DNA of 64,000 bases, taken from contig NW_022985068.1 in the NCBI RefSeq assembly GCF_010015585.1, forward strand, positions 436,106-500,105, written 5' to 3'. The notes beneath the pieces are model-generated. The model was not told where the DNA came from and did not search any database. It saw only the letters and a list, made by a program, of their open reading frames with translations. The stretch comes from Eremomyces bilateralis CBS 781.70 (lineage: Eukaryota > Ascomycota > Dothideomycetes > Eremomycetales > Eremomycetaceae). The position numbers and the translations under genes were made by a program. Of the stretch, positions 1-64,000 are shown piece after piece; the first letter of the stretch is position 1; the number at the start of each line of letters is the position of its first letter.

Positions 1-1877
1 CTGAAGAGGAGCCTGCTCGATAGCTGGCCGATTATAGAGGACGAACCGCTTCGCATCATGGATAAAGCTTGAAATGCCAGGGCAATTACTTAACTAGCCG
101 AACTATTAGCGAAAGCACTTGACGTGCTAGAGGTATACTAACGGAAGTAAATAGCTCTATAGACGCGATAGCATGAGCTCCTTCCGACACCTTCCCCATC
201 CATCCAAGAGCCTCGAGCCAGTGAAGAAGATGCTCCTGCAAGAATTGATGTACTTGACCATTATCGCAAAGTCGAGCACCGCTTTTCTGGAGGTGCTGGA
301 TCCAGTAAAGACATGCGTACTGGACTTCAGGAGGAAGGCTTTTTTCAACTCGGCTTCTCTCGACATTGGCTACAAGCATGCCGGGGGCATCTACGCAACA
401 GATATCTTGCTTGAGTGATGACGACATAAGCTGGATACAGCTGTTGGTTAACACTTGGTGGGCTTCCTTCTCGTCTACCCAGAAATTTGGATCTCCGCAT
501 CTCTTTTTATCGAGAAGAAAGTCGCGAAACGAAGGGTGATGCAGGCGAAGTGGATATATGTCGACCTTAGGGACGTCTAGAATCGCATAAAGATCCCTGA
601 GCACCTGATCGATCTTTTGCTTGGTGATATTAAGCAGCCTGTGAAGCGAGCTGGCAGAGAGCGGAGAGAAGAGAACAACGATGCTTCCAAGAATGTGCCT
701 TTGCATGCCATACGATGCTTCCTTCTCCTTTGCTGAGTAACCTGACCGGATAGATTTCTTTAGGACGGTAGTATAGAGCTTATTAAGGTGTACTTCTGGA
801 TGCTCTTCTGGTGCAGGAATAGAGGTACTGCCTTCTAGCAAAATTTGCACTCTTTCGTCTGCGAGATAACCTTCTTGAATGAACCGACAAGCGGTTGCGG
901 CCCAAATGAACAATCCCCCTGCAATCTGGATCAGGCTTTTGATAATCTCTTCGCCTGGCCAGGAGTCATCCAGAGAGTGCTCCTGTCCAATAAGTTTAAG
1001 ATTATACTCGAAGAAAACAGAGATGTCATGATCTACGATTGAGGGTGATATGCTGTGAAGTACAAAATCCTGGAGATTCGCATTCGGTAGCTGACGGAAT
1101 CCATATCGGATTGGAATCTCAGGTCGGCTCGTTAGTAAGACTCGTAGTCGAACCGTCTTTAACAATCGAGCTTCAGCCAAGAGGTGTATGATAATCCGGA
1201 TGTTATTATCACCGTCGCACTCATCGAGCGCATCAACGATAAGTATGTACGAGGACTGGCTACCGCTTTCACCTAACTTCAATAGTGGACCTAGGATAAG
1301 CTGCTGCCACTGGTCACGGAGGGACTGACTCGTAATGTCGCGGCGCTCTATGATGGCATCGCAAATGTGCTGTTGAAGAGAGGGTATGTTGTTCGCCAGC
1401 TGCCACGCAATGCTCGTGATGAACTTGCCTGCATGGTTAACATCCCCACCGCCGCGCGAGAAGAAGAAGCTGGCTCCGAGATGCTTCTCATCGAAGTACC
1501 TGCGGGCGACAGTGCGCGCAATTGTCGACTTGCCCGTGCCGGCCAAGCCGTTCAACCAGAAAAGAGAGCGCCCATCTTGCCCGTCAGCCCAGTCGTATAT
1601 CTCTTGGAGGAGGTCGACGCGGGTATCGGGAAGGCAGGCCGGGTCGTGTTGTCGCTGGTATGCATTGAACGGCGCGTCCTTTGCGGTAGGGAGGGAGTTG
1701 AGCACATCGTTCAAGTCTAGATTGCTAGTCAGCTTCCTGCTGCTTTGAGGCCATAGCCAGCTAAGCACCCTCACTTTCGCTGCTCCTAAAGTTCACAGAT
1801 CCATGGATAGTGCCAGCGACAACCTGCGAATTCTGGTTGGCGGACACACCGCTAATGAGTTGAGTGCTGCCTGACAT
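1..1877 (-). CDS. NACHT-domain NLR (STAND) protein with N-terminal amyloid-like motif, 3' end outside window
   Basis: Partial fungal NOD-like receptor, a STAND P-loop NTPase expected to act in non-self recognition and heterokaryon incompatibility. Inferred exons: 1877..1775, 1716..143 and 93..1 (continuing off the left edge). Exon 1 gives 34 codons beginning MSGSTQLISGV and carrying a Gly/Asn/Gln/Val-rich stretch resembling an amyloid-signalling motif. Exon 2 carries the NACHT: P-loop GLAGTGKST at about residues 91-99, Walker B ILIVDALDE near 195, and LTSRPE near 227. Exon 3 reads FIHDAKRFVLYNRPAIEQ, the usual linker before WD40 repeats in NACHT-WD40 proteins, so a WD40 or other repeat sensor probably lies beyond position 1. 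Intron 1 (1774..1717) has a gctgac branch and tag acceptor. Intron 2 (142..94) has a gctaat branch. Without splicing, exon 2 has no in-frame ATG near its beginning, which supports the upstream exon. The C-terminal repeat type cannot be seen. Confidence 0.85.
1775..1877 (-). other. Exon encoding a short amyloid-signalling-like N-terminal motif
   Basis: This exon of the NLR encodes 34 residues with the core NQNSQVVAGTIHGSVNF. Fungal NLRs often carry a 20-30 residue amyloid motif (HRAM, sigma or PP/RHIM-like classes) as a separate first exon, and it templates a matching effector. The spacing of Gly, Asn, Gln and beta-branched residues fits that idea. The class is not assigned, and no partner effector with the same motif is visible in the window. 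Confidence 0.6.
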
Positions 1878-3154
1878 GAGCTTGGAGTAGCAACGCTAAG
1901 TTTTGCTAGGTGCCGGTTGTTGCTCTCGTCTGGCACATGTTGCCGTGTATATGGGCATGCGAACACCTGGGAGTGAGTTCATGTCTGTACGCAGATGAGG
2001 TTCATCCTGTTATGGGTTGAAACCCTTGGTTGGCTAAGGCTGAGAGCCCAAGCCTGATTAGGTTAAGGGTTGATTCAGAGTCCAACCCTCTTCGATGTAA
2101 ACAAAGAAGGCTTCCTGTCGCACGTGATGTGCTAAAATGGTTGGGAGTGAGGTGCTGTTGTTCCAGCAGCGAAGTTGTTGTATTGTTGTGTGTTAGTTGT
2201 GTGTAAGTTGTGTGTAAGTTGTGTGTTCTAGCTGAATGCCTGGTCCCCCGGCCCTAGAGCTACAGATATACGAGAGTCACGGCAAGATTATTAATGCAGT
2301 TTGTAGCCTTGGACTCCTAGAGCTCATGCCTTGGCCTGCGACACTTCCCCTTCTTGTTCTCTTCTTTAGCTTAATCTAGAATATCTTTGGCTATGTGTAT
2401 GTTGTGTGCATCCAGCTACCGTGCCGTAACACATCCTCAATCCTCAACTAGCAAATGCATTCGCAAGGCTCGCCAATCAACACTCCTGCCTTGCCGCTGT
2501 CCACTGCTGGAGAGCAGCTGTCGGCTGTAAAGTAGGGCGGAGCTAACGCCAAGATCATTTGTCGACACTGTCGAAAGCGAGCATCTTAACTGCCTTTCCA
2601 TTCCGGTAGCCAACGGGCGTTGTACGCCCTCTGAATTTGAAGCAATGTCTTATACCACTCTGGTTGACTATATTTATAATATCAAGCGCGAAAATAGAAA
2701 CGGAAATATTATCCACCATCTTTCGTCAAAGTAGGAACCCTTGATTGTGGAGTTTCTAGATTGGCCATGGCCGGTAACCCTGCTGGCTGCTGCCCTGTCA
2801 TCCGCTATAATTATCCCTATTACTCTCTAAGCCGGCTTGGTTTTGGCACGCGATGCTTATAGACACGTTCTTCCGGTCTTCGAATGCCTCGAGGTCGTCG
2901 CGGCCGCCCCTTCTGTCCCTTCTGCTGCGGCAGAGGCTAGTCGCAGCTGGGAACGGAGTCGTGTCAGTCATGCGCGAACGAGAAGGGGAGAACGATTGAG
3001 TGACAGGGGCCCGTTAGGAAAAGGCGCAAGGAAAGGCAAGGAGGGCGAAGGAGGTGAAGGGTGGGAACGGAACGCGGACGGAGAGAAGGTTTTGCAATTC
3101 TTTCGAAAAGTTGTAGATGGGGAGAGTTTAGAGAAAAGAAAGAAGATGAAGAAG
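1878..3154. other. Gene-free spacer upstream of the NLR
   Basis: No supported coding region. It contains an 11-bp GT-rich tandem repeat (listed separately). The only longer open frame (2837-3163, plus) is a basic low-complexity string without a recognisable domain, and it overlaps the DUF3435 relic on the other strand. Confidence 0.5.
2185..2228. repeat. Four-copy 11-bp tandem repeat (GTTGTGTGTAA type)
   Basis: Four consecutive copies of an 11-bp unit, GTTGTGTGTWM, differing only at the last two bases in the outer copies. It is a minisatellite-like slip repeat in the spacer upstream of the NLR. Confidence 0.9.
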
Positions 3155-4143
3155 TCAGAGTAAGGGAAGAGATACCCAAAACCAGAAACGGCAAGGGACC
3201 ACCATGTCGAATATTTTTAAAAAGTCATAGCTTGCATCGTCTATCATTCCTTCCAGCGCGCCATCGATGATTGCAATACCCAGGATATGGAACACGGGAC
3301 ATAACATTGGAACAGTGCTCTCTGTAAGAATGAAGATTTTCCTGGACAGCTCGCACATTAGCCTCAAGCTACGCAGAGGTCTAAACCCGCAAGACTACCC
3401 ACCGGTTACCGTGCCGCTTGACTCCTTTAGTCCATTGGAGATCGACGTCGATATAGAATAGATCCCTCATGGTAGGATCTACATACTTTACTAGCTTGAT
3501 CGTGATGTGCTTCTAGCATAGGCAGCGTAGCTCACTCAGGTCGGTAAGGTTGAATTCCGTATACCACGGCTCCGGTTCTTCACCTGGCACGTGAGATGGG
3601 CCGTACAGGATAGCACCTGGCCGAGTCGCCGTATAGGCGTGGATCAAGATCCCCAAAGGGAACTGCAGACGCATACGGTCGTTTTTGAAGAACAAGTCCG
3701 ACCGCTCCCAGTGCGTTTCCAAGATCGTATACAGATCCTTGAAATCAATCACTGACGCAGGCTCGCGAAGGTTGCTTAGCCTGTACTTTTTCGTGAATAT
3801 CTCAGAGATGTACTAAACCAGTTCAGCTCAGTTACAGTTACACCGAAGTCCGTCGCATATGTACCTACAGTAGTTTTCGTTGCGCCGCGGTCCACCGAAC
3901 TACGTCCGGGAACCTCTGATGTCGAATCGCGCCGAATGGAGTGAAATAGTTGTTCCATGTTACGGGCGTCCCGATCCGATCGATCTCCATAATGTACGCC
4001 AAGAAAACGATAATATCGAAGTTCGTTGCTATCGTCAGCCGGTCGTCTGAGGATCCGGAATAATTTCGATACTTGCAGAACCTTAGCGATTCCGTTAGTC
4101 GGCTGGTGCTCATTGCCATGCCCACAGAGCTTACATTTCCCAT
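3155..4143 (-). pseudogene. Decayed DUF3435 gene (tyrosine-recombinase / Starship captain family)
   Basis: Broken minus-strand relic. Translated pieces occur in the right order for a DUF3435 protein: a segment with FLAYIMEIDRIGTPVTWNNY (about 4143-3865); ISEIFTKKYRLSNLREP followed by HWERSDLFF, RMRLQFPLGILIHAYTATRP and GAILYG (about 3805-3513); WTKGVKRHGNRW (about 3420-3400); and MLCPVFHILGIAIIDGALEG (about 3310-3250). The TATRPGAILY block and the LCPVFHxLxxAxxDGA block are family hallmarks. A plausible 56-nt intron lies near 3864-3809, but the frames do not all join and stop codons interrupt the pieces. About 250 recognisable residues remain of a family usually 600-900 aa long, so it is truncated and frame-broken. 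Family assignment is from remembered motifs, and captain versus other DUF3435 subfamily is not resolved. Confidence 0.65.
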
Positions 4144-5742
4144 CTCTTTATCACTGATTTGTAGTTCACGCGAGTTGTTGTCTCCCCTCGTTTGTTCACA
4201 TCTCCTAGTCTTTGGACTTGTTCTTCAAATGCATTCAGTCCTAGCGGATCAACTTCCGTCATAATGTAATTGCGGGAAAATGAAGGTGTAGGGGTGCGGT
4301 CGGCTTCTTCCTAGAGAAGTATTGTAGTAGGAGCCTGGTTCCGAATCCGTAGTCCAGAACATCAACAGCAGAGGAAGTCGCCATTCTTGCAGTGCCTTGC
4401 TTTTAAGGTAAGCGATTGGATTGTCTCCTCAAAGATGTGAGCGGCAGCAAAGGATGCATCAATGACACACTAAAGTCCCAACAATGAAGCAGAGGTGCGC
4501 CTAAGATAGTCGGGCGCCACAGGGAAGGGATTGATTGCTCGACTACTAGTAGCGGAGATATCAATTCTACGAGGTGTCTTGGCACGATAATGAAAGCGCA
4601 AAGGAAAAATAACCTTCGAAACCCCGTCTAGAAACCTGAGAATTCTCAGGACACTTTAACCAGCATCTTGATGATAATCACCATTGCTCCATCGCGCTTT
4701 GACAGTATTTGACTCTTGATTCTTGCGGGAGAGGCTGGGTGTGTCTCGTCAAAGCGCATGGCTCGTGTTGGAACTTCTGTTGTGTTGGAACTTGGAACCT
4801 CATCGGGACCAAGCTTCCCGCAGTGAGAAAGTATCGCGTGGTCGCTTGTGTTGCTAATTGTCAATTTGCCATTCACCCGGATGCCGGATGCTGTCCACAC
4901 TCTATAAGCATTAAGACGCCACTTAATTTACTCCGCGATAGTCTCAGAATGTTCCCACGTGTCGGGCTAGTTCCCCAGGTCGGGCAGGTCCTCACCAGCA
5001 TAGCCCTGCTTAAGACTTAGATATCGGATATGACAGGGGGGCAGCACTGGTCAACAGTTATCATGATACTGGAGGTTGTTAGAGCCACTACAATGGGCGC
5101 TTAGCGCATGGCGTTAGTTGTAGTCTGTAGATAGTAGATATTGAGTAGCTGAGGAGAATAGTGAAAGCGGGCTCGGCAGGCAATGATGCGATAGTCGAAA
5201 GACCATCGCCCCTACGATAAGAAATGGAAAGAAGATCGGACGCGGCGCACCCAAAGGCGCCGCGGAAAGTATAATGACTTTTGATTGTATTGAGGTGATT
5301 CCACTGCTGCAGCAGAATCTATAGACTGATCCCGCCATCCGAGAGAGCTATCAATGCTAACGCTAGCAGCTCATGTATCGCTTCAACGCCCAAATGGGTA
5401 GTTGCTTTCGCTCCTGAGCGCACCAGTATTCCCCCCATCCCCAGAGCCGAGCGATCAATAAAACCATGCTTGCTTCCTTCCTATCGAGTGAGAGGTCCAT
5501 CCATCCGTGACCGAAAAATAGTCGGACGCCGGGCCTGTGGCCACCGTACACCACCGCCATATGCCGAATCCGAACGCGCCCGAAAGATGGTGACCTCGCG
5601 AGGGACCCTTTCTGGAAGTGTTGCTACTCGGGAAATAAAACCAAAGAAACGCCGTGGATGATGCAATACGCGTTGTCGGCGAACGTCAAGCGTTAAGAAG
5701 AAGGAAAGGATGGGTAGTGGGCACATGAGGATGGGCCGGGGA
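4144..5742. other. Gene-free spacer between the DUF3435 relic and cullin-3
   Basis: No protein of recognisable family on either strand; open frames are short and low-scoring. If the DUF3435 relic was a Starship captain, the element boundary would be expected here, because captains sit at the 5' end and read inward (leftward in this window). I could not identify a convincing short direct repeat by eye. The last bases before 5743 are the cullin-3 3' UTR. Confidence 0.4.
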
Positions 5743-8446
5743 TCAGGTGATGTATTTGTACATCGAATCATCCTCCGGCATGCGGGCGAGATACTCCTTG
5801 TCGAGGAGCGACTCTATGCGCTTCTTGATCATGGTCACCTCGGGCTTGAAGTGGGAGGCGAGCTGCGAGATAGTCTCGCTGATCAGTTGGAGATGAGCGC
5901 AGGTCTTGCGTTGCCTGATTATACAGGTTAGTTCGGTTATTCACAACAGCCTAAATATTAGAAAAGGAGATAGGTACGTACTTCATAATGCGAACGATCG
6001 TCGCCTCGATGTAGTGAGCCCGCATCTGCCGCACCGAGTCATCCGTGTCCTGGCGCTCCTTGTCATTTTCGACTCTATTCCCCGCCGATACGACGCCGAC
6101 TTTGATGCGGATGAATTTGCCGGAAAAGCCCTCATTGAACTTGAAGCGATCGGTCGGCTTGATGTCTCGGGTCATCGGCTCCTTCAGGAGGATCCGCGTC
6201 TTCGTCGCCAAGGACAGGGACTGCAGGTTTCGCGTGAGTTCGTGGGGCGGAATGTTCGTCCGCGCCTCGATCTCCTCGTAGGTGAGCGCCTCGTTCTCGC
6301 TGAGGTCGTTGAATAGGAGGAGGATGATCATCGCATAGGTGGAGACATTGAGTTCGTGTTTGCGTTCCCGCAGACCATCCTTCGTGGGAACCTTAGGGAA
6401 GACGGCGCGAATGTCGGCGGTGCCCATGCCACCGAGCCAGGAGAGGACCCGACCGGAATGTCGGTTCAAGTAGAACTTTTCGAACCCCTTCTTCACCCGC
6501 TCAATCTCGGGAGGGAAGATCGGCCCTTGCGCCTTGTCCTGCTTATTCGGGTCGCGATCAAGTGCGCCGCTCATGTGATCCAGTGGCCAAACGGTGGCCG
6601 TGAGGACATGCATCGAGAGGTCGACTCGCGCAGGGTCATAGTCTCCAAGCTTGTCAACGTATGCCCTGTAGCCATTGCTCAGCTCTTCCGAAACGGTCAT
6701 GTCCTTAAACATCGACTCCAGCTTCGAGGTGAAATTGTTGCCGAGCTCGATCTTCATCCGGGAGATCATTTGCTTCTCCACGTCGTTGCTGACGGACTTG
6801 TTCATGAGGAGTCGACGGCTGAGATGCTTCTTGTAGTACTTCTCGAACATGTCTTTATCTTGAACGTAGCGAAGGAGAGTGATCGCCTTATCCAGCACCA
6901 GGTCCACTTCGTGCTCTGTCTTGCCTTTGATTCCCTTCTTCATGTTGTCGTCGATGAAGAGAGAAATGTATTCCGTGCCACGCGGGAAAGTGGCGGCATT
7001 GATGAACTCACTGAACACCTTGCTCAATGCCGCTTGTAGAGCCTGGTCCGAAGCGAACGAGAGGCGCCAGATCGTGTCGAATTTGTCCTTAAGCTGCAGC
7101 ACATCCTCTACCCATTTCATTGCAGCCGCGGTATGTTGATTGACAACCCGTTCGCCAGACTTCGTCGATCCATCCGAATATCCAGGAGCTGGCGCGGGAG
7201 GTGTATGGGAGGCTGCAAGAGCAGCCCTGTTGATCTCATCACCCATTTGTGCGACCCGTTTCTGGATTGCCGTAATCAATTCCGTCTTTTTGGAATCGAC
7301 TCGTGCATTAAGATTATAGACTAGGCTCAGTTCTTCGATGCGGTTGTTGTCACTCATGAACTTCACGCCATTCGGCATCGCAATGACCTCTGCTATCTTG
7401 TTTCGGATCAGCTCATCTTCGACCACTCTCCTGATCTTATCGGTTGTGGACTCCGACAGGGTTGATCGACACCGATCCTCCTCTTCCCGAATGCGGCGAC
7501 TCGCCCAGCGGCAGTAGGTCCCGGCATCATTTTCGCGAATCAGCCTCTCGGATTCCTCTCGATAGAACTCTGTGCTGGCTTTGAGAAACCTGGGCTGAAA
7601 GCGGGTAACGTAGAGGCGTGTCTCCTGTCCGTCGGTGTTCGACTCGTTCAAGCTTTCCATCATGTGAACACAAGACCGGATGAAGTGCTTGTTGATGGTG
7701 TCCCCATCGCGCTCCATGCGCACTTGGTCGAGAATGATCGTCGATAATACATCCAGTAGGTCCATTCCGTCTTCGCCTTTGGTGACGAGCCACTTGAGAA
7801 CGGTGTCACGGAAGAGCTCCATGCAGGCCTCAAAAATGGGGGTTCGGCGTTGCTCACGGCAGTAGACACGATCCTAGAAGTACCATTAGCACGAATAATT
7901 GTACCGTGGGGCACGGTACCATACCAAATACATCAGAACATCCGCCAACATGTTGATGCACGTCTGATGGTTATCCCATGCCTTGGTTGCTCCCTTCAGC
8001 AACAACTCTCCGCTGACTCTCCGCTCATTGACCGTCTTCGTGTCATACTCCTCAAAACTGAGAAGCGCCGACGATGCGAGGGTGTGCAGTCTCGGACGGA
8101 TATCTTCGCTCAGCCAGTCGTGTTCGAAATCGATGACCCGCTTGTAGAGCTGGTCTCCTTTGCGCTTGAGGACCAAGACGTAGGCATGGCGGTAGAGCTG
8201 CTCATATGACAACTGAGAGGCATTCTGAGTATGGATTTCGCGGAAAGAGTCCGACAATGTGACCCATGTCGGCTCGAGGTCGACATCGTCGCCTTGGATG
8301 TTCTGTATAGGCACGGATTCAAAGTGAGCCAACAGTCCCGCCATGGTGTAATATATAACTCTGTGGGAAGCAAATGGAAGCGGGAAAGAAGGATCGTATA
8401 CCTTTCGCGGAGGCTTTATCTTCCTAGCCCCACGGCTGGCGATCAT
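5743..8446 (-). CDS. cul3: Cullin-3, scaffold of CRL3 ubiquitin ligases
   Basis: Scaffold of cullin-RING E3 ligases: the N-terminal arm binds BTB substrate adaptors and the C-terminal globule binds RBX1. Exons 8446..8402, 8302..7925, 7873..5982 and 5914..5743 give 828 aa. The N terminus shows SFREIHTQNASQLSYEQLYR, typical of CUL3. The cullin homology core contains KHLSRRLLMNKSVS and FTSKLESMFKDM. The C-terminal WH domain contains IVRIMKQRKT, in which Lys772 is the expected neddylation site; this motif is completed only after splicing the last intron. The protein ends DSMYKYIT, similar to the aromatic ends of cullins. The ATG at 8446 is chosen because a 15-codon Arg/Lys-rich first exon splices in frame and matches the MI-x-GRG-x-KIRxPRK start of fungal CUL3. 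It diverges from ZIM17 across 444 bp. Full length and apparently intact. Confidence 0.95.
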
Positions 8447-8890
8447 CACGTCGACTCGTGGGACAAGTGAATCGCTACTTCTTTAACGTTTAGCGGCGAA
8501 TTTGGGGGTGGAAGCTGAGAGATATACGGTGGTGACGGGGAATGGAAAAGAGTCAGAGCGAATCCTCCAGGTTGAGAACACGGAGTGATGCACTAGACAT
8601 TCTACACGAAGTTGGAGCCGTTTAGGAAAGGTTCAGAGAAGTGAGGCAATGAAGAAGTGGTTGCGGAGGCAGGTAACCATGGAATGGCGGATTGGATTGA
8701 ACGAAGAATGAATGAACGCTGAGAGCGGGAGTGAACGTGGGGCCGCCCGCGAACAAGGATCATCGCGACTTACGCCCGCTTTGAGTTTAGTCCCAAGTTC
8801 TTTGTAAAGTGACGACGATGACAAAACTTCGTATTGGCCTTTGAGTCCTTTCTGATATACCCGTGTCACGTCGATAATACTCCTGGAAGA
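8447..8890. promoter_or_regulatory. Shared divergent promoter of cullin-3 and ZIM17
   Basis: 444-bp spacer between two divergently read genes. It contains an inverted CCAAT (ATTGG) near 8690-8700 and no obvious TATA box in either direction. The bidirectional use is inferred from the layout only. Confidence 0.5.
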
Positions 8891-9479
8891 ATGCAGAGGC
8901 TACCGGCAGCTCGTGGCATCCGCACGCTTTTGCCATCATGGCATCAAGGATACGCATCCGCTCCTCTGCGGATACCATCGACGGTCCTTCGATCGTCTGC
9001 GAGGGCCTCGTTGTGGCGTACTTCTTCTGTCGCTGCGTGGAAGAGCAGTTTCTCGACCGCCAGGAGCCTTCGGGACCAGCGGGCACCTTTGACGGAACCG
9101 CCTAGCTCGGCACCAGCCGTGAGCGATGAGGAAGCTGAGCCCAAGAAGGACGTTCCGTCATACGATATGACCTTCACCTGCAAGAAATGCACCACTCGGT
9201 CCACGCATCGAGTGTCAAAGCAGGGCTACCACCATGGGACGGTGCTGGTGACATGTCCCGGGTGCAAGAATCGCCACCTCATCTGCGATCACCTGAAGGT
9301 AAGCAGCCATCGTCTGCGAAAAGGCTTCGTGATCCTGCGGAAGAACATTAGCTGATTTCGGGTCATGACAGATCTTCTCGGACTCCCGCATCACCATAGA
9401 GGATATCCTGAGCGACAAAGGCGAGCTCTTGAAACGCGGTGTTTTGAAACCGGATGGCGATATCGAGCTTTACAAATGA
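8891..9479 (+). CDS. ZIM17: ZIM17-type DNL zinc-finger protein, mitochondrial Hsp70 escort
   Basis: Small matrix protein that keeps mitochondrial Hsp70 soluble and supports protein import. Exons 8891..9298 and 9372..9479 give 171 aa. Residues 1 to about 45 form an Arg/Ser/Ala-rich, acid-poor presequence. The zinc finger has CKKC near residue 97 and CPGC near 126, followed by [14 protein letters not shown]; the family's namesake DNL reads DHL here. The 73-nt intron (9299..9371) separates DHLK from [13 protein letters not shown], and without splicing the conserved tail is lost. The ATG at 8891 is preferred over an upstream in-frame ATG at 8834 because the presequence then begins directly. It is convergent with UTP20. 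Confidence 0.92.
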
Positions 9480-10153
9480 GCATGTGGTGTCGGTCGCTGG
9501 CCAGGCGAGAAACATGTGCCGTCGGCAGGCCACGACGTATTCCTCGGGCGCTCAACAGAACTTCGCGGAACAAAACATCGCAAAGATTCTCGCATCGTAG
9601 TGGGGGGGCATGGAGGGGGAATGTTTATGTTCACTGCGGGAACTGCGTGTGAGCGCAGATGTGTCATAATATCTGGCGACGCCGCGAGGCCATGATTCAC
9701 AAGCGCGTTCGTGTTGACGACGACACGGAGGCGATGGTCTGCGGACTCTGATACGACTCTCCACTCAGTTATGGGCATGAAGAAGAAGAATTGTGTCTTC
9801 TGTATACTAATAGCTACCGAGACGCGCAGATGCGCGCAGGCGTTCAGCTCGGGAGACATGATGTCTAGCCTGGGTTTGGTTGTATAGACGCTATGTAAGA
9901 CGATACCTATATAAAAGCCCTGTAGAATATGTTTCTAGACGACTCCTTGCAAGATTTGCAATTCTATACTTCTACTATTGACTGTTATGTCCGAACTATA
10001 TCAACATCATTGGTCCAAATTGGCTTTGTTGGTTCCATATTGTTGTGGACTGATATCATATTACCGGTACGATTGAAAATTCATCTATTATACAAGATCC
10101 GCTCCGCCACTACCAACCCCTTTTCCTACCCGATACTCCATGCTCAATTCCTT
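9480..10153. other. Convergent 3' region between ZIM17 and UTP20
   Basis: AT- and pyrimidine-rich spacer carrying the two 3' UTRs. A 129-codon minus frame (9470-9859) overlaps the ZIM17 tail antisense and has no recognisable domain. Nothing else is supported. Confidence 0.5.
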
Positions 10154-13100
10154 TTACCAACCCCTTCTCCTCCCCCTATACTCCATGCTCACTTCCTTCT
10201 GCCGAGCCTTCGACGTCTCCCGCTTCTTCCGTTTCATTCGCTCATGGGCCTCAGGATCATTCACCGCATCCAACTTCCGCTTGACTCTCCTCTCCTCTCG
10301 CCTCTGGGCCGCCGCCTCCTTCGCCTTCTGATAATGTCTCACATACTCCGTCGTCCCAAGCTTCTTCTGCAACCCGCTCATGATGCCCTGGCTGGTATTG
10401 ATGGTTTCCGTCAGGAGTTGGTTGTACGTGACGTTCAAAGATTTTGCTTTCGGTTGGCTGGGGTCCGTCATGTTGTAGAGCGATGGGAGGAAGACATGGA
10501 TGGATTCGGAAAGGACATCTTTGTCGAGCGTCTCACATAGAGATGCCATTAGGTCGATCGCGGCCTTCTTCACCCGGATGGTTGGGAGTAGTCCTCCTGG
10601 TCCTTCTCTGCGGACAACGTAGGCGAGGCGCGAGAATATCAGACTTGCGCCTGGGATACTCCTGCTAGCCTGCTCGACTTCCTCGGACTCCGACTCATCG
10701 TTTTCTAATTCTTGCTCTTCTTTTTGCGCCAATGACCGGCGGGAAACGAGAGGGACCTGGGTTTGAGCAACGAGACGGGCAAGAGCCAGCAGATTCCGGG
10801 AGCAGTACTTCAACAGCTCATCGGCTGGCTCAGGCGACTCAAATGCCCTTAGATGTGACTTGGTCAACCCGATGAGCTCGTCGTCACCAAGATCAAACGA
10901 AGGAGCACTCTTTTCCGTGCCCGCCTTTTCGTTCGATACCTTGGTCCGGAAATACTGATCCAGGTATAACCCAATTAGCTTCGCGGCCATCCCCTTGACC
11001 CATTGGTGAGGGAACCAAAGACACTGCTGCATCGCCTCCCACACGGGCTTAGTCTTGGAAGAAAACGCACGCTGAGGAGCAATGGTGCAAAACTTTTCGA
11101 ACGTCTGCAGGGAGAAATAGATGGTTTCCCAGTTGTCGCGATCGGACATCGTCGTAGGATCGCTGAGAAATTCCGCCATCCAACTGAGGAAAGGACCAAC
11201 ATCTCGGTTGTCATCGCCGATGACCTCGAACCACAGAGCCCAGATTTGGAGGGCAGCATGTCGCAAGGCATCGGACTCACTCTGGCTGAGCCAGTCTTGA
11301 AGTAGGCGTACAGTTGTGGACCTCTGCTCGGATTCCGCGCGCTGCATCGCTTCTTTGAGTAGAATTCCTGCCATCGCCCGGCAACTCTCGGACTCGTCGT
11401 TGATGATGACCATCACAAGGGGCACAAAAGCCGACTTGATGACCTGCTGGACTAGGTCCTCTCCAAGCTTCGTCAATACAAGATGCATCAACTCCATCGT
11501 GGATTCTCGACCTTCCTCGTATTGATATTGGAGGTTCTTGACGAGGAACTGAACTTGCTTGGAGAATCGGTCTTTGCTTTGCGGACAATTCGTCAAGAAC
11601 AGGAAGTAGGTCGACCTTGCCATGGCTCGGGTTGACTTTGTCTGGTTCGTGATCATGATTCTCGCCACGGTATCCATGGCTTCGTAGAGCTCAGGCATTA
11701 CCATCTTACGGCCAGTGACGGCTTTGAGCAAGCTGAACATGACACCTTGTCGCTCTGGTTCTTCAATGTCGGTCCGAATACGCTTCAAAATATGCGCAAT
11801 GTGCTTCTCTTTGACCATCACATCTTTTCGGTCCTTCAATACGGCAACAATGAGCTTGAGGGCGGCTTGAGAAAGTTCAGTGCCAGTATTTGGGGCACCC
11901 TCCACGATGCGGACGGCTTCTGCCACGAATACTGGCGCATCGGTGGCGAGTCGTGGAAGGGGGGCCGCGATTATCGATGCTGCAAGTCGCATTGCGGACA
12001 TTTGAACCTCTTCGTGTGATGCCAGAATCGAGTCGCAGATTGGCGGCAGTAATCCGGAAAGATTCTCGGGCGTCTTCAAGTTTGGGTGCTTTTGAAGGAC
12101 GGATCGAAGCAAGTCGAGCCCGAAGCGGACGAGCTTATACAGCAGGGAGGCTCGCCGTGCGCCGGCTGCCTGCTTGGTGGGTTGCTGTAGGATCTCGAAG
12201 CAGAAAATCAAGATGCCTCGGTCTGAGAGTGCGGGATTCTGCATGATACCAAGTCCAATGCGGCGGAGAAATTCGTCCACTTTCCGAATCATGGCCAGCG
12301 GAAGGTTTTCCGTCAGCAATACGCGGAGTGGCTGGATCAGACTTGCGATACTTGACTGCGTGCAAATCTTCGACACAATCTCCATCGCGTCAAAGCTCTT
12401 GTTGCTCTTCACCTCCTTCATTTGACTGATGTAGTCTTCTGATTCCTTCTCCTCTCCGACTGCGCCAAACGTACTGTCCATCATCACGTTGACTAGGTCT
12501 TCAAGACAGTAGTCGAGATCACCAGCGGATATAGTGGGTATCAGTATCACAAGGAGAGTGTGCACTGTGAATGAGAAGACATGGCGTTGATAGCCTCTCT
12601 GAAGAGTGGAGTTGAGACTCTTGATGACAAAGCCAACGGATTGAGGTCCCAATGCGGTGACGATATCCGCAATCGCTTTCCGTGCAGTATCTCGAGTGTC
12701 GGCCGATTTGCTCCGAAGCACCGCGGATACTTCAGAAAGTAGCGAAACCAGCTTCTGTTCGAATTCATCATCCGTTAACAGTTTGATGGTCTTGGCGTAA
12801 CATGGTGCAAGTATCATACGGGACTGAACCGTGTCTTCGTCTTGCTTGTGGAGGAATTGGTATAGTGGCGGTAGAACGCCATCTGTGAGGTCGCGACGGA
12901 ACTTTGTAGGGCTCGTGATTGATTTCGACAAGGCAGTCTCAACGGCGTCGCTCATGTCAACATCCCCGTCAGCAGCATCCTCAGATTTCTTCAACTTTGA
13001 AGCGGAGCGGCTTAGGGAGTCCAAATAAGACGAGATCAGCCGGGTGAGTGTCTTCGTTTTTGCCTCAGGTGCCTTCAAGCGACCGCAATGTTTCTGAAGT

Positions 13101-16100
13101 ATCGCCCGCATCTGAGACCAAGCCAACCATGCCGCAAGCGAGTTGATGGCTATAATAGCCTCAGTGACCAAGTTGTGGTGATTCTCAGCAGTAGTCTTAT
13201 CAAGCACAAAGCTCTCCATGAGTGGAATGAGGACTTGGCTGACAACGAAGGTGGTGAACTGCCCTGTCTGGGCTTGCTCGGCCATACGACGCATGGCTCG
13301 TAGACGCCTATGGTGTTGGATGTGGAGAATGTTGGCGAAAACGGACGCCTCCTCATCGCCATTCATCAGAAGTGGTCCGAGTGAGCTCACACTAGATCCT
13401 GAGGGATACTTGGCGACCATTACTCCAAGCAAGCCAACAAATTCTGCGCGGACTTGCTCATCATGGGCCCGAAGGCCTTTGATGAGGTCTGGAAGGATAA
13501 CGCTCTCGACCTGGCATTTATAGGCAGCACATTCTTCCTCTGATTTGGTGCCTGAGACTTCAATGAATCGTCGTACGGTGAGTGAAGCGCTGGCTCGGAT
13601 AGATAGCTCATCGGGAACTTTCAGAAAGTGGAGTGCATTGTAAAGGATTGGAAGCCATTGTAATGTGGTCAATGAGGAATACAGAGTCTCGTTGACTTGA
13701 TGGTACGCTCCGAGTCTTTTGGTGAAATCCGGTTCGCTCAAGTTCCGGTACTCCACACTGTTTAGCTCGCGGCATATAGTGCTGATTCCTGCCAGGGAAT
13801 CATTGATTTGAGATAGATCATCCACCACGTCGCACAGAAGCAGTCGTATTTCGGGCTTTCCTGGGTCACCGAAGATGGAGGAAATGATACGATATAGCCG
13901 TTCAAACTCATCGGAAGCTGCATCCATCTGAGTCCGGGGAATGAAATGGTGTAGAATCCTCAGCAGATCCGTCTTGACCTTCTGATTCAGTTGTCCTTTC
14001 GGCTGTTCCAGCAGACTTGACACCAGCATAACTAGCTTTTCGGCGCTCTTTTGGGTGCGGACCAAGCCCGAGAATGTGACGAGCGTGCTTAGACTTGCCT
14101 CCAAGACCGGCTGCTCGGATCCCTTCTCGATAATCGCAGCAATGGAATCGAGCGCGTAGTCAACATCGCGAAGCAGTGATTCCTGGATCGTTTGGCTTTG
14201 CAAGCCGCTTTCGGAGGCGAGTTCGGCTAGGCCGTCCAAAACTTGAGAAAGGACAAACACTTGCACTTCGGCCTTCGCGTTCGGGGTTGTCAAGCAGTCA
14301 ACAACACTTTTCAGCATGCTGGGATATTCCTGAGAGAGGAAGCACGCCGTTGCTGAGTTGCCGTAGAATAGTCCGACAAGTTGCAATAGACCCGAGACAG
14401 CCTGAGCTTGTTCGCCCGCGAAACTGACATCTCTATCAAACACAGCGGTGCTGAGAATGATAGGAACATATTTGGTCCAGTCGATTCCAGTTCCATGCTC
14501 GAACAACATCGCCAAGCATTTGTATGAAATACTGCGTACAACCTTTTGCCTCTCCGGGGATGCCGCGTTGTTTGATGATGAAGGGTAAGATCTGAGGAGG
14601 CAGTAAAGAATTGGCTCAACAACATCCGCTGCAACTGACTCCGCCGACGATCCAAGGAAAGCCAGCAGATCCCTCAGCATTGTGAGCACGCCTTGCTGCC
14701 GTCGTATGTCTAGAACGTCCTCGTTGAGCACATCTTGGTCCACATCGTCACCTTGGAACAACTTGACGTCTCTCAAGGGGCCAAAGCAAATCCGAATGTA
14801 CTCCAGCAAATCTTCGGCCGGAAATCTCGTCAATGCGCCAAATATGGCACGTCGTTTGTTTTCCGGACGGTTGGCAGCACTGCGCGTTCCTGATTTGGTG
14901 ATGGCTTTTCCGTAAAGTAGCCGGAGCACTATCGGCATAACCACAGGTCGATCTGTGGGCTGCAGAGCGGAGTCGTCGTCGACGTTTCCCAGGAAGATGG
15001 TGATGCGATCCTTAAACTTGGCATCGTCAATGAGGTCAAAGAGTGCCTCTTGATACTTCAGTAAGCTTGGTGATTTCCAGGTCATCAGAGCCTTCATTGC
15101 GCTTCGTTGGATGTCGGAATCTCCAACCGTGAGAAGTGTTGATAGAGCTCCGTGAACTTCGGACGATTGGTACAACGCTTTCGGATTTTTGAATTTACTG
15201 AAGAGTGAGAGGAGCGACTTCCGTTCCTTGACATCCAGAGTAATGTCCAAGGAATCCTGCTCCTGCTCAGCTTCGTCATCTTGAGTGATTTCGTCTGCGT
15301 TCACTTGGGACAGAGTCTCGGTCCATTTCATCAGGAAAGGGACCAATTCTCGCGACCTCTTCTCAGCCATATGCGGTACTGCATTGAAAACTCGCAAGGC
15401 TTGTTCTTGGCGCGAGATGGTTGAATCGGGGTTGATGTCATGCGCTTGTTTGAAAATGGTTCGAAGGTGTTCTTCGGCGTGCTTCTCCTGGTGAAAGGAC
15501 TTTTCGAACGATTTGACGGTCCTCTCGAGAAACGTATTCCCATGATGCGGGAGGATCCAATCGTCTTCTTGTTCTTCATCTTCATCTGGTTCGGCCTCAA
15601 TAGCGTTGCCCTGGTCCGGCCCTCGCAGCCACTCAAATGAGATCTGCGATACCACAAGCTCTCCCTCTTTCGATTCGACGATTGCTCTCAAAGTTTTGAG
15701 AATGTCTTCCCATATAGGGGCGAAATGGACAGTCAACAGTCCGAAGCAGTAGGCAGGAATACAGACTTTGAGAAGGGGATGTGAGGAGGCGGCGCTGTAC
15801 AAAGTAGCCAGCTTTCGTATTGGAATTCCGACAGCTCTACCTGTATCGATCGAGACAGGAGCGGATTCGATGGATTGTAGAGCATCAATGATTGGAACGA
15901 GAGGGGTTTCGCCCGCACAAAGCAGTCCCAGTGTATCGAGACAACAGTTGCGTAGCGAACGAGATGGTGCTGACAAGGCCATCTTCATAGAATCTGCCAA
16001 TCGATCGACCTGGGCTTCGGTGAGATCACTCAAGCGGCAACCGCTTCGGCAGCGCATGCTCATTGCTTCCCAGAATGCAGGTGCGAATGCAACGCTGGGC

Positions 16101-17860
16101 GCCATTTCACAAATGGAGGCCCAATCATCGTGAGGAGTGGAGGAATCCGCCGATAAAAGGCATTTGTGAGCGTTGCCAAGAGAGAACAAACGTAAATCCG
16201 AACGCATCGAATCTTTAGTGTGCTTGAGGGTTCGAAGCAACAGGTTTCGAAGGGTCTTCGTCAAATGCTTCTCGATATCCAGATTTAGTCGTTGCTGAGA
16301 GGGGAGCTCGAGGAATACATTGCAGAGCCAAAGTTGAGATTGAAATGATGGATCGTCAGTCTCAGCTGAGCAAAGGGTATTGAAGAAAGAGCACATCCTA
16401 TTCTTCCACGCTTGTGGAATGACAATAGGCCGCCCTTGACCGCTTAATCTCGGTAGGATATTAAGCAACGAGGAGCAAATCCCTGTCTCGTAGGCGTTCC
16501 ATTGCTCGGTGACGAATCGTTGAAATAGAGCAAGCAAGAAACCGTCGAATCGTTCAATGCCGAACTTTGCAAAGAACTCGCAGAATGCAACAAAGTATGC
16601 TGCCCATGGCTCGCGGATCAAACGGTCTAGCTGCTTCGATCGTATCAACATGACGTCCAATGGACAGCGTTGCAACGCGAGAACCGAAAGACCGAGGACA
16701 TCCGGTGCAATATCCGCGTGGTTTACACCATTGCCCTCGACAAACGACATCGAGAGATCGATGCATTGAAAGACACCTTTCCAGTCAACCTCCGAACGAT
16801 CGCGGCAGACGGAGATTGCGGAAAATAGCAAGTTGACAAGGAATTTCCATTGGGTCAAGGTGAATTCTTTTGCTTGCGCAATTTCCAGGATGACGCTGAT
16901 CAGTGAGGCATGTGCCTCCGCACAGAGTTCGGGTGATATCTCCACAAAGATTCCGGAAATGATGTCGGTCATCAAGTGCGTGCGGAAGGTGTCAGTTGAC
17001 AACTCGACGGCAACAGTCACCAACTCATGTAGAATAGTGGGACCGTTAAGATGGACTCTGTCCTGTATGCCCTTGATAGACTCGACATAGAGGACAATTA
17101 GACCGCCTTGGAAGGTTTTTGACGGTGGGTCAGCCTCGGCAGCTGACTCAAGAGAGTGTTGAACTATGGCATTCAGAGCTTTGTGCTCCTCTTTGCGACT
17201 AGAAGCAGCTTTTCGAATGAGAAAACTCAGAGCTTCTGCAGCAAATCGAGAGAGGAACGGTTTCTCATGAGACGCGCCAAGTAGGGGTTCCATGAGGTCA
17301 AAGACAGTCTTGATATCCTCGATAAGGACCCTAAAGAGGAATTTGAACAGCCAAGCAAGGCACATAAAGCTCCACTCAATGACTTCAACAGCATTGTGAC
17401 GGAGCACAAGTCCAGCAACCGCATTCACGGTCGTTGGGAAGTACTTTTCGAATCTGACTCCCAAATCCCGGGCAAAGCTAGAGACTAGGGAAAGCAATGG
17501 TTCAAGAGATAAGGTGTCTCCTAGACCAATATGCTCGAGGAGCAGCTCGTGTATCTCTTTTTCATGATGGAGAATCTGGGGTAGTGTCTGGGATAGAGGT
17601 CGAACTTTCTGAGAAAAGTTTGTGAAGTTTCCGGAAAGATTTATATCTTCCCATCGTTCGAGAGAAGTCCTGAAGTAAGAACTGGTGTCATCAGAGTCAA
17701 TTTCCAACCGCTCATTTCGGGTGGATCGGATGGGATCGATGCTGATGTTCGCAATGCGTCTTGTAAAACTCTGAAACCGGTGACGGTTGCCATTTCCATG
17801 CTCTTTCTTTTCGCGGATTTTACTCTTCGGGCGAGACAGCCGCTTGGTTTTTGGAGGCAT
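10154..17860 (-). CDS. UTP20: UTP20 (DRIM), U3 snoRNP / SSU processome component
   Basis: Giant HEAT-repeat protein of the 90S pre-ribosome/SSU processome, needed for 18S rRNA processing in the nucleolus. One uninterrupted 2568-codon frame, close to yeast Utp20 (about 2490 aa). The N terminus is basic (MPPKTKRLSRPKSKIREKKE). The middle holds the DRIM-domain region, for example KERKSLLSLFSKFKNPKALY followed by FPAEDLLEYIRICFGPLRDV. A conserved late block reads RTDIEEPERQGVMFSLLKAV and GRESTMELMHLVLTKLGED. The C terminus is an Arg/Lys-rich coiled segment (REERRVKRKLDAVNDPEAHE) suited to nucleolar or RNA binding. No intron is needed anywhere, which is notable for a 7.7-kb fungal gene. The start ATG at 17860 gives the conserved basic N terminus. 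Confidence 0.96.
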   Translation of the reverse strand: MPPKTKRLSRPKSKIREKKEHGNGNRHRFQSFTRRIANISIDPIRSTRNERLEIDSDDTSSYFRTSLERWEDINLSGNFTNFSQKVRPLSQTLPQILHHEKEIHELLLEHIGLGDTLSLEPLLSLVSSFARDLGVRFEKYFPTTVNAVAGLVLRHNAVEVIEWSFMCLAWLFKFLFRVLIEDIKTVFDLMEPLLGASHEKPFLSRFAAEALSFLIRKAASSRKEEHKALNAIVQHSLESAAEADPPSKTFQGGLIVLYVESIKGIQDRVHLNGPTILHELVTVAVELSTDTFRTHLMTDIISGIFVEISPELCAEAHASLISVILEIAQAKEFTLTQWKFLVNLLFSAISVCRDRSEVDWKGVFQCIDLSMSFVEGNGVNHADIAPDVLGLSVLALQRCPLDVMLIRSKQLDRLIREPWAAYFVAFCEFFAKFGIERFDGFLLALFQRFVTEQWNAYETGICSSLLNILPRLSGQGRPIVIPQAWKNRMCSFFNTLCSAETDDPSFQSQLWLCNVFLELPSQQRLNLDIEKHLTKTLRNLLLRTLKHTKDSMRSDLRLFSLGNAHKCLLSADSSTPHDDWASICEMAPSVAFAPAFWEAMSMRCRSGCRLSDLTEAQVDRLADSMKMALSAPSRSLRNCCLDTLGLLCAGETPLVPIIDALQSIESAPVSIDTGRAVGIPIRKLATLYSAASSHPLLKVCIPAYCFGLLTVHFAPIWEDILKTLRAIVESKEGELVVSQISFEWLRGPDQGNAIEAEPDEDEEQEDDWILPHHGNTFLERTVKSFEKSFHQEKHAEEHLRTIFKQAHDINPDSTISRQEQALRVFNAVPHMAEKRSRELVPFLMKWTETLSQVNADEITQDDEAEQEQDSLDITLDVKERKSLLSLFSKFKNPKALYQSSEVHGALSTLLTVGDSDIQRSAMKALMTWKSPSLLKYQEALFDLIDDAKFKDRITIFLGNVDDDSALQPTDRPVVMPIVLRLLYGKAITKSGTRSAANRPENKRRAIFGALTRFPAEDLLEYIRICFGPLRDVKLFQGDDVDQDVLNEDVLDIRRQQGVLTMLRDLLAFLGSSAESVAADVVEPILYCLLRSYPSSSNNAASPERQKVVRSISYKCLAMLFEHGTGIDWTKYVPIILSTAVFDRDVSFAGEQAQAVSGLLQLVGLFYGNSATACFLSQEYPSMLKSVVDCLTTPNAKAEVQVFVLSQVLDGLAELASESGLQSQTIQESLLRDVDYALDSIAAIIEKGSEQPVLEASLSTLVTFSGLVRTQKSAEKLVMLVSSLLEQPKGQLNQKVKTDLLRILHHFIPRTQMDAASDEFERLYRIISSIFGDPGKPEIRLLLCDVVDDLSQINDSLAGISTICRELNSVEYRNLSEPDFTKRLGAYHQVNETLYSSLTTLQWLPILYNALHFLKVPDELSIRASASLTVRRFIEVSGTKSEEECAAYKCQVESVILPDLIKGLRAHDEQVRAEFVGLLGVMVAKYPSGSSVSSLGPLLMNGDEEASVFANILHIQHHRRLRAMRRMAEQAQTGQFTTFVVSQVLIPLMESFVLDKTTAENHHNLVTEAIIAINSLAAWLAWSQMRAILQKHCGRLKAPEAKTKTLTRLISSYLDSLSRSASKLKKSEDAADGDVDMSDAVETALSKSITSPTKFRRDLTDGVLPPLYQFLHKQDEDTVQSRMILAPCYAKTIKLLTDDEFEQKLVSLLSEVSAVLRSKSADTRDTARKAIADIVTALGPQSVGFVIKSLNSTLQRGYQRHVFSFTVHTLLVILIPTISAGDLDYCLEDLVNVMMDSTFGAVGEEKESEDYISQMKEVKSNKSFDAMEIVSKICTQSSIASLIQPLRVLLTENLPLAMIRKVDEFLRRIGLGIMQNPALSDRGILIFCFEILQQPTKQAAGARRASLLYKLVRFGLDLLRSVLQKHPNLKTPENLSGLLPPICDSILASHEEVQMSAMRLAASIIAAPLPRLATDAPVFVAEAVRIVEGAPNTGTELSQAALKLIVAVLKDRKDVMVKEKHIAHILKRIRTDIEEPERQGVMFSLLKAVTGRKMVMPELYEAMDTVARIMITNQTKSTRAMARSTYFLFLTNCPQSKDRFSKQVQFLVKNLQYQYEEGRESTMELMHLVLTKLGEDLVQQVIKSAFVPLVMVIINDESESCRAMAGILLKEAMQRAESEQRSTTVRLLQDWLSQSESDALRHAALQIWALWFEVIGDDNRDVGPFLSWMAEFLSDPTTMSDRDNWETIYFSLQTFEKFCTIAPQRAFSSKTKPVWEAMQQCLWFPHQWVKGMAAKLIGLYLDQYFRTKVSNEKAGTEKSAPSFDLGDDELIGLTKSHLRAFESPEPADELLKYCSRNLLALARLVAQTQVPLVSRRSLAQKEEQELENDESESEEVEQASRSIPGASLIFSRLAYVVRREGPGGLLPTIRVKKAAIDLMASLCETLDKDVLSESIHVFLPSLYNMTDPSQPKAKSLNVTYNQLLTETINTSQGIMSGLQKKLGTTEYVRHYQKAKEAAAQRREERRVKRKLDAVNDPEAHERMKRKKRETSKARQKEVSMEYRGRRRGW

Positions 17861-17954
17861 GGCTCCGGATATTGTGGTCGAATATTATGATTTTTGATCG
17901 TTGAACATCATCCATTGAAGAGGCGTGGAAAAAAAGTTGATACTCCAGCAATTT

Positions 17955-17960
17955 CACGTG
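17955..17960. promoter_or_regulatory. CACGTG (E-box) upstream of UTP20
   Basis: Perfect bHLH-type palindrome 95 bp before the UTP20 start codon. The binding factor is not known; functional meaning is inferred from position only. Confidence 0.35.
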
Positions 17961-18215
17961 ATATGGCGGTGAACTTTCACCCGGCGGACTGTATAAGCCA
18001 GACCGTAGTTTGGGTGTTATCTTCTCGACTTTTTTCTCATCCAACTTTTTCTCATCAATTACTTATTCACCTAGAGTTTAGACGTCGAGGACGCATTTTG
18101 AATGTTCCTGTCTCGAGGTTATATTAGCTGGGGAGAGCATTGACTACGGTCTACCTATCGAAAGAAGCGCTGCCACTTTCTATGGGTAGTGTCTCCGTTG
18201 GATGGGCACATTCTT

Positions 18216-18243
18216 CCGACTTCTCGACTTCTCGACTTCTCGC
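18216..18243. repeat. Short TTCTCGAC tandem repeat
   Basis: Three near-perfect 8-bp units in a row in non-coding sequence. A similar TTCTCGAC also occurs about 190 bp to the left. Confidence 0.7.
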
Positions 18244-19534
18244 CGAACTAGATCTATCGTAATGATTGACTGTAGTCCCACGGATGGAGCATGAGCGGAA
18301 CCTCCAACTATTGGCAGACGGCGAACTATCTCTCGTATGAGAAGACGGGCTTGCCCGTCAAGGGAACTCTGCAGTTTCTGGTGTGGATGCGTTTAATGTA
18401 CTGGTCGGTTTGGATGATATTATTGCCGCATGCCGGCACCGCGATTCGACCCACCAGGCGATCGGCTAGATTATGTGCTACAATTCGGTCGCCTAGTTTG
18501 TCTGGAGAGCATATGTTGGTACATCATCTCGATCGCTCGGATCTGTTTCCGATACGGTAAGATAAATGAAATTGGCTGACCACTCCCATTCTAATGTCCC
18601 CAGCTGCAGGAACGGGCAGATGAGGTATGGAAGTACAATATCGCTAAATATATTTTCATCATTCGATTAACAGGGATTGGAGATTCAGTTAGGTTGAGTA
18701 CCATGTACCCACCTAGGTTCGCCGAGCCACTCAGCTTTGCATTGCCTCATGCCTTGTTGTCTATTTGACCGCTTGCGAAGGGTTGCTTGGATTCAAATAC
18801 CTCTCAACTACTTTTATTTATTATTCAACCTAGTCCAAGTCTTCCAGAGCTTTATCGACGCTGAGTGAGTTATAATATCTCTATGACCCTGCCGAGGTAC
18901 CTCATTTTCTATTATACTTGCGCGCCGGCGTCAGATATATTGGCCTTAAGCCAGGCTTCAAATTGAATGCTAACATCCACGTTCATTGAGCAAATCGGAT
19001 CACGGCAGAAACACCAGCATCACTTCACCCTATACCAGGTGCAGCTTGTACTTCGTCTTAGCGTTCACGGTGAAGCGACGATGGCCACACTCGGGGGCTA
19101 CTCCTAGCATCGTGATGTTGGGTTTATAGGGTTTTGCGCCGGGTCACTCGGCGCCTTGAGGTCCTTTAAACTAACCAGACCTGTCGGCTCATCAGCCGAG
19201 AATAGCATCTAATACTGCCCAAGGCCTGGAAACCAATTAGGGATTCCTTCTTCAGAAAAGTACTTAATATAAACCCAATAATGGACCGCATTATCAGCTC
19301 GAGCACATGAAGGCCTATGGAAGAGCTGCGGCGAAGAGGTAGAAGATGTGATTACTCAAGGTAGAGTCAATCAATCTATGATTGCTAAGGCATCATATGA
19401 GAGCCAGGGGCGGAAGAGGAGCCATGCCATATATTCCTACTCATGTCACTCCATATGTGCAGTGCTATTCTAGCTTTCTCTATCGTCAAGTCTTTCGTTT
19501 CAGTCACTCTTTTACAGTCATTCATTTTGCCATC

Positions 19535-22142
19535 ATGAAGTACCATTCCCTTCTTTTGCTGGGTGTTTATCTCAGCAGAACATACGCCCATCACCATGGC
19601 CATCACCAGGATCATCACTATGATCCCCACTATGATCCTCACCATAATCCTCACCATGACCCTCACCGTAATCCTCACCATAATCCTCACCATGATCCTC
19701 ACCATGACGATCACCACGACCGCCACCGTGGCCACGATATAGGAGGCGTACCTGCTGTCAGCACCGTAATCCTCACTGTGACCCCAGTTCCATCTGTGGC
19801 CCTTCCGCCTCTAAAGCCTTCGCCAAGTGCTTCTGGAATCAGCTCTCTCGTCTCGAAGCCTTCGCCAAGTGCTTCGGGAATTAGCTCTATCGTCTCGAAG
19901 CCTTCGCCAAGTGCTTCAGGAATCAGTTCCGTCGTCTCGAAGCCTTCACCAAGTGCTCCGGGAATCAGTTCCGTCGTCTCGAAGNNNNNNNNNNNNNNNN
20001 NNNNNNNNNNNNNNNNNNNNNNNNNNNNNNNNNNNNNNNNNNNNNNNNNNNNNNNNNNNNNNNNNNNNNNNNNNNNNNNNNNNNNNNNNNNNNNNNNNNN
20101 NNNNNNNNNNNNNNNNNNNNNNNNNNNNNNNNNNNNNNNNNNNNNNNNNNNNNNNNNNNNNNNNNNNNNNNNNNNNNNNNNNNNNNNNNNNNNNNNNNNN
20201 NNNNNNNNNNNNNNNNCACCGAGTGCTTCAGGAATCAGCTCCACCGTCTCTAAGCCTTCACCAAGTGCTTCTGGAATCAGCTCCACCGTCTCGAAGCCTT
20301 CACCAAGTGCTTCTGGAGTCTGCTCCCTCGTCTCGAAGCCTTCTAGTTCAGCTTCCGCAGGGACAGGTGCCGGGACCGGATCTGGCGGTCACTATGGACA
20401 TGAGGTTGCGGATCCAAATGCTCCGCACGACCACCCCACCGGCAGCACTCCTCCCTCTGCAAGCACGTCTGTTGGGAACGCCACGACAGTTGGAAACGCC
20501 ACGTCAGGCGGCCATTTTGGACATGAGGCTGCGGACCCAAATGCTCCCCACGATCACCCCATTGGCAGCACCCCCAGCTCTGGAAGTACGCCTGCTGGAA
20601 ACGCCACGGCCAGCGGCCATTTTGGACATGAGGTTACAGATCCGAATGCTCCGCATGATCACGAGATCGGCATCCCCACCCCCTCTGCAAGCACTTCCGT
20701 TGGAAACGCTACGACCGGCACCCATTTTGGACATGAAGTTGCGGATCCGAATGCTCCACACGATCACAAGATCAGCAGCACCACACCAATCGTCCCAGCT
20801 TCAAACAGTTCGGCTGCCGCGTATACCGCCACCGCCAGTGCAGGCCACGGTCATGGTGCGGGAAATGCGAGTGACGATCATGGTCATGGTTCGGGGAATG
20901 CGAGTGACGGTCATGGTCATGGTTCGGATGTTATTGCGCCTCCTGCAGCCACATCCACGGCTGGGGCCGATCCCGACCAAATTCCAGCCAACATCTTCAT
21001 CGAGCCGGCGTTGAACGGAGAACACGGGGAAGGCAAAGCGCTTACCCCTGGCGGGCGACTTGTTACCTTGAAGTACGGTCCGTATAAGGTGGACGCGGAA
21101 GGGATGGTATCGAATCGGCCGCAGATGAACATGGAGAAGCCGTGCAGTGACTGCTATATTGTCGCGCTGCAGGCGGGATTGCGGTACGAGGATGGAACGG
21201 TGGCTAATGTCGACAGTGGAGCGTGGCTGCACCACATGGTGCTTTACCTCCGCGGGACTGGGAGGAAGGATCTTGTCTGCGGTGGAACGCTTGGGATCTA
21301 CCCTCAACGAGTGTAAGATATAGACATGCACCGTCTCTTGGAAGGAGTTGTTAACCAGTCATTCTAGTTATGCCTCGGGCAATGAACGCGTCACCAGCCG
21401 TCTCAACAACCATTACAAATACGGCCTCCACGTCGGACAGGAAGATTCCCTAGGTATGATCTACGATCTCATGAATCAGGACACTACCGGAAAGACCTAC
21501 TACCTCACCCTCACCTACGAGGTCGTGGACGGCGCCGCAGCTCAAGGCTACAAGGCTGCCGAGATGGCTTGGTAAGTCACTAACCCCTTTCCATCCCCTC
21601 CCTCCATCAAACCTGTTCATCTAACGACACTTACTCCCTTCAGGCTCGACATCACCGGCTGCGGTATCTCTGAGTACCCTGCCCGCGAAGGCCTCTACGA
21701 AGTGAAATCCGACGGCTGGAATTCCACCATCAACGGCCGCCTCCTCTCCGCCTCGGGCCACGTGCACAATGGCGGCACTGAGACCGTCATCTACCAGAAC
21801 GGCGCGCCGATCTGCGTCTCGAAGCAGTTCTACAATACGAAGCCGGGCTTCGCGGCGACCGGGGCAGGGCACTCGCATGGCCGGAAGACGAAGAGGGAGA
21901 GCGGGTTAAATATCAGTGAGGCACAGACATGTTTGAATTTTGCGGATATCAAGGTTGGGGATACGTTGGTGGTGGGGGCGAAGTATGATACGGTGAAGTA
22001 TCCATTGGATCAGGATCATCATGGAGGTGGTGGGCCGTCTGACATCGTACGTATTTGTTCCACTGTGCTCCTGTCTATATGTGCGAGAGTAATGGCTAAT
22101 TATGCGCAGATGGGTATTAGTAGGGTGTATATCGGGAACTGA
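19535..22142 (+). CDS. Secreted His-rich, repeat-rich protein with C-terminal SURNod19-like domain
   Basis: Inferred exons 19535..21312, 21368..21571, 21644..22046 and 22110..22142. The signal peptide MKYHSLLLLGVYLSRTYA is followed by about 50 residues that are mostly His, Asp and Pro (HHxPHHDPHHN pattern). Next come 14-residue repeats (KPSPSASGISSxVS), interrupted by a 232-nt assembly gap. Four repeats of about 30 residues with GHFGHEVADPNAPHDH follow, then GHGHG units. The conserved C-terminal domain has GPYKVDAEGMVSNRP, CSDCYIVALQAGLRYEDG, NVDSGAWLHHMVLY, NERVTSRLN, MIYDLMNQDT, LDITGCGISEYP, SGHVHNGG and the end MGISRVYIGN. This matches fungal proteins annotated SURNod19 (stress up-regulated Nod19). 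The HHM and HVH motifs and the His-rich head suggest metal binding (inference). Length is unknown because of the gap. The ATG at 19535 is chosen because it directly starts the signal peptide; an upstream in-frame extension to 19382 is unlikely. Confidence 0.8.
19814..20350 (+). repeat. 42-bp coding tandem repeat (14-aa Ser/Pro/Lys unit), unresolved in the middle
   Basis: Four intact 42-bp units lie before the gap and about three after it, each encoding KPSPSASGISSxVS with small changes (T/V/L/I at one site, P for A once). Near-identity of units explains why the assembly broke here. Confidence 0.92.
19985..20216. other. Assembly gap (232 N)
   Basis: Run of N inside the repeat array. It keeps the reading frame (77 codons plus one base), but 77 codons is not the 14n+1 that whole 14-residue repeats would need at this position, so its stated length is probably an estimate. 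Confidence 1.
20385..20790 (+). repeat. Four coding repeats of the GHEVADPNAPHDH type
   Basis: Four imperfect units of about 30 codons, each beginning G-H-[YF]-G-H-E-[VA]-[AT]-D-P-N-A-P-H-D-H and separated by Ser/Thr/Gly-rich spacers with NAT glycosylation sequons. They lie within the secreted His-rich protein. Confidence 0.85.
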
Positions 22143-22619
22143 ACGGGGGGGTTAGATCATCTAAGGGAATCGGGTACCAATATCACAGCTAGAGATGTAC
22201 TTAAGTCTCGCCAGAATTATTCTCTATCAAGTCTGAAGAAAGTAAATTTATAAACCCTAACTGTCGGCGATATGTACCCCACATAATTTCGGTTTCCAAG
22301 TTCAAATACTGTGGCAGACAGTAAAATGATTACGGCCTACATTCCTAATCGACCCCATATGTCACTGGCGAGCGATGATTGCGATAATATGTATTGTTTG
22401 AAGGCTATCTTAATCAGTCTTAACTGAAAGGAAGGCAGATAACACCTGCTTCTATATCTGCTGTCGATCCGTACAACAGGAGAGGAGAATAGAAATGCTC
22501 GAGTTGGTTTTTATAACACCATACGCCAACCGAAACTGCTATCCATTGCTCCAGCGGACGGAAAATTCCATTCGGATCCCGCCTCGCTCCAAACCTCCAG
22601 CCGCCTACACTAAGCATCC
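22143..22619. other. Convergent 3' region
   Basis: 477 bp between two gene ends, holding both 3' UTRs. I see no gene or repeat. Confidence 0.5.
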
Positions 22620-23732
22620 CTACTTCCTGCGGTTCCCGCCCATCCCCAAAATCTGCACCATCCGGATAAAAATATTGATGAAATCCAGCTCCAGACTCAC
22701 GCTCTCGTTCACCGGATCCCTCCGCATCATACCCCGCTGTGCCATCCGTGCATGATGCAGCACCCGCTGCACATCGTAGAGCGTGAACCCGCCGAACACG
22801 ACCAGGCCGCCGTAGAGCCAGAGGTTCTCGGTGACCATAAGCGTGCGGGCAGCGGTGGCGGGGATGACGAGGGGGGCGAGGCCGGAGAGGGCGACGACGG
22901 TGACACCGGCGAGGAGGGGGGCGCCCAGGTAGAGGTATTTGTCCTGCTTAGCGGTGGCGCCGACGAAGGCGATGGAGCCCATCATGCCAGCGGTGTAGAG
23001 GCCGGCGCGGGCGAGGATGGCGGGAGACATGAAGAAGAGGGGGGAGAGGAGGAAGGCTTGGGCGAGGTTGAAGGTGCCCCAGAGAGCGTACTTTTGCAGA
23101 TAGCTGTGATTAACCCGTTAGCATATGGATGGAATGATAGTGGGGAGGAGGGAGAATTGGAAGACTTACTTATCGGGCGAGGTGTACAAAGTGCCGTACA
23201 TTGATCCAATGCTAGCAACGAGTCCAACACCGGCAACGAGCCACGGATTCATGGCCATCAACCGATGGCTCCATCCGTTTGTGTGGAGCGTGCGGGCAGC
23301 GATGCCGATGATCCCTAGCCCCAGGCCGGTGTGCAGAAATGTATCATTCAAGTATGACCGCTCAAACGCCGGCATGCCGCCATCCTCGCGCGTCTCCCGG
23401 TTGAAGAGCAGGTTGATCGCAAGCAGCGTTCCGCCGAAGATGCCGGCGCCATACAGCAGCCGCTGGCGGAGCTCCGCCGAATTCGATCCGGGGGAATAGG
23501 ATGTGTTGGGGCCGGCGTTGTAGTTGCGTCGGAAGACATGTCGGAGCGAGTCAAGGGTTTTGCTAGATGTGGTTCGGACGCTGGCCGTCTGGGAAAGGAT
23601 GGAGCTGCGATATGACGGTTTCGGTGGCGTGGAGTGGAATGTGCGGATGAGGAGGGATGCGGTGGTGGGTTTGGAGGTGGTTTGCCTCAACGTCGCGGTG
23701 ACCGCGAACGGGCGACGAAGGACGAAGGACAT
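22620..23732 (-). CDS. GHITM/MICS1-like Bax-inhibitor-family protein, mitochondrial inner membrane
   Basis: Member of the BI-1/TMBIM superfamily, the mitochondrial branch (GHITM/MICS1 in animals), linked to cristae structure and ion exchange across the inner membrane. Exons 23732..23170 and 23103..22620 give 348 aa. Residues 1 to about 55 are a Ser/Thr/Arg-rich presequence (MSFVLRRPFAVTATLRQTTS). About seven hydrophobic segments follow, including GAGIFGGTLLAINLLF, GLGLGIIGIAA, LVAGVGLVASIGSMYG, GMMGSIAFVG and LYLGAPLLAGVTVVALSG. The family signature FGGFTLYDVQRVLHHARM and a late acidic pair (SLELDFINIFIRMVQIL) are present. The 66-nt intron begins gtaagt and ends cacag. The start at 23732 is preferred over an upstream in-frame ATG at 23807, since it begins the presequence directly. 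A heat-shock-like element lies about 175 bp upstream. Confidence 0.9.
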
Positions 23733-24330
23733 CGTGGGGAGGATGGGGAGCAGACGGGGGATGTCGATGAGGTGAAGGGGAGAAGAATGGGAGGATTGGG
23801 GATACAATTGAGGTTGGGTGTCTCTTCATAACCAGAAGCTTTAGCGCCAATTTGCGTTGATGACTTCGATGATGTCGCCGCAAACTCCGGTCTTGGCACG
23901 TGAGAGGAACATTCGAGAACGTGACTTGACGGCACGTGATCAACCGTTTGCTTACACAATCCGGAGTTAAAGGAGAACCGCCATGCCATGTCCGATCGTC
24001 CAGCACAGATTGCACAGTAGAAGTCTCAATAGACATATTTAATACATCATATAGCAGTTTAGCGGTGTTTTTATTCCAAGAGTGCAATCGTACTAATGCA
24101 TCCCCCCCCCCAGAATGATAGTCCGGTCCGTATCTCATTGCCGTCATATCCAGCATCCATATATGCGCAACTCCAAAACTCCAACTAGCCCGGTCATCTA
24201 GGTATCACAGTAAAAGGTATCATTCCCAACGAAAAAGAACGGCATCACCACATCCCGAAGAACCAAGCTCCATCGCCGGAGTCATAAACGCGACTACCAT
24301 CCATCCCCTGCTTTGCATCCAAGATATGCC
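23733..24330. promoter_or_regulatory. Spacer holding the GHITM-like promoter and the 3' end of the F-box gene
   Basis: About 600 bp between two minus-strand genes. The proximal part contains two CACGTG palindromes and a heat-shock-like element (listed separately). A run of C occurs near 24100-24110. A long minus frame through the region has no recognisable domain and overlaps the GHITM-like N terminus out of frame. Confidence 0.5.
23897..23938. promoter_or_regulatory. Two CACGTG boxes flanking a heat-shock-like element
   Basis: CACGTG at 23897-23902 and 23933-23938. Between them, 23906-23920 reads GGAAC-ATTCG-AGAAC, a perfect three-unit nGAAn-nTTCn-nGAAn array, the Hsf1 consensus. It sits about 165-205 bp upstream of the GHITM-like ATG. 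Function is inferred from sequence and position. Confidence 0.6.
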
Positions 24331-27300
24331 CTACACCCCCGTCCTCCACCGCCCATCCGCCACCACCTCAAACCGAATCCCCCTCCCCCCACCCCCCCTC
24401 CTCCTCGCCGGATTCCGATTCACTCTCTCCACCCCCCCGCCATCCAACCACCCCTGCAGGTTCTTACACTGACTCACATCGAAGCTCTCCAGCTCTGTGC
24501 ACCCTGCCACCACCGCCTCTACCCCGAGCCCCGTCACCCGCACGCACCCGCGCACTGACAGGTGCCGCAGGTCCAGGAGGTGCAACCCGATGGCGCGCAG
24601 GGACGCGTCCGAGACCGCGGAGCCGCAGAAGGCGAGGTTGAGCGAGGTGAGTGCGGGGCAGCCGAGGGCGAGGACTTCGGTAGCTACATCAGAGAGGGCA
24701 CAGCAGAAAGACTAGAATGGTCAGCGCTGGATTCCCCACGAAAATCGCAGAGGGTTAAAGGATGAAAGGAATCGAAAACGAAAGGGGGGAACTCACCAAG
24801 TCCAACTCCTTCAACGCCTTCGCCGCATGCGTCAGGTAAATAATCGCATTATCCGTCAAATACGTACAATCCGCCAACACAAGCCGTGTCAATCTCGGAA
24901 ACGGATACACACTCCACTGCTGAAACCCCGCGTCTGTGATCGTTGTGCACCGCGTCAAGTCCATCGACTCGATCCGCTGCGCCGCGTGCGCCGCGATGTG
25001 CGCCATGCTGCGGTCCGTGATGTGCTTGCAGTATGACAGCGTCAGCCGCTTCAGCGACGGGCACCCGATCACCGTGCCGGGTGGCATGGCGTTCGCGGAT
25101 GCCTGCAGCGGGTGCGGCGAGGCGCCCTGGTGCGCGGCGCTGGCACGTGGTTGCGGACCGCCGCCGCGGGGGGCGCCGTTGGCTTTCGCAGCGGCGGCGG
25201 CGGCTTGGTGGTGGGCCATGCTGGCAGAGAGGTCGGGGACGACCCAGCCGACAACGCGGGCGAGAAGGTTGTCGCCGACTTTGCGGCAGTTGGAGAGGTC
25301 GATTTCCTCGAGGGATTTGGCCTTGTTGACCATGTCGAGGACGGCTTGGCCGGTGATGTCCCAGACGCTCTTCATCTTCCAGGCGCGGAGGTTGGGGGCG
25401 CAGGCGTTGGCGAGGGTGGAGAAGCCTTCGTCGGTGATGTGGAAGCAGTTGCTGAGATCGATGAGTCGGGGGCGGTTGGCGGCGAAGGGGGCGATGATAT
25501 TGACGATGGCGGAGTCGGTAACGTCGCGGTTGTAGGGGGAGAGGTCTAGGTTGTGGAGGAGGGCGGGAGAGGTGGAGATAAGTTTGTGCCAGTGAAGACA
25601 GACGCGGCGGGAACGCATGAGCGGCAGAAGGGGAAGATTGTCGAAGATCCGGATGAGGATGCTGTCGGGGAGTGGGGATCGTTGTTTTTTGTGCGGGGTT
25701 CGAAGGAGCTTTGCGCGCTTGTAGGCGGTGGGATGTTCTGGAGGCGTGACATCGTGCTTCGTGTGAAGAATAGTGATCATTCCATGGCCATTGGTGTCAG
25801 GAGGTTCGGGGGTACCGGAAGGGCTCGAAGTCGGTGTCGATTGAGCGGAAGCCGAGGGCGATGGAGGCGCCAGGGATCCACGACGAGACTTCGAACGCAT
25901 CTGCATGCTATCCAACTCGGGGTTGAGGTACGGATCTGGATCGATCTGCTCGATGACGGTCTTGTCGTCGGATTTACTTTTCTTCGATGCGGTGTCGTGG
26001 AACGGATCGTTGAAAGTCACGCTGGGGATGGTAAGGGGTCGCGGGGAACGTGGGCCCATGTCCGCGATGGCCAGCTCGTCAATCGCGGGCGTTCCCTCAG
26101 AGGCGTCCGCCATGGTGACATCCTGGCTCCCAGACACGCCTAGCCGCTGTTTCGCAGTCATCTCGACCTGTGCGCGGATGTTCGGGGGGCACCGTTGCCA
26201 GAGCTCGTTCAACACGTCGCCGCCAATCATCAGGCACTCGACCGAGGAAACGGATCGCACAGTCGCGGTTCGGCGCGGCGCTAGAGAGAGGCTTGCGACC
26301 TCACCAAAGTACTGCCCGGCCTTCAACCGTGCCTTCACATGCGATTCGCACCGCGCTCCCGACGTCGTCGATTCTCGTCGTGCCTTCGGGTTGGGCACAG
26401 ACTCGCTCACTACCTCGACTTCGCCACGTATGATGAAGAACACATCCCGACCCTGCGATCCCTGTTTGACGATTTCGGTAAACGGGGGATACGTTTTCGG
26501 GATGGCCTTGAGGCCCAGGAAATGCAGGATTTCCTGAGGAAGGGACGTAAATAGCGGTAACTCCTTGAGCGTTTGTCGTACGCTGACCGACCCGCTTCCA
26601 AGCGCGCTTGAGGCCGCTGCCTCGGCCAAGCTTGGACTGGGGCTTTTCCGCTTCTTGCTCACGGCGAACATTTCCCCATCCATGCTGCCGGCTTCGCCCA
26701 TCTGCACGTCGCCATCCATTCGATCTCGTGGCCGCTTCCCGGCTCGTGGTCCAAACACTCGCAGACCCTCATCAACACCCGCCGTCGTATGCTGCGTGAA
26801 GCTTCCGGTTACCTTCCCGTTCCCCGTCGCGGTCTGATTTCCCACCTCTTTCTTCTTCCGCTCCAAAATCGTCAACCGCTCCTGCGCCTCCTCCCGAATG
26901 GCGCGCTCCACGTCCGGGTAGCTGGGGAGGACTTTCTGCAAATCCTCCTTGTTCAGGCGAACTACCATGCTTTTTAGATTCGCCACGATGCATGCGGTCC
27001 GCGGGATGTTCATTAATATGCCGATCTCTCCGAAGAACGCGCCCGGTTTTAGTTCCGCATACGTGCTCTCCCCATCCCTCGATGTGACCCGTACCGACCC
27101 TCGGACCAGCCAATACATCGCCTTCGCCTCGTCTCCTTCCGTCAAGATATAGTCATGGTGAGAGTACAGCTGCGGTCGGAGATGCGCGCCGATCTCCGCC
27201 AGAAACGAGTCGGGCGCTCGTTCGAACAGCGGGAACGATCGAATCCGGTCGAGGAGGTCGAGCGGCAGGCCCTGGATGGTCGACGCCGTCAATGGCGATG

Positions 27301-27436
27301 GTCGGACGGGTCGCGTGGGCATGCTCTCGGAGTCGTAGGATCGGATCAGACTGATGGTGTCGGGGATCGGGGGGACACCGTTCGGGCGGTGGGCGTGCAT
27401 TGTGCCGCCGCCGGGGCCCCGTCCATGGCGGCGCAT
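24331..27436 (-). CDS. Two cyclic-nucleotide-binding domains + F-box + leucine-rich repeats
   Basis: 1006-aa protein from exons 27436..24797 and 24711..24331. The first cNMP-binding fold lies at about residues 60-185 (IRSFPLFERAPDSF; cassette FFGEIGILMNIPRTA). The second lies at about 300-430 (LKELPLFTSLPQEIL; cassette YFGEVASLSLAPRRTA). Both cassettes keep FGE and an R-T-A end. A disordered Ser/Pro linker leads to an F-box near 610 (LPDSILIRIFDNLPLLPLMR), then LRRs of the FBXL/Grr1 type (LSNCFHITDEGF, LSYCKHITDRSM, LTRCTTITDAGF, LADCTYLTDNAI, LNLAFCGSAVSDASL, LSVRGCVRVTGLGV). Family knowledge suggests an SCF substrate receptor whose activity may respond to a cyclic nucleotide; this is inference, because many fungal cNMP-like folds do not bind ligand. 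The intron (24796..24712) falls inside an LRR. The upstream region is unusually long, 3.3 kb. Confidence 0.9.
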
Positions 27437-28390
27437 TATGGTGAAGGTGGTAGTGTAGATAGTAAAAGATTATTTGACTGCCGCATTCACTGGTAGGGAT
27501 AGCCGGATGCGTGAATGGTAGAGACGTAAACCAAGTCGAGGTCGGTTTGTCGACGTGAAGCGGATGATGTCGATGCGCTTGCGAGCCACGGTAGGTGCGT
27601 GGAACAGGGAATATGAGTAGCAATCAATCGTGCAGCCGTGTCTTTCGATAGGTCTCGAATGTCGCGCTTAGTCGCGGGGAACGTCGTCAGAGGTCCGGTT
27701 CGTGGTAAAGATCGGGCGATGGATGCGACACGTGATGTACATTAGAATACAGAAGGAATCCGATGTCAACGGCGGTTCAGCAGCGTTGGAGAAGTCCGAG
27801 GTATCGTCGCACACGCTCGTCAGATCCGAAGTAGCATCAGCGGCTCTGCTGTCACCCACGAGCTGATGTCGGCAGGACGCAGCGACGAGAGGCGGTCAAG
27901 ATCTGGATGGGCGGTAATACCGGATATTACCAGCGCCGCAATGCAGATGTCTACTTCTAATCGCCTAGAAGAGTTATTTCGGCCTTGAACGAGAGGTGAG
28001 TGAGGATCGAAACGCGTGTGTGGCGGCGTTGCGGTGAGGTCGGACGGGCCGTCGGACAGTGGAAGGAGTGGGAGGAGTGGGAGGTTCAGGTCCGTATAGC
28101 TCAACTGCTGAGTGATGTGATGGCGTCGAGAGGATCGGCGACGGCTAAAAAATAAGGGCGAAATATGACGCCAGTGGGAATGTTTGAAGATGAGGCCGAG
28201 ATGATTAAAGATTGAAACAATAGAAGAATTATTGTGAATGGGAAATATTTGGTGGGAGTGGGAGATTGACGAAGATGTGAATGAGGTGGGAGGTGGGAGG
28301 TCATGGGGGGAGAGGAGAGGCAGAGGCGCGGGTGATCGATGGGGGAGACGGGGAAGAGAGACGTGGAGGGGGACGGAGAAAGGCCCGGTA

Positions 28391-28432
28391 GGTGGTAGGC
28401 GGTAGAGGGTAGACGGTAGACGGTAGACGGTA
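28391..28432. repeat. GGTAGAC-type 7-bp tandem repeat
   Basis: About six imperfect 7-bp units (GGTAGRN) ending in three perfect GGTAGAC-like copies, in the long promoter region of the F-box/cNMP gene. Confidence 0.8.
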
Positions 28433-28524
28433 GCTACAGGTAATCTTTCCAGTATTAAATTCTTCCGTGCTGGCGGTTCTGCAGGTTACCGTGCATGCAA
28501 ATTGGAATCATTCAAGGTGTTCGC

Positions 28525-28559
28525 GGCAATTGGCAATTGGCAATTGGCAATTGGCAATT
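28525..28559. repeat. Five perfect copies of GGCAATT
   Basis: Five uninterrupted 7-bp units. Overlapping units create repeated CAATTG palindromes and CCAAT-like cores on the minus strand (AATTGCCAATTGCC). This is a likely slippage product about 1.1 kb upstream of the F-box/cNMP gene. Confidence 0.95.
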
Positions 28560-30712
28560 TATCTCGACACGCGACCCTTTGATGTGTTGATGTTGGCGGT
28601 GTCGGCCTTTTTCCCACTCGCTCCCAATTCGTTCTCGCGGGGTATTTACATGTATTATCTCGTCGATGATCCACAGTGATGATCCCCTTCTACTGTTCTT
28701 GCTCCCGGCCGTCTAGGGCGATGATGTTGAAAGATGGTGTCGACGGCAGCCGTCAGCCCAAGCTTCTAGAAAAAGATGAAACAGGACCGTTGTTCCGCCT
28801 GTAGTTTCTATCCCCAGTGTTCCCTCCATCATCAGTCCGCTGGAGAACTATCCCCGGGATATGACACAAGAATCCCCACATCGAGGAGGCTGAGGGAGAA
28901 CCCTGATCTTCCCATTATCATTATCATTCATCGTTTTAAGAACCAAGCAATCTACGTAGTCAAGTTAACTCGCACACTCCAACCGAAGTTTCCAACATCG
29001 CGAGTAGTCGAACACTGAAACAGGGCCTGGCTCTTGAGCATGTGCTGGGTGCGCTGGTCTGAAGCTGGTCTGATCGCCCGAATCCCCCGAACATCGGAAC
29101 ATGATGTACTCAGATGCAGGGAGAGAGCCGCCCTGATGCCCGTTCTCAACTGTTCCAAGTGTATCGGATGCTTCTGGTGCTTTTCCAGAACTTCCATCGA
29201 ATTCCCCCCTACTGTTGTCAATTGTGCCTGTTTCCTTTCCTCTAGTCCAGTCTCACACATATCTACACTTGCCTAGATCGTATCGTTACACCACCCCAGC
29301 CTCTCCATTCCCATTCCCATTTGTATCTTCTTCCAAGTTCCACCCGATTACGTAGTTAATGGATGGTACGATCCATCGCGCGCCCTCAGTTCTGGATCGT
29401 CAACGCAATCAACCGAAGATCAGGGCCCCCCTACCCTCTTCGCCCTCATCCCGCGACCCCTTCCCCCAGCTGTCCCTGCATCCACGGACGGACGAACCAA
29501 AGTCCAACCCCTGATAAATGCGTGCGGAGTGCAGCACCATTTCAAATCGTCCAGCTCGGTTAACTTACGACAAGCCGTGAGCCGACCCTAAGACCTAACT
29601 GTATCTCCTGCCCGGTGCTCTTTGGACGATACGCGCCACGGCGTCTACGTGAAACGTCCCCATTGCCGATTCTTCCTTGTCGGTCGCGAAACATTCTAGA
29701 TGACTTTCAACGTGTCCTGCAGATGAGATGAACAGCCGTTCAATTCCAGCCTTAATCTACCCACTCTCCTTCCCACGTTTAATCTCCACGGTATGCGTTC
29801 GTCCCAACCCTCTGGGCGTGGTTATCTCCCACACTGCAAACCTCGTCCTCCGACCTGCTCGTTCCATCCCACCACGCGATTGACACCGCTGCTACTACAC
29901 ACGGAGCGCTGGAGGAACTCGGGACGATGGCGAATAGGGTAATCGCCGAGATTGCGGTGCTATCCGGGCGCGGTTCCGGGGAGGGATCCATGCGTTCTGA
30001 TATCGCGCGGTCGGGTCGATCCGTCATGGGGGGGATTGTCGGTCTCCGAGCGCGAATCACTGGACGGGTTCTCGAGTGATGGTGGAATATATAGAAACGT
30101 GAGAGACATTTCTCGGGTGCATGCCGGTTTATGCCTAGCCCCGATCTTTCAAGTGCATGTAGCTAACAAGAGGTGGGTAGGAGAGGTCAGCCTAAGGAGT
30201 GATGCCATCAACTCAAGGAATGATTGGAAACTCCCAGCGATAGAGGGACGCATAATAATTGTAAATGTATTCGTAGTATTCTGCATGTATCATCCAGGAA
30301 GTTCGCTCCACTTACGCACTGTAGTATTAGGACATGCCTTGGAGAGACTGCACCAATGACCGACTGATCTGATGCTGGCTACCCGCAAGCCTCTATCTGG
30401 TTCGCTGGATGGTTCACGATCGCCACCGTGAGAAACAAGTACTAACGGAAAAGTGAGGTGTGTGGCTTTGAAGTTCACCAGTCGTTGGTTTCAACATCAA
30501 GCAACCTATAACAAGAATGCTAGCGAGAATATCACATCTACCGAATTCAGAAGTTGGTTTGGCTCAGGTTGTATATCGGAGGCAGCCCCATACATTATTG
30601 CTGTAAATGAGCTGCCTATATTTCCAATCCAAATCAAATCTACTGGGAACGGATGAAAACCACGAACCGTGACGCCCAGCCTCAGTGAGACAACGACGGC
30701 ATCGAACACCCG

Positions 30713-32738
30713 TTAGTATGACCGTTTCGTCGGCGGAACCTCCTACATCATTGTTAGCATTATCCCAACCACCGAACCGTCCACTCCACTTACCGGAAAC
30801 GTATCATCTAACGGCTTCATTATCACATCCCTCCACCCCACCTTCACCTCATCCCCCACCTCCCCCTGCCACGTCAAACTATGCCTCAAAAACTCCCCAT
30901 CCATCCTCTCCCCATAATCCTCCCGCGCATGACTCCCCCGACTCTCCTTCCGCTCCACCGCCGCCGCCACCGTCTGCGCCGCGCACGTCAACAGGTTCCG
31001 CGTCTCCAGCGCCTCCACTAGGTCGCTGTTCCAGATATACGATCGGTCTTTCAGCGATAGGTCCGTGTTGAACGCCTGCTCCACCTCGCGGACCGTCGAC
31101 TTGCCCGAGACCAGCGACTCTTCCGTGCGGAAGACTGCCACGTCACGCTGCATCGCCCGCTGCATGTCGTCACGGAGCGACGCCGTCAGCCGCTCGCCGT
31201 CCGCCGTCCGCGTCTGCTCGAGCTGCGCGAACGAGGCGTGTCCAATGTCCGCGGGTAGGTCGGGCATAGCGGGGGCGGAGGCAGAGGCGTGCTGCTCGGC
31301 GATGTCGACGGCGGCGGAGAGGCCGAAGACGACGAGAGCGAGGAGGGAAAGGGAGGTGGCGCCGGGGGCGGTGGTGGAAGGGTGGGGTGTGGCGGTAGAG
31401 GTGGTGAGAACTTGTCCTTTGTAGTTGGTGGGGACGCCGCCCATGCAGTAGTGGACGGTTGGGCTGGTTGGGTGTTAGATAGAAAGGGGTGGAGTAGAAG
31501 GGAGGGACTCACAGGACTGGAATCGGCTCTCTCGTCACGTCGATCCCGGCGAAGATGGACGCCGTCTCTGCGATGCCGGGTAATCTCTCCATGATGATCT
31601 CCTTGGGCAAATGGCTCAGCTGCAGGTGGATATGATCCTTATTTGGCCCCACGCCTCGTCCTTCGCGGATCTCCATGTTCATACTTCTCGCCACGACATC
31701 TCTTGATGCCAGATCCTTGGCTGTTGGCGCATATCGCTCCATGAATCTCTCTCCCTCGCTATTCAGCAAGTAACCTCCCTCGCCTCTTGCACCCTCGGTG
31801 ATCAACACTCCCGCGCCGTAGATACCGCTCGGGTGGAATTGCACGAACTCCATATCCTGCAGCGGCAATCCCGCCCTCGACGCCATCGCACACCCATCTC
31901 CCGTACTTGTATGCGCGCTCGTCGCCGAGAAATACGCCCTCCCATAACCCCCCGTTGCAAGGATCGTATTCTTCGCAAACATCCGATGCCTTACCCCATC
32001 CTCCAAACTCAGCGATGTAACCCCCACACACCGCCCATCCACCATCATCAGATCCAGCGCGAAATACTCCACGAAGAACTGGCACCCGCTCTTCAAACTG
32101 GCGCCGTACAGCGTGTGCAGCAGCGCATGGCCTGTCCGGTCGGCGGCGCACGCCGTGCGGTAGGCTTGCCCGCCTTTGCCGAAGTTGAGGGACTGCCCGC
32201 CGATGGCACGCTGGTAGATAGTGCCCTCGGCGGTACGCGAGAAGGGCATGCCCATGTGCTCGAGCTCGACGATGGCGGGGATGGCGTTGGAGGTCATATA
32301 TTGGATGGCGTCTTGGTCGCCGAGCCAATCGCTGCCTTTGACGGTGTCGTAGTGGTGGAAGCGGGGGTCGTCGTCGTGCATGTTGCCGAGGGCGGCGTTA
32401 ATGCCTCCTTGGGCTGCGACGGTGTGGGAGCGGGTTGGGAACTGGATCGATTAGCGGATTGTAAGAGGTGCGGTGATATTGTGGAAGTACCAGTTTCGTT
32501 ATACATGCTGTTTTCAATCCAGCTTCGGTCAATCCTACCGCAGCACGAAGACCTGCACCACCGGCACCGACGACAAGAGCGCTACACTCTATATTAGCAA
32601 CCAGCTCTCAAGTAATCAGTCTGTTCAATCCACTCACTCATAATGATGGTCCACAATCCCCTCAGTGGAGAACTTTCTTCTTGTCCGTGCAAAGGATCTT
32701 GTGCCCTCTCGAACCAATCGGCGCCGCAACGTCCACAT
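30713..32738 (-). CDS. Succinate dehydrogenase flavoprotein (SDHA)-like paralogue lacking the active-site HGANR block
   Basis: Complex II flavoprotein homologue, 606 aa, from exons 32738..32638, 32581..32491, 32441..31513, 31463..30794 and 30742..30713. The presequence [20 protein letters not shown] is Arg-rich. VVGAGGAG binds [12 protein letters not shown] has the covalent-FAD His; [29 protein letters not shown] and [13 protein letters not shown] keep the usual substrate-site His/Thr/Arg/His. The canonical stretch between PG and ANSLLDL (about 19 residues with GEAACVSVHGANRLG) is absent: the chain runs STTAPG directly into [14 protein letters not shown], in frame. That block normally supplies the Glu FAD ligand and the catalytic Arg. 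The following motif is also altered (no LLDL Asp, FGL not FGR), and HYNMGG reads HYCMGG. The C terminus is normal ([16 protein letters not shown]; end VPPTKRSY). Reading: an expressed but probably catalytically crippled paralogue, or an assembly or gene-level deletion. No other SDH gene is nearby. Confidence 0.88.
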
Positions 32739-34460
32739 CTTGCCTTCAAACGAATGACCGAGGAAAAATAAATGAAGAAACAGACGGCGGGATTCCCATC
32801 GGGGGAGGCCATTCTACCTATTTAAACCCGGCCGCACAGCCGAAGCCGCGCTCATTACCTGCAAGCGGCTCCAAGATTCTAGCTAGACCGGCCCGAAGGC
32901 CCTGGAACAGTGGAAATAACGAGATGATACCCCACGTTCCAGTGCGTATGATTTGATGATGGCGAATTCGTGGATCGTCGGCTTCGGGAATGGCTGGAAT
33001 GGGGTCTGGAAATAAGCCGGGAATGGCGCGGGGAAACGTAGTGGGTGGCCAATCAGTCGTGTGGGGAAGTCATCAAGGGGCCAGGTAACCGACGACGTCG
33101 GGCGTGTCTTGTATGATGTATCCTCAACTTCAGGAGAAGCATCTGAGGCGCTTCTCTCGTGAATTGCTCGGCTGGGCTAGATATTTCGTCTAAATTCTGT
33201 GAAAGGGGCCATATGGATAAGTTATATGGTTCTTATATTCTTCTCGCTGTCGCATTTCGCGTGGGTGATGATTAAGCACGATCGCTGCTTAAGCTCAGTT
33301 ACTGTCGAGTCATAACGCAAATTGGTATTAACGATTCCCATAGTCTAGAAAAGGAGATCTAGTTAGTAAGCCAGATGAAGATAACTTAAATATAGGAGAA
33401 AACTGAGGAATCATGATAGGCCTAGCCCAGGGGTAGAGCCTCTGGGCCGACAGCCCAAGACTATGACATGATGAGTGAATTTAAGAAGACTGAGAACCCA
33501 CATGTAGTATATCATTATTAATTCTAGATTTTTAATTGAGAATGAGGGCGCGACGGGTAAATTGACGTCACTGCACGGTTCAAGGGAGCCCGACAACCGG
33601 TCTGTGAGCATATGGTCCAGGTTTCAATTCCTGCTGGAACCCTTCTTCTTTTGGTTTTTTTGTTCTTGGTTTTATTTATTTGAAGAGTCGTTTGGGTCAT
33701 TGTTTGCTATATCCTGCCCTTATGATATTACTAGCAAGAGGTGGTTTGTAGGATTATGTAGTGACTGATGTTTTCTAACTTTCAATCCGGTTCACTGATG
33801 CCGCGAGGTTTGACGGGAGTGTGTCCTCCCATATCATATCCACTACCGACGTCCTTCTATCATGATAGAACCGGCCATTGGCCGTGGAGAAGTGTAGCTA
33901 CAGCATAGGTCCCCCTGCTTACCCCGTCCTCTCCGAACATGCTGGAGCCCTGTGGAAACCCATTTCAAGTTCCTCTAAAACTGCCGAGACATCAGTGCCT
34001 AGCAAGCCCAAGCAGGTAGCAAAGTTCCTCAGAAGATCCGCCTTGATCGAGTTGTGGATACAGCGCTCTGGAACCACGCGCACGCGTCAGGTCTGGCTCC
34101 ATCCGTGCGTCCAAACCGATTGTTTGTTCCATGTGAGTATACTAGACACATCCTCGCCAAATCAACTCAACACCAAATAGGACGAACCGCAGCACACAGG
34201 AGATATATGTCCAACTAAACTGTATTCAATCGCCAAATCAGCCATAACCGCGCTATCATGAATCATCGCATCGTCCGGGAACACACTAATGATACAGCCA
34301 TAACCAACTCCCTCCCATATCCCATCATGGACAAACATTTCCCATCCCAACCCACGACATATAATATCCCGTCGTTCGGCCGTCAAAGAACCGCTGATCA
34401 AATAGATGTATGCACAAAAACACAGACAAACAACGTCAACCATCTTCCTTCCTTCGCTCC
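32739..34460. other. Spacer upstream of the SDHA-like gene
   Basis: 1.7 kb, AT-rich in its centre (33170-33780). It contains the SDHA-like promoter at its left end and the 3' UTR of the disordered 1272-aa gene at its right. A tRNA-like remnant near 33577-33642 was considered and rejected. No protein family is recognised on either strand. Confidence 0.45.
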
Positions 34461-37400
34461 CTACCCCTCCGCCACCCCCGGCCTCCCAATCCTGCCTCTC
34501 AACACCTCCCTCCGCCCCTCCGCCCTCTTCTCCTCCCTCTGCGTCCGCCACCGCCCCATCAACCCCCCAATCCCCACATACTGAATCCTCACCCCCCTCA
34601 ATCCCGGCACCCTCACCCCCTTCTCCACCCCCCGAGGCCTCCCCCCATACACCATCCCCGCCCTCTCCGCCGCATCCTCCGACTCCCCCGATTCCCGCGA
34701 CGACGTCCGGAACGTACTCGCGCTCACCGACCGCCGCATCCCACTCGCCGAAGTCCCCCGCCACGACCCCGCCGTCGACGCCGACATCGCCCGCACATGT
34801 CTCGTCCCGCCTACCTCCCCCGTCACCGCAATCTGCGGCTTACGCCGATTCGTCCCCGCGCGGTCGAGGCCAAGCGAGTTGCCTAGCAGGAACGCCCGTG
34901 CGTCGAGTCCGACGCCAACGGCACTGGTGCCGGGATGGGCGGGGATGCGGGGGCGGGTGGGGCTGTCTTGGTCGGCGCCGTTGGTAATGACGACTTCGCG
35001 GGGGCCGCCGTTCGTGTGGGCGGTCGGCGAGGCGGAGACGGGGAGGGAGGTAGCGCGTTGGCGTTTGCGTTGCTTGAGGCTGGAGAAGCGTTCGAGGACC
35101 TTGCCTCGAACCTTGCCGAGGCCACGGGCTTCGCCGATGTCGCTGGTGTCGCCACCGGGGGGGAGGCGGCTGCCGGGGTCCGGGCCGGAGTCCGGGCCGG
35201 AGTCGGAGTCGGAGTAGTATTCGGGGTCGTCGAGGTCGTCGAGGGAGTAGCGGTGTGGGGAGGGGGAGGGGGCGTCGGAGTCGCGGCGGGGACGAGGGCG
35301 CCAGTTGGGGTGGAGGGTGTTGGAGAGGTCGGTGGGCCGGAGGGATCGAGTGGAGTCGATGGTGGAGGAGCGGGGGCGGGTGCGCGTGGGGAGTGGGAGG
35401 AGAGATGGAAGGGGGTTGCGGGTGGTGATTGCTGGGGCGGTTTGAGGGGGGGAGTCGAGGACACGTTTAGGAGGGTCGGCGTTGGAGATTATGGTGATCA
35501 CGGGCTTGGGGGGAACGCAGATGGGGGATTCGTCGCGCTGATCGATTGGGTTGGTGACCCCGCGGCGGGTGAAGGGGAAGCTGGCACGGGCGAACGGCTG
35601 GATAAAATTGTCGGAGTAGCGACGCGCACGTTGTTTGATGCTTGTTCGGCGGGTCGGAACGGAGCCTCGCCTTACAGGTTTCTCGGCGGAGGCCTCACCA
35701 AGCTGTTGGTCTTCATCCGAATATGGTGTGGGAGGGATGACGCGGAATGCTGGAGGTATCACAGGTGCTGGAGGGGCCGGTGCAGGGCGTGGATTGGTCA
35801 GTGGACTATCGTCCTTGAGGCTTGGAGGATGCGCATCAGGAGGAGTCGAGGGCTCAATCACGACTGTCGGTTGATGAATATCCGATGTATTCAAATTCTT
35901 TGTCGCCTCTTTCACTGCTGCAGAGTCGTCATTTGGCTGAGCGGTAGCTTCATCGCGGGTTTGCGGACGAGATGACGTGCCAGGTCGGGCAGCTTGCTGC
36001 ACGAGCAATAGCGAATCGTTGTTGTGCGGATAGAGGTTGATTGCCGTCGCTTGGCTCACTTCCATGGCGCTGGGTGCGTCGGAATAAACAGAGAATGGCG
36101 TGCCAGGAGTGAGCTGATGCCTGATCGACCCACTCAGGCCATAGTGATCATCGGTCTTTACCGACATGCGGTCCAAACTCATGCGTTGGGCGTCGAAGGA
36201 GACGGAGCGCTCGGAGTTTGTATGAAATGCAGATGAACTCGATGCGTCAGCATGAGCACTAAGTCGAGGTGCTGTTAGACGATCGGGTCTTGCCACTGCA
36301 TTTGTAGCCGCTCTATCCTGTCTCTTTGAATGCTGCGAAGGATCTTCCGGCACCAGGGCTGTAATCGCTAGAATGTTGTCCGGCGGATGCTCAGTCGCAT
36401 CTACCTTCTCGGCCCTTCTTTTTACTACGATCGTCTCATCAGAATCCCGTGGTTGATCTCCCGAGGGAACATAGTCTGGGTTCGAAACGTGGCTGGGGGT
36501 AGGCAAAGCTCTCTTCTCCGGTCCGGCCCCGGCATTTCCAGTAAAATCCGGCCTTAGTATGGTATCAGAGGGGATATGGAACTTTACTGCAGGCCTCTCC
36601 GGCTCGAAGATTGGCTTCAATCTCGATGAGGTCATTGGCTTCTCCGCAGATAACGTACGATCTGTCTGCGATGTACGCAGAACTTTGGAAGGAGCCTTGG
36701 AAGGCACTTCGAGCATCTGCTGCGACCCCTGGTAAACGCTGTTGGCGTTGACTCCAAGGCCATTGTCTATGCCCTGTTTCACGGCTAACTCTCCTTTGCT
36801 CGGCTGCGCGCCTGGCACGGTATCCTGCCCACGAGACTGCGCCGCTCCCAACAACTCGACATCATCCCGATTCCGTAGACTGGGCGGCAACAGAGGTTCC
36901 GTAGCATACTTTCCCTCCACCGGCGCGTCGTCGAGATACGAACCTGGCGCCCCACTATTTACGCTCCTCCCCGACGACTTCGACGACTTCGACGGGGAGG
37001 AATCGATAGCGTTGCTGGATGTCTCGCCAACCGGCTGCACCGCGCCCCCCTGAAGCGCGCGCAGCGCATCGCCGTCGTCCGCGAGCGATCTGCTTCTCCC
37101 GTGGGGGCGGCTGCGCTGCGCGCCCGGATAGGACGGCGCGGGGCCATTCCGCAGCGCAGCATCGTCGATCGCGGAGCCGAACGCGACTTTTTTCGGCACC
37201 GTCCGCGATTTATGGCGGAGTGGGTGCGGCGGGCTGGATTCATTGGAGACGAGGGACGAGCGGTTGGACGTCGTGAGCGTGATTGGGGAGATGGAGGCGG
37301 ATTGATTGCCGCCGCGGAGGCGGAGGGACTCGCGCTTGGAGACGTGGCGGAGGATGGGTTTGCGGGGGTCGTAGCGGATGTGGGAGATAGAGTCGCCGAC

Positions 37401-38279
37401 GGAGAGGGGGGAGGCGTCGGAGATGCTTCGTCGGTTGGAGTGGCCGCCATCGAGGGGGGAGAGGTTGGTCTGGATTTTGGGACCAAGCGATTTGCGTCGC
37501 ATGGGGGTTACGGCGGTGCTATCGTCAGTGGGAATCGAGTTCCGGCCGGTCCGTACCGGACTGTATTGCACTTCTCGTTCGGGCTGTGGGTGAACGTGTC
37601 GTAATCTTTGGAAAGCTGATGCGCTGATAGCGCCGTTCATTCCGGGATCATAGCCAGAGTCGTGCGTACCAGGACGATCGGCACCGCTCGAGGTGTATTG
37701 CACGCCTTTTCCTTTGATAATCCCCGCTCTCGCGGTAGCCATGTCAATTGGGGTACTCTTAGTCCGAGAATGAAGACTGGTATTCGGCGAGGGTCCACCA
37801 GGAAGTCCTAGTTTCCCGTTCGTCATGTAATACAGATCGGTCGAGAGCTTGTCGGATGGAGTATGGGTCTGCGTTTCCTCCTCCGAATCGAGGTCTTCCT
37901 GGGCCGTCTTAAACGACTCTGCCGCTGATGAAGGATAATGGTTGGGGGAGGGTCTGACCGGGACGGAGGGAGTGGGTGGGGTGGTTTCTGGGGTTGGCGG
38001 GCCTTGAAGATTAGCGGGAGTGAGTCGGTCGGGGGTCCAAGGGTAAGTGGCCATGGTGACGTCTTTCGCGCTCCCCGATGGAGGCGTGGGAGGAAGAATG
38101 CCCTCGTTGGGGGACTTCACACGTTCGCTAGTCCTTGCGGAGCGCCCGTTTGTTCGTAGGGGTTTAGAGGAATTGGTGCCGTGCGGTTGGATCGCTGCTG
38201 AATCCACGGAGTGTCGACTGGGTGCCAGAATGAACTTCCCGGAAGGCTGGTGCGGATCAATTACATGCGTGACCTGCAT
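34461..38279 (-). CDS. Large disordered protein of unknown function (1272 aa)
   Basis: Single 1272-codon frame without introns. I do not recognise a domain. The protein is rich in Ser, Pro, Arg and Thr with many SP/TP and RRxS-like sites (for example RRKSLGPKIQTNLSPLDGGH, RRGSVPTRRTSIKQRARRYS), which suggests an intrinsically disordered phospho-regulated protein. The N terminus MQVTHVIDPHQPSGKFILAP and the C-terminal segment GLRGVRIQYVGIGGLMGRW look more ordered and are the best candidates for conserved parts. Codon use shifts to C/G-rich and low-complexity in the last 1 kb. It diverges from the next large orphan across 2.2 kb. Membrane segments and signal peptide are absent. The gene call rests on length and coding character only. 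Confidence 0.75.
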   Translation of the reverse strand: MQVTHVIDPHQPSGKFILAPSRHSVDSAAIQPHGTNSSKPLRTNGRSARTSERVKSPNEGILPPTPPSGSAKDVTMATYPWTPDRLTPANLQGPPTPETTPPTPSVPVRPSPNHYPSSAAESFKTAQEDLDSEEETQTHTPSDKLSTDLYYMTNGKLGLPGGPSPNTSLHSRTKSTPIDMATARAGIIKGKGVQYTSSGADRPGTHDSGYDPGMNGAISASAFQRLRHVHPQPEREVQYSPVRTGRNSIPTDDSTAVTPMRRKSLGPKIQTNLSPLDGGHSNRRSISDASPLSVGDSISHIRYDPRKPILRHVSKRESLRLRGGNQSASISPITLTTSNRSSLVSNESSPPHPLRHKSRTVPKKVAFGSAIDDAALRNGPAPSYPGAQRSRPHGRSRSLADDGDALRALQGGAVQPVGETSSNAIDSSPSKSSKSSGRSVNSGAPGSYLDDAPVEGKYATEPLLPPSLRNRDDVELLGAAQSRGQDTVPGAQPSKGELAVKQGIDNGLGVNANSVYQGSQQMLEVPSKAPSKVLRTSQTDRTLSAEKPMTSSRLKPIFEPERPAVKFHIPSDTILRPDFTGNAGAGPEKRALPTPSHVSNPDYVPSGDQPRDSDETIVVKRRAEKVDATEHPPDNILAITALVPEDPSQHSKRQDRAATNAVARPDRLTAPRLSAHADASSSSAFHTNSERSVSFDAQRMSLDRMSVKTDDHYGLSGSIRHQLTPGTPFSVYSDAPSAMEVSQATAINLYPHNNDSLLLVQQAARPGTSSRPQTRDEATAQPNDDSAAVKEATKNLNTSDIHQPTVVIEPSTPPDAHPPSLKDDSPLTNPRPAPAPPAPVIPPAFRVIPPTPYSDEDQQLGEASAEKPVRRGSVPTRRTSIKQRARRYSDNFIQPFARASFPFTRRGVTNPIDQRDESPICVPPKPVITIISNADPPKRVLDSPPQTAPAITTRNPLPSLLPLPTRTRPRSSTIDSTRSLRPTDLSNTLHPNWRPRPRRDSDAPSPSPHRYSLDDLDDPEYYSDSDSGPDSGPDPGSRLPPGGDTSDIGEARGLGKVRGKVLERFSSLKQRKRQRATSLPVSASPTAHTNGGPREVVITNGADQDSPTRPRIPAHPGTSAVGVGLDARAFLLGNSLGLDRAGTNRRKPQIAVTGEVGGTRHVRAMSASTAGSWRGTSASGMRRSVSASTFRTSSRESGESEDAAERAGMVYGGRPRGVEKGVRVPGLRGVRIQYVGIGGLMGRWRTQREEKRAEGRREVLRGRIGRPGVAEG

Positions 38280-40475
38280 CCTTAGTGTGGTATGAACGCA
38301 ATCCGAGACTCCATCGGAAATATCGAGAACAGAGCCGCAAGACGGTCGCGATGGAATACTTCTGGAAAGAATCGGTCCTCGTGCAGCGTTGCGCCGTGGG
38401 CGGCGGTGCGACTTAATTTCCCAGCCACCTTTTCAACGGGGGTCGTCACCACGACTGCATCCCCCGATCTCTCGCATCCAGGACCGTCGGATATCGAGAG
38501 ATTCGAGGCTTTCGAGGACCCCTAGAAAGTTTGCTCTCAGCGGATCCGGGTGGGGAGTATATCTGCAGGACGTTCTGCAGGATGTGAAGCGTCGTGGTTC
38601 CCCTCGTTCACGATGATAGGTTCGGCTTGTCGCGAGACGAAACAAGGCGATGCGCAACGGGATGCGCAACGAGGAGGGATAACGTGATGCGTCGAACAGT
38701 GCTCTGGGAACGATGTCGCGATGAGTTCGAGGCAGTTCGGATTATTATTGGAGTAAGAAATGAAATTGTTCTGAAGTGCTGAGAAAAGACATAGGGAGAA
38801 TGGGGATTGGGGAGGCGTTGAGGGCCGGGATGAAGCAGAGGCGTTTCGGCGTGGGGTGGGGGTTCACTGGGCGCCGTGTGACCGGTCTACGGCCACTGAA
38901 GATGAGGAGAGGGGATATGCACGGTTGGAATAGAACAGAGCGTACTCCGTACGAAAGAAATCGATAGGATGATTACAAGAGTGGTTTTCGACCAGAAGTA
39001 CAAGTGACGATGATGGGTTAAGATAGATAGATTGAAGGATTGGGGTGAGGAGCCAAATGGGGGCAATGAGAGAGAATGTCCGAGAAGATGCGACAAGGGA
39101 GAGCAGATGACGCCTCCAATGATGTCGATGATCTCTCTCATATAGTCTTATAACCGGTACGTATCTCATAAGCCTGTACGAATAATACTACCGGTATAGC
39201 TAATATTAGGAGTGATATGAGTCGTGATGAGGGCTTTGGATCCTTCATGGAGATTCGGCCCCTGCGTTTGAATAATGTTGGTCTGTAGTACTATTGTCCT
39301 AACTATTGTTTGAACTGGTAGGCAAACCGAAAAGTCTTCAGTTGACTACTTCGACTTTAGAGATCCAAGGTGCTGTTAATATATCACGGTCCGGACCATC
39401 CCTCGTTACTGAAACACATTCGGATCTTGATGTGGCACTTCGCGGGGTACGGAGAATTGGCGGGGAGAGACACCCAGTCGACCCAGATCGCCCTCCAGAT
39501 CGCCATCCCGATAATAGATCTCAATCATCAACATCTTCCTCGAGTCACTTGATCTCCGTGGCGCAATATCGAACATCATCTTATCTTCGGCCCCGTCTCT
39601 TCCGCTCAGTCTCGTCCTCTGAGTTAGTAGCCCAATCATCGGTGCATGCTAGCAGAGCGTTTGCTCCCCCCATCCTCTCTCTATCGTGGTACGGTACACA
39701 AAGGGTCTTCTTATTTATTCCCCGGATCCTGATATTGGTCACTTAATATCTCCGGGAGATGACCCTTTTGCTAGTGAGCCATGGTTGGGGTCACCACTGG
39801 AAATTAGAATTTCATCGCTTCCGTTCGGAACTATCGTACAGTTACCTATGTCTCTGCTCCAATTTGAAGGTTACTATGATGATGATAGACATCGGTGATT
39901 TTCGACTTTTAGTCCGTCTTCGCTACTGCTGGCTGCTCCGTAGTGCCTTTGATGGGATCCGAAGTACTTGGCGGGAATCTATTTTGAGGATATGTACTGA
40001 TTATTACCTTACAATTCAGGATTAAGGCTTCAGGGACTTTATCGTCGAAGTGCAAGCACAGACATGTGACGCTAATAGAACGGGTCTCTCCCACGGCGGA
40101 TTGCTTCTCTTGTTTCTCCAGTACAATAGCATTCATGTCAATACACTCATGTCAATACAATCAGGTGGAGTTTTATGACCCATCAGACACCAACGGTCAA
40201 TCGTCAATAGGCTGTGCCGACTGAACACCTCACCAATTCCCCATCATTCATCAATCATCACCATCCATCCGGCCAGCTCCACCAAAAGGGACTAAGCATC
40301 CCCGCCATCCACTGTGGCAGCTTTGCCAGGGTCTCCTAGCCAAACCTGAATATCCCGCACTCCACGCTTCCATTGTGCCCTCCCCCATGAGAACACCACC
40401 ACCCTCACCTCTTCCTCTTCTCGTCTCCTTCATTACTCCATCCCCTCCACCCCTCTCTCGGCATAGGATCTCTCT
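38280..40475. promoter_or_regulatory. 2.2-kb divergent intergenic region between two large orphan genes
   Basis: Holds the 5' regions of the minus-strand 1272-aa gene and the plus-strand 1408-aa gene. The 300 bp next to 40476 are C/T-rich on the plus strand, typical of fungal core promoters. Repeated ACCGGTA-type words occur near 39150-39200. The open frame at 39306-39746 has no recognisable domain. Confidence 0.4.
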
Positions 40476-43400
40476 ATGTCCACTATGGGCGACGATGGAG
40501 ATGTCGACCACAAGCGATTTGCCCGCCCCAAGTGGCTAACCAAACCCACCCACAAGTCCGCCAGCAAGGAAAAGGGCCGCCCGGGAGACATCCCCCAACC
40601 CTTCTACACCAGTGCATCCAACCAACTTAGCGACGATGTTCAAGACTTCCTCAAACCTTCCACCACGAAAGCTCGCTCCTTCGCTCCGAAACTCGCTCCC
40701 AAAATCGATATCGCCGCCGCACAACGCTATCCCACTGCCAATGATGTTAACACCTCTCGGACGCCGTCGTCGATCAAAGGGAGGAGTGCAAGGAATCGGG
40801 CGAGGCTGAATGTCGCATGGGATGATGGCGCACTGGAGATCATGGGATATGGAGGGGACGACTGCGATGAGCCGACCATGGCGATCTCAAAATCAAAAGC
40901 GAGGGATGTGGGCGCCCGAAATGCGGCGAAGAAGCCCGAGCCACGATGGGAGCCGCCTCCGGTGCGCATGAGCTTGGAAGATCATACGCTACGGCCGACA
41001 CGAGGCAATGTTTCGGAGCCGGTAGGAAATTCGGGTGACCTGGAAAGGAGCAATACGTTGCCCCCTAATCAGCGGTCAAGTTGGGCCATTGTTCCTCCGT
41101 CGTTGACGGTATCCACCACCGTGGGTGCCGATGACGATGACGATGACTTCCAGCCGAAGCCACTCCAGCGAGCGCCCACGGGCTGGTCGGATTATTTAGA
41201 AGAGGAGGACGATCTACCAGCCAAGTCTCCCAAGTCACCGATTTCTCCAACCCAGGTCCTTCAGCAACGGATGCGACAGGAGGAAGGCCGGATCCTACAT
41301 CAAGTGCGGAGAAGCCAGTTGCTGGAGCTCCCAGATGACTTGTCGGATCTATCACTGGGCGATGCCTTGGGCCCATCTGGGACCTCGGCGACACAACCGA
41401 AACAACCACCTGCACCGGGTCCAAAACCAGATAAATATGCGGGTAAATCCACGCGAGAGGAAAAGCGGAGTTCCGCCTCTCCTCTCCGTGAGCCAACGCT
41501 TCCAAGAATTGAGTCCCATGATGCACCATCGAGCGGTTCAGATTTTTCCGCTTCGAAACACCCCGAACCTCGCAATATTCCACCCCCACCGACCAGATAT
41601 CTCAGCGCAGACGCCGTCCCCGTACAACCGCACCCACGAACTGGTCCCCCACCCGCTGGCTCATATACCACACCGTCTCCAAATTTCCATGCTAGGCTCT
41701 CCCCAGGATACCGCGAAGAGTATCAGACACCACCTGGCCCGTTTCCGCTATCGATCAACGAACCCCACCCTCCATCGGTTGACCCTCAAGCACGAACTGC
41801 CAGTCGCCCGTCCGCCGACCGGCCTCCCTCCCGCCCCCCGCGCTCCCCAGGGCTAATCCAAACCCAAAACCACCCCCCCAATTCCCTCCCGTACTTCTCC
41901 GCCGCCAAGATCGACCAGGAAGAAGCCCTCAGCCAGCTAACACCAGACTCCGTCAAAAACCCCACCTCCGCCACCGCCGACATGTCGCTCATCGATTTCG
42001 CCGACCGCATCGGCCACATGCGCCGAATCTTCCCGCTAACCGCGGAGCGCGAATCCCCCATTGCCCAGTTCACCGCCAAGCAGTGGCTCCGCGCCGCCGT
42101 GTGGTGGTTCCTGCGCGCCCGCCAACGCTTCGAAGAGCTGATTCGCGCGCGGGCGAAAGCCCAGCACTCGCTGGATTCCCCCGGAACGCAGCAGCTGGAC
42201 CAGGGGCACGTGGACTTGGGAAAGACGTTCTGGATCTTGGAGGACGTGCTGCCGTCGCATAAGCAGCTGCAGGATTACATGAGTGTCGACGATGATTCGC
42301 AGAAGGCGGCGGCGCAGGCGGCGGGGGATCAGTATGCGGCAGGGATCTTCTCGGAGGCATCGACGCTGCGGGGGCAGATGAAGCTGTTGGCGTCGTCGAT
42401 GACGAGGAATAAGCTGATGCCGCCGCATGAGGTGCTCATTCAAGGGCTCGATCAACTCATATGGATCCGGTATCCCAAGCTGCCGTTCCCCGAGATCCCG
42501 GCGGTCGCGATGTCGTGTATCGGGCACGACTTGCTTCCTTTTGACGACGCACGGGTGCTGTTCACCATGACGGTTGCGGACACCCATGAGTACTTCTGTT
42601 TGCACCGGTGTTTCGTGCTAGTAACGATCGATCCGGACTATATGCAGGACGTCGAGATTAAGAAAATGCCGGCGCTCCTGACCATTCTGCGTCGTCGAGG
42701 CACGCACGATATGAAATTGACGCTCGCGACGCAGAATGACACCATCAACTTCATCGTGAGTAATTTCAGTACGGTGATTTGATATTCGCTAACCTGGTTA
42801 GTATGAGGACAAGCTTCCGTGGGACGACATAGTCGCACTGAACCGTTCGAGACCGGAAATGCGAATCGCACTGCCTAGTCCGTGGCCTAACGATACCTAC
42901 CTCATGATCGCCCTCAACCCCTCCGATTTCACGACGATACGAAAGGCATACGACTCTACATACGCTGCAGCCACTGCTATCGAACAGCAACGAAACGAAA
43001 CCCTACTTTACCAGGGAATCCTGCGAGAATTCTACTTCAAATTCCTGCAAGGTCCTGCCCACCAAAATGGACCGCAATCCCACCCCCCCGAACGACCGTC
43101 GATCTACAATTTCCCCAGCGGAGCATTTCCCAGTACTTCGATCCATATCTTCGGGGTTTACACACGGCGACCCGTGCATAGTGGCGGGTATCGAAGCGAG
43201 TCGCTCTCGGGCTTTCGGGTCGTCATTACTACCACGGGATACAAGAGCATGAACACACTAACTCTGACATTTCCCGCTACACAGCCGGAGCATCTTGGAT
43301 CATACATGGATGCAAGTGGCTTTCCCGTCCTCGTCATGTTCCATTACGGCCCCGCACAGACTCGCGGAGATCTCGTCCTGAGTTTCCGATCCGTCCAAGA

Positions 43401-44798
43401 ACGCGAACAGTTGTTGGAGGTCATGCGAGGCTTCTACATCCAACCAGGCGAGCAGGTTCTCGCGGAACTTCCGCTCGATAGCTTCGACCTCGAAGAAGTC
43501 GAGTCTCGCAAACGATACCCGGCATCCGGCCAGCCGCCCTGGAGCAAGTTGAGCATCATTCAAACCATCAAGCCCGATCGTTCCACCTACCTCCGGATCG
43601 TCTTCAACTCGGCGGCGCAAGGATATAGGATTACCCTGACCGACCGCTTCACCAACCAGTCGTCGCAGTTAAAATTTCGCATCGCCACGGACCTTGAGCC
43701 GCGCATCGAGTTCCTTCGCTCCGATCCCCATGATCTCAGCTGCACCATCGAACGGACCGACCCCTCCACCAAAGTCGGCCCGGAATGGAGCCAGCTCCTC
43801 CACGCCACCGAATCCCCCACCATCCGTTCCTACACCTTCTCCACCATGTCCGACCTGCACACCTTGGAATCCATCCTCACTGGATTCACCGTGAAATACG
43901 ACTGGTAAGTCCCCCCACCCACCATCACCCAGGCCTCCAACTCACCCCATATAGCTCCCCTCAATCTTTCACTCTCTCCCGCTCCCGCCGCTCCGCCCTC
44001 TCCCTCACCCGCACCCCCAAATCCTCTTCCACAACCCGCCTCCAAATCCTCGAACAACTCCACTCCCCTACCCACCCACCCCTCACCCTCCTCCTCGCCT
44101 TCTTCGCCTCCTGGCCCCAAGCCCCCTATCTCGCCATCCCCCTCCGCCCCTCCGACGCCTTCGAGCGCCTCGACCCCTCCCGCCTCGCCCTCGCCTCCGC
44201 CACCACCACCTCTGCTTCCGCCCCCGGCAAATTCGCCATCAAGTTCCCCGACGCCAAATTCGGCTTCCCCACCACCCGCTCCAAGCCCCGCAGCCGCGAC
44301 CCCTCCCCCCGCAACAGCGTCGACCACCGCCCGGACACCGCCACTAGTGACGGCTCGCCCGCGCTAGCCGGATCGCTTCTCAGCGCGGGCGGCGGGCGCG
44401 GGAAGCGCGAGAGCGTGCTGCTGGACGGGCTGAGCTCCGCGTGGAAGGAGGGGGGATTCGCTGGGCGGTACGACACGGGGGGAACGGCGGGGCAGGGAGC
44501 CGGGGAGGCGGAGGTGGGGTACGTGAATTTGGCGGATCTGCCGTTCGCGGCCGAGCGGGAGGAGGTGGTGGTGGGGTTTGCAGGGAGTGAGGAGCGGGGA
44601 AGGCTGTGGGCGGCGTTGCCGAGGATGGGGGGGGAGGTGGGGGTTGGGGCAGAGGAAGAGTATGGGGGGAGATATGGAGGGAAGGAGAGGGATAAGGAAA
44701 GGCAGAAGAAGCAGAGTAAGGTGTTGAGGAAGAAAGAGGATGAGGAGGAGGAAGGGAAGGGGAGGCATGGGAGATTCTGGAGACGGGAGAAGGAGTGA
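40476..44798 (+). CDS. Large conserved-looking protein of unknown function (1408 aa)
   Basis: Exons 40476..42755, 42802..43904 and 43955..44798; both introns (46 and 50 nt) keep phase and have gctaac-type or CT-rich acceptors. No named domain recognised. Residues 1 to about 490 are disordered (Ser/Pro-rich, polyPro). Residues about 500-930 look folded, for example LIDFADRIGHMRRIFPLTAE, WLRAAVWWFLRARQRFEELI, GKTFWILEDVLPSHKQL, LIQGLDQLIWIRYPKLPFPE and YEDKLPWDDIVALNRSRPEM. A further beta-rich part around 1000-1130 (SIHIFGVYTRRPVHSGGYRS and similar) may be a PH-like fold (weak inference). The tail is Lys/Glu-rich and charged (KERDKERQKKQSK). The start could also be the second ATG at 40485. Cellular role unknown. 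Confidence 0.8.
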
Positions 44799-45121
44799 TG
44801 CTGGCTGGGAAAAGACGCACAATCGCTGCATGAGGACGAATCTGTTGCATTTCAGCGCTGTCCGACGTTTCTTAGTATCCGAGCATCTTTGTCGAGCGCT
44901 TGTTGCGTGCGTGTATCTACGTCGAAATTAGCGGGTCAGCGGGAATCGAAATCCATTCACGTTAGGAATCATCTACCTTCCAGCCTTCATTCCGTCAGTT
45001 ATCCGGTACCTCCAGGCGGGAGAAGCCATCGTCCCGCGTCTTTCTTCCCATACGGTCCTTCTCCTAGCAACGGGTGCGGCGCATCGCTGGAATCGAAGTA
45101 GTGGATATCTACCATGCAGCA
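44799..45121. other. Convergent spacer
   Basis: About 320 bp downstream of the 1408-aa gene. I see nothing beyond probable 3' UTR sequence. Confidence 0.4.
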
Positions 45122-45319
45122 TTAGTCCTGCTGGACAGTCCTTCTGTATTCGGGGGTTTTACCATTTTCCTTTTGGAGATCCTCCTCGGTCTTGATGCAT
45201 AGTTCGAGTTTCCCTTTGGTACTCGCCGACTCCGTGTAACCGCTTGTGGAAGCTTTGAGCTTGGGTTGCTGGAGGGGGGCTTTGGGGCGGAGAGAGCGGG
45301 AGGCTTTTGGGGAGGCCAT
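45122..45319 (-). CDS. Small hypothetical protein (65 aa)
   Basis: A 65-codon frame starting MASPKASRSLRPKAPLQQPK with a Lys/Ser-rich first half and a more ordered-looking second half (GKLELCIKTEEDLQKENGKT). It has its own spacer on both sides and no overlapping better frame. I do not recognise a family. It may be a real small basic protein or a chance frame. Confidence 0.4.
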   Translation of the reverse strand: MASPKASRSLRPKAPLQQPKLKASTSGYTESASTKGKLELCIKTEEDLQKENGKTPEYRRTVQQD

Positions 45320-45725
45320 TGTGGATTCTTGGCGGATTTTATGGGCGATCGAATCTAGACCGCCTTAATATGATCCTACCACTAATATTTCAGATCTTTA
45401 TTAGTAGTTTCATTTGAACTGATATTCCGACTTATTGGTTTGATTCCAGACGATGGTTGGCGCCTTACTGCTTCAAAGTTCAAACAGATACGAAGTATTC
45501 CAGCGGACTACAGCTACATGAAGTGCTAATGACGATCATGAGTTTGCGACTTGACCATAATCACAAATATATTTCTAAGAACAGTTTTGTTGATAACCAG
45601 TCTATCTGAGCGATTATAAAGACTTTGTTACATTTTCGACGTGTTAAATAAAAGTTCAGCATTCTATAATTCAATTGCACCGGTGTTGCTGAGTCTAGCC
45701 TCTACAATTTCCTTCGTTTCTCAGC
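45320..45725. promoter_or_regulatory. Divergent AT-rich spacer before NDUFAF3
   Basis: About 400 bp of AT-rich sequence between the small minus-strand frame and NDUFAF3; it presumably holds the NDUFAF3 promoter. No clear motif. Confidence 0.4.
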
Positions 45726-46406
45726 ATGTCACAACCACCATTACGACTCGCTCGTTCCGCACTCCGACACATCTCCAAGTCTCCCCGCTCCATAAACCCC
45801 TCGAGCTCTATACCTATGATCCGATCGTTTTCCTATAGCCACCGATACCTCGAACCAACCTCGTCCACCCGCCCCGAACCCCCTTCACAACCACCCGCGC
45901 GGGACGGACCCCCTCCCACCGACCTCGATAACCTGGACATCCTTAGCAACCTCCCACCCCCCAACACCGCCGTGAGTATCTGCCTCCCCGACGGCTTCGT
46001 CCTCAACGGCGGCGTCCGCGTCGAGAACTCTGGCATCATCCTCGTCGCCGGTGAAGCCTTCCGCTGGTATCCTACGCTCCCCTCCTCCTCCTCCTCCTCC
46101 TCCTCCTCCTCCTCCACCACACCATCACCGACAGCGCTCCCGAAGGACGGAGTCGGGAGGGTGGTGATCCCGGCGGCGGCATTCACGCTGCTCGAGCACG
46201 TGGCGCCGAAGCCGGACCTGCTGTTGCTGGGGACGGGGGAGCGGGTGCAGATGCTGGATCCGGCGACGAAGAACAGCGTGGCGGAGTTGGGGATCCGGTT
46301 GGAGGTGCTGGATACGAGGAATGCGGCGGCGCAGTTTTCGATGTTGGCGACGGAGAGGGGGGGGGATATGGTGGCGGCGATGATGGTGCCGTTGGGGTGG
46401 AAATGA
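45726..46406 (+). CDS. NDUFAF3: NDUFAF3-like complex I assembly factor (Mth938 domain)
   Basis: Mitochondrial assembly factor for NADH:ubiquinone oxidoreductase, 226 aa, single exon. Residues 1 to about 45 form an Arg/Ser-rich presequence (MSQPPLRLARSALRHISKSP). The Mth938/DUF498 fold follows from about residue 75: DGFVLNGGVRVENSGIILVA, GEAFRWYP, then PDLLLLGTGERVQMLDP, ELGIRLEVLDTRNAAAQFSM and the end AAMMVPLGWK, all matching the family pattern in which a new-pathway G-T-G turn is followed by L-x-x-x-G-I-x-[VL]-E-x-[ML]-x-T. A run of about 11 Ser interrupts the loop after the RWYP motif. Length is otherwise normal. Confidence 0.9.
   Translation: MSQPPLRLARSALRHISKSPRSINPSSSIPMIRSFSYSHRYLEPTSSTRPEPPSQPPARDGPPPTDLDNLDILSNLPPPNTAVSICLPDGFVLNGGVRVENSGIILVAGEAFRWYPTLPSSSSSSSSSSSTTPSPTALPKDGVGRVVIPAAAFTLLEHVAPKPDLLLLGTGERVQMLDPATKNSVAELGIRLEVLDTRNAAAQFSMLATERGGDMVAAMMVPLGWK
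46081..46115 (+). repeat. TCC trinucleotide repeat encoding poly-Ser inside NDUFAF3
   Basis: About eleven TCC codons in a row in the coding sequence, expanding a surface loop of the Mth938 domain. A likely length-polymorphic microsatellite. Confidence 0.9.
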
Positions 46407-46728
46407 AGGGTGACGGGCCTTGAACATAGGAGGACGAAGCTGGCGGATGCGCTTCTGAATGAAAGTATTGGATGTCACACGCGAGTCGCATTGACGTCCC
46501 CAAGCTGTCCCAAGCTGTGATCCAAGGCCGCTCTACTTGATATGAATCCAGGATGAAGTAGACAGCATGAACATGAAAGAATCACCATTCTATGTATCAG
46601 TACTGGGTATATCCCATATGAACCGAGGATCTAAACTCTGAACCTTTGGCGCCAGGCTTCCTAGATCATGCATCGCGGTACGCATTCCTTCGTTGAAGTG
46701 TCTTTACCAGCCTATCAGACTAGTCGAG
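46407..46728. other. Convergent 3' spacer
   Basis: About 320 bp between the NDUFAF3 and nicotinamidase stop codons; both 3' UTRs, nothing else seen. Confidence 0.4.
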
Positions 46729-47504
46729 TTATGTGTTCGGGTCGACTGCCAGCGTTTTCACCCTCTCGATCTCTAGTGAATTGGAATCGATCATCTTGAC
46801 CCCTGCCTGCTCCATCTCCGCCTTCACCTGATCCCACAGATGCGGATCAACCGCCTTCGTTGCGTCGGCAATGACCACCGTTCCAAACCCTTCTTTCGCC
46901 GCGTGCAGGGCGGAGTACTTGACGCAGTAGTCCATCGCTAGACCCGCCACATAGACGTGCGTGATCTCTTTCTCTTTCAGCATCTTCGAGATCCCGCTGC
47001 GGTAAACGGTCGGGTTGACGAATAGATCGGCGAAGACGGAGTACATCTCGACACGTTCGTCTTGACCCTTCTCAATGATCTCGTCGAGTTTGGTTTGGTC
47101 AAGTTCTGGGGCTAGTTCGGCACCGGGGGTCCTTTGGACACAGTGGTCGGGCCATAACCTCGTCGCTGCCGACTCGGCGGGATTGAGGGGGTTTGTGATG
47201 GTAAAGAAGGATTCAAACGGCTTGTTGTTTGGATGGGGGTGATTTGATGCAAATGAGACGTGGTTTTTAGGATGCCAGTCCTTCGTAGCGATCTTCAATG
47301 TGAAGGGGAGATCCAATAATCTGTTAAGAACCGGGGCGATATCTCGCCCCCCTTTGACCGCGAGGGAGCCATTCTTGATGGAACATTTGGTTAGTACAAG
47401 TTATATTTAAGTTGACATGGCTCGGCGCTTACCGGCGGGCAGAAGTCCTCTTGAAAGTCGACTATCAGGAGAGCCGGATTGAACTTCGGTGGTTGACTCC
47501 CCAT
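46729..47504 (-). CDS. PNC1: Nicotinamidase (PNC1-like, isochorismatase fold)
   Basis: Hydrolyses nicotinamide to nicotinate and ammonia in the NAD+ salvage pathway, and in fungi lowers a sirtuin inhibitor. Exons 47504..47433 and 47373..46729 give 238 aa. Exon 1 carries the catalytic Asp motif ALLIVDFQEDFCPP, joined to NGSLAVKGGRDI after the 59-nt intron (gtaagc donor, actaac branch, aag acceptor). Metal ligands are in IATKDWHPKNHVSF (D and H) and LWPDHCVQ (H). The catalytic Lys is probably in IIEKGQDERVEMYSVF, and the nucleophile Cys is in GLAMDYCVKYSA. All key residues are present. It is divergent from the Zn2Cys6 gene across about 800 bp. Confidence 0.93.
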
Positions 47505-48300
47505 CGTGATCGCGGGCCTGAACATTGGCCTCCAAATGCTTAAGAAGAAATCGACCCCGATGATGTCTCAACTAACATTTGGGTAGCAAAGCAACTTATA
47601 GCGAAGGAGAAGTATTATAATTGCACAGCCCGAATATGCTCTTCACCGCAGGAAATGGGGAGTTGTGATTGGGCCACAGGACTTGAGACTTCCGTATCAG
47701 CTGTTCTGAGGCCCAAATTGGATAACGGTGTGTTGCTTAGCCTTGAGGTCACAATTGGCGGTGCTGAGAGTATGACACACCGCATTGATTGAACTAATTA
47801 CAAGGTGGTCAAGAGTATATAATATCTGAATCAGGCAAACACAGCTCCGGATTGTGTTGGCGTTTGGCAACTAGTGTGTCATCATTGGCTTCCTATGGGC
47901 TGTGGATGCGGCTGCCTGGAATGCCTGAGGCAGAGACGGCTGCCCCCTGCAAGGATGCGGGCAGTGTGGCGTTTGTGGCTCAAAGCACAAGACAGGAACG
48001 GCAGGAACGCAGCCAGTCAGGTTACAGGACAGGAGTTCGCACGTGCAGTCAATCAGGTGACTAACTGACTATCTCTTAGCACATGCACAGACCATTTCCC
48101 CCAGAATATCCCCAGATGTCGATTTTCCACCGACGACAACATGCGCAAACGGTTCATGATCATCAAATATTTCTGATCACGTCCCTCGAGGACCCTCTCA
48201 ACTAGCGGGCGGCATCATTTCACTGTGAAATAATTAAAAAATATATGTTTCAGGAGCAGTATACTGAACGAACGGCTTAATCCGCCCGGAGAACGCCATC
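47505..48300. promoter_or_regulatory. Divergent spacer between nicotinamidase and the Zn2Cys6 regulator
   Basis: 796 bp containing both promoters. The 70-codon plus frames around 47852-48068 look fortuitous. No strong motif was found by eye. Confidence 0.4.
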
Positions 48301-51076
48301 ATGGAGAATCCCGCAAACGCGACTGCAGACGGCAATGCCCGTACTCCTCAGAATCCCGCGCAATCGCCTTCGTCAGCAGCAAACCGTCGCCGTCCTGCAC
48401 CTCAGGACTTTGGAGAACCCATTCGAAAAAAGTTGCACGCGTCTAGTCGCACTGGGCAAGCATGCGATCGTTGCAAGGTGAGTCGATTCGCATTGATTCA
48501 TTTTTTAACGGTTCGAAATCGCGGGCAAAAGGAGATCTGAGGATACCCCTGAACCCCTGCGTATGAGATCTTGTGCAACATTACATATGTGTTTCAAAAT
48601 AAAGTCGCTACGCGGTTCTATTCATTAACAAATTACTAGATCCGCAAGATGCGGTGCGACCCGAACACCTCGGGTTGCCAGAACTGCCTAGATGTAGGAA
48701 CCCAGTGTCTGACCACAGATCGGATTACTGGTCGCGCCTGGATCCGGGGCATCGGCGACAAACTGGAAGAGGAGAACCGTATCCTCAAGTCTCGCATTGT
48801 CCAATATGAAACCCGGCTACGGGATTTGGGGGAGGACGTTCCTCCACTCATGATTGACATTGGTCATCCTGTACTCGCTGCGCTTCCAAGTCAACCAACA
48901 ACCACCCTTGGTGCGCCAACCTCGGACTGGTCTTCTAACCCTCAAGGGGATCCGCTTGCAAGCGGGTCATACCCACATCCTAGTTTCGACACCAGCGTTC
49001 TCCCGGCGTTGAAGCAAGGCAAAGGGAACAACTACTTTGGTGTCACCTCCTCCTCAACTCTCAGCACCATCAAGGGGACTTCATTGTCCTTCTTTAGCAT
49101 TGAGGTAGACATTGCAGACTTTATCCAAGACGATCCGGTTGAGCAGTCGTATGATTTCTTCCTGAAGGGAGTATTTGGTCTGGAAAAGCACGAAAAGCCA
49201 CAGATGATATCCGTTGAGTCATCACGAATGTGTGCGGAAGGATTCTTTCGTGCAGTCAACCCATTCGCTCCTATCCTTCATAAACCGGACTTCATGAGAC
49301 TTGTAAGTTGAGCTCTGATCCTAAATCCGCGGTCACTGACATATCTTCCAGCTCGATCGTATCCACTCGGACGAGAATGTGGAGCTGAAACCATCGGAAA
49401 TCGTTTCGTATCATATGATGATCGCGAGCCTGAAGTTCCAGCAATCACTTCGAAATGGAGACAAAAACGACTTGAAGGAATCTCACGCCCACTATGCCTA
49501 TTCTTTAGGGTTTGTGAGCCAGCTCGTTGGGGCCACAGAGATCTCCGGCGTGGCAGCCTTATGTATGATCTGCTTCTACCTTCGCAATCTACCTAAACCC
49601 GGGCCTGCCTGGTTAATGGCGAATTGGACATACTCTATTGCTATTGAACTGGGTGTTCATCGATCTGCGAAAGCTTGGGGCGAGTGCGAGCGCAAACTTG
49701 ACTCGAATGAGATCGAGATGGGCAAGAGGGTATGGTGGTCACTCTACGCTCTGCTTGTCGCCCTCAGTGGAAGGTTGGGACGACCGATGCCGCTCCGTGA
49801 CGAGGACTTTGACTGCGAGATCCCTGAGCCGCTGCACGACAATCTCCCCAACGAAGATCTTCCAGAAGATCGAAAATGCTCATTCCGCGTTGGCATTGTC
49901 ACTTTCAAGATCGCTTCGCTCATGGCCAAGGTTTTCACCACCATTTATGCATTGCGTCCGCCAAACTATAACTACGAGCAGACCGTACTTGCCCTAGAAA
50001 TGGAACTAGACCGGATCAAGAACGAACTTCATCCAACCCTGCACCCAGACAAGGCTGTCGAGGAAGATCGTGTCTTCGCTACTTATTGTCAATTATGGGA
50101 TGCCGAGACCCGGCTCTTGATTCGCCATCCGGCCCGATGCGCGTCCATGGATTCCAAATACATTACGAACAACCTTCAAGTTTGCCTCACTACCGCTAAT
50201 ACTTTGCTGGATGTCATATGGACCATGCATGAGTTGAGGAGTTTAGACGTTGTCTGGATTGCCGTCACCTCCTATCTTTCGGGATTGTTCACGGCCTTGT
50301 TCGTGTACAGCCAACGGACCGAAGATATCCGTAATGACGAGTACGACCAACTTCGGAGCAACATGGAACGGTGGTTATACATGGTCGGCGAGATTGGAAA
50401 GATGCTCGAAAAGGTCCACCCCAACAAGACCGAAGGGACATATCCCCCCATGAGAATCCCCCCCGTCGAAACATCGGCCGAGAAGCTGCAGAAAACGATC
50501 AAGGGAATCATCCATGGTATCCTCAAGCAGATTCACGACCGCTTCAACAACAAGCACCAGCTCGAAGTCATCGCTCGGGACGCGCAAACACAGGCGCAGG
50601 CAGAGGCAGAAGCTGCACGGACAGATGCCCAACTCCCTACCGAAAACAACTCCGCAACGGGTACTAAATATGTCCCCTCAGCGGCACCATACACCCCTTA
50701 CCCCGACCCTAGCGTCAGTCTCGGCGTCTCCTCCGCCGGCTACCCCTCCACCACCACCAACTACCCCATCTCCCCTTACCAAAATCCCGCCCCACCAGTC
50801 GACACCGCTCCTCCCCCACCTCCCAACGGCCCCCCGCAAATGTCTCTCGCCGAAGCGCTCGGGTCCTATACCTCCGGGGCGAATGGCCCACCGAATAACA
50901 TGGGGTCCGCGATGTGGGACAACTTCACTAACACGGCGTTCGCTCCGAACATGGGGAACGAGTACCTATCCTCAGCGAACGCCCTGATGAACTTGGGGGC
51001 GAGGCAGATGCCGAACGGGACCACGGGGCCCACAGGCCCCACGTGGCCACAGAATGTGTACCGGCACGACGAGTGA
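48301..51076 (+). CDS. Zn2Cys6 transcription factor with fungal-specific TF domain
   Basis: 854 aa from exons 48301..48477, 48640..49302 and 49352..51076. The binuclear zinc cluster is split by intron 1 after ACDRCK and continues IRKMRCDPNTSGCQNC, then LDVGTQC; all six Cys are present with spacing 2-6-6-2-6. A linker and coiled coil follow (KLEEENRILKSRIVQYETRL). The fungal-specific middle homology region spans about residues 190-550, with PFAPILHKPDFMRL, LGVHRSAKAWGECER, VWWSLYALLVALSGRLGRPM and ETRLLIRHPARCASMD. The C-terminal 200 residues are Gln/Pro/Ser-rich, a likely activation region. Regulatory target unknown. The divergent neighbour is nicotinamidase, but nothing shows that this factor controls it. 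I cannot name the orthologue. Confidence 0.92.
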
Positions 51077-51750
51077 ATTGCAAGCGGCTGTCGCCGGTTG
51101 CAATAGGTCATAGAGCAGATCTCTGGCATGCAGGTGGATATGTGTGTAGATTTCCGGGCGTGGTTCGTTTTTCTTTCACCAGCATCGGCGCTGGAGGTTG
51201 TCTTTGAGCGATTTGTACTAGGAATGGCGTGGGGAAGGGTTTCTATTTATTGTGAGATGAAGATACCGTACTGGTGAGGCAGCTGAGCGCATTGCCGAAG
51301 GGTCCAATCCATTGGATACGCTTCTATTGAGGCTTACCTTACACTGTTGTAGAATTACAACCACGGCGGTAACTAAGCAACGGGCATCATGGTTCTTGCT
51401 ACGGGTGGACAGGTTCGGAGTTATAAAACGCATATTGTTCACTGCTCGCATGGGAGGATGCCGATGAATATCTAGATTCATTCAAAAAAGTGTACAATCG
51501 AAGTAAAAATAAGAAACAATCCCACTCGTACGTAACCTTTTGCGTTCGCCGCCAACCGGGCACAAATTACGATTATCTTCCGTCCGGTAAGTTCCAAATT
51601 CTGCCGTTTCCCAATGTTTCGCCGTCGCTACCATTTCCAATCGCTACCGTTTCCAATCATCAACGGATGTCCAGGGCGCTCGCTTCATGTGCCTTGCCAT
51701 CCGACCGTCTATGCGTCCAATACGCAAGACAGCGTCTGGTTCTCCAACGC
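51077..51750. other. Convergent 3' spacer
   Basis: 674 bp between the Zn2Cys6 gene and the ML/TRP-like gene ends. A short near-duplication (CCATTTCCAATCG / CCGTTTCCAATCA) occurs around 51630-51660. No gene seen. Confidence 0.4.
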
Positions 51751-54700
51751 TCACCTCCTGATCACCTCCGCCTGCTCGCCTTGGATGTTGCTCTGCGACG
51801 TCCGCATCCCCTCTCCCACTCGATGCGCCACCGTGCCGGTGCTCATCGGTCGCTCACCACTCCCTTCTGCCGGCACCTCGCCCTGCTTTCCAGATCCCGG
51901 TATCCCGCCCATCCCCTCTAGCCCACTCCGATCGGATACCGGGCTAATGCTCGTGCTCAGAATGCTGGTTTCCTCACTGTTGCCGGAAAACGGCATGCGC
52001 GTGGTCTGGCCCGGCCGGAGGTAGTGCTCGACGGGAGTTTTGTTAAAGGAGAATGCGGAGATGTCGTTCCGGTTCGGGACGTCCGTCTTCGCGCGCGGGT
52101 CGTCGTCGGATGGGGCGGTTTCGACGGAACGGCGGTAGTATTCACTCGGCGTCTTCGTTCCGCTGAAGTTACTGTAGGCTGACACATTGTACCGATCGCG
52201 ATCAGGGTCTTCGGTCTTGGCGCGTGGATCGAGGTTATCGGCATGGAAGGATTGTAAGGGAGCTTGAGCGTGGGCGGGGGGCATGGGTTGCGAATAAATC
52301 GAGCTGTCCTGGTACGGCGAGAGGGTCGGGTGTGTTCGACCGGAGTCAGCGGATCCCGGATGCCGGGATGAGCGGCGAGGCACGGTAGGTCCGGATTGCG
52401 CACCGATGACGCTGGATGAGAAGACGGGCATTGGAGGCGGCGGGGAGCTGGAGCGGACACCGTATGGCTGCGCAGCTGCGCTGGTCTTACTGGGTGCTCG
52501 ACTAGGCATATGTAATGAAGAGCCGGAACTGATTGGGGCGAGAATAGGAGGTTGCGAAGAGTTCGCGCCTTGGTAAGGACGCGGTGGCATGCTCGCATTA
52601 AACGCATCATCGTCCCTAGAGACACGCGGAGAGTCGTAATCGGAATAAGAGTGCATGCTTCTCGCTGCGCCGGCCGTGGCATCCAGCTCATCCCCGCCTC
52701 TCGGCGCTTCGTCCGTGCTATCAAGCGTCATTGTCCTCCTTCGTTGGGTTGGAGTCCCAGCTTCCAGATCCGGATCATCCCGATAGCGCACCTGCGCCTC
52801 ATCCTCCTCGTCCAGGTTCATCATCGCGATAGCAGCAGGTTTACTCCGTACAACCTCGAAGCCTTTGTGCTTAGGTTTGCTCCATGGCCATGTTTGTCCT
52901 CCGCTAGTACCACCCATCCCAACGAGTCCCCTGAACCAGCCGGCCGCACTGCTAGCCGGACTGGTCGGATCAGCCGGACCGGTCTTCAATCTTCGGGTTG
53001 GCGTAGATGACAAGGCCGGGCCACGCTGTACGCCATAGTAGAAGTCCGCCTCGCGGATCGCATAATCGGTAGTACGACGCTGATCGCCTGCGATACTCGG
53101 CTCCTGCATGTATCCTTGGGATACTATCGAATTTCGACGTCCTAGTGTATTTCCCCCTGGGCCACTTGGTGAGAAGGATATGGAGGTGGAAGAGTGTAGA
53201 TCACCCGTGGATGAGTCGTCGCGAGCCATTGCAAGTGAGAATTCATCTTGCTGACGGATGGAACCGTCCGCAGATGTTCCTGACTCGCGCTGAGTGGGCG
53301 TTTGAGGCGACTTCGATGAGCCCGCCACGGGGCTAATTTCAAGTGTAGGGCGACGGGCTCGCGGAGGGCGATAATACGGATCAACGTGTTCACCCGATGG
53401 CTTCCCACCGCTGCTTACAGTCGGTCGCCGGGCTCCAGCCACTGCCGCCACGGATGGTGCTGAGCTGCCCGCGATGAAGTTGAAGGGGCTCTGCGCCCCA
53501 CCGGGAGTAATATCGCCTTGACTGGATCGATCAACAGTGAGATGCTGCTGCAAGAGGACGCCAGAGCTAGCAGAGAGGCTACGAGAGCGAGCGTCCATCG
53601 CAGATTTCGGTTCGTGTTCTGAAGCTAACATCGCTGCATCGGACTGCTCGGAGCGACGCACTTGCTTACGATGGCGCTTAGAAAGCTGCCGCATACCGAA
53701 GACCTTGGAAAGGCCACCACGCTCGTCGCGTCCTGCTCCAAGGAGGCGGGCAAATACTTCGATAAGAGTCTGCAGAGCATTGAGGAAGAACCCGAAGGCA
53801 AGCACGATGGCATGTAGGAGGAGGATTACATAGCCAATCCATCCCTTCACCCCTTCCGAAACGTCGAGAGTTGGAACGAATGCGACGCTTAGGAGGATAG
53901 CAGAAAGTCGGAAGACGGAGAAGAAGGTATGGTAGGCCGTCATGGAAGTCGGAGATTGGAAGGGACGAAAAGCATGCAATGTCAAGAGGAATATGACCTC
54001 GCATATAGCAAGGACGACAATTTGGGCGATACCAGAGGGTTGGATCGCGCCAATTGCAATGCCCCGAATGCTGTTGAGAACGACCGGGATGAATGCAAAA
54101 GGAGCGGCTTCGTCGGAGTAGGTGTTGTACAATGGTCCATAAAGTAGCAGCGTAGGGAGATGGTCAAAAAGCTGAACGCGCGGCCGGGTCGCGAAGATGA
54201 GGCGGAAAATCCAGATCGCAGATATAACAACAAGGACCAGAAGGACCACGGCCATGGCGGTGACTGCAGCTTGAGAATGTGGTGCAACGACGAGCTGGAA
54301 AAGCGTAAGGGAGACAATCGGGAGGAAGAAGAAATTGAACACCACTCGGACCATGTTCCCCAGGGTGAACGGGAGGTTCTTGCTCTGCCGATCGACATCC
54401 TGCGAGCCCCTCCACCGGGCATGGAGCGACCGGATCAAGAATCCCAGTTGGCAAAGGAGGATCACCGCTCCAAGAATCACGGCAAACCAGATGGCCATGC
54501 TCGTCCAGATGTCCTCATCTTCGCTGACGCCGACGACCTGTCCCAAAGCAGAGAGGCCGAACGTTGCGTTCACCACATACACATCGTCTACTAAACTCTG
54601 CGCCCCCGGGCCATTGCTTGCGAAGCTCCGATTGAAAACCAACGCCGACCACGAAGCCTTGCTGATCACCGGCTGGAAGAACCCAGGATAGTTCAGGGTT

Positions 54701-55533
54701 AAGCTGCCTGCAAGCACGATGAACTGGATGTACTGTAGACAATCGCCAAAGCCCGGAGTAACCAGCCTCAGCACATCGCCGTCTCGTCCGTAGTTGCTGG
54801 TCCAATGAAACGGGTCGGGCGAGCTCCATGGACTAAAGCATGCTGCCGTCACCGTCGAAATGGCCATGAGTACTAGAATCGCTGCCGGTACATATGTGAG
54901 CGTATCAGAGATCGTTCGTCCCAGTGAAGGTGTAACATTGGCGGTGACACAAGCCAAAGACGGAGCGCCCAGATCACCCGACTGAACCCAAATTCGAGTG
55001 CTAAAGGTCGAAAATGCGTACGTCGAGAAGAATTTATGGGAGACCGAGAACGACGGGAGTTCGTGGGGATTTGATCCGTTCTGGAAGAACGCAGGAGCAA
55101 TAGGGCATGCCTCGTCCCGAACATAATCGCAAAACGGTGCCGGGTGGGACACCCAAGGCGTAAAGGTCAACACCTTCGCCTCGGAAAAGATGGTGGAATA
55201 GTAGTTGTTCGTTTCCGAGACGTTGAGGATCTTCCCCGCCGGGCTGCCCGGATCCTTCCACGCGGGGTCCGTCGGCGGAGGCAGCTCCCCAACGTATGCT
55301 TGGCCGGTGACGTTCCCATACACGGTCAGGTCGAGGGAGTTCTCGTCGTTGGTGGCGTTGAAAGTTGCGGAGAAGAAATGGGGAACGAATTGAAGTGGTT
55401 TGGGGTCTCCACTGCTGATCATCCCTGGCGGGAGGCAGTTCTCGAAGGCGAGGAAGGCAGCGTTGGTGCGCGGGATCGCTGTCGAGAGGATCGATAATGC
55501 TATCACCAGCATGAAGTGCCATCGTAGAGGCAT
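51751..55533 (-). CDS. ML-like domain + TRP-like membrane protein (fungal Pkd2/Flc/spray family)
   Basis: 1260 aa in one exon. The signal peptide MPLRWHFMLVIALSILSTAI is followed by a lumenal TRP_N/ML-like domain (ENCLPPGMISSGDPKPLQFV; paired Cys such as FCDYVRDEACP; several N-x-S/T sites). A TRP-like region of about nine hydrophobic helices then spans residues about 215-640 (for example YVPAAILVLMAISTVTAACF, WFAVILGAVILLCQLGFLI, AVVLLVLVVISAIWIFRLIF, VVLAICEVIFLLTLHAF). The last 600 residues are a disordered Ser/Pro/Arg-rich cytoplasmic tail. Fungal relatives act in calcium and cell-wall signalling or ER/Golgi flavin transport; which applies here is not known. The ATG at 55533 is chosen because it directly starts the signal peptide and has A at -3. 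In-frame upstream ATGs exist at 55581 and further up, but they would bury the signal sequence. Confidence 0.9.
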   Translation of the reverse strand: MPLRWHFMLVIALSILSTAIPRTNAAFLAFENCLPPGMISSGDPKPLQFVPHFFSATFNATNDENSLDLTVYGNVTGQAYVGELPPPTDPAWKDPGSPAGKILNVSETNNYYSTIFSEAKVLTFTPWVSHPAPFCDYVRDEACPIAPAFFQNGSNPHELPSFSVSHKFFSTYAFSTFSTRIWVQSGDLGAPSLACVTANVTPSLGRTISDTLTYVPAAILVLMAISTVTAACFSPWSSPDPFHWTSNYGRDGDVLRLVTPGFGDCLQYIQFIVLAGSLTLNYPGFFQPVISKASWSALVFNRSFASNGPGAQSLVDDVYVVNATFGLSALGQVVGVSEDEDIWTSMAIWFAVILGAVILLCQLGFLIRSLHARWRGSQDVDRQSKNLPFTLGNMVRVVFNFFFLPIVSLTLFQLVVAPHSQAAVTAMAVVLLVLVVISAIWIFRLIFATRPRVQLFDHLPTLLLYGPLYNTYSDEAAPFAFIPVVLNSIRGIAIGAIQPSGIAQIVVLAICEVIFLLTLHAFRPFQSPTSMTAYHTFFSVFRLSAILLSVAFVPTLDVSEGVKGWIGYVILLLHAIVLAFGFFLNALQTLIEVFARLLGAGRDERGGLSKVFGMRQLSKRHRKQVRRSEQSDAAMLASEHEPKSAMDARSRSLSASSGVLLQQHLTVDRSSQGDITPGGAQSPFNFIAGSSAPSVAAVAGARRPTVSSGGKPSGEHVDPYYRPPRARRPTLEISPVAGSSKSPQTPTQRESGTSADGSIRQQDEFSLAMARDDSSTGDLHSSTSISFSPSGPGGNTLGRRNSIVSQGYMQEPSIAGDQRRTTDYAIREADFYYGVQRGPALSSTPTRRLKTGPADPTSPASSAAGWFRGLVGMGGTSGGQTWPWSKPKHKGFEVVRSKPAAIAMMNLDEEDEAQVRYRDDPDLEAGTPTQRRRTMTLDSTDEAPRGGDELDATAGAARSMHSYSDYDSPRVSRDDDAFNASMPPRPYQGANSSQPPILAPISSGSSLHMPSRAPSKTSAAAQPYGVRSSSPPPPMPVFSSSVIGAQSGPTVPRRSSRHPGSADSGRTHPTLSPYQDSSIYSQPMPPAHAQAPLQSFHADNLDPRAKTEDPDRDRYNVSAYSNFSGTKTPSEYYRRSVETAPSDDDPRAKTDVPNRNDISAFSFNKTPVEHYLRPGQTTRMPFSGNSEETSILSTSISPVSDRSGLEGMGGIPGSGKQGEVPAEGSGERPMSTGTVAHRVGEGMRTSQSNIQGEQAEVIRR

Positions 55534-57343
55534 CCTCCTCTTGAACGACAAGCCGCGTAGCGTCGAGTCGCATCTCTCCATACGACTCCGTCCATTCCCG
55601 CTCCACCGTCTCCTCTTCTTCACCAGTAAGTCATGGTATATCTCCATATTCCTCAGTGCCTCCGCATTCTTGCGCGCATTTTGTCCGGGCAAGTCGTACG
55701 CGTGGACTCGTGGAGTGGTTCGGGTTTCCAGGCTTCCAGGCTTCCAGCACTTTGTGACTCGCGAGATCGGTCTCTTCCGCCTCTGTCCAGCAGCTTCGAC
55801 AGCTCCCGACCGAATGGATATACGTGGAATAATAGCGAATGTCCGAAAAGATAGCGGTAGAATCAAAATCCAGAAGGCTGCAGAAGCAAAACCCTCAAAT
55901 TTCGTGGTGTCGTCGTGGTTGGGAAAAGCTATGGCGTTGAAGGTTTTCGTGGTAGTTTCCCGTCGCAGATGCGCCGTCTGAGCCGCAGCGGTTCAAAGCG
56001 CCGTTGGGCTGACGTCGGGACCTTACTCCTTGTCTTAATAAGCTCCTAATAATTGGGTGGCTTGGGATGGGCGTCGGAGCTGCATAGGCTACAGCAACCG
56101 CAACCGCACGACAAATCGATACGCGGGCGCAATAATAATTGGAGTGGTTAGACCGTGAGTGACACCGGTGTGCTGACAGCACGACGATGCTGGGCGTTTC
56201 AGGTCACGTTGAAAACCAGATATTGGGAACGGAGGGAATGAATTCGAGTATTCGATATTCAACGTCTCTGCTGTACCCAATCGCGAAAGCATCCACTCCC
56301 CGGTTGAAGCAGAAAACACAAATTGGACAGCAGAGAGGCGACGGATCCGGATCGGATATGGATCAGACAATCGTGGGATCTTGACGGCATCCGATGACCG
56401 CATCTGGGAGGTCGGGAACGGCGTTGTAGATCAGTGAGGCTGGCTTGGGCGAATTGGGTGCCTCTCGTGGATCAATTAAAAGACGATCTTTAATAATGCT
56501 CGATCTAATTTGCTTGCGATGGCCGAAGTCCTCTATCACCGTCAAGGATGCTTGGGTGAGGGGAGGGAGCAAATATCGACACCTCTCCGTCAAAGTCACC
56601 ATGTTCTAGCTGAAAGGTGAAGTCTCACATCGGGTCTTCGAAATATCGAGTTCTATGTGACACCGATTCCCCGGTTGTGCTACAGAACTTCGAGCGTACA
56701 TGTTGTGTATCCCAAGGCCTTTCGTGTCATCGCATCATGGCCCTCCAGCTCATCGGACGCGTGGAGCGTTGCCAGACTGGCAGGAGTCGATATCCTCCAT
56801 GAAAGCAAAAACATGTCGTGAACAGTTGAGCACTCCCTGGTTTCGTAATTTACTTGAAAAAGAACCCTTGGGGTGGCTGTGAAGATCGCCGGTGATGCTA
56901 TTTTTGACAATGCCTTGCTTTCGTCCATCGAAGGGCTATTGGCCCACTACTCCCTTGTGCATCCGATTGGGTTCCAGACAAATACGGTATAAGCTTATAG
57001 CATGCGGATCTCAGTGCCCAGTTATGAGGAACCTTTGCCATTAAGGTGATTTTGATCAATGAAACGCATTGGTACGTATCGTATCCAATGTCTCTGGAAC
57101 CTGAATGGACTCTAGGGCAGGAGGTGAATGATCAAGCTGGTTTCAATCTTGCAAAGGGTACGCGGTTCGCGAGGGAAACAACCACGCAGCTTTTAACAGA
57201 CAATAGTCTCTATTCATCCCACCACCACACTAGATTCGAGGTAATTCTACATGAGACACAGGGTGCATGCATCCATCTCCCGCAGGCAAAAGGAAACGGG
57301 TTCTATACAAATTTTCTAGGGACCCAAACATCCCTCGACGTTT
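55534..57343. other. Spacer upstream of the ML/TRP-like gene, including the COX4 3' region
   Basis: 1.8 kb without a recognisable gene. An open frame continues upstream of the channel gene to 55866 but contains no conserved sequence, so it is treated as 5' leader. Minus frames at 56363-56602 and 56680-56928 and a plus frame at 57046-57369 have no identifiable domain. Confidence 0.4.
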
Positions 57344-58525
57344 CTATGTCCACCGGTAATCGGGCTTGACAAAGTCTGCAAAGGTCTTGGGATCCTCAGC
57401 AACGGCGTGGTGGTGGTCGTCATGGCCGTCTATTATCGACTGTCAGCGTTCTGGATGATGGACAAAGGGTTGGGCTCGTGACTTACGCTCATCATGGTGG
57501 GCATGCTCGTCTTCCGTGGGTCCGAGATAGTTCATCTTGTAGACGCTCCCGCATTCGGGGCAGCGCTCGATCGGGCGTTCGCGGGAGATCTATCCAAGTT
57601 AGTTCCCGTGACTTTATGTTGACTATGGAAGAAGGCATCACTTACGACGAGCCACTTCACACCGTGAGAGTCAACAGGGAACCCAGTGCACCCAGCATAC
57701 TGCTCGTCGCCGAACGAGTTGACGGTGATCGGGTCCTCCATCGTGCCTGTAAAGATTTGCGTTAGAAAGCTGCGTTTATATTATAGCATGGTCTGGCGAT
57801 TTTCAATCCACATTGATAATTGATAATGCTCAACCTTGGAAGCACACCAATGTCTTGAAAACGGATGCACTTACCCAGTCGGCTTGCGTCCAACGGCGTC
57901 ATATCGAAGATATCCACGCCCTCCATCTTTCCAAGAACCTCCAATCGCTCCAGACCGGTGGACTGTTCGATATCGGTGGGGAACTTGCCAGCCTCAACGC
58001 CAGGTCCGTAGAGATCATGCTCGCTTCGGATTTCTATACACGGAGTGAGTTAGAGCTTGTTCTGATAGGAATCGTTTGCGAGTCTCGTGGGAGGCATCGA
58101 AGACTGTGGAGCAATGCCTACCTTCGAACTTCTTGTAGGTTTTGGCTGGCTTGCCGGCCTCCGCGTCACCTATTGAACGATTGGTCGTCAGCAACAGTCA
58201 TGATAGTCTTCGCGCTTGTAGCCCTTCCACGCTTCCATCAAGCCCCCAACACCATCCTTTGCTCGTCCAAACCCTTCCGCAACTTCCTCGGCATCACATT
58301 TGACTCGTGAAGGCTTCAATGGCCATCCTCCCTCTTATCCCCCACCTCGTCTTGTTTCCATGGGCATCCTCAACCCGTATATGACCAATAAAACCATCGC
58401 TACTCACATCTGGCGGCCACCTGGCTGAACTGGCGTCCGGAAACGACAGCAACAGCCTTCGTGCTCCTCGCGGCCATTGCGGCCCGGGGTGCCGAGCATA
58501 CCGCGCGTCGGATGAGGGATTGCAT
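57344..58525 (-). CDS. COX4: Cytochrome c oxidase subunit 4 (yeast COX4, animal COX5B type)
   Basis: Nuclear-encoded zinc-binding subunit of respiratory complex IV, 204 aa, from six exons: 58525..58408, 58169..58122, 58033..57875, 57746..57646, 57589..57487 and 57429..57344; all phases close. The presequence MQSLIRRAVCSAPRAAMAAR is basic. The mature part has KTYKKFEEIRSEHDLYGPG, GLERLEVLGKMEGVDIFDMT and PITVNSFGDEQYAGCTGFP. The zinc site includes the AGCTG Cys, the SHGVKW His and CPECGSVYKM. The His/Asp-rich tail DEHGHDDHHHAVAEDPKTF is typical of filamentous fungi, and the end is VKPDYRWT. The 238-nt first intron is long for this window. The second exon is only 48 nt. A CCAAT box lies 44-48 nt upstream of the ATG. 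Confidence 0.93.
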
Positions 58526-58835
58526 CGTGGATATCGAACTGAAGTCGATGGAGGAGCGGAGATTCCGAATTGGTGGTGATGGGTTGCTGGCAGAAGGTGA
58601 GCCTGGAACAATGTGAGGTGAGCTGGACTAATTGATTGAGGTCGGGAGAGCCAGGCGCAGAGCTCGGTTGCTGCGCCAAGAGATCGGGTTCTGTTGGTGG
58701 TGTGACGCTGTGACAGACTTGATCTTGATGCCTTATTGATGCCTCAGCCTCACCCTCACGCCTTATCTGATCGCACGTCACGTTATTCAGATTCCACATT
58801 CTAATTCTAATTGTGTTGTATCACTGTCACTTTCG
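58526..58835. promoter_or_regulatory. COX4 promoter region
   Basis: 310 bp between COX4 and the next minus-strand gene. A CCAAT box on the minus strand at 58573-58569 sits very near the start codon. HAP-type CCAAT control of respiratory genes is known in fungi, but here it is only inferred. Confidence 0.4.
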
Positions 58836-59487
58836 TCAACTCGGGTTCGAATTTTGATTCCTTCCATTCAACATGAAGCATCTAAACCCGGGTGTATTCG
58901 ACCCTGTGGTTGTGAAAAAGGACGAAATATGCTGCAAGGACACAATCTCTATATCATCTTGATACCACTCCGCAGTCCTCCTTTTGAGCTCCTCTTTGGA
59001 CTTCGGCGGATCGGCCTTCCACCACTCCATCCAGGCATTAACAAGCCGAAGAGCGTTCAAAAGGCGATTCGGCTGCTCTGAACGTCGGAGCATCGCGTTA
59101 TTAGTTATACGCTGCCATGTCACCGAGGCTATAATGGCACCGTGCAATGAATGCTTCAATGGCGGAGGCTAATTGCTCTCGCCCGCCGAAACCCAGAAAT
59201 TGAATTCGCGTAGACGCGGTGGGGTTTTGAAAAGTATTAGACTCTGCGACTTCCTGAAGGGAAGCAAAAGTAACAAGCGCAGTCCGATACCTTTTAAGGG
59301 TGGTCGGCTTCCACCCGATACAGAAATAAACGATATAGCACTCGATTGTCTCTTGTATCATTGATGGGATACTGCCCGTAGGGTCCGTTTGAAACCTGTC
59401 GGTTCGAAATATCGTCTCAATGTATCTCGCTGAATCATCGTACTCATTCGACGACAGCATACAAATGGCTGTGATAGGATCGGCCAT
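58836..59487 (-). CDS. Spliced hypothetical protein, 201 aa, unknown family
   Basis: Two frames join through a 46-nt intron (59123..59078) with gtgaca donor, a perfect ACTAAT branch and ttcag acceptor, giving exons 59487..59124 and 59077..58836. The protein begins MADPITAICMLSSNEYDDSA and is alpha-helical in character, with several Trp/Arg-rich stretches (YFCIGWKPTTLKRYRTAL; LVNAWMEWWKADPPKSKEEL). No signal peptide, membrane segment or known motif. The MADPIT start is reminiscent of many fungal NLR/HET-associated proteins (MADPxxxx), but no such domain follows. The exon join is my inference; without it there are two overlapping shorter frames. Confidence 0.5.
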
Positions 59488-60026
59488 GCTGAAGATACCT
59501 AGAGCGAGCTAGGTACGGAGTGCCAAAACACCAGCACTCCTAGACTCGTGTGAGCACCTTCTGTGCCGCGACATGAGAGAAAGAAATAGAGAAGAGGAGA
59601 AATAGTCGTCCTCGCTCGACAGAGGTATCCCACCAACAAGGCTGGGCTGAGATGCCGTTTCTAGTACAGCCTCATGAACCCGAGGAGGCTCTCCCATAGC
59701 CCAAAAGCGAGGTTGCTACGCCATGGGCTCAAATCAGTGCTCGCCAGTTGGTCCATTTGATAGTTAGCGGCAACAGCTTTTCACTAACATTGTTCGCTTA
59801 CCAGGTATTATCGAGGAGAAATAACAGAAGAAAAACGGAGCAAACTGGTAAGGGTACTTCAAGCAAGGGAAGCTTGGTTTGACTTGGGCATGAAGCAACA
59901 GGTAATTAGCTGTGGTCTTTGAAGCGTTGGCGCACCGAAATGATATGTACTGGTATCCAATATGATATTTAGTCAACAATAAAAGCATCGAACGTTGTTG
60001 CACGATATCGAGTACTTCGCCCTCCG
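59488..60026. other. Spacer between the 201-aa orphan and the hydrolase gene
   Basis: 539 bp with no recognised gene. A 91-codon minus frame (59764-60039) overlaps the last codons of the hydrolase gene out of frame and is AT-rich, so it is probably 3' UTR. Confidence 0.4.
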
Positions 60027-61265
60027 CTACTTCGAACAAGCGTCCCGCTGCAACGCCGCATAGGTCCCCTTCGCCGATGCCTCCCGAAGCGAGCCATCCC
60101 CAGACAAGGCGCCCCCAAGATTCTGAATCATACCCACCACGACTACATCATCCGTCGGATCGATCCAGAACCACGTGCCGAACGCCCCGCCCCAGTAGAA
60201 GCTGCCCTCCGGCATGCTTTGCTTGGACGCCGGCCCATCCAAGATGATGGCAAAGTCCAGGCCGAATCCCGTGCCCGGGCTGCGCGCGGCGCCCACGCCG
60301 CCGTTTACGATCGCTACGCCCTCGGCCAAGACGTTGGTGTGCATCAGCTTGACGGTGCTCGTGTTGAGGTAGCGCGTGCCCTCGAACTCGCCGCCGTTGA
60401 GCACCATTTGGCTGAAGCGCCAGTAGTCTTCGGCCGTGGAGTAGAGGCCGCCGGAAGGGGAGAGACGCGTGGGTTTGGATGTCGCTATTCCGGAGCCGAA
60501 CGGGGAAGAGATGGTTGTGACGCGGCCGCCGATCGCGGAGTGGAGCGCGGAAACGCGGTTAATCTTGCATGGATCGACCCAGAAGCCGGTGTCCTTTAAG
60601 CCGAGGGGTCGGAATAGGCGTTCCTCCATGAAGTCGGACAGGTCCTTGCCCGCCCATTTCTCGATCAAGTAACCTTGGATTTCAACGCCCGGCCCATATC
60701 GCCAATCCGTTCCTGGCTGGAACGCTAGTTGGCCCGCTACTAGCGGAGGGATGATCGTTTGCAGCGTTGAACTGTTGACCGTAAGCTGGGCAGGAAACCC
60801 GGCTGAGTGGCTCATTAGCTGAGCCATAGTCATCGGGGTCTTCTGCGGCACCAGGGAACCATTCGCCTCCCGGACCTGAAGGTCTGCAAATTCGGGGATG
60901 TGCTTCGAGACTGGATCATCCAACTTCCATTTCCCTTCCTCATAGAACATCATCATTGACACACCGACGACGGGCTTAGTCATTGACATGATGGAGAAAA
61001 TCGAGTCCTTCTCTACCGGAGTTTTCGTGGCTGCGGAGGCATTCAACACCCCGTAGGCATCATGGCTCACAATCTCGCCGTGACGAGCAACCAGAGTGAC
61101 AACGCCGGCGCCTTTACCATCGTCCACCCACTGGTGCATCGCGGCATTCAGGGCTGCGATCCCCTCCTTAGTGAAGCCCTGAATAGTAGCATTTCCCGCC
61201 TGCAGTTGGGATGAAACTAAGGTGAGGGAGGAAAGGAGGGTTACGAGGTGTTTGAGATAACCCAT
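60027..61265 (-). CDS. Secreted serine hydrolase of the beta-lactamase / class C esterase family
   Basis: 412-aa single-exon gene of the beta-lactamase/transpeptidase-like superfamily (fungal esterases, lovastatin-acyltransferase relatives, EstB types). The signal peptide is MGYLKHLVTLLSSLTLVSSQ. The S-x-x-K nucleophile motif is SMTK at residues 94-97. The second motif has the general-base Tyr in WRYGPGVE (Tyr190). The third-strand motif is probably in GSFYWGGAFGTWFWIDP near 360 (W-G-G-A-F-G in place of KTG), usual in this group. N-x-S/T sites occur in NATIQ, NASAAT, NGSLV and NSST. The substrate cannot be predicted. The neighbours give no cluster context. Confidence 0.9.
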   Translation of the reverse strand: MGYLKHLVTLLSSLTLVSSQLQAGNATIQGFTKEGIAALNAAMHQWVDDGKGAGVVTLVARHGEIVSHDAYGVLNASAATKTPVEKDSIFSIMSMTKPVVGVSMMMFYEEGKWKLDDPVSKHIPEFADLQVREANGSLVPQKTPMTMAQLMSHSAGFPAQLTVNSSTLQTIIPPLVAGQLAFQPGTDWRYGPGVEIQGYLIEKWAGKDLSDFMEERLFRPLGLKDTGFWVDPCKINRVSALHSAIGGRVTTISSPFGSGIATSKPTRLSPSGGLYSTAEDYWRFSQMVLNGGEFEGTRYLNTSTVKLMHTNVLAEGVAIVNGGVGAARSPGTGFGLDFAIILDGPASKQSMPEGSFYWGGAFGTWFWIDPTDDVVVVGMIQNLGGALSGDGSLREASAKGTYAALQRDACSK

Positions 61266-63852
61266 GATGGTACCACCTCGTTCTATTAATTAATAAGTCT
61301 CTACTTGGAAACCTAGAAAGAGCGACTTGAGGGGCAAACGAATGACAAAGAAGAGAAAATGAGACGACCTGTTGAAGAAGGATCGGATAAAAACGAGACA
61401 TGGCGGCAGGAATGAAGTACTTAACGTGTGTAAAAGAACGGGTAACTATAGAGATACAACACTTTAGAGTAAATGGAGGCGAGATTTGACAACGAACGAG
61501 CGAATATAGAAATAGGTCGATCGATTGGATTTTCGGTCGACTTGTACTATACATGAAGCATAATTCATCTGGATTCGTAGTACTATATTCGACTCGGGTG
61601 GTTAGCGAATCGGACTGATGCCAAGGACGTGCCAACAAGCAAAGCCGTAATATCTTGGTCTGCTTCCATACATCGGATATTTCGGATATAGGGATCGGAC
61701 CATTCTACTTTACTTCCTGGCAATGTGCAAATAAATCAAGAGCACAATACCTTCTGCTAGATATCACGCCGATTAGCTCCTCCACCGCTATTCGACCATT
61801 TTGAAGCTAGACGCTCACACCGCGATGGATGCCAGACACGTGCTCGGTTCAACGAGGACTAGACACAGAAACGAAGGGACAAGGCCGGCAATCTCAGGAG
61901 TCTGTGAATGGAAGCTTACCGACTCGGTAGACACAAGTGCTTCTAAGCGCCGTGATGCAGACCTCATCTTGGTTGACATCTCCATCTCCCATTCGCTCTC
62001 CTTGGTCGGTTGAGGAGTGGGCTTTTGATTGTTAGTATGTATTTCCGCTGTAGGTAACAACCGGGCAGAAGGGAGAACGTCCCAATAACGATCTATACCT
62101 TGAATAACACATATCGTGATACTAGAAGGTTGAAACAATCCACCCTTCTGGTCGAAGCGACGTCTCGAATGTTTCGCAACAGGACGGGCGCTCCACCTCA
62201 GGCTCCTCAGCATCGGGTTAGCGGCATATCACCTGAAACGCCGCCAGCCGAGTTAGGGTCCAGCCATTCAGCGCCCGGTGCTCGGTTCCATCCAGAACAT
62301 TGACGATTTGAGGCGCTGATGGCTGATTTCTTGCTGGTTTGTTTCCGATTTCTTGCCGATTCCTGATTGCTGACATGGAGGCTGGGATAATGGGACATTA
62401 AAGTTTAGTTCTTACCTGGAGGTTGTGCTTGTTTACTGAGACGATGACGGGCGATCCATCCGGTTTGCATCATCATCTCGTGTTCGCTTGAACAGCCTGA
62501 TTTGATGCTGCGATACGTTATTCGGGTAGATTCGCCATCTACTATCTAGGCATCCATCTGGAAAACTGCAAATCTGGGGATCCACAGCAGCTAGAGTGGC
62601 ACGGAACGGGATTACGGCAAAACTGGCGGATCTGAAACAGACAGCACGTTTTGGCGACTCTGTTGGTGGGAATGGATGGAGATCCTGTGGTGACCGGCGA
62701 CGGTTGACTGGTCCATTGACTGGTCAGTGGTCACAATTGTATTTAGACCCGTTCTCCAGTTCTCCTCTCGTCTGTGTGCTAAGAATAGCCGGCGTCACCG
62801 ATTTCCTGCTCATCCAAACACTGAACCGGCGACAAATGATGCCATGAAACTTTCCATTCCTGAGATACGTCGGAGTGATCTGTAGCATTTTTTTCCGTGG
62901 CAAAGCATCATCTCTTCCCACCGACCAGCACTCCCGGTCTCCTTCTAGCCCTAGGAAGCTTCTGTTGACCATTGGGGCCGATTCCTTTTGGCCTGTTATT
63001 GTCTATTGACATTGCGCCGCTCCCTCCACACAAACAAATCCGGACGGTGTTCGGCTTGCTCACTTCCTCAATCACTCTTCTCCATAGCACATGCTGGCCC
63101 TCACATATATGGGATTAATTCTCGTTGACACTCTCTTCGTTTGCGAACACCTCCTTCTATCACCCTCACGACGCCACGACCGCATTGCCGCCATCAACCA
63201 TCCCTCACAACAATCGCTCCTAACCCAGCGTCATCACTGCGACACCACCGGTTGTAGCAGCAGAAACCTGCCAGCACAGCGCTACCTCTCTCTGCATCTT
63301 CTGAGGATACCCGTCACGAAAATCAACGAGCTTCGGTATATGCGGCGCAACCATTCCGCTGCCGTCCGCATTTCGTATTACCGCCTAGTCTTGAAGCCGA
63401 CGCATCTCGCTTCTAAGCACGGAGCCTCGCAGCCTGGACTGCATATTATTGTTTCAAACAAGCGACCGTGAGGCAAGAACGTAATCCAAACGTTGGATTT
63501 AGGCCCATTGTGGATTGGCGCTGCGCTTTATATACTTCGAGTGATACGGCCGCGATCGCTCACGACTCACGACTTGGCTGGGACAGGCCTGCCGACCTCT
63601 AAATATTGCCTTCTGGAGAGACGCAAATCGTGTACCTCAAACTTGGCCGACCATCGAAGCGGACATTTTACTCGGAACGTTGCGACAGCCTACATCTCAC
63701 CCGTGTTTCAGAAGGAGCTATCGCACAACCATCCACGTTGACCGTCTCCGCGCGTGTGTCTGTCACGGTCTCTCATGTTGGATAAGAGCTGGAGTGGGCG
63801 AGGGTATATTGGACTCGATTACGTGAACATTGATCTCTCCGTTCCTTGGATC
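61266..63852. other. Long intergenic region before the right-edge gene
   Basis: 2.6 kb with promoter sequence of the hydrolase at the left (AT-rich, 61270-61800) and of the right-edge gene at the right. Open frames of 60-130 codons on both strands show no conserved motif. No repeat or RNA gene was recognised. Confidence 0.4.
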
Positions 63853-64000
63853 ATGGCGGAAGTGTTGAAACCACGAACCTCCCATTCCGGGCCGGGAACG
63901 ACGACCGAAGATATCCCAATACCATCAAAGACCACCAGCTCAGAAAATGCGGCGGCCAAATCAAGCTTGAAGCCGTCAATGAGCACGACGAACCTCCCTC
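63853..64000 (+). CDS. 5' end of a gene continuing past the window
   Basis: An ATG at 63853 opens 49 codons that stay open to the window end. The peptide begins MAEVLKPRTSHSGPGTTTED and is Ser/Thr/Pro/Lys-rich, as in the disordered head of many fungal regulatory proteins. It lies after a C/T-rich stretch typical of a promoter. Family not recognisable from this much sequence. Confidence 0.45.
   Translation, partial: MAEVLKPRTSHSGPGTTTEDIPIPSKTTSSENAAAKSSLKPSMSTTNLP

Follow-up and report, generated by a model that had tools for sequence, protein, structure and literature searches.

The window, a 64,000-nucleotide stretch of Eremomyces bilateralis CBS 781.70 DNA, contains a member of the SDHA family from which the dicarboxylate/FAD block has been removed in frame, an assignment supported by the observations presented below. 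The explanation that we tentatively prefer is that this gene encodes a catalytically dead SDHA paralogue that stands beside a normal SDHA, and that may still meet the partners of complex II and damp the complex.

The gene lies on the minus strand, at window positions 32738..30713, and comprises five exons and four introns with an open frame of 606 codons that runs from the ATG at 32738 to a stop codon ending at 30713, with no internal stop once spliced. The introns measure 56, 49, 49 and 51 bp, and GT...AG borders are found at every one of them. Exon 1 (32638..32738) provides the ATG and a mitochondrial-type presequence that is rich in Arg (9 Arg/Lys vs 2 Asp/Glu in residues 1-28), and exon 2 (32491..32581) encodes the GAGGAG Rossmann dinucleotide-binding motif within the TIGR01816 match. 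A start of exon 2 at the first AG was rejected because it gives a stop, whereas the acceptor TGTAG, cut before a C, keeps the frame open. Exon 3 (31513..32441) carries the His90 equivalent, which we take to be the residue bearing the covalent FAD, as well as the cap domain, the equivalents of His287, Thr299 and Arg331, and the substitutions W110P and F164I (yeast numbering here and below). Exon 4 (30794..31463) includes the HYCMGG motif, the altered junction and the helical and C-terminal domains, and the conserved C terminus EVPPTKRSY, which aligns with the yeast end VPPTVRAY, occupies together with the stop codon a 30-bp exon of its own (exon 5, 30713..30742). When the spliced frame was re-read, the coordinates, the strand and the five exons given by the initial annotation all proved correct, and the presequence, the covalent-FAD His and the C terminus, which it had described as retained, are all present. 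At the protein level, TIGR01816 scores 805 bits against a curated cut-off of 727.35, PF02910 is covered along model positions 1-130 of 130, and the PF00890 match spans only model positions 1-383 of 414. Identity to yeast Sdh1 (PDB 9QDL) reaches 62% over the aligned positions, and both the His90 equivalent and the checked glycines of GAGGAG are retained.

The block that is absent consists of 19 residues around GEAACVSVHGANRLG, between PG and ATSL. The deletion point is located at 31360..31363 on the minus strand; 57 bp are missing at a break at 31361/31360, the reading frame is kept, and the loss takes away residues 427-445, approximately, of yeast Sdh1, including Glu433 and the HGANR motif with Arg444. 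Shortly after the gap, a 6-bp in-frame insertion read from the sequence (31343..31348, minus strand) adds SL and is apparently a tandem duplication (TCCCTT/TCCCTC). The surroundings are altered as well, with N400C upstream of the gap and N448T, D452A and R458L just after it, in a stretch that was aligned by hand and in which MAFFT places a few residues beside the gap differently. Alignment confirms that the 19-residue block with HGANR is lost at 31360/31361, as first proposed from inspection, and the accompanying flank changes (HYN to HYC, LLDL to LLAL and FGR to FGL) are all real. The possibility that the motif sits in a hidden exon was rejected, as a search for HGAN, GANRL and GEAAxV in the six frames of the whole window returned two unrelated HGAN strings only.

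To place this loss in context, the window protein was compared with 82 SDHAs, namely yeast 9QDL, Perkinsus 9FZL and the best 80 of 595 bacterial stretches, which were found with window-protein peptides lying outside the missing block. HGANRLG is encoded in 79 of these best 80 bacterial SDHAs and in 81 of the 82 rows, and nine columns within the gap are invariant across all 82 (bacterial part, best 80 of 595). Moreover, the three relatives located on viral contigs keep HGANR intact (3/3). Because the motif is near-universal in the comparison SDHAs, the loss of the block is not a matter of chance.

Regarding catalysis, the equivalents of His90, His287, Thr299-Glu300, Arg331, His398 and Tyr399 are retained, and the residue test for an active SDHA came out negative on Glu433 and Arg444, both of which fall within the missing block. 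In yeast Sdh1, the main chain of Glu433 touches FAD and a K+ ion and Arg444 lies in the substrate site, according to the available text of PMC13066397, which also gives roles for His287, Arg331, His398 and Tyr399. Four human residues are used for docking in the accessible part of PMC9170585 (Thr308, Arg340, His407 and Arg451); when mapped to yeast by motif, three have equivalents in the window protein and that of Arg451 is lost. In the portions available of PMC7758838, the human Arg451Cys substitution is described as leaving the amount of SDHA unchanged and causing a dominant complex II deficiency, with a residual activity of 33-51% in one family, and the covalent FAD bond cannot form when the change is placed in the E. 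coli homologue. Given these effects, and since the fungal protein has lost the same Arg together with 18 neighbours, it should lack activity, and it would probably be apo or else loosely flavinylated. Judged from the sequence, succinate binding and closure of the FAD pocket should fail without Glu433 and Arg444, so that catalysis should be lost, and covalent flavinylation probably fails too. In addition, F164 corresponds to avian Phe130, presumably a dicarboxylate contact; the position is invariant and yet Ile in the window protein.

Apart from this region, the protein is well preserved in terms of conserved columns, which were divided into those inside and those outside yeast 395-460, the counts for yeast and Perkinsus being leave-one-out. 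The 82-SDHA set (bacterial part, best 80 of 595 stretches) holds 180 invariant columns, 12 of which are broken by the window protein. Outside the interval it breaks 2/158 (W110P and F164I), vs 4/162 in yeast and 3/161 in Perkinsus; inside it breaks 10/22, vs 0/22 in both, and the worst bacterium among the best 80 of 595 breaks 2. At columns conserved in at least 95% of the set, the broken fraction outside is 13/230 for the window protein, 11/232 for yeast and 13/232 for Perkinsus, and inside it is 19/36, 3/38 and 4/37, respectively. In mean identity to the bacterial set (best 80 of 595), the window protein (60%) falls slightly below yeast (66%) and Perkinsus (64%). Leaving the block aside, these counts of broken columns place the window protein under the same degree of constraint as active enzymes.

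The columns flanking the gap may also inform on the age of the change, which the initial annotation regarded as an old event and not as one recent deletion. In this flank, which was chosen post hoc, columns conserved in at least 95% are broken more often than elsewhere (5/21 vs 13/230, Fisher p = 0.011), as are those conserved in at least 90% (6/26 vs 20/265, p = 0.019), whereas the strictly invariant flanking columns show no significant difference (1/13 vs 2/158, p = 0.21). An old change thus obtains moderate support, which comes from the near-invariant columns and does not extend to the strictly invariant ones. Structure prediction was tried as a further test of the junction and rejected as non-discriminating. 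In the model of the exon-4 fragment, the helical domain is confidently predicted and has SDHA chains of the PDB as structural matches, and residues 6-40 show pLDDT < 50; an intact fragment from a bacterium, taken as control (L045), likewise has low confidence at the junction (pLDDT < 50 at residues 1-19 and 29-56), which is why the model cannot discriminate there. The control presents strands at 15-17 and 27-32 and a helix at 44-47 that the window model lacks. Lacking this piece of the FAD domain, the protein may fail to fold.

The assembly (26.6 Mb, 62 contigs) was searched for other components of complex II. No second SDHA was found in it with PF00890 (15/39 first-look candidates scored), PF02910, TIGR01816 or the exon-3 protein; the closest gene, a fumarate-reductase-like one on C10 that is presumably of the Osm1 type, has a cytochrome b5 domain and keeps HGANRLGG. 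Nor was SDHB found in the assembly, whether by PF13085 (E up to 0.001, a single candidate being scored and not reported), by TIGR00384 (E up to 10; zero candidates) or by a typed probe that had no positive control. In bacterial and archaeal control genomes, PF13085 gave matches in 11/14 and TIGR00384 in 13/14. SDHC (C10), SDHD (C37) and SDHAF2 (C6) are present, the first two exceeding their Pfam cut-offs and looking intact by eye, and a working SDHA is therefore expected somewhere. Fumarase is found on C9, split by an intron into pieces that each remain below the family cut-off. PF00118 detects nine CCT/Hsp60 loci, which is the number expected, and has a further match within an open frame of 2445 residues, so that, judged by this single sample, the assembly appears fairly complete; stretches reading N in the searched sequence are another possible reason for absent genes. 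Since SDHB was not found either, the silence of the assembly on a second SDHA is weak evidence. The same holds for the point, raised by the initial annotation, that an only SDHA would speak against its interpretation: no other copy was found, and half of that argument stands, weakened by the failure to find SDHB. As a separate observation, the SDHC gene (L037, G000:C10:53500-56500), which alone in the assembly matches Sdh_cyt at E up to 10, carries RFSHWYASGFHRITG after RPVSPHISIY.

In the explanation that we prefer, a real, spliceable and mitochondrially targeted SDHA-family gene would give rise to a catalytically dead product and would most likely be a second copy, beside a normal SDHA that the assembly lacks. 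The helical and C-terminal domains are as conserved as in active enzymes, which suggests that contact with partners is most likely kept. The dead SDHA would most likely meet the assembly factors and SDHB and, by occupying these partners, may damp or buffer complex II. Several patient substitutions sit at the SDHA-SDHB interface, as reported in the available sections of PMC7758838, and on our own reading of the domain limits in the accessible text of PMC13066397 they fall in the helical domain. Together with the exon-4 model of that domain and the SDHAF2/SDHAF4 complexes discussed below, these interface data make damping or buffering the likeliest function, if the gene has indeed been kept by selection. 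The idea put forward at the outset, of a complex II subunit that is conserved and yet altered, is plausible and partly supported, by the loss of the block and the conservation of the remainder.

The rival that survives best, although somewhat unlikely, is a young pseudogene, that is, an SDHA copy recently inactivated by a real lesion, whose product would have no role. Catalytic residues gone with nearly all other invariant columns intact, and decay that is local to the gap, would be expected of such a copy, and its ordinary codon bias is consistent with it. Nc is 50.5 for the window SDHA, a weaker bias than in three sampled mitochondrial genes (the last exon of the Osm1-like gene, 32.9; fumarase, 42.1; SDHC, 44.3); four CCT pieces have values of 35.5-51.4, and eight other genes of the window 47.8-58.5. 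In favour of the preferred explanation, this bias points to a copy expressed at a modest level more than to a housekeeping SDHA, without being decisive. However, 606 codons have been preserved with neither stop nor frameshift, the four introns are intact, and both the deletion and the insertion preserve the frame. Moreover, F164I and W110P lie > 800 bases from the gap, which suggests that constraint on the active site had already been relaxed. The wholly open frame speaks against a long-dead pseudogene, while a young one is possible.

It is unlikely that a sequence or assembly error has disguised an ordinary gene, the only SDHA of the fungus. Such an error could have arisen in the G-rich tract that covers the junction on the non-coding plus strand (31345..31387), which has a relaxed quadruplex-like pattern with loops up to 12 and no match to the strict pattern with 1-7 loops, and which could be the cause either of the deletion or of sequencing trouble. 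The single-strand DNA fold of the junction is unremarkable (z -1.88; 9/200 shuffles equally good). An ordinary gene would agree with the finding of one SDHA in an assembly that includes SDHC, SDHD and SDHAF2, and with the active appearance of everything outside the junction. Nevertheless, the gap is not clean, as 57 bp lost, 6 bp added and several changed conserved codons are all in frame, and in our judgement mistakes would rarely keep the frame in both indels. The invariant W110 and F164, > 800 bases off, are changed too, and the failure to find SDHB indicates that the assembly may miss genes.

A new catalytic function, in which another substrate is used without the Arg/Glu block, is very improbable: the FAD-binding N terminus, the covalent-FAD His and the capping Arg and His are retained, but the lost block carries the main-chain contact to FAD and K+, and the Ser/Thr/Pro-rich stretch that precedes the gap has no recognisable motif. 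Least probable of all is that complex II activity has been lost entirely, with SDHA decayed and SDHB gone, since the three unsuccessful SDHB searches and the failure to find another SDHA in an assembly that looks fairly complete on one sample are set against intact-looking SDHC and SDHD genes, the presence of SDHAF2 and an uncontrolled typed probe, and such a loss in a filamentous ascomycete would, to our knowledge, be extraordinary.

If the gene is real and kept, it would offer a natural experiment in which the part of SDHA in catalysis can be told apart from its part in structure. It would also be a candidate for an endogenous regulator of complex II, which SDHI fungicides target. A bolder version, in which a maintained SDHA pseudoenzyme replaces the active flavoprotein and sets the output of complex II as a built-in dominant-negative subunit, is unlikely. 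Were the gene the only SDHA, it would be either an error worth correcting or the mark of a filamentous fungus in which complex II does not oxidise succinate.

The window also encodes a NACHT / NPHP3_N protein that is NLR-like (89-1792, minus strand), a Fungal_trans factor and, at 40467-44795 on the plus strand, DUF7611, DUF7612, DUF7613 and DUF7614 over three open frames that are probably one multi-exon gene. Taken with long open frames and short introns, the NACHT protein and the Fungal_trans factor point to a filamentous ascomycete. Open frames of 1323 residues (34464-38432, minus strand) and 644 residues (19382-21313, plus strand) match nothing in Pfam at E up to 0.001, and the whole window has no tRNA and no Rfam match at the gathering score.

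In the open-licence literature on SDHA paralogues and pseudoenzymes, complex II loss and active-site residues, to the extent that its text was available, no description of this case was found. The metabolic pseudoenzyme paralogues of Drosophila are comparable in being copies of central-metabolism enzymes, predicted to be dead, beside the canonical enzyme, although the term SDHA is absent from the main text of PMC11836677 as available. Yeast YJL045W is a fungal SDHA duplicate, in this case of Sdh1, as the window gene would be of a normal SDHA under the preferred explanation, but it originated by whole-genome duplication and is expressed in the diauxic shift, and no missing block is mentioned in the accessible part of PMC2803194. 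The window protein resembles Sdh1 and mitochondrial SDHA in its full-length homology, its TIGR01816 score above cut-off, its presequence and its C terminus, and differs from Sdh1 (PDB 9QDL) in the 19-residue block and in N400C, N448T, D452A, R458L, F164I and W110P. As for the proposed contact with partners, Complex II-low provides a precedent in which SDHA is held in SDHAF2/SDHAF4 complexes outside the tetramer, the SDHA involved being the normal one of human cells, as described in the sections available of PMC10238741. A parallel at the lesion itself is Arg451Cys, which by motif mapping, and within the portions available of PMC7758838, hits the Arg equivalent to the one lost here; it is a single substitution of patients, whereas the window SDHA bears a fixed loss of 19 residues.
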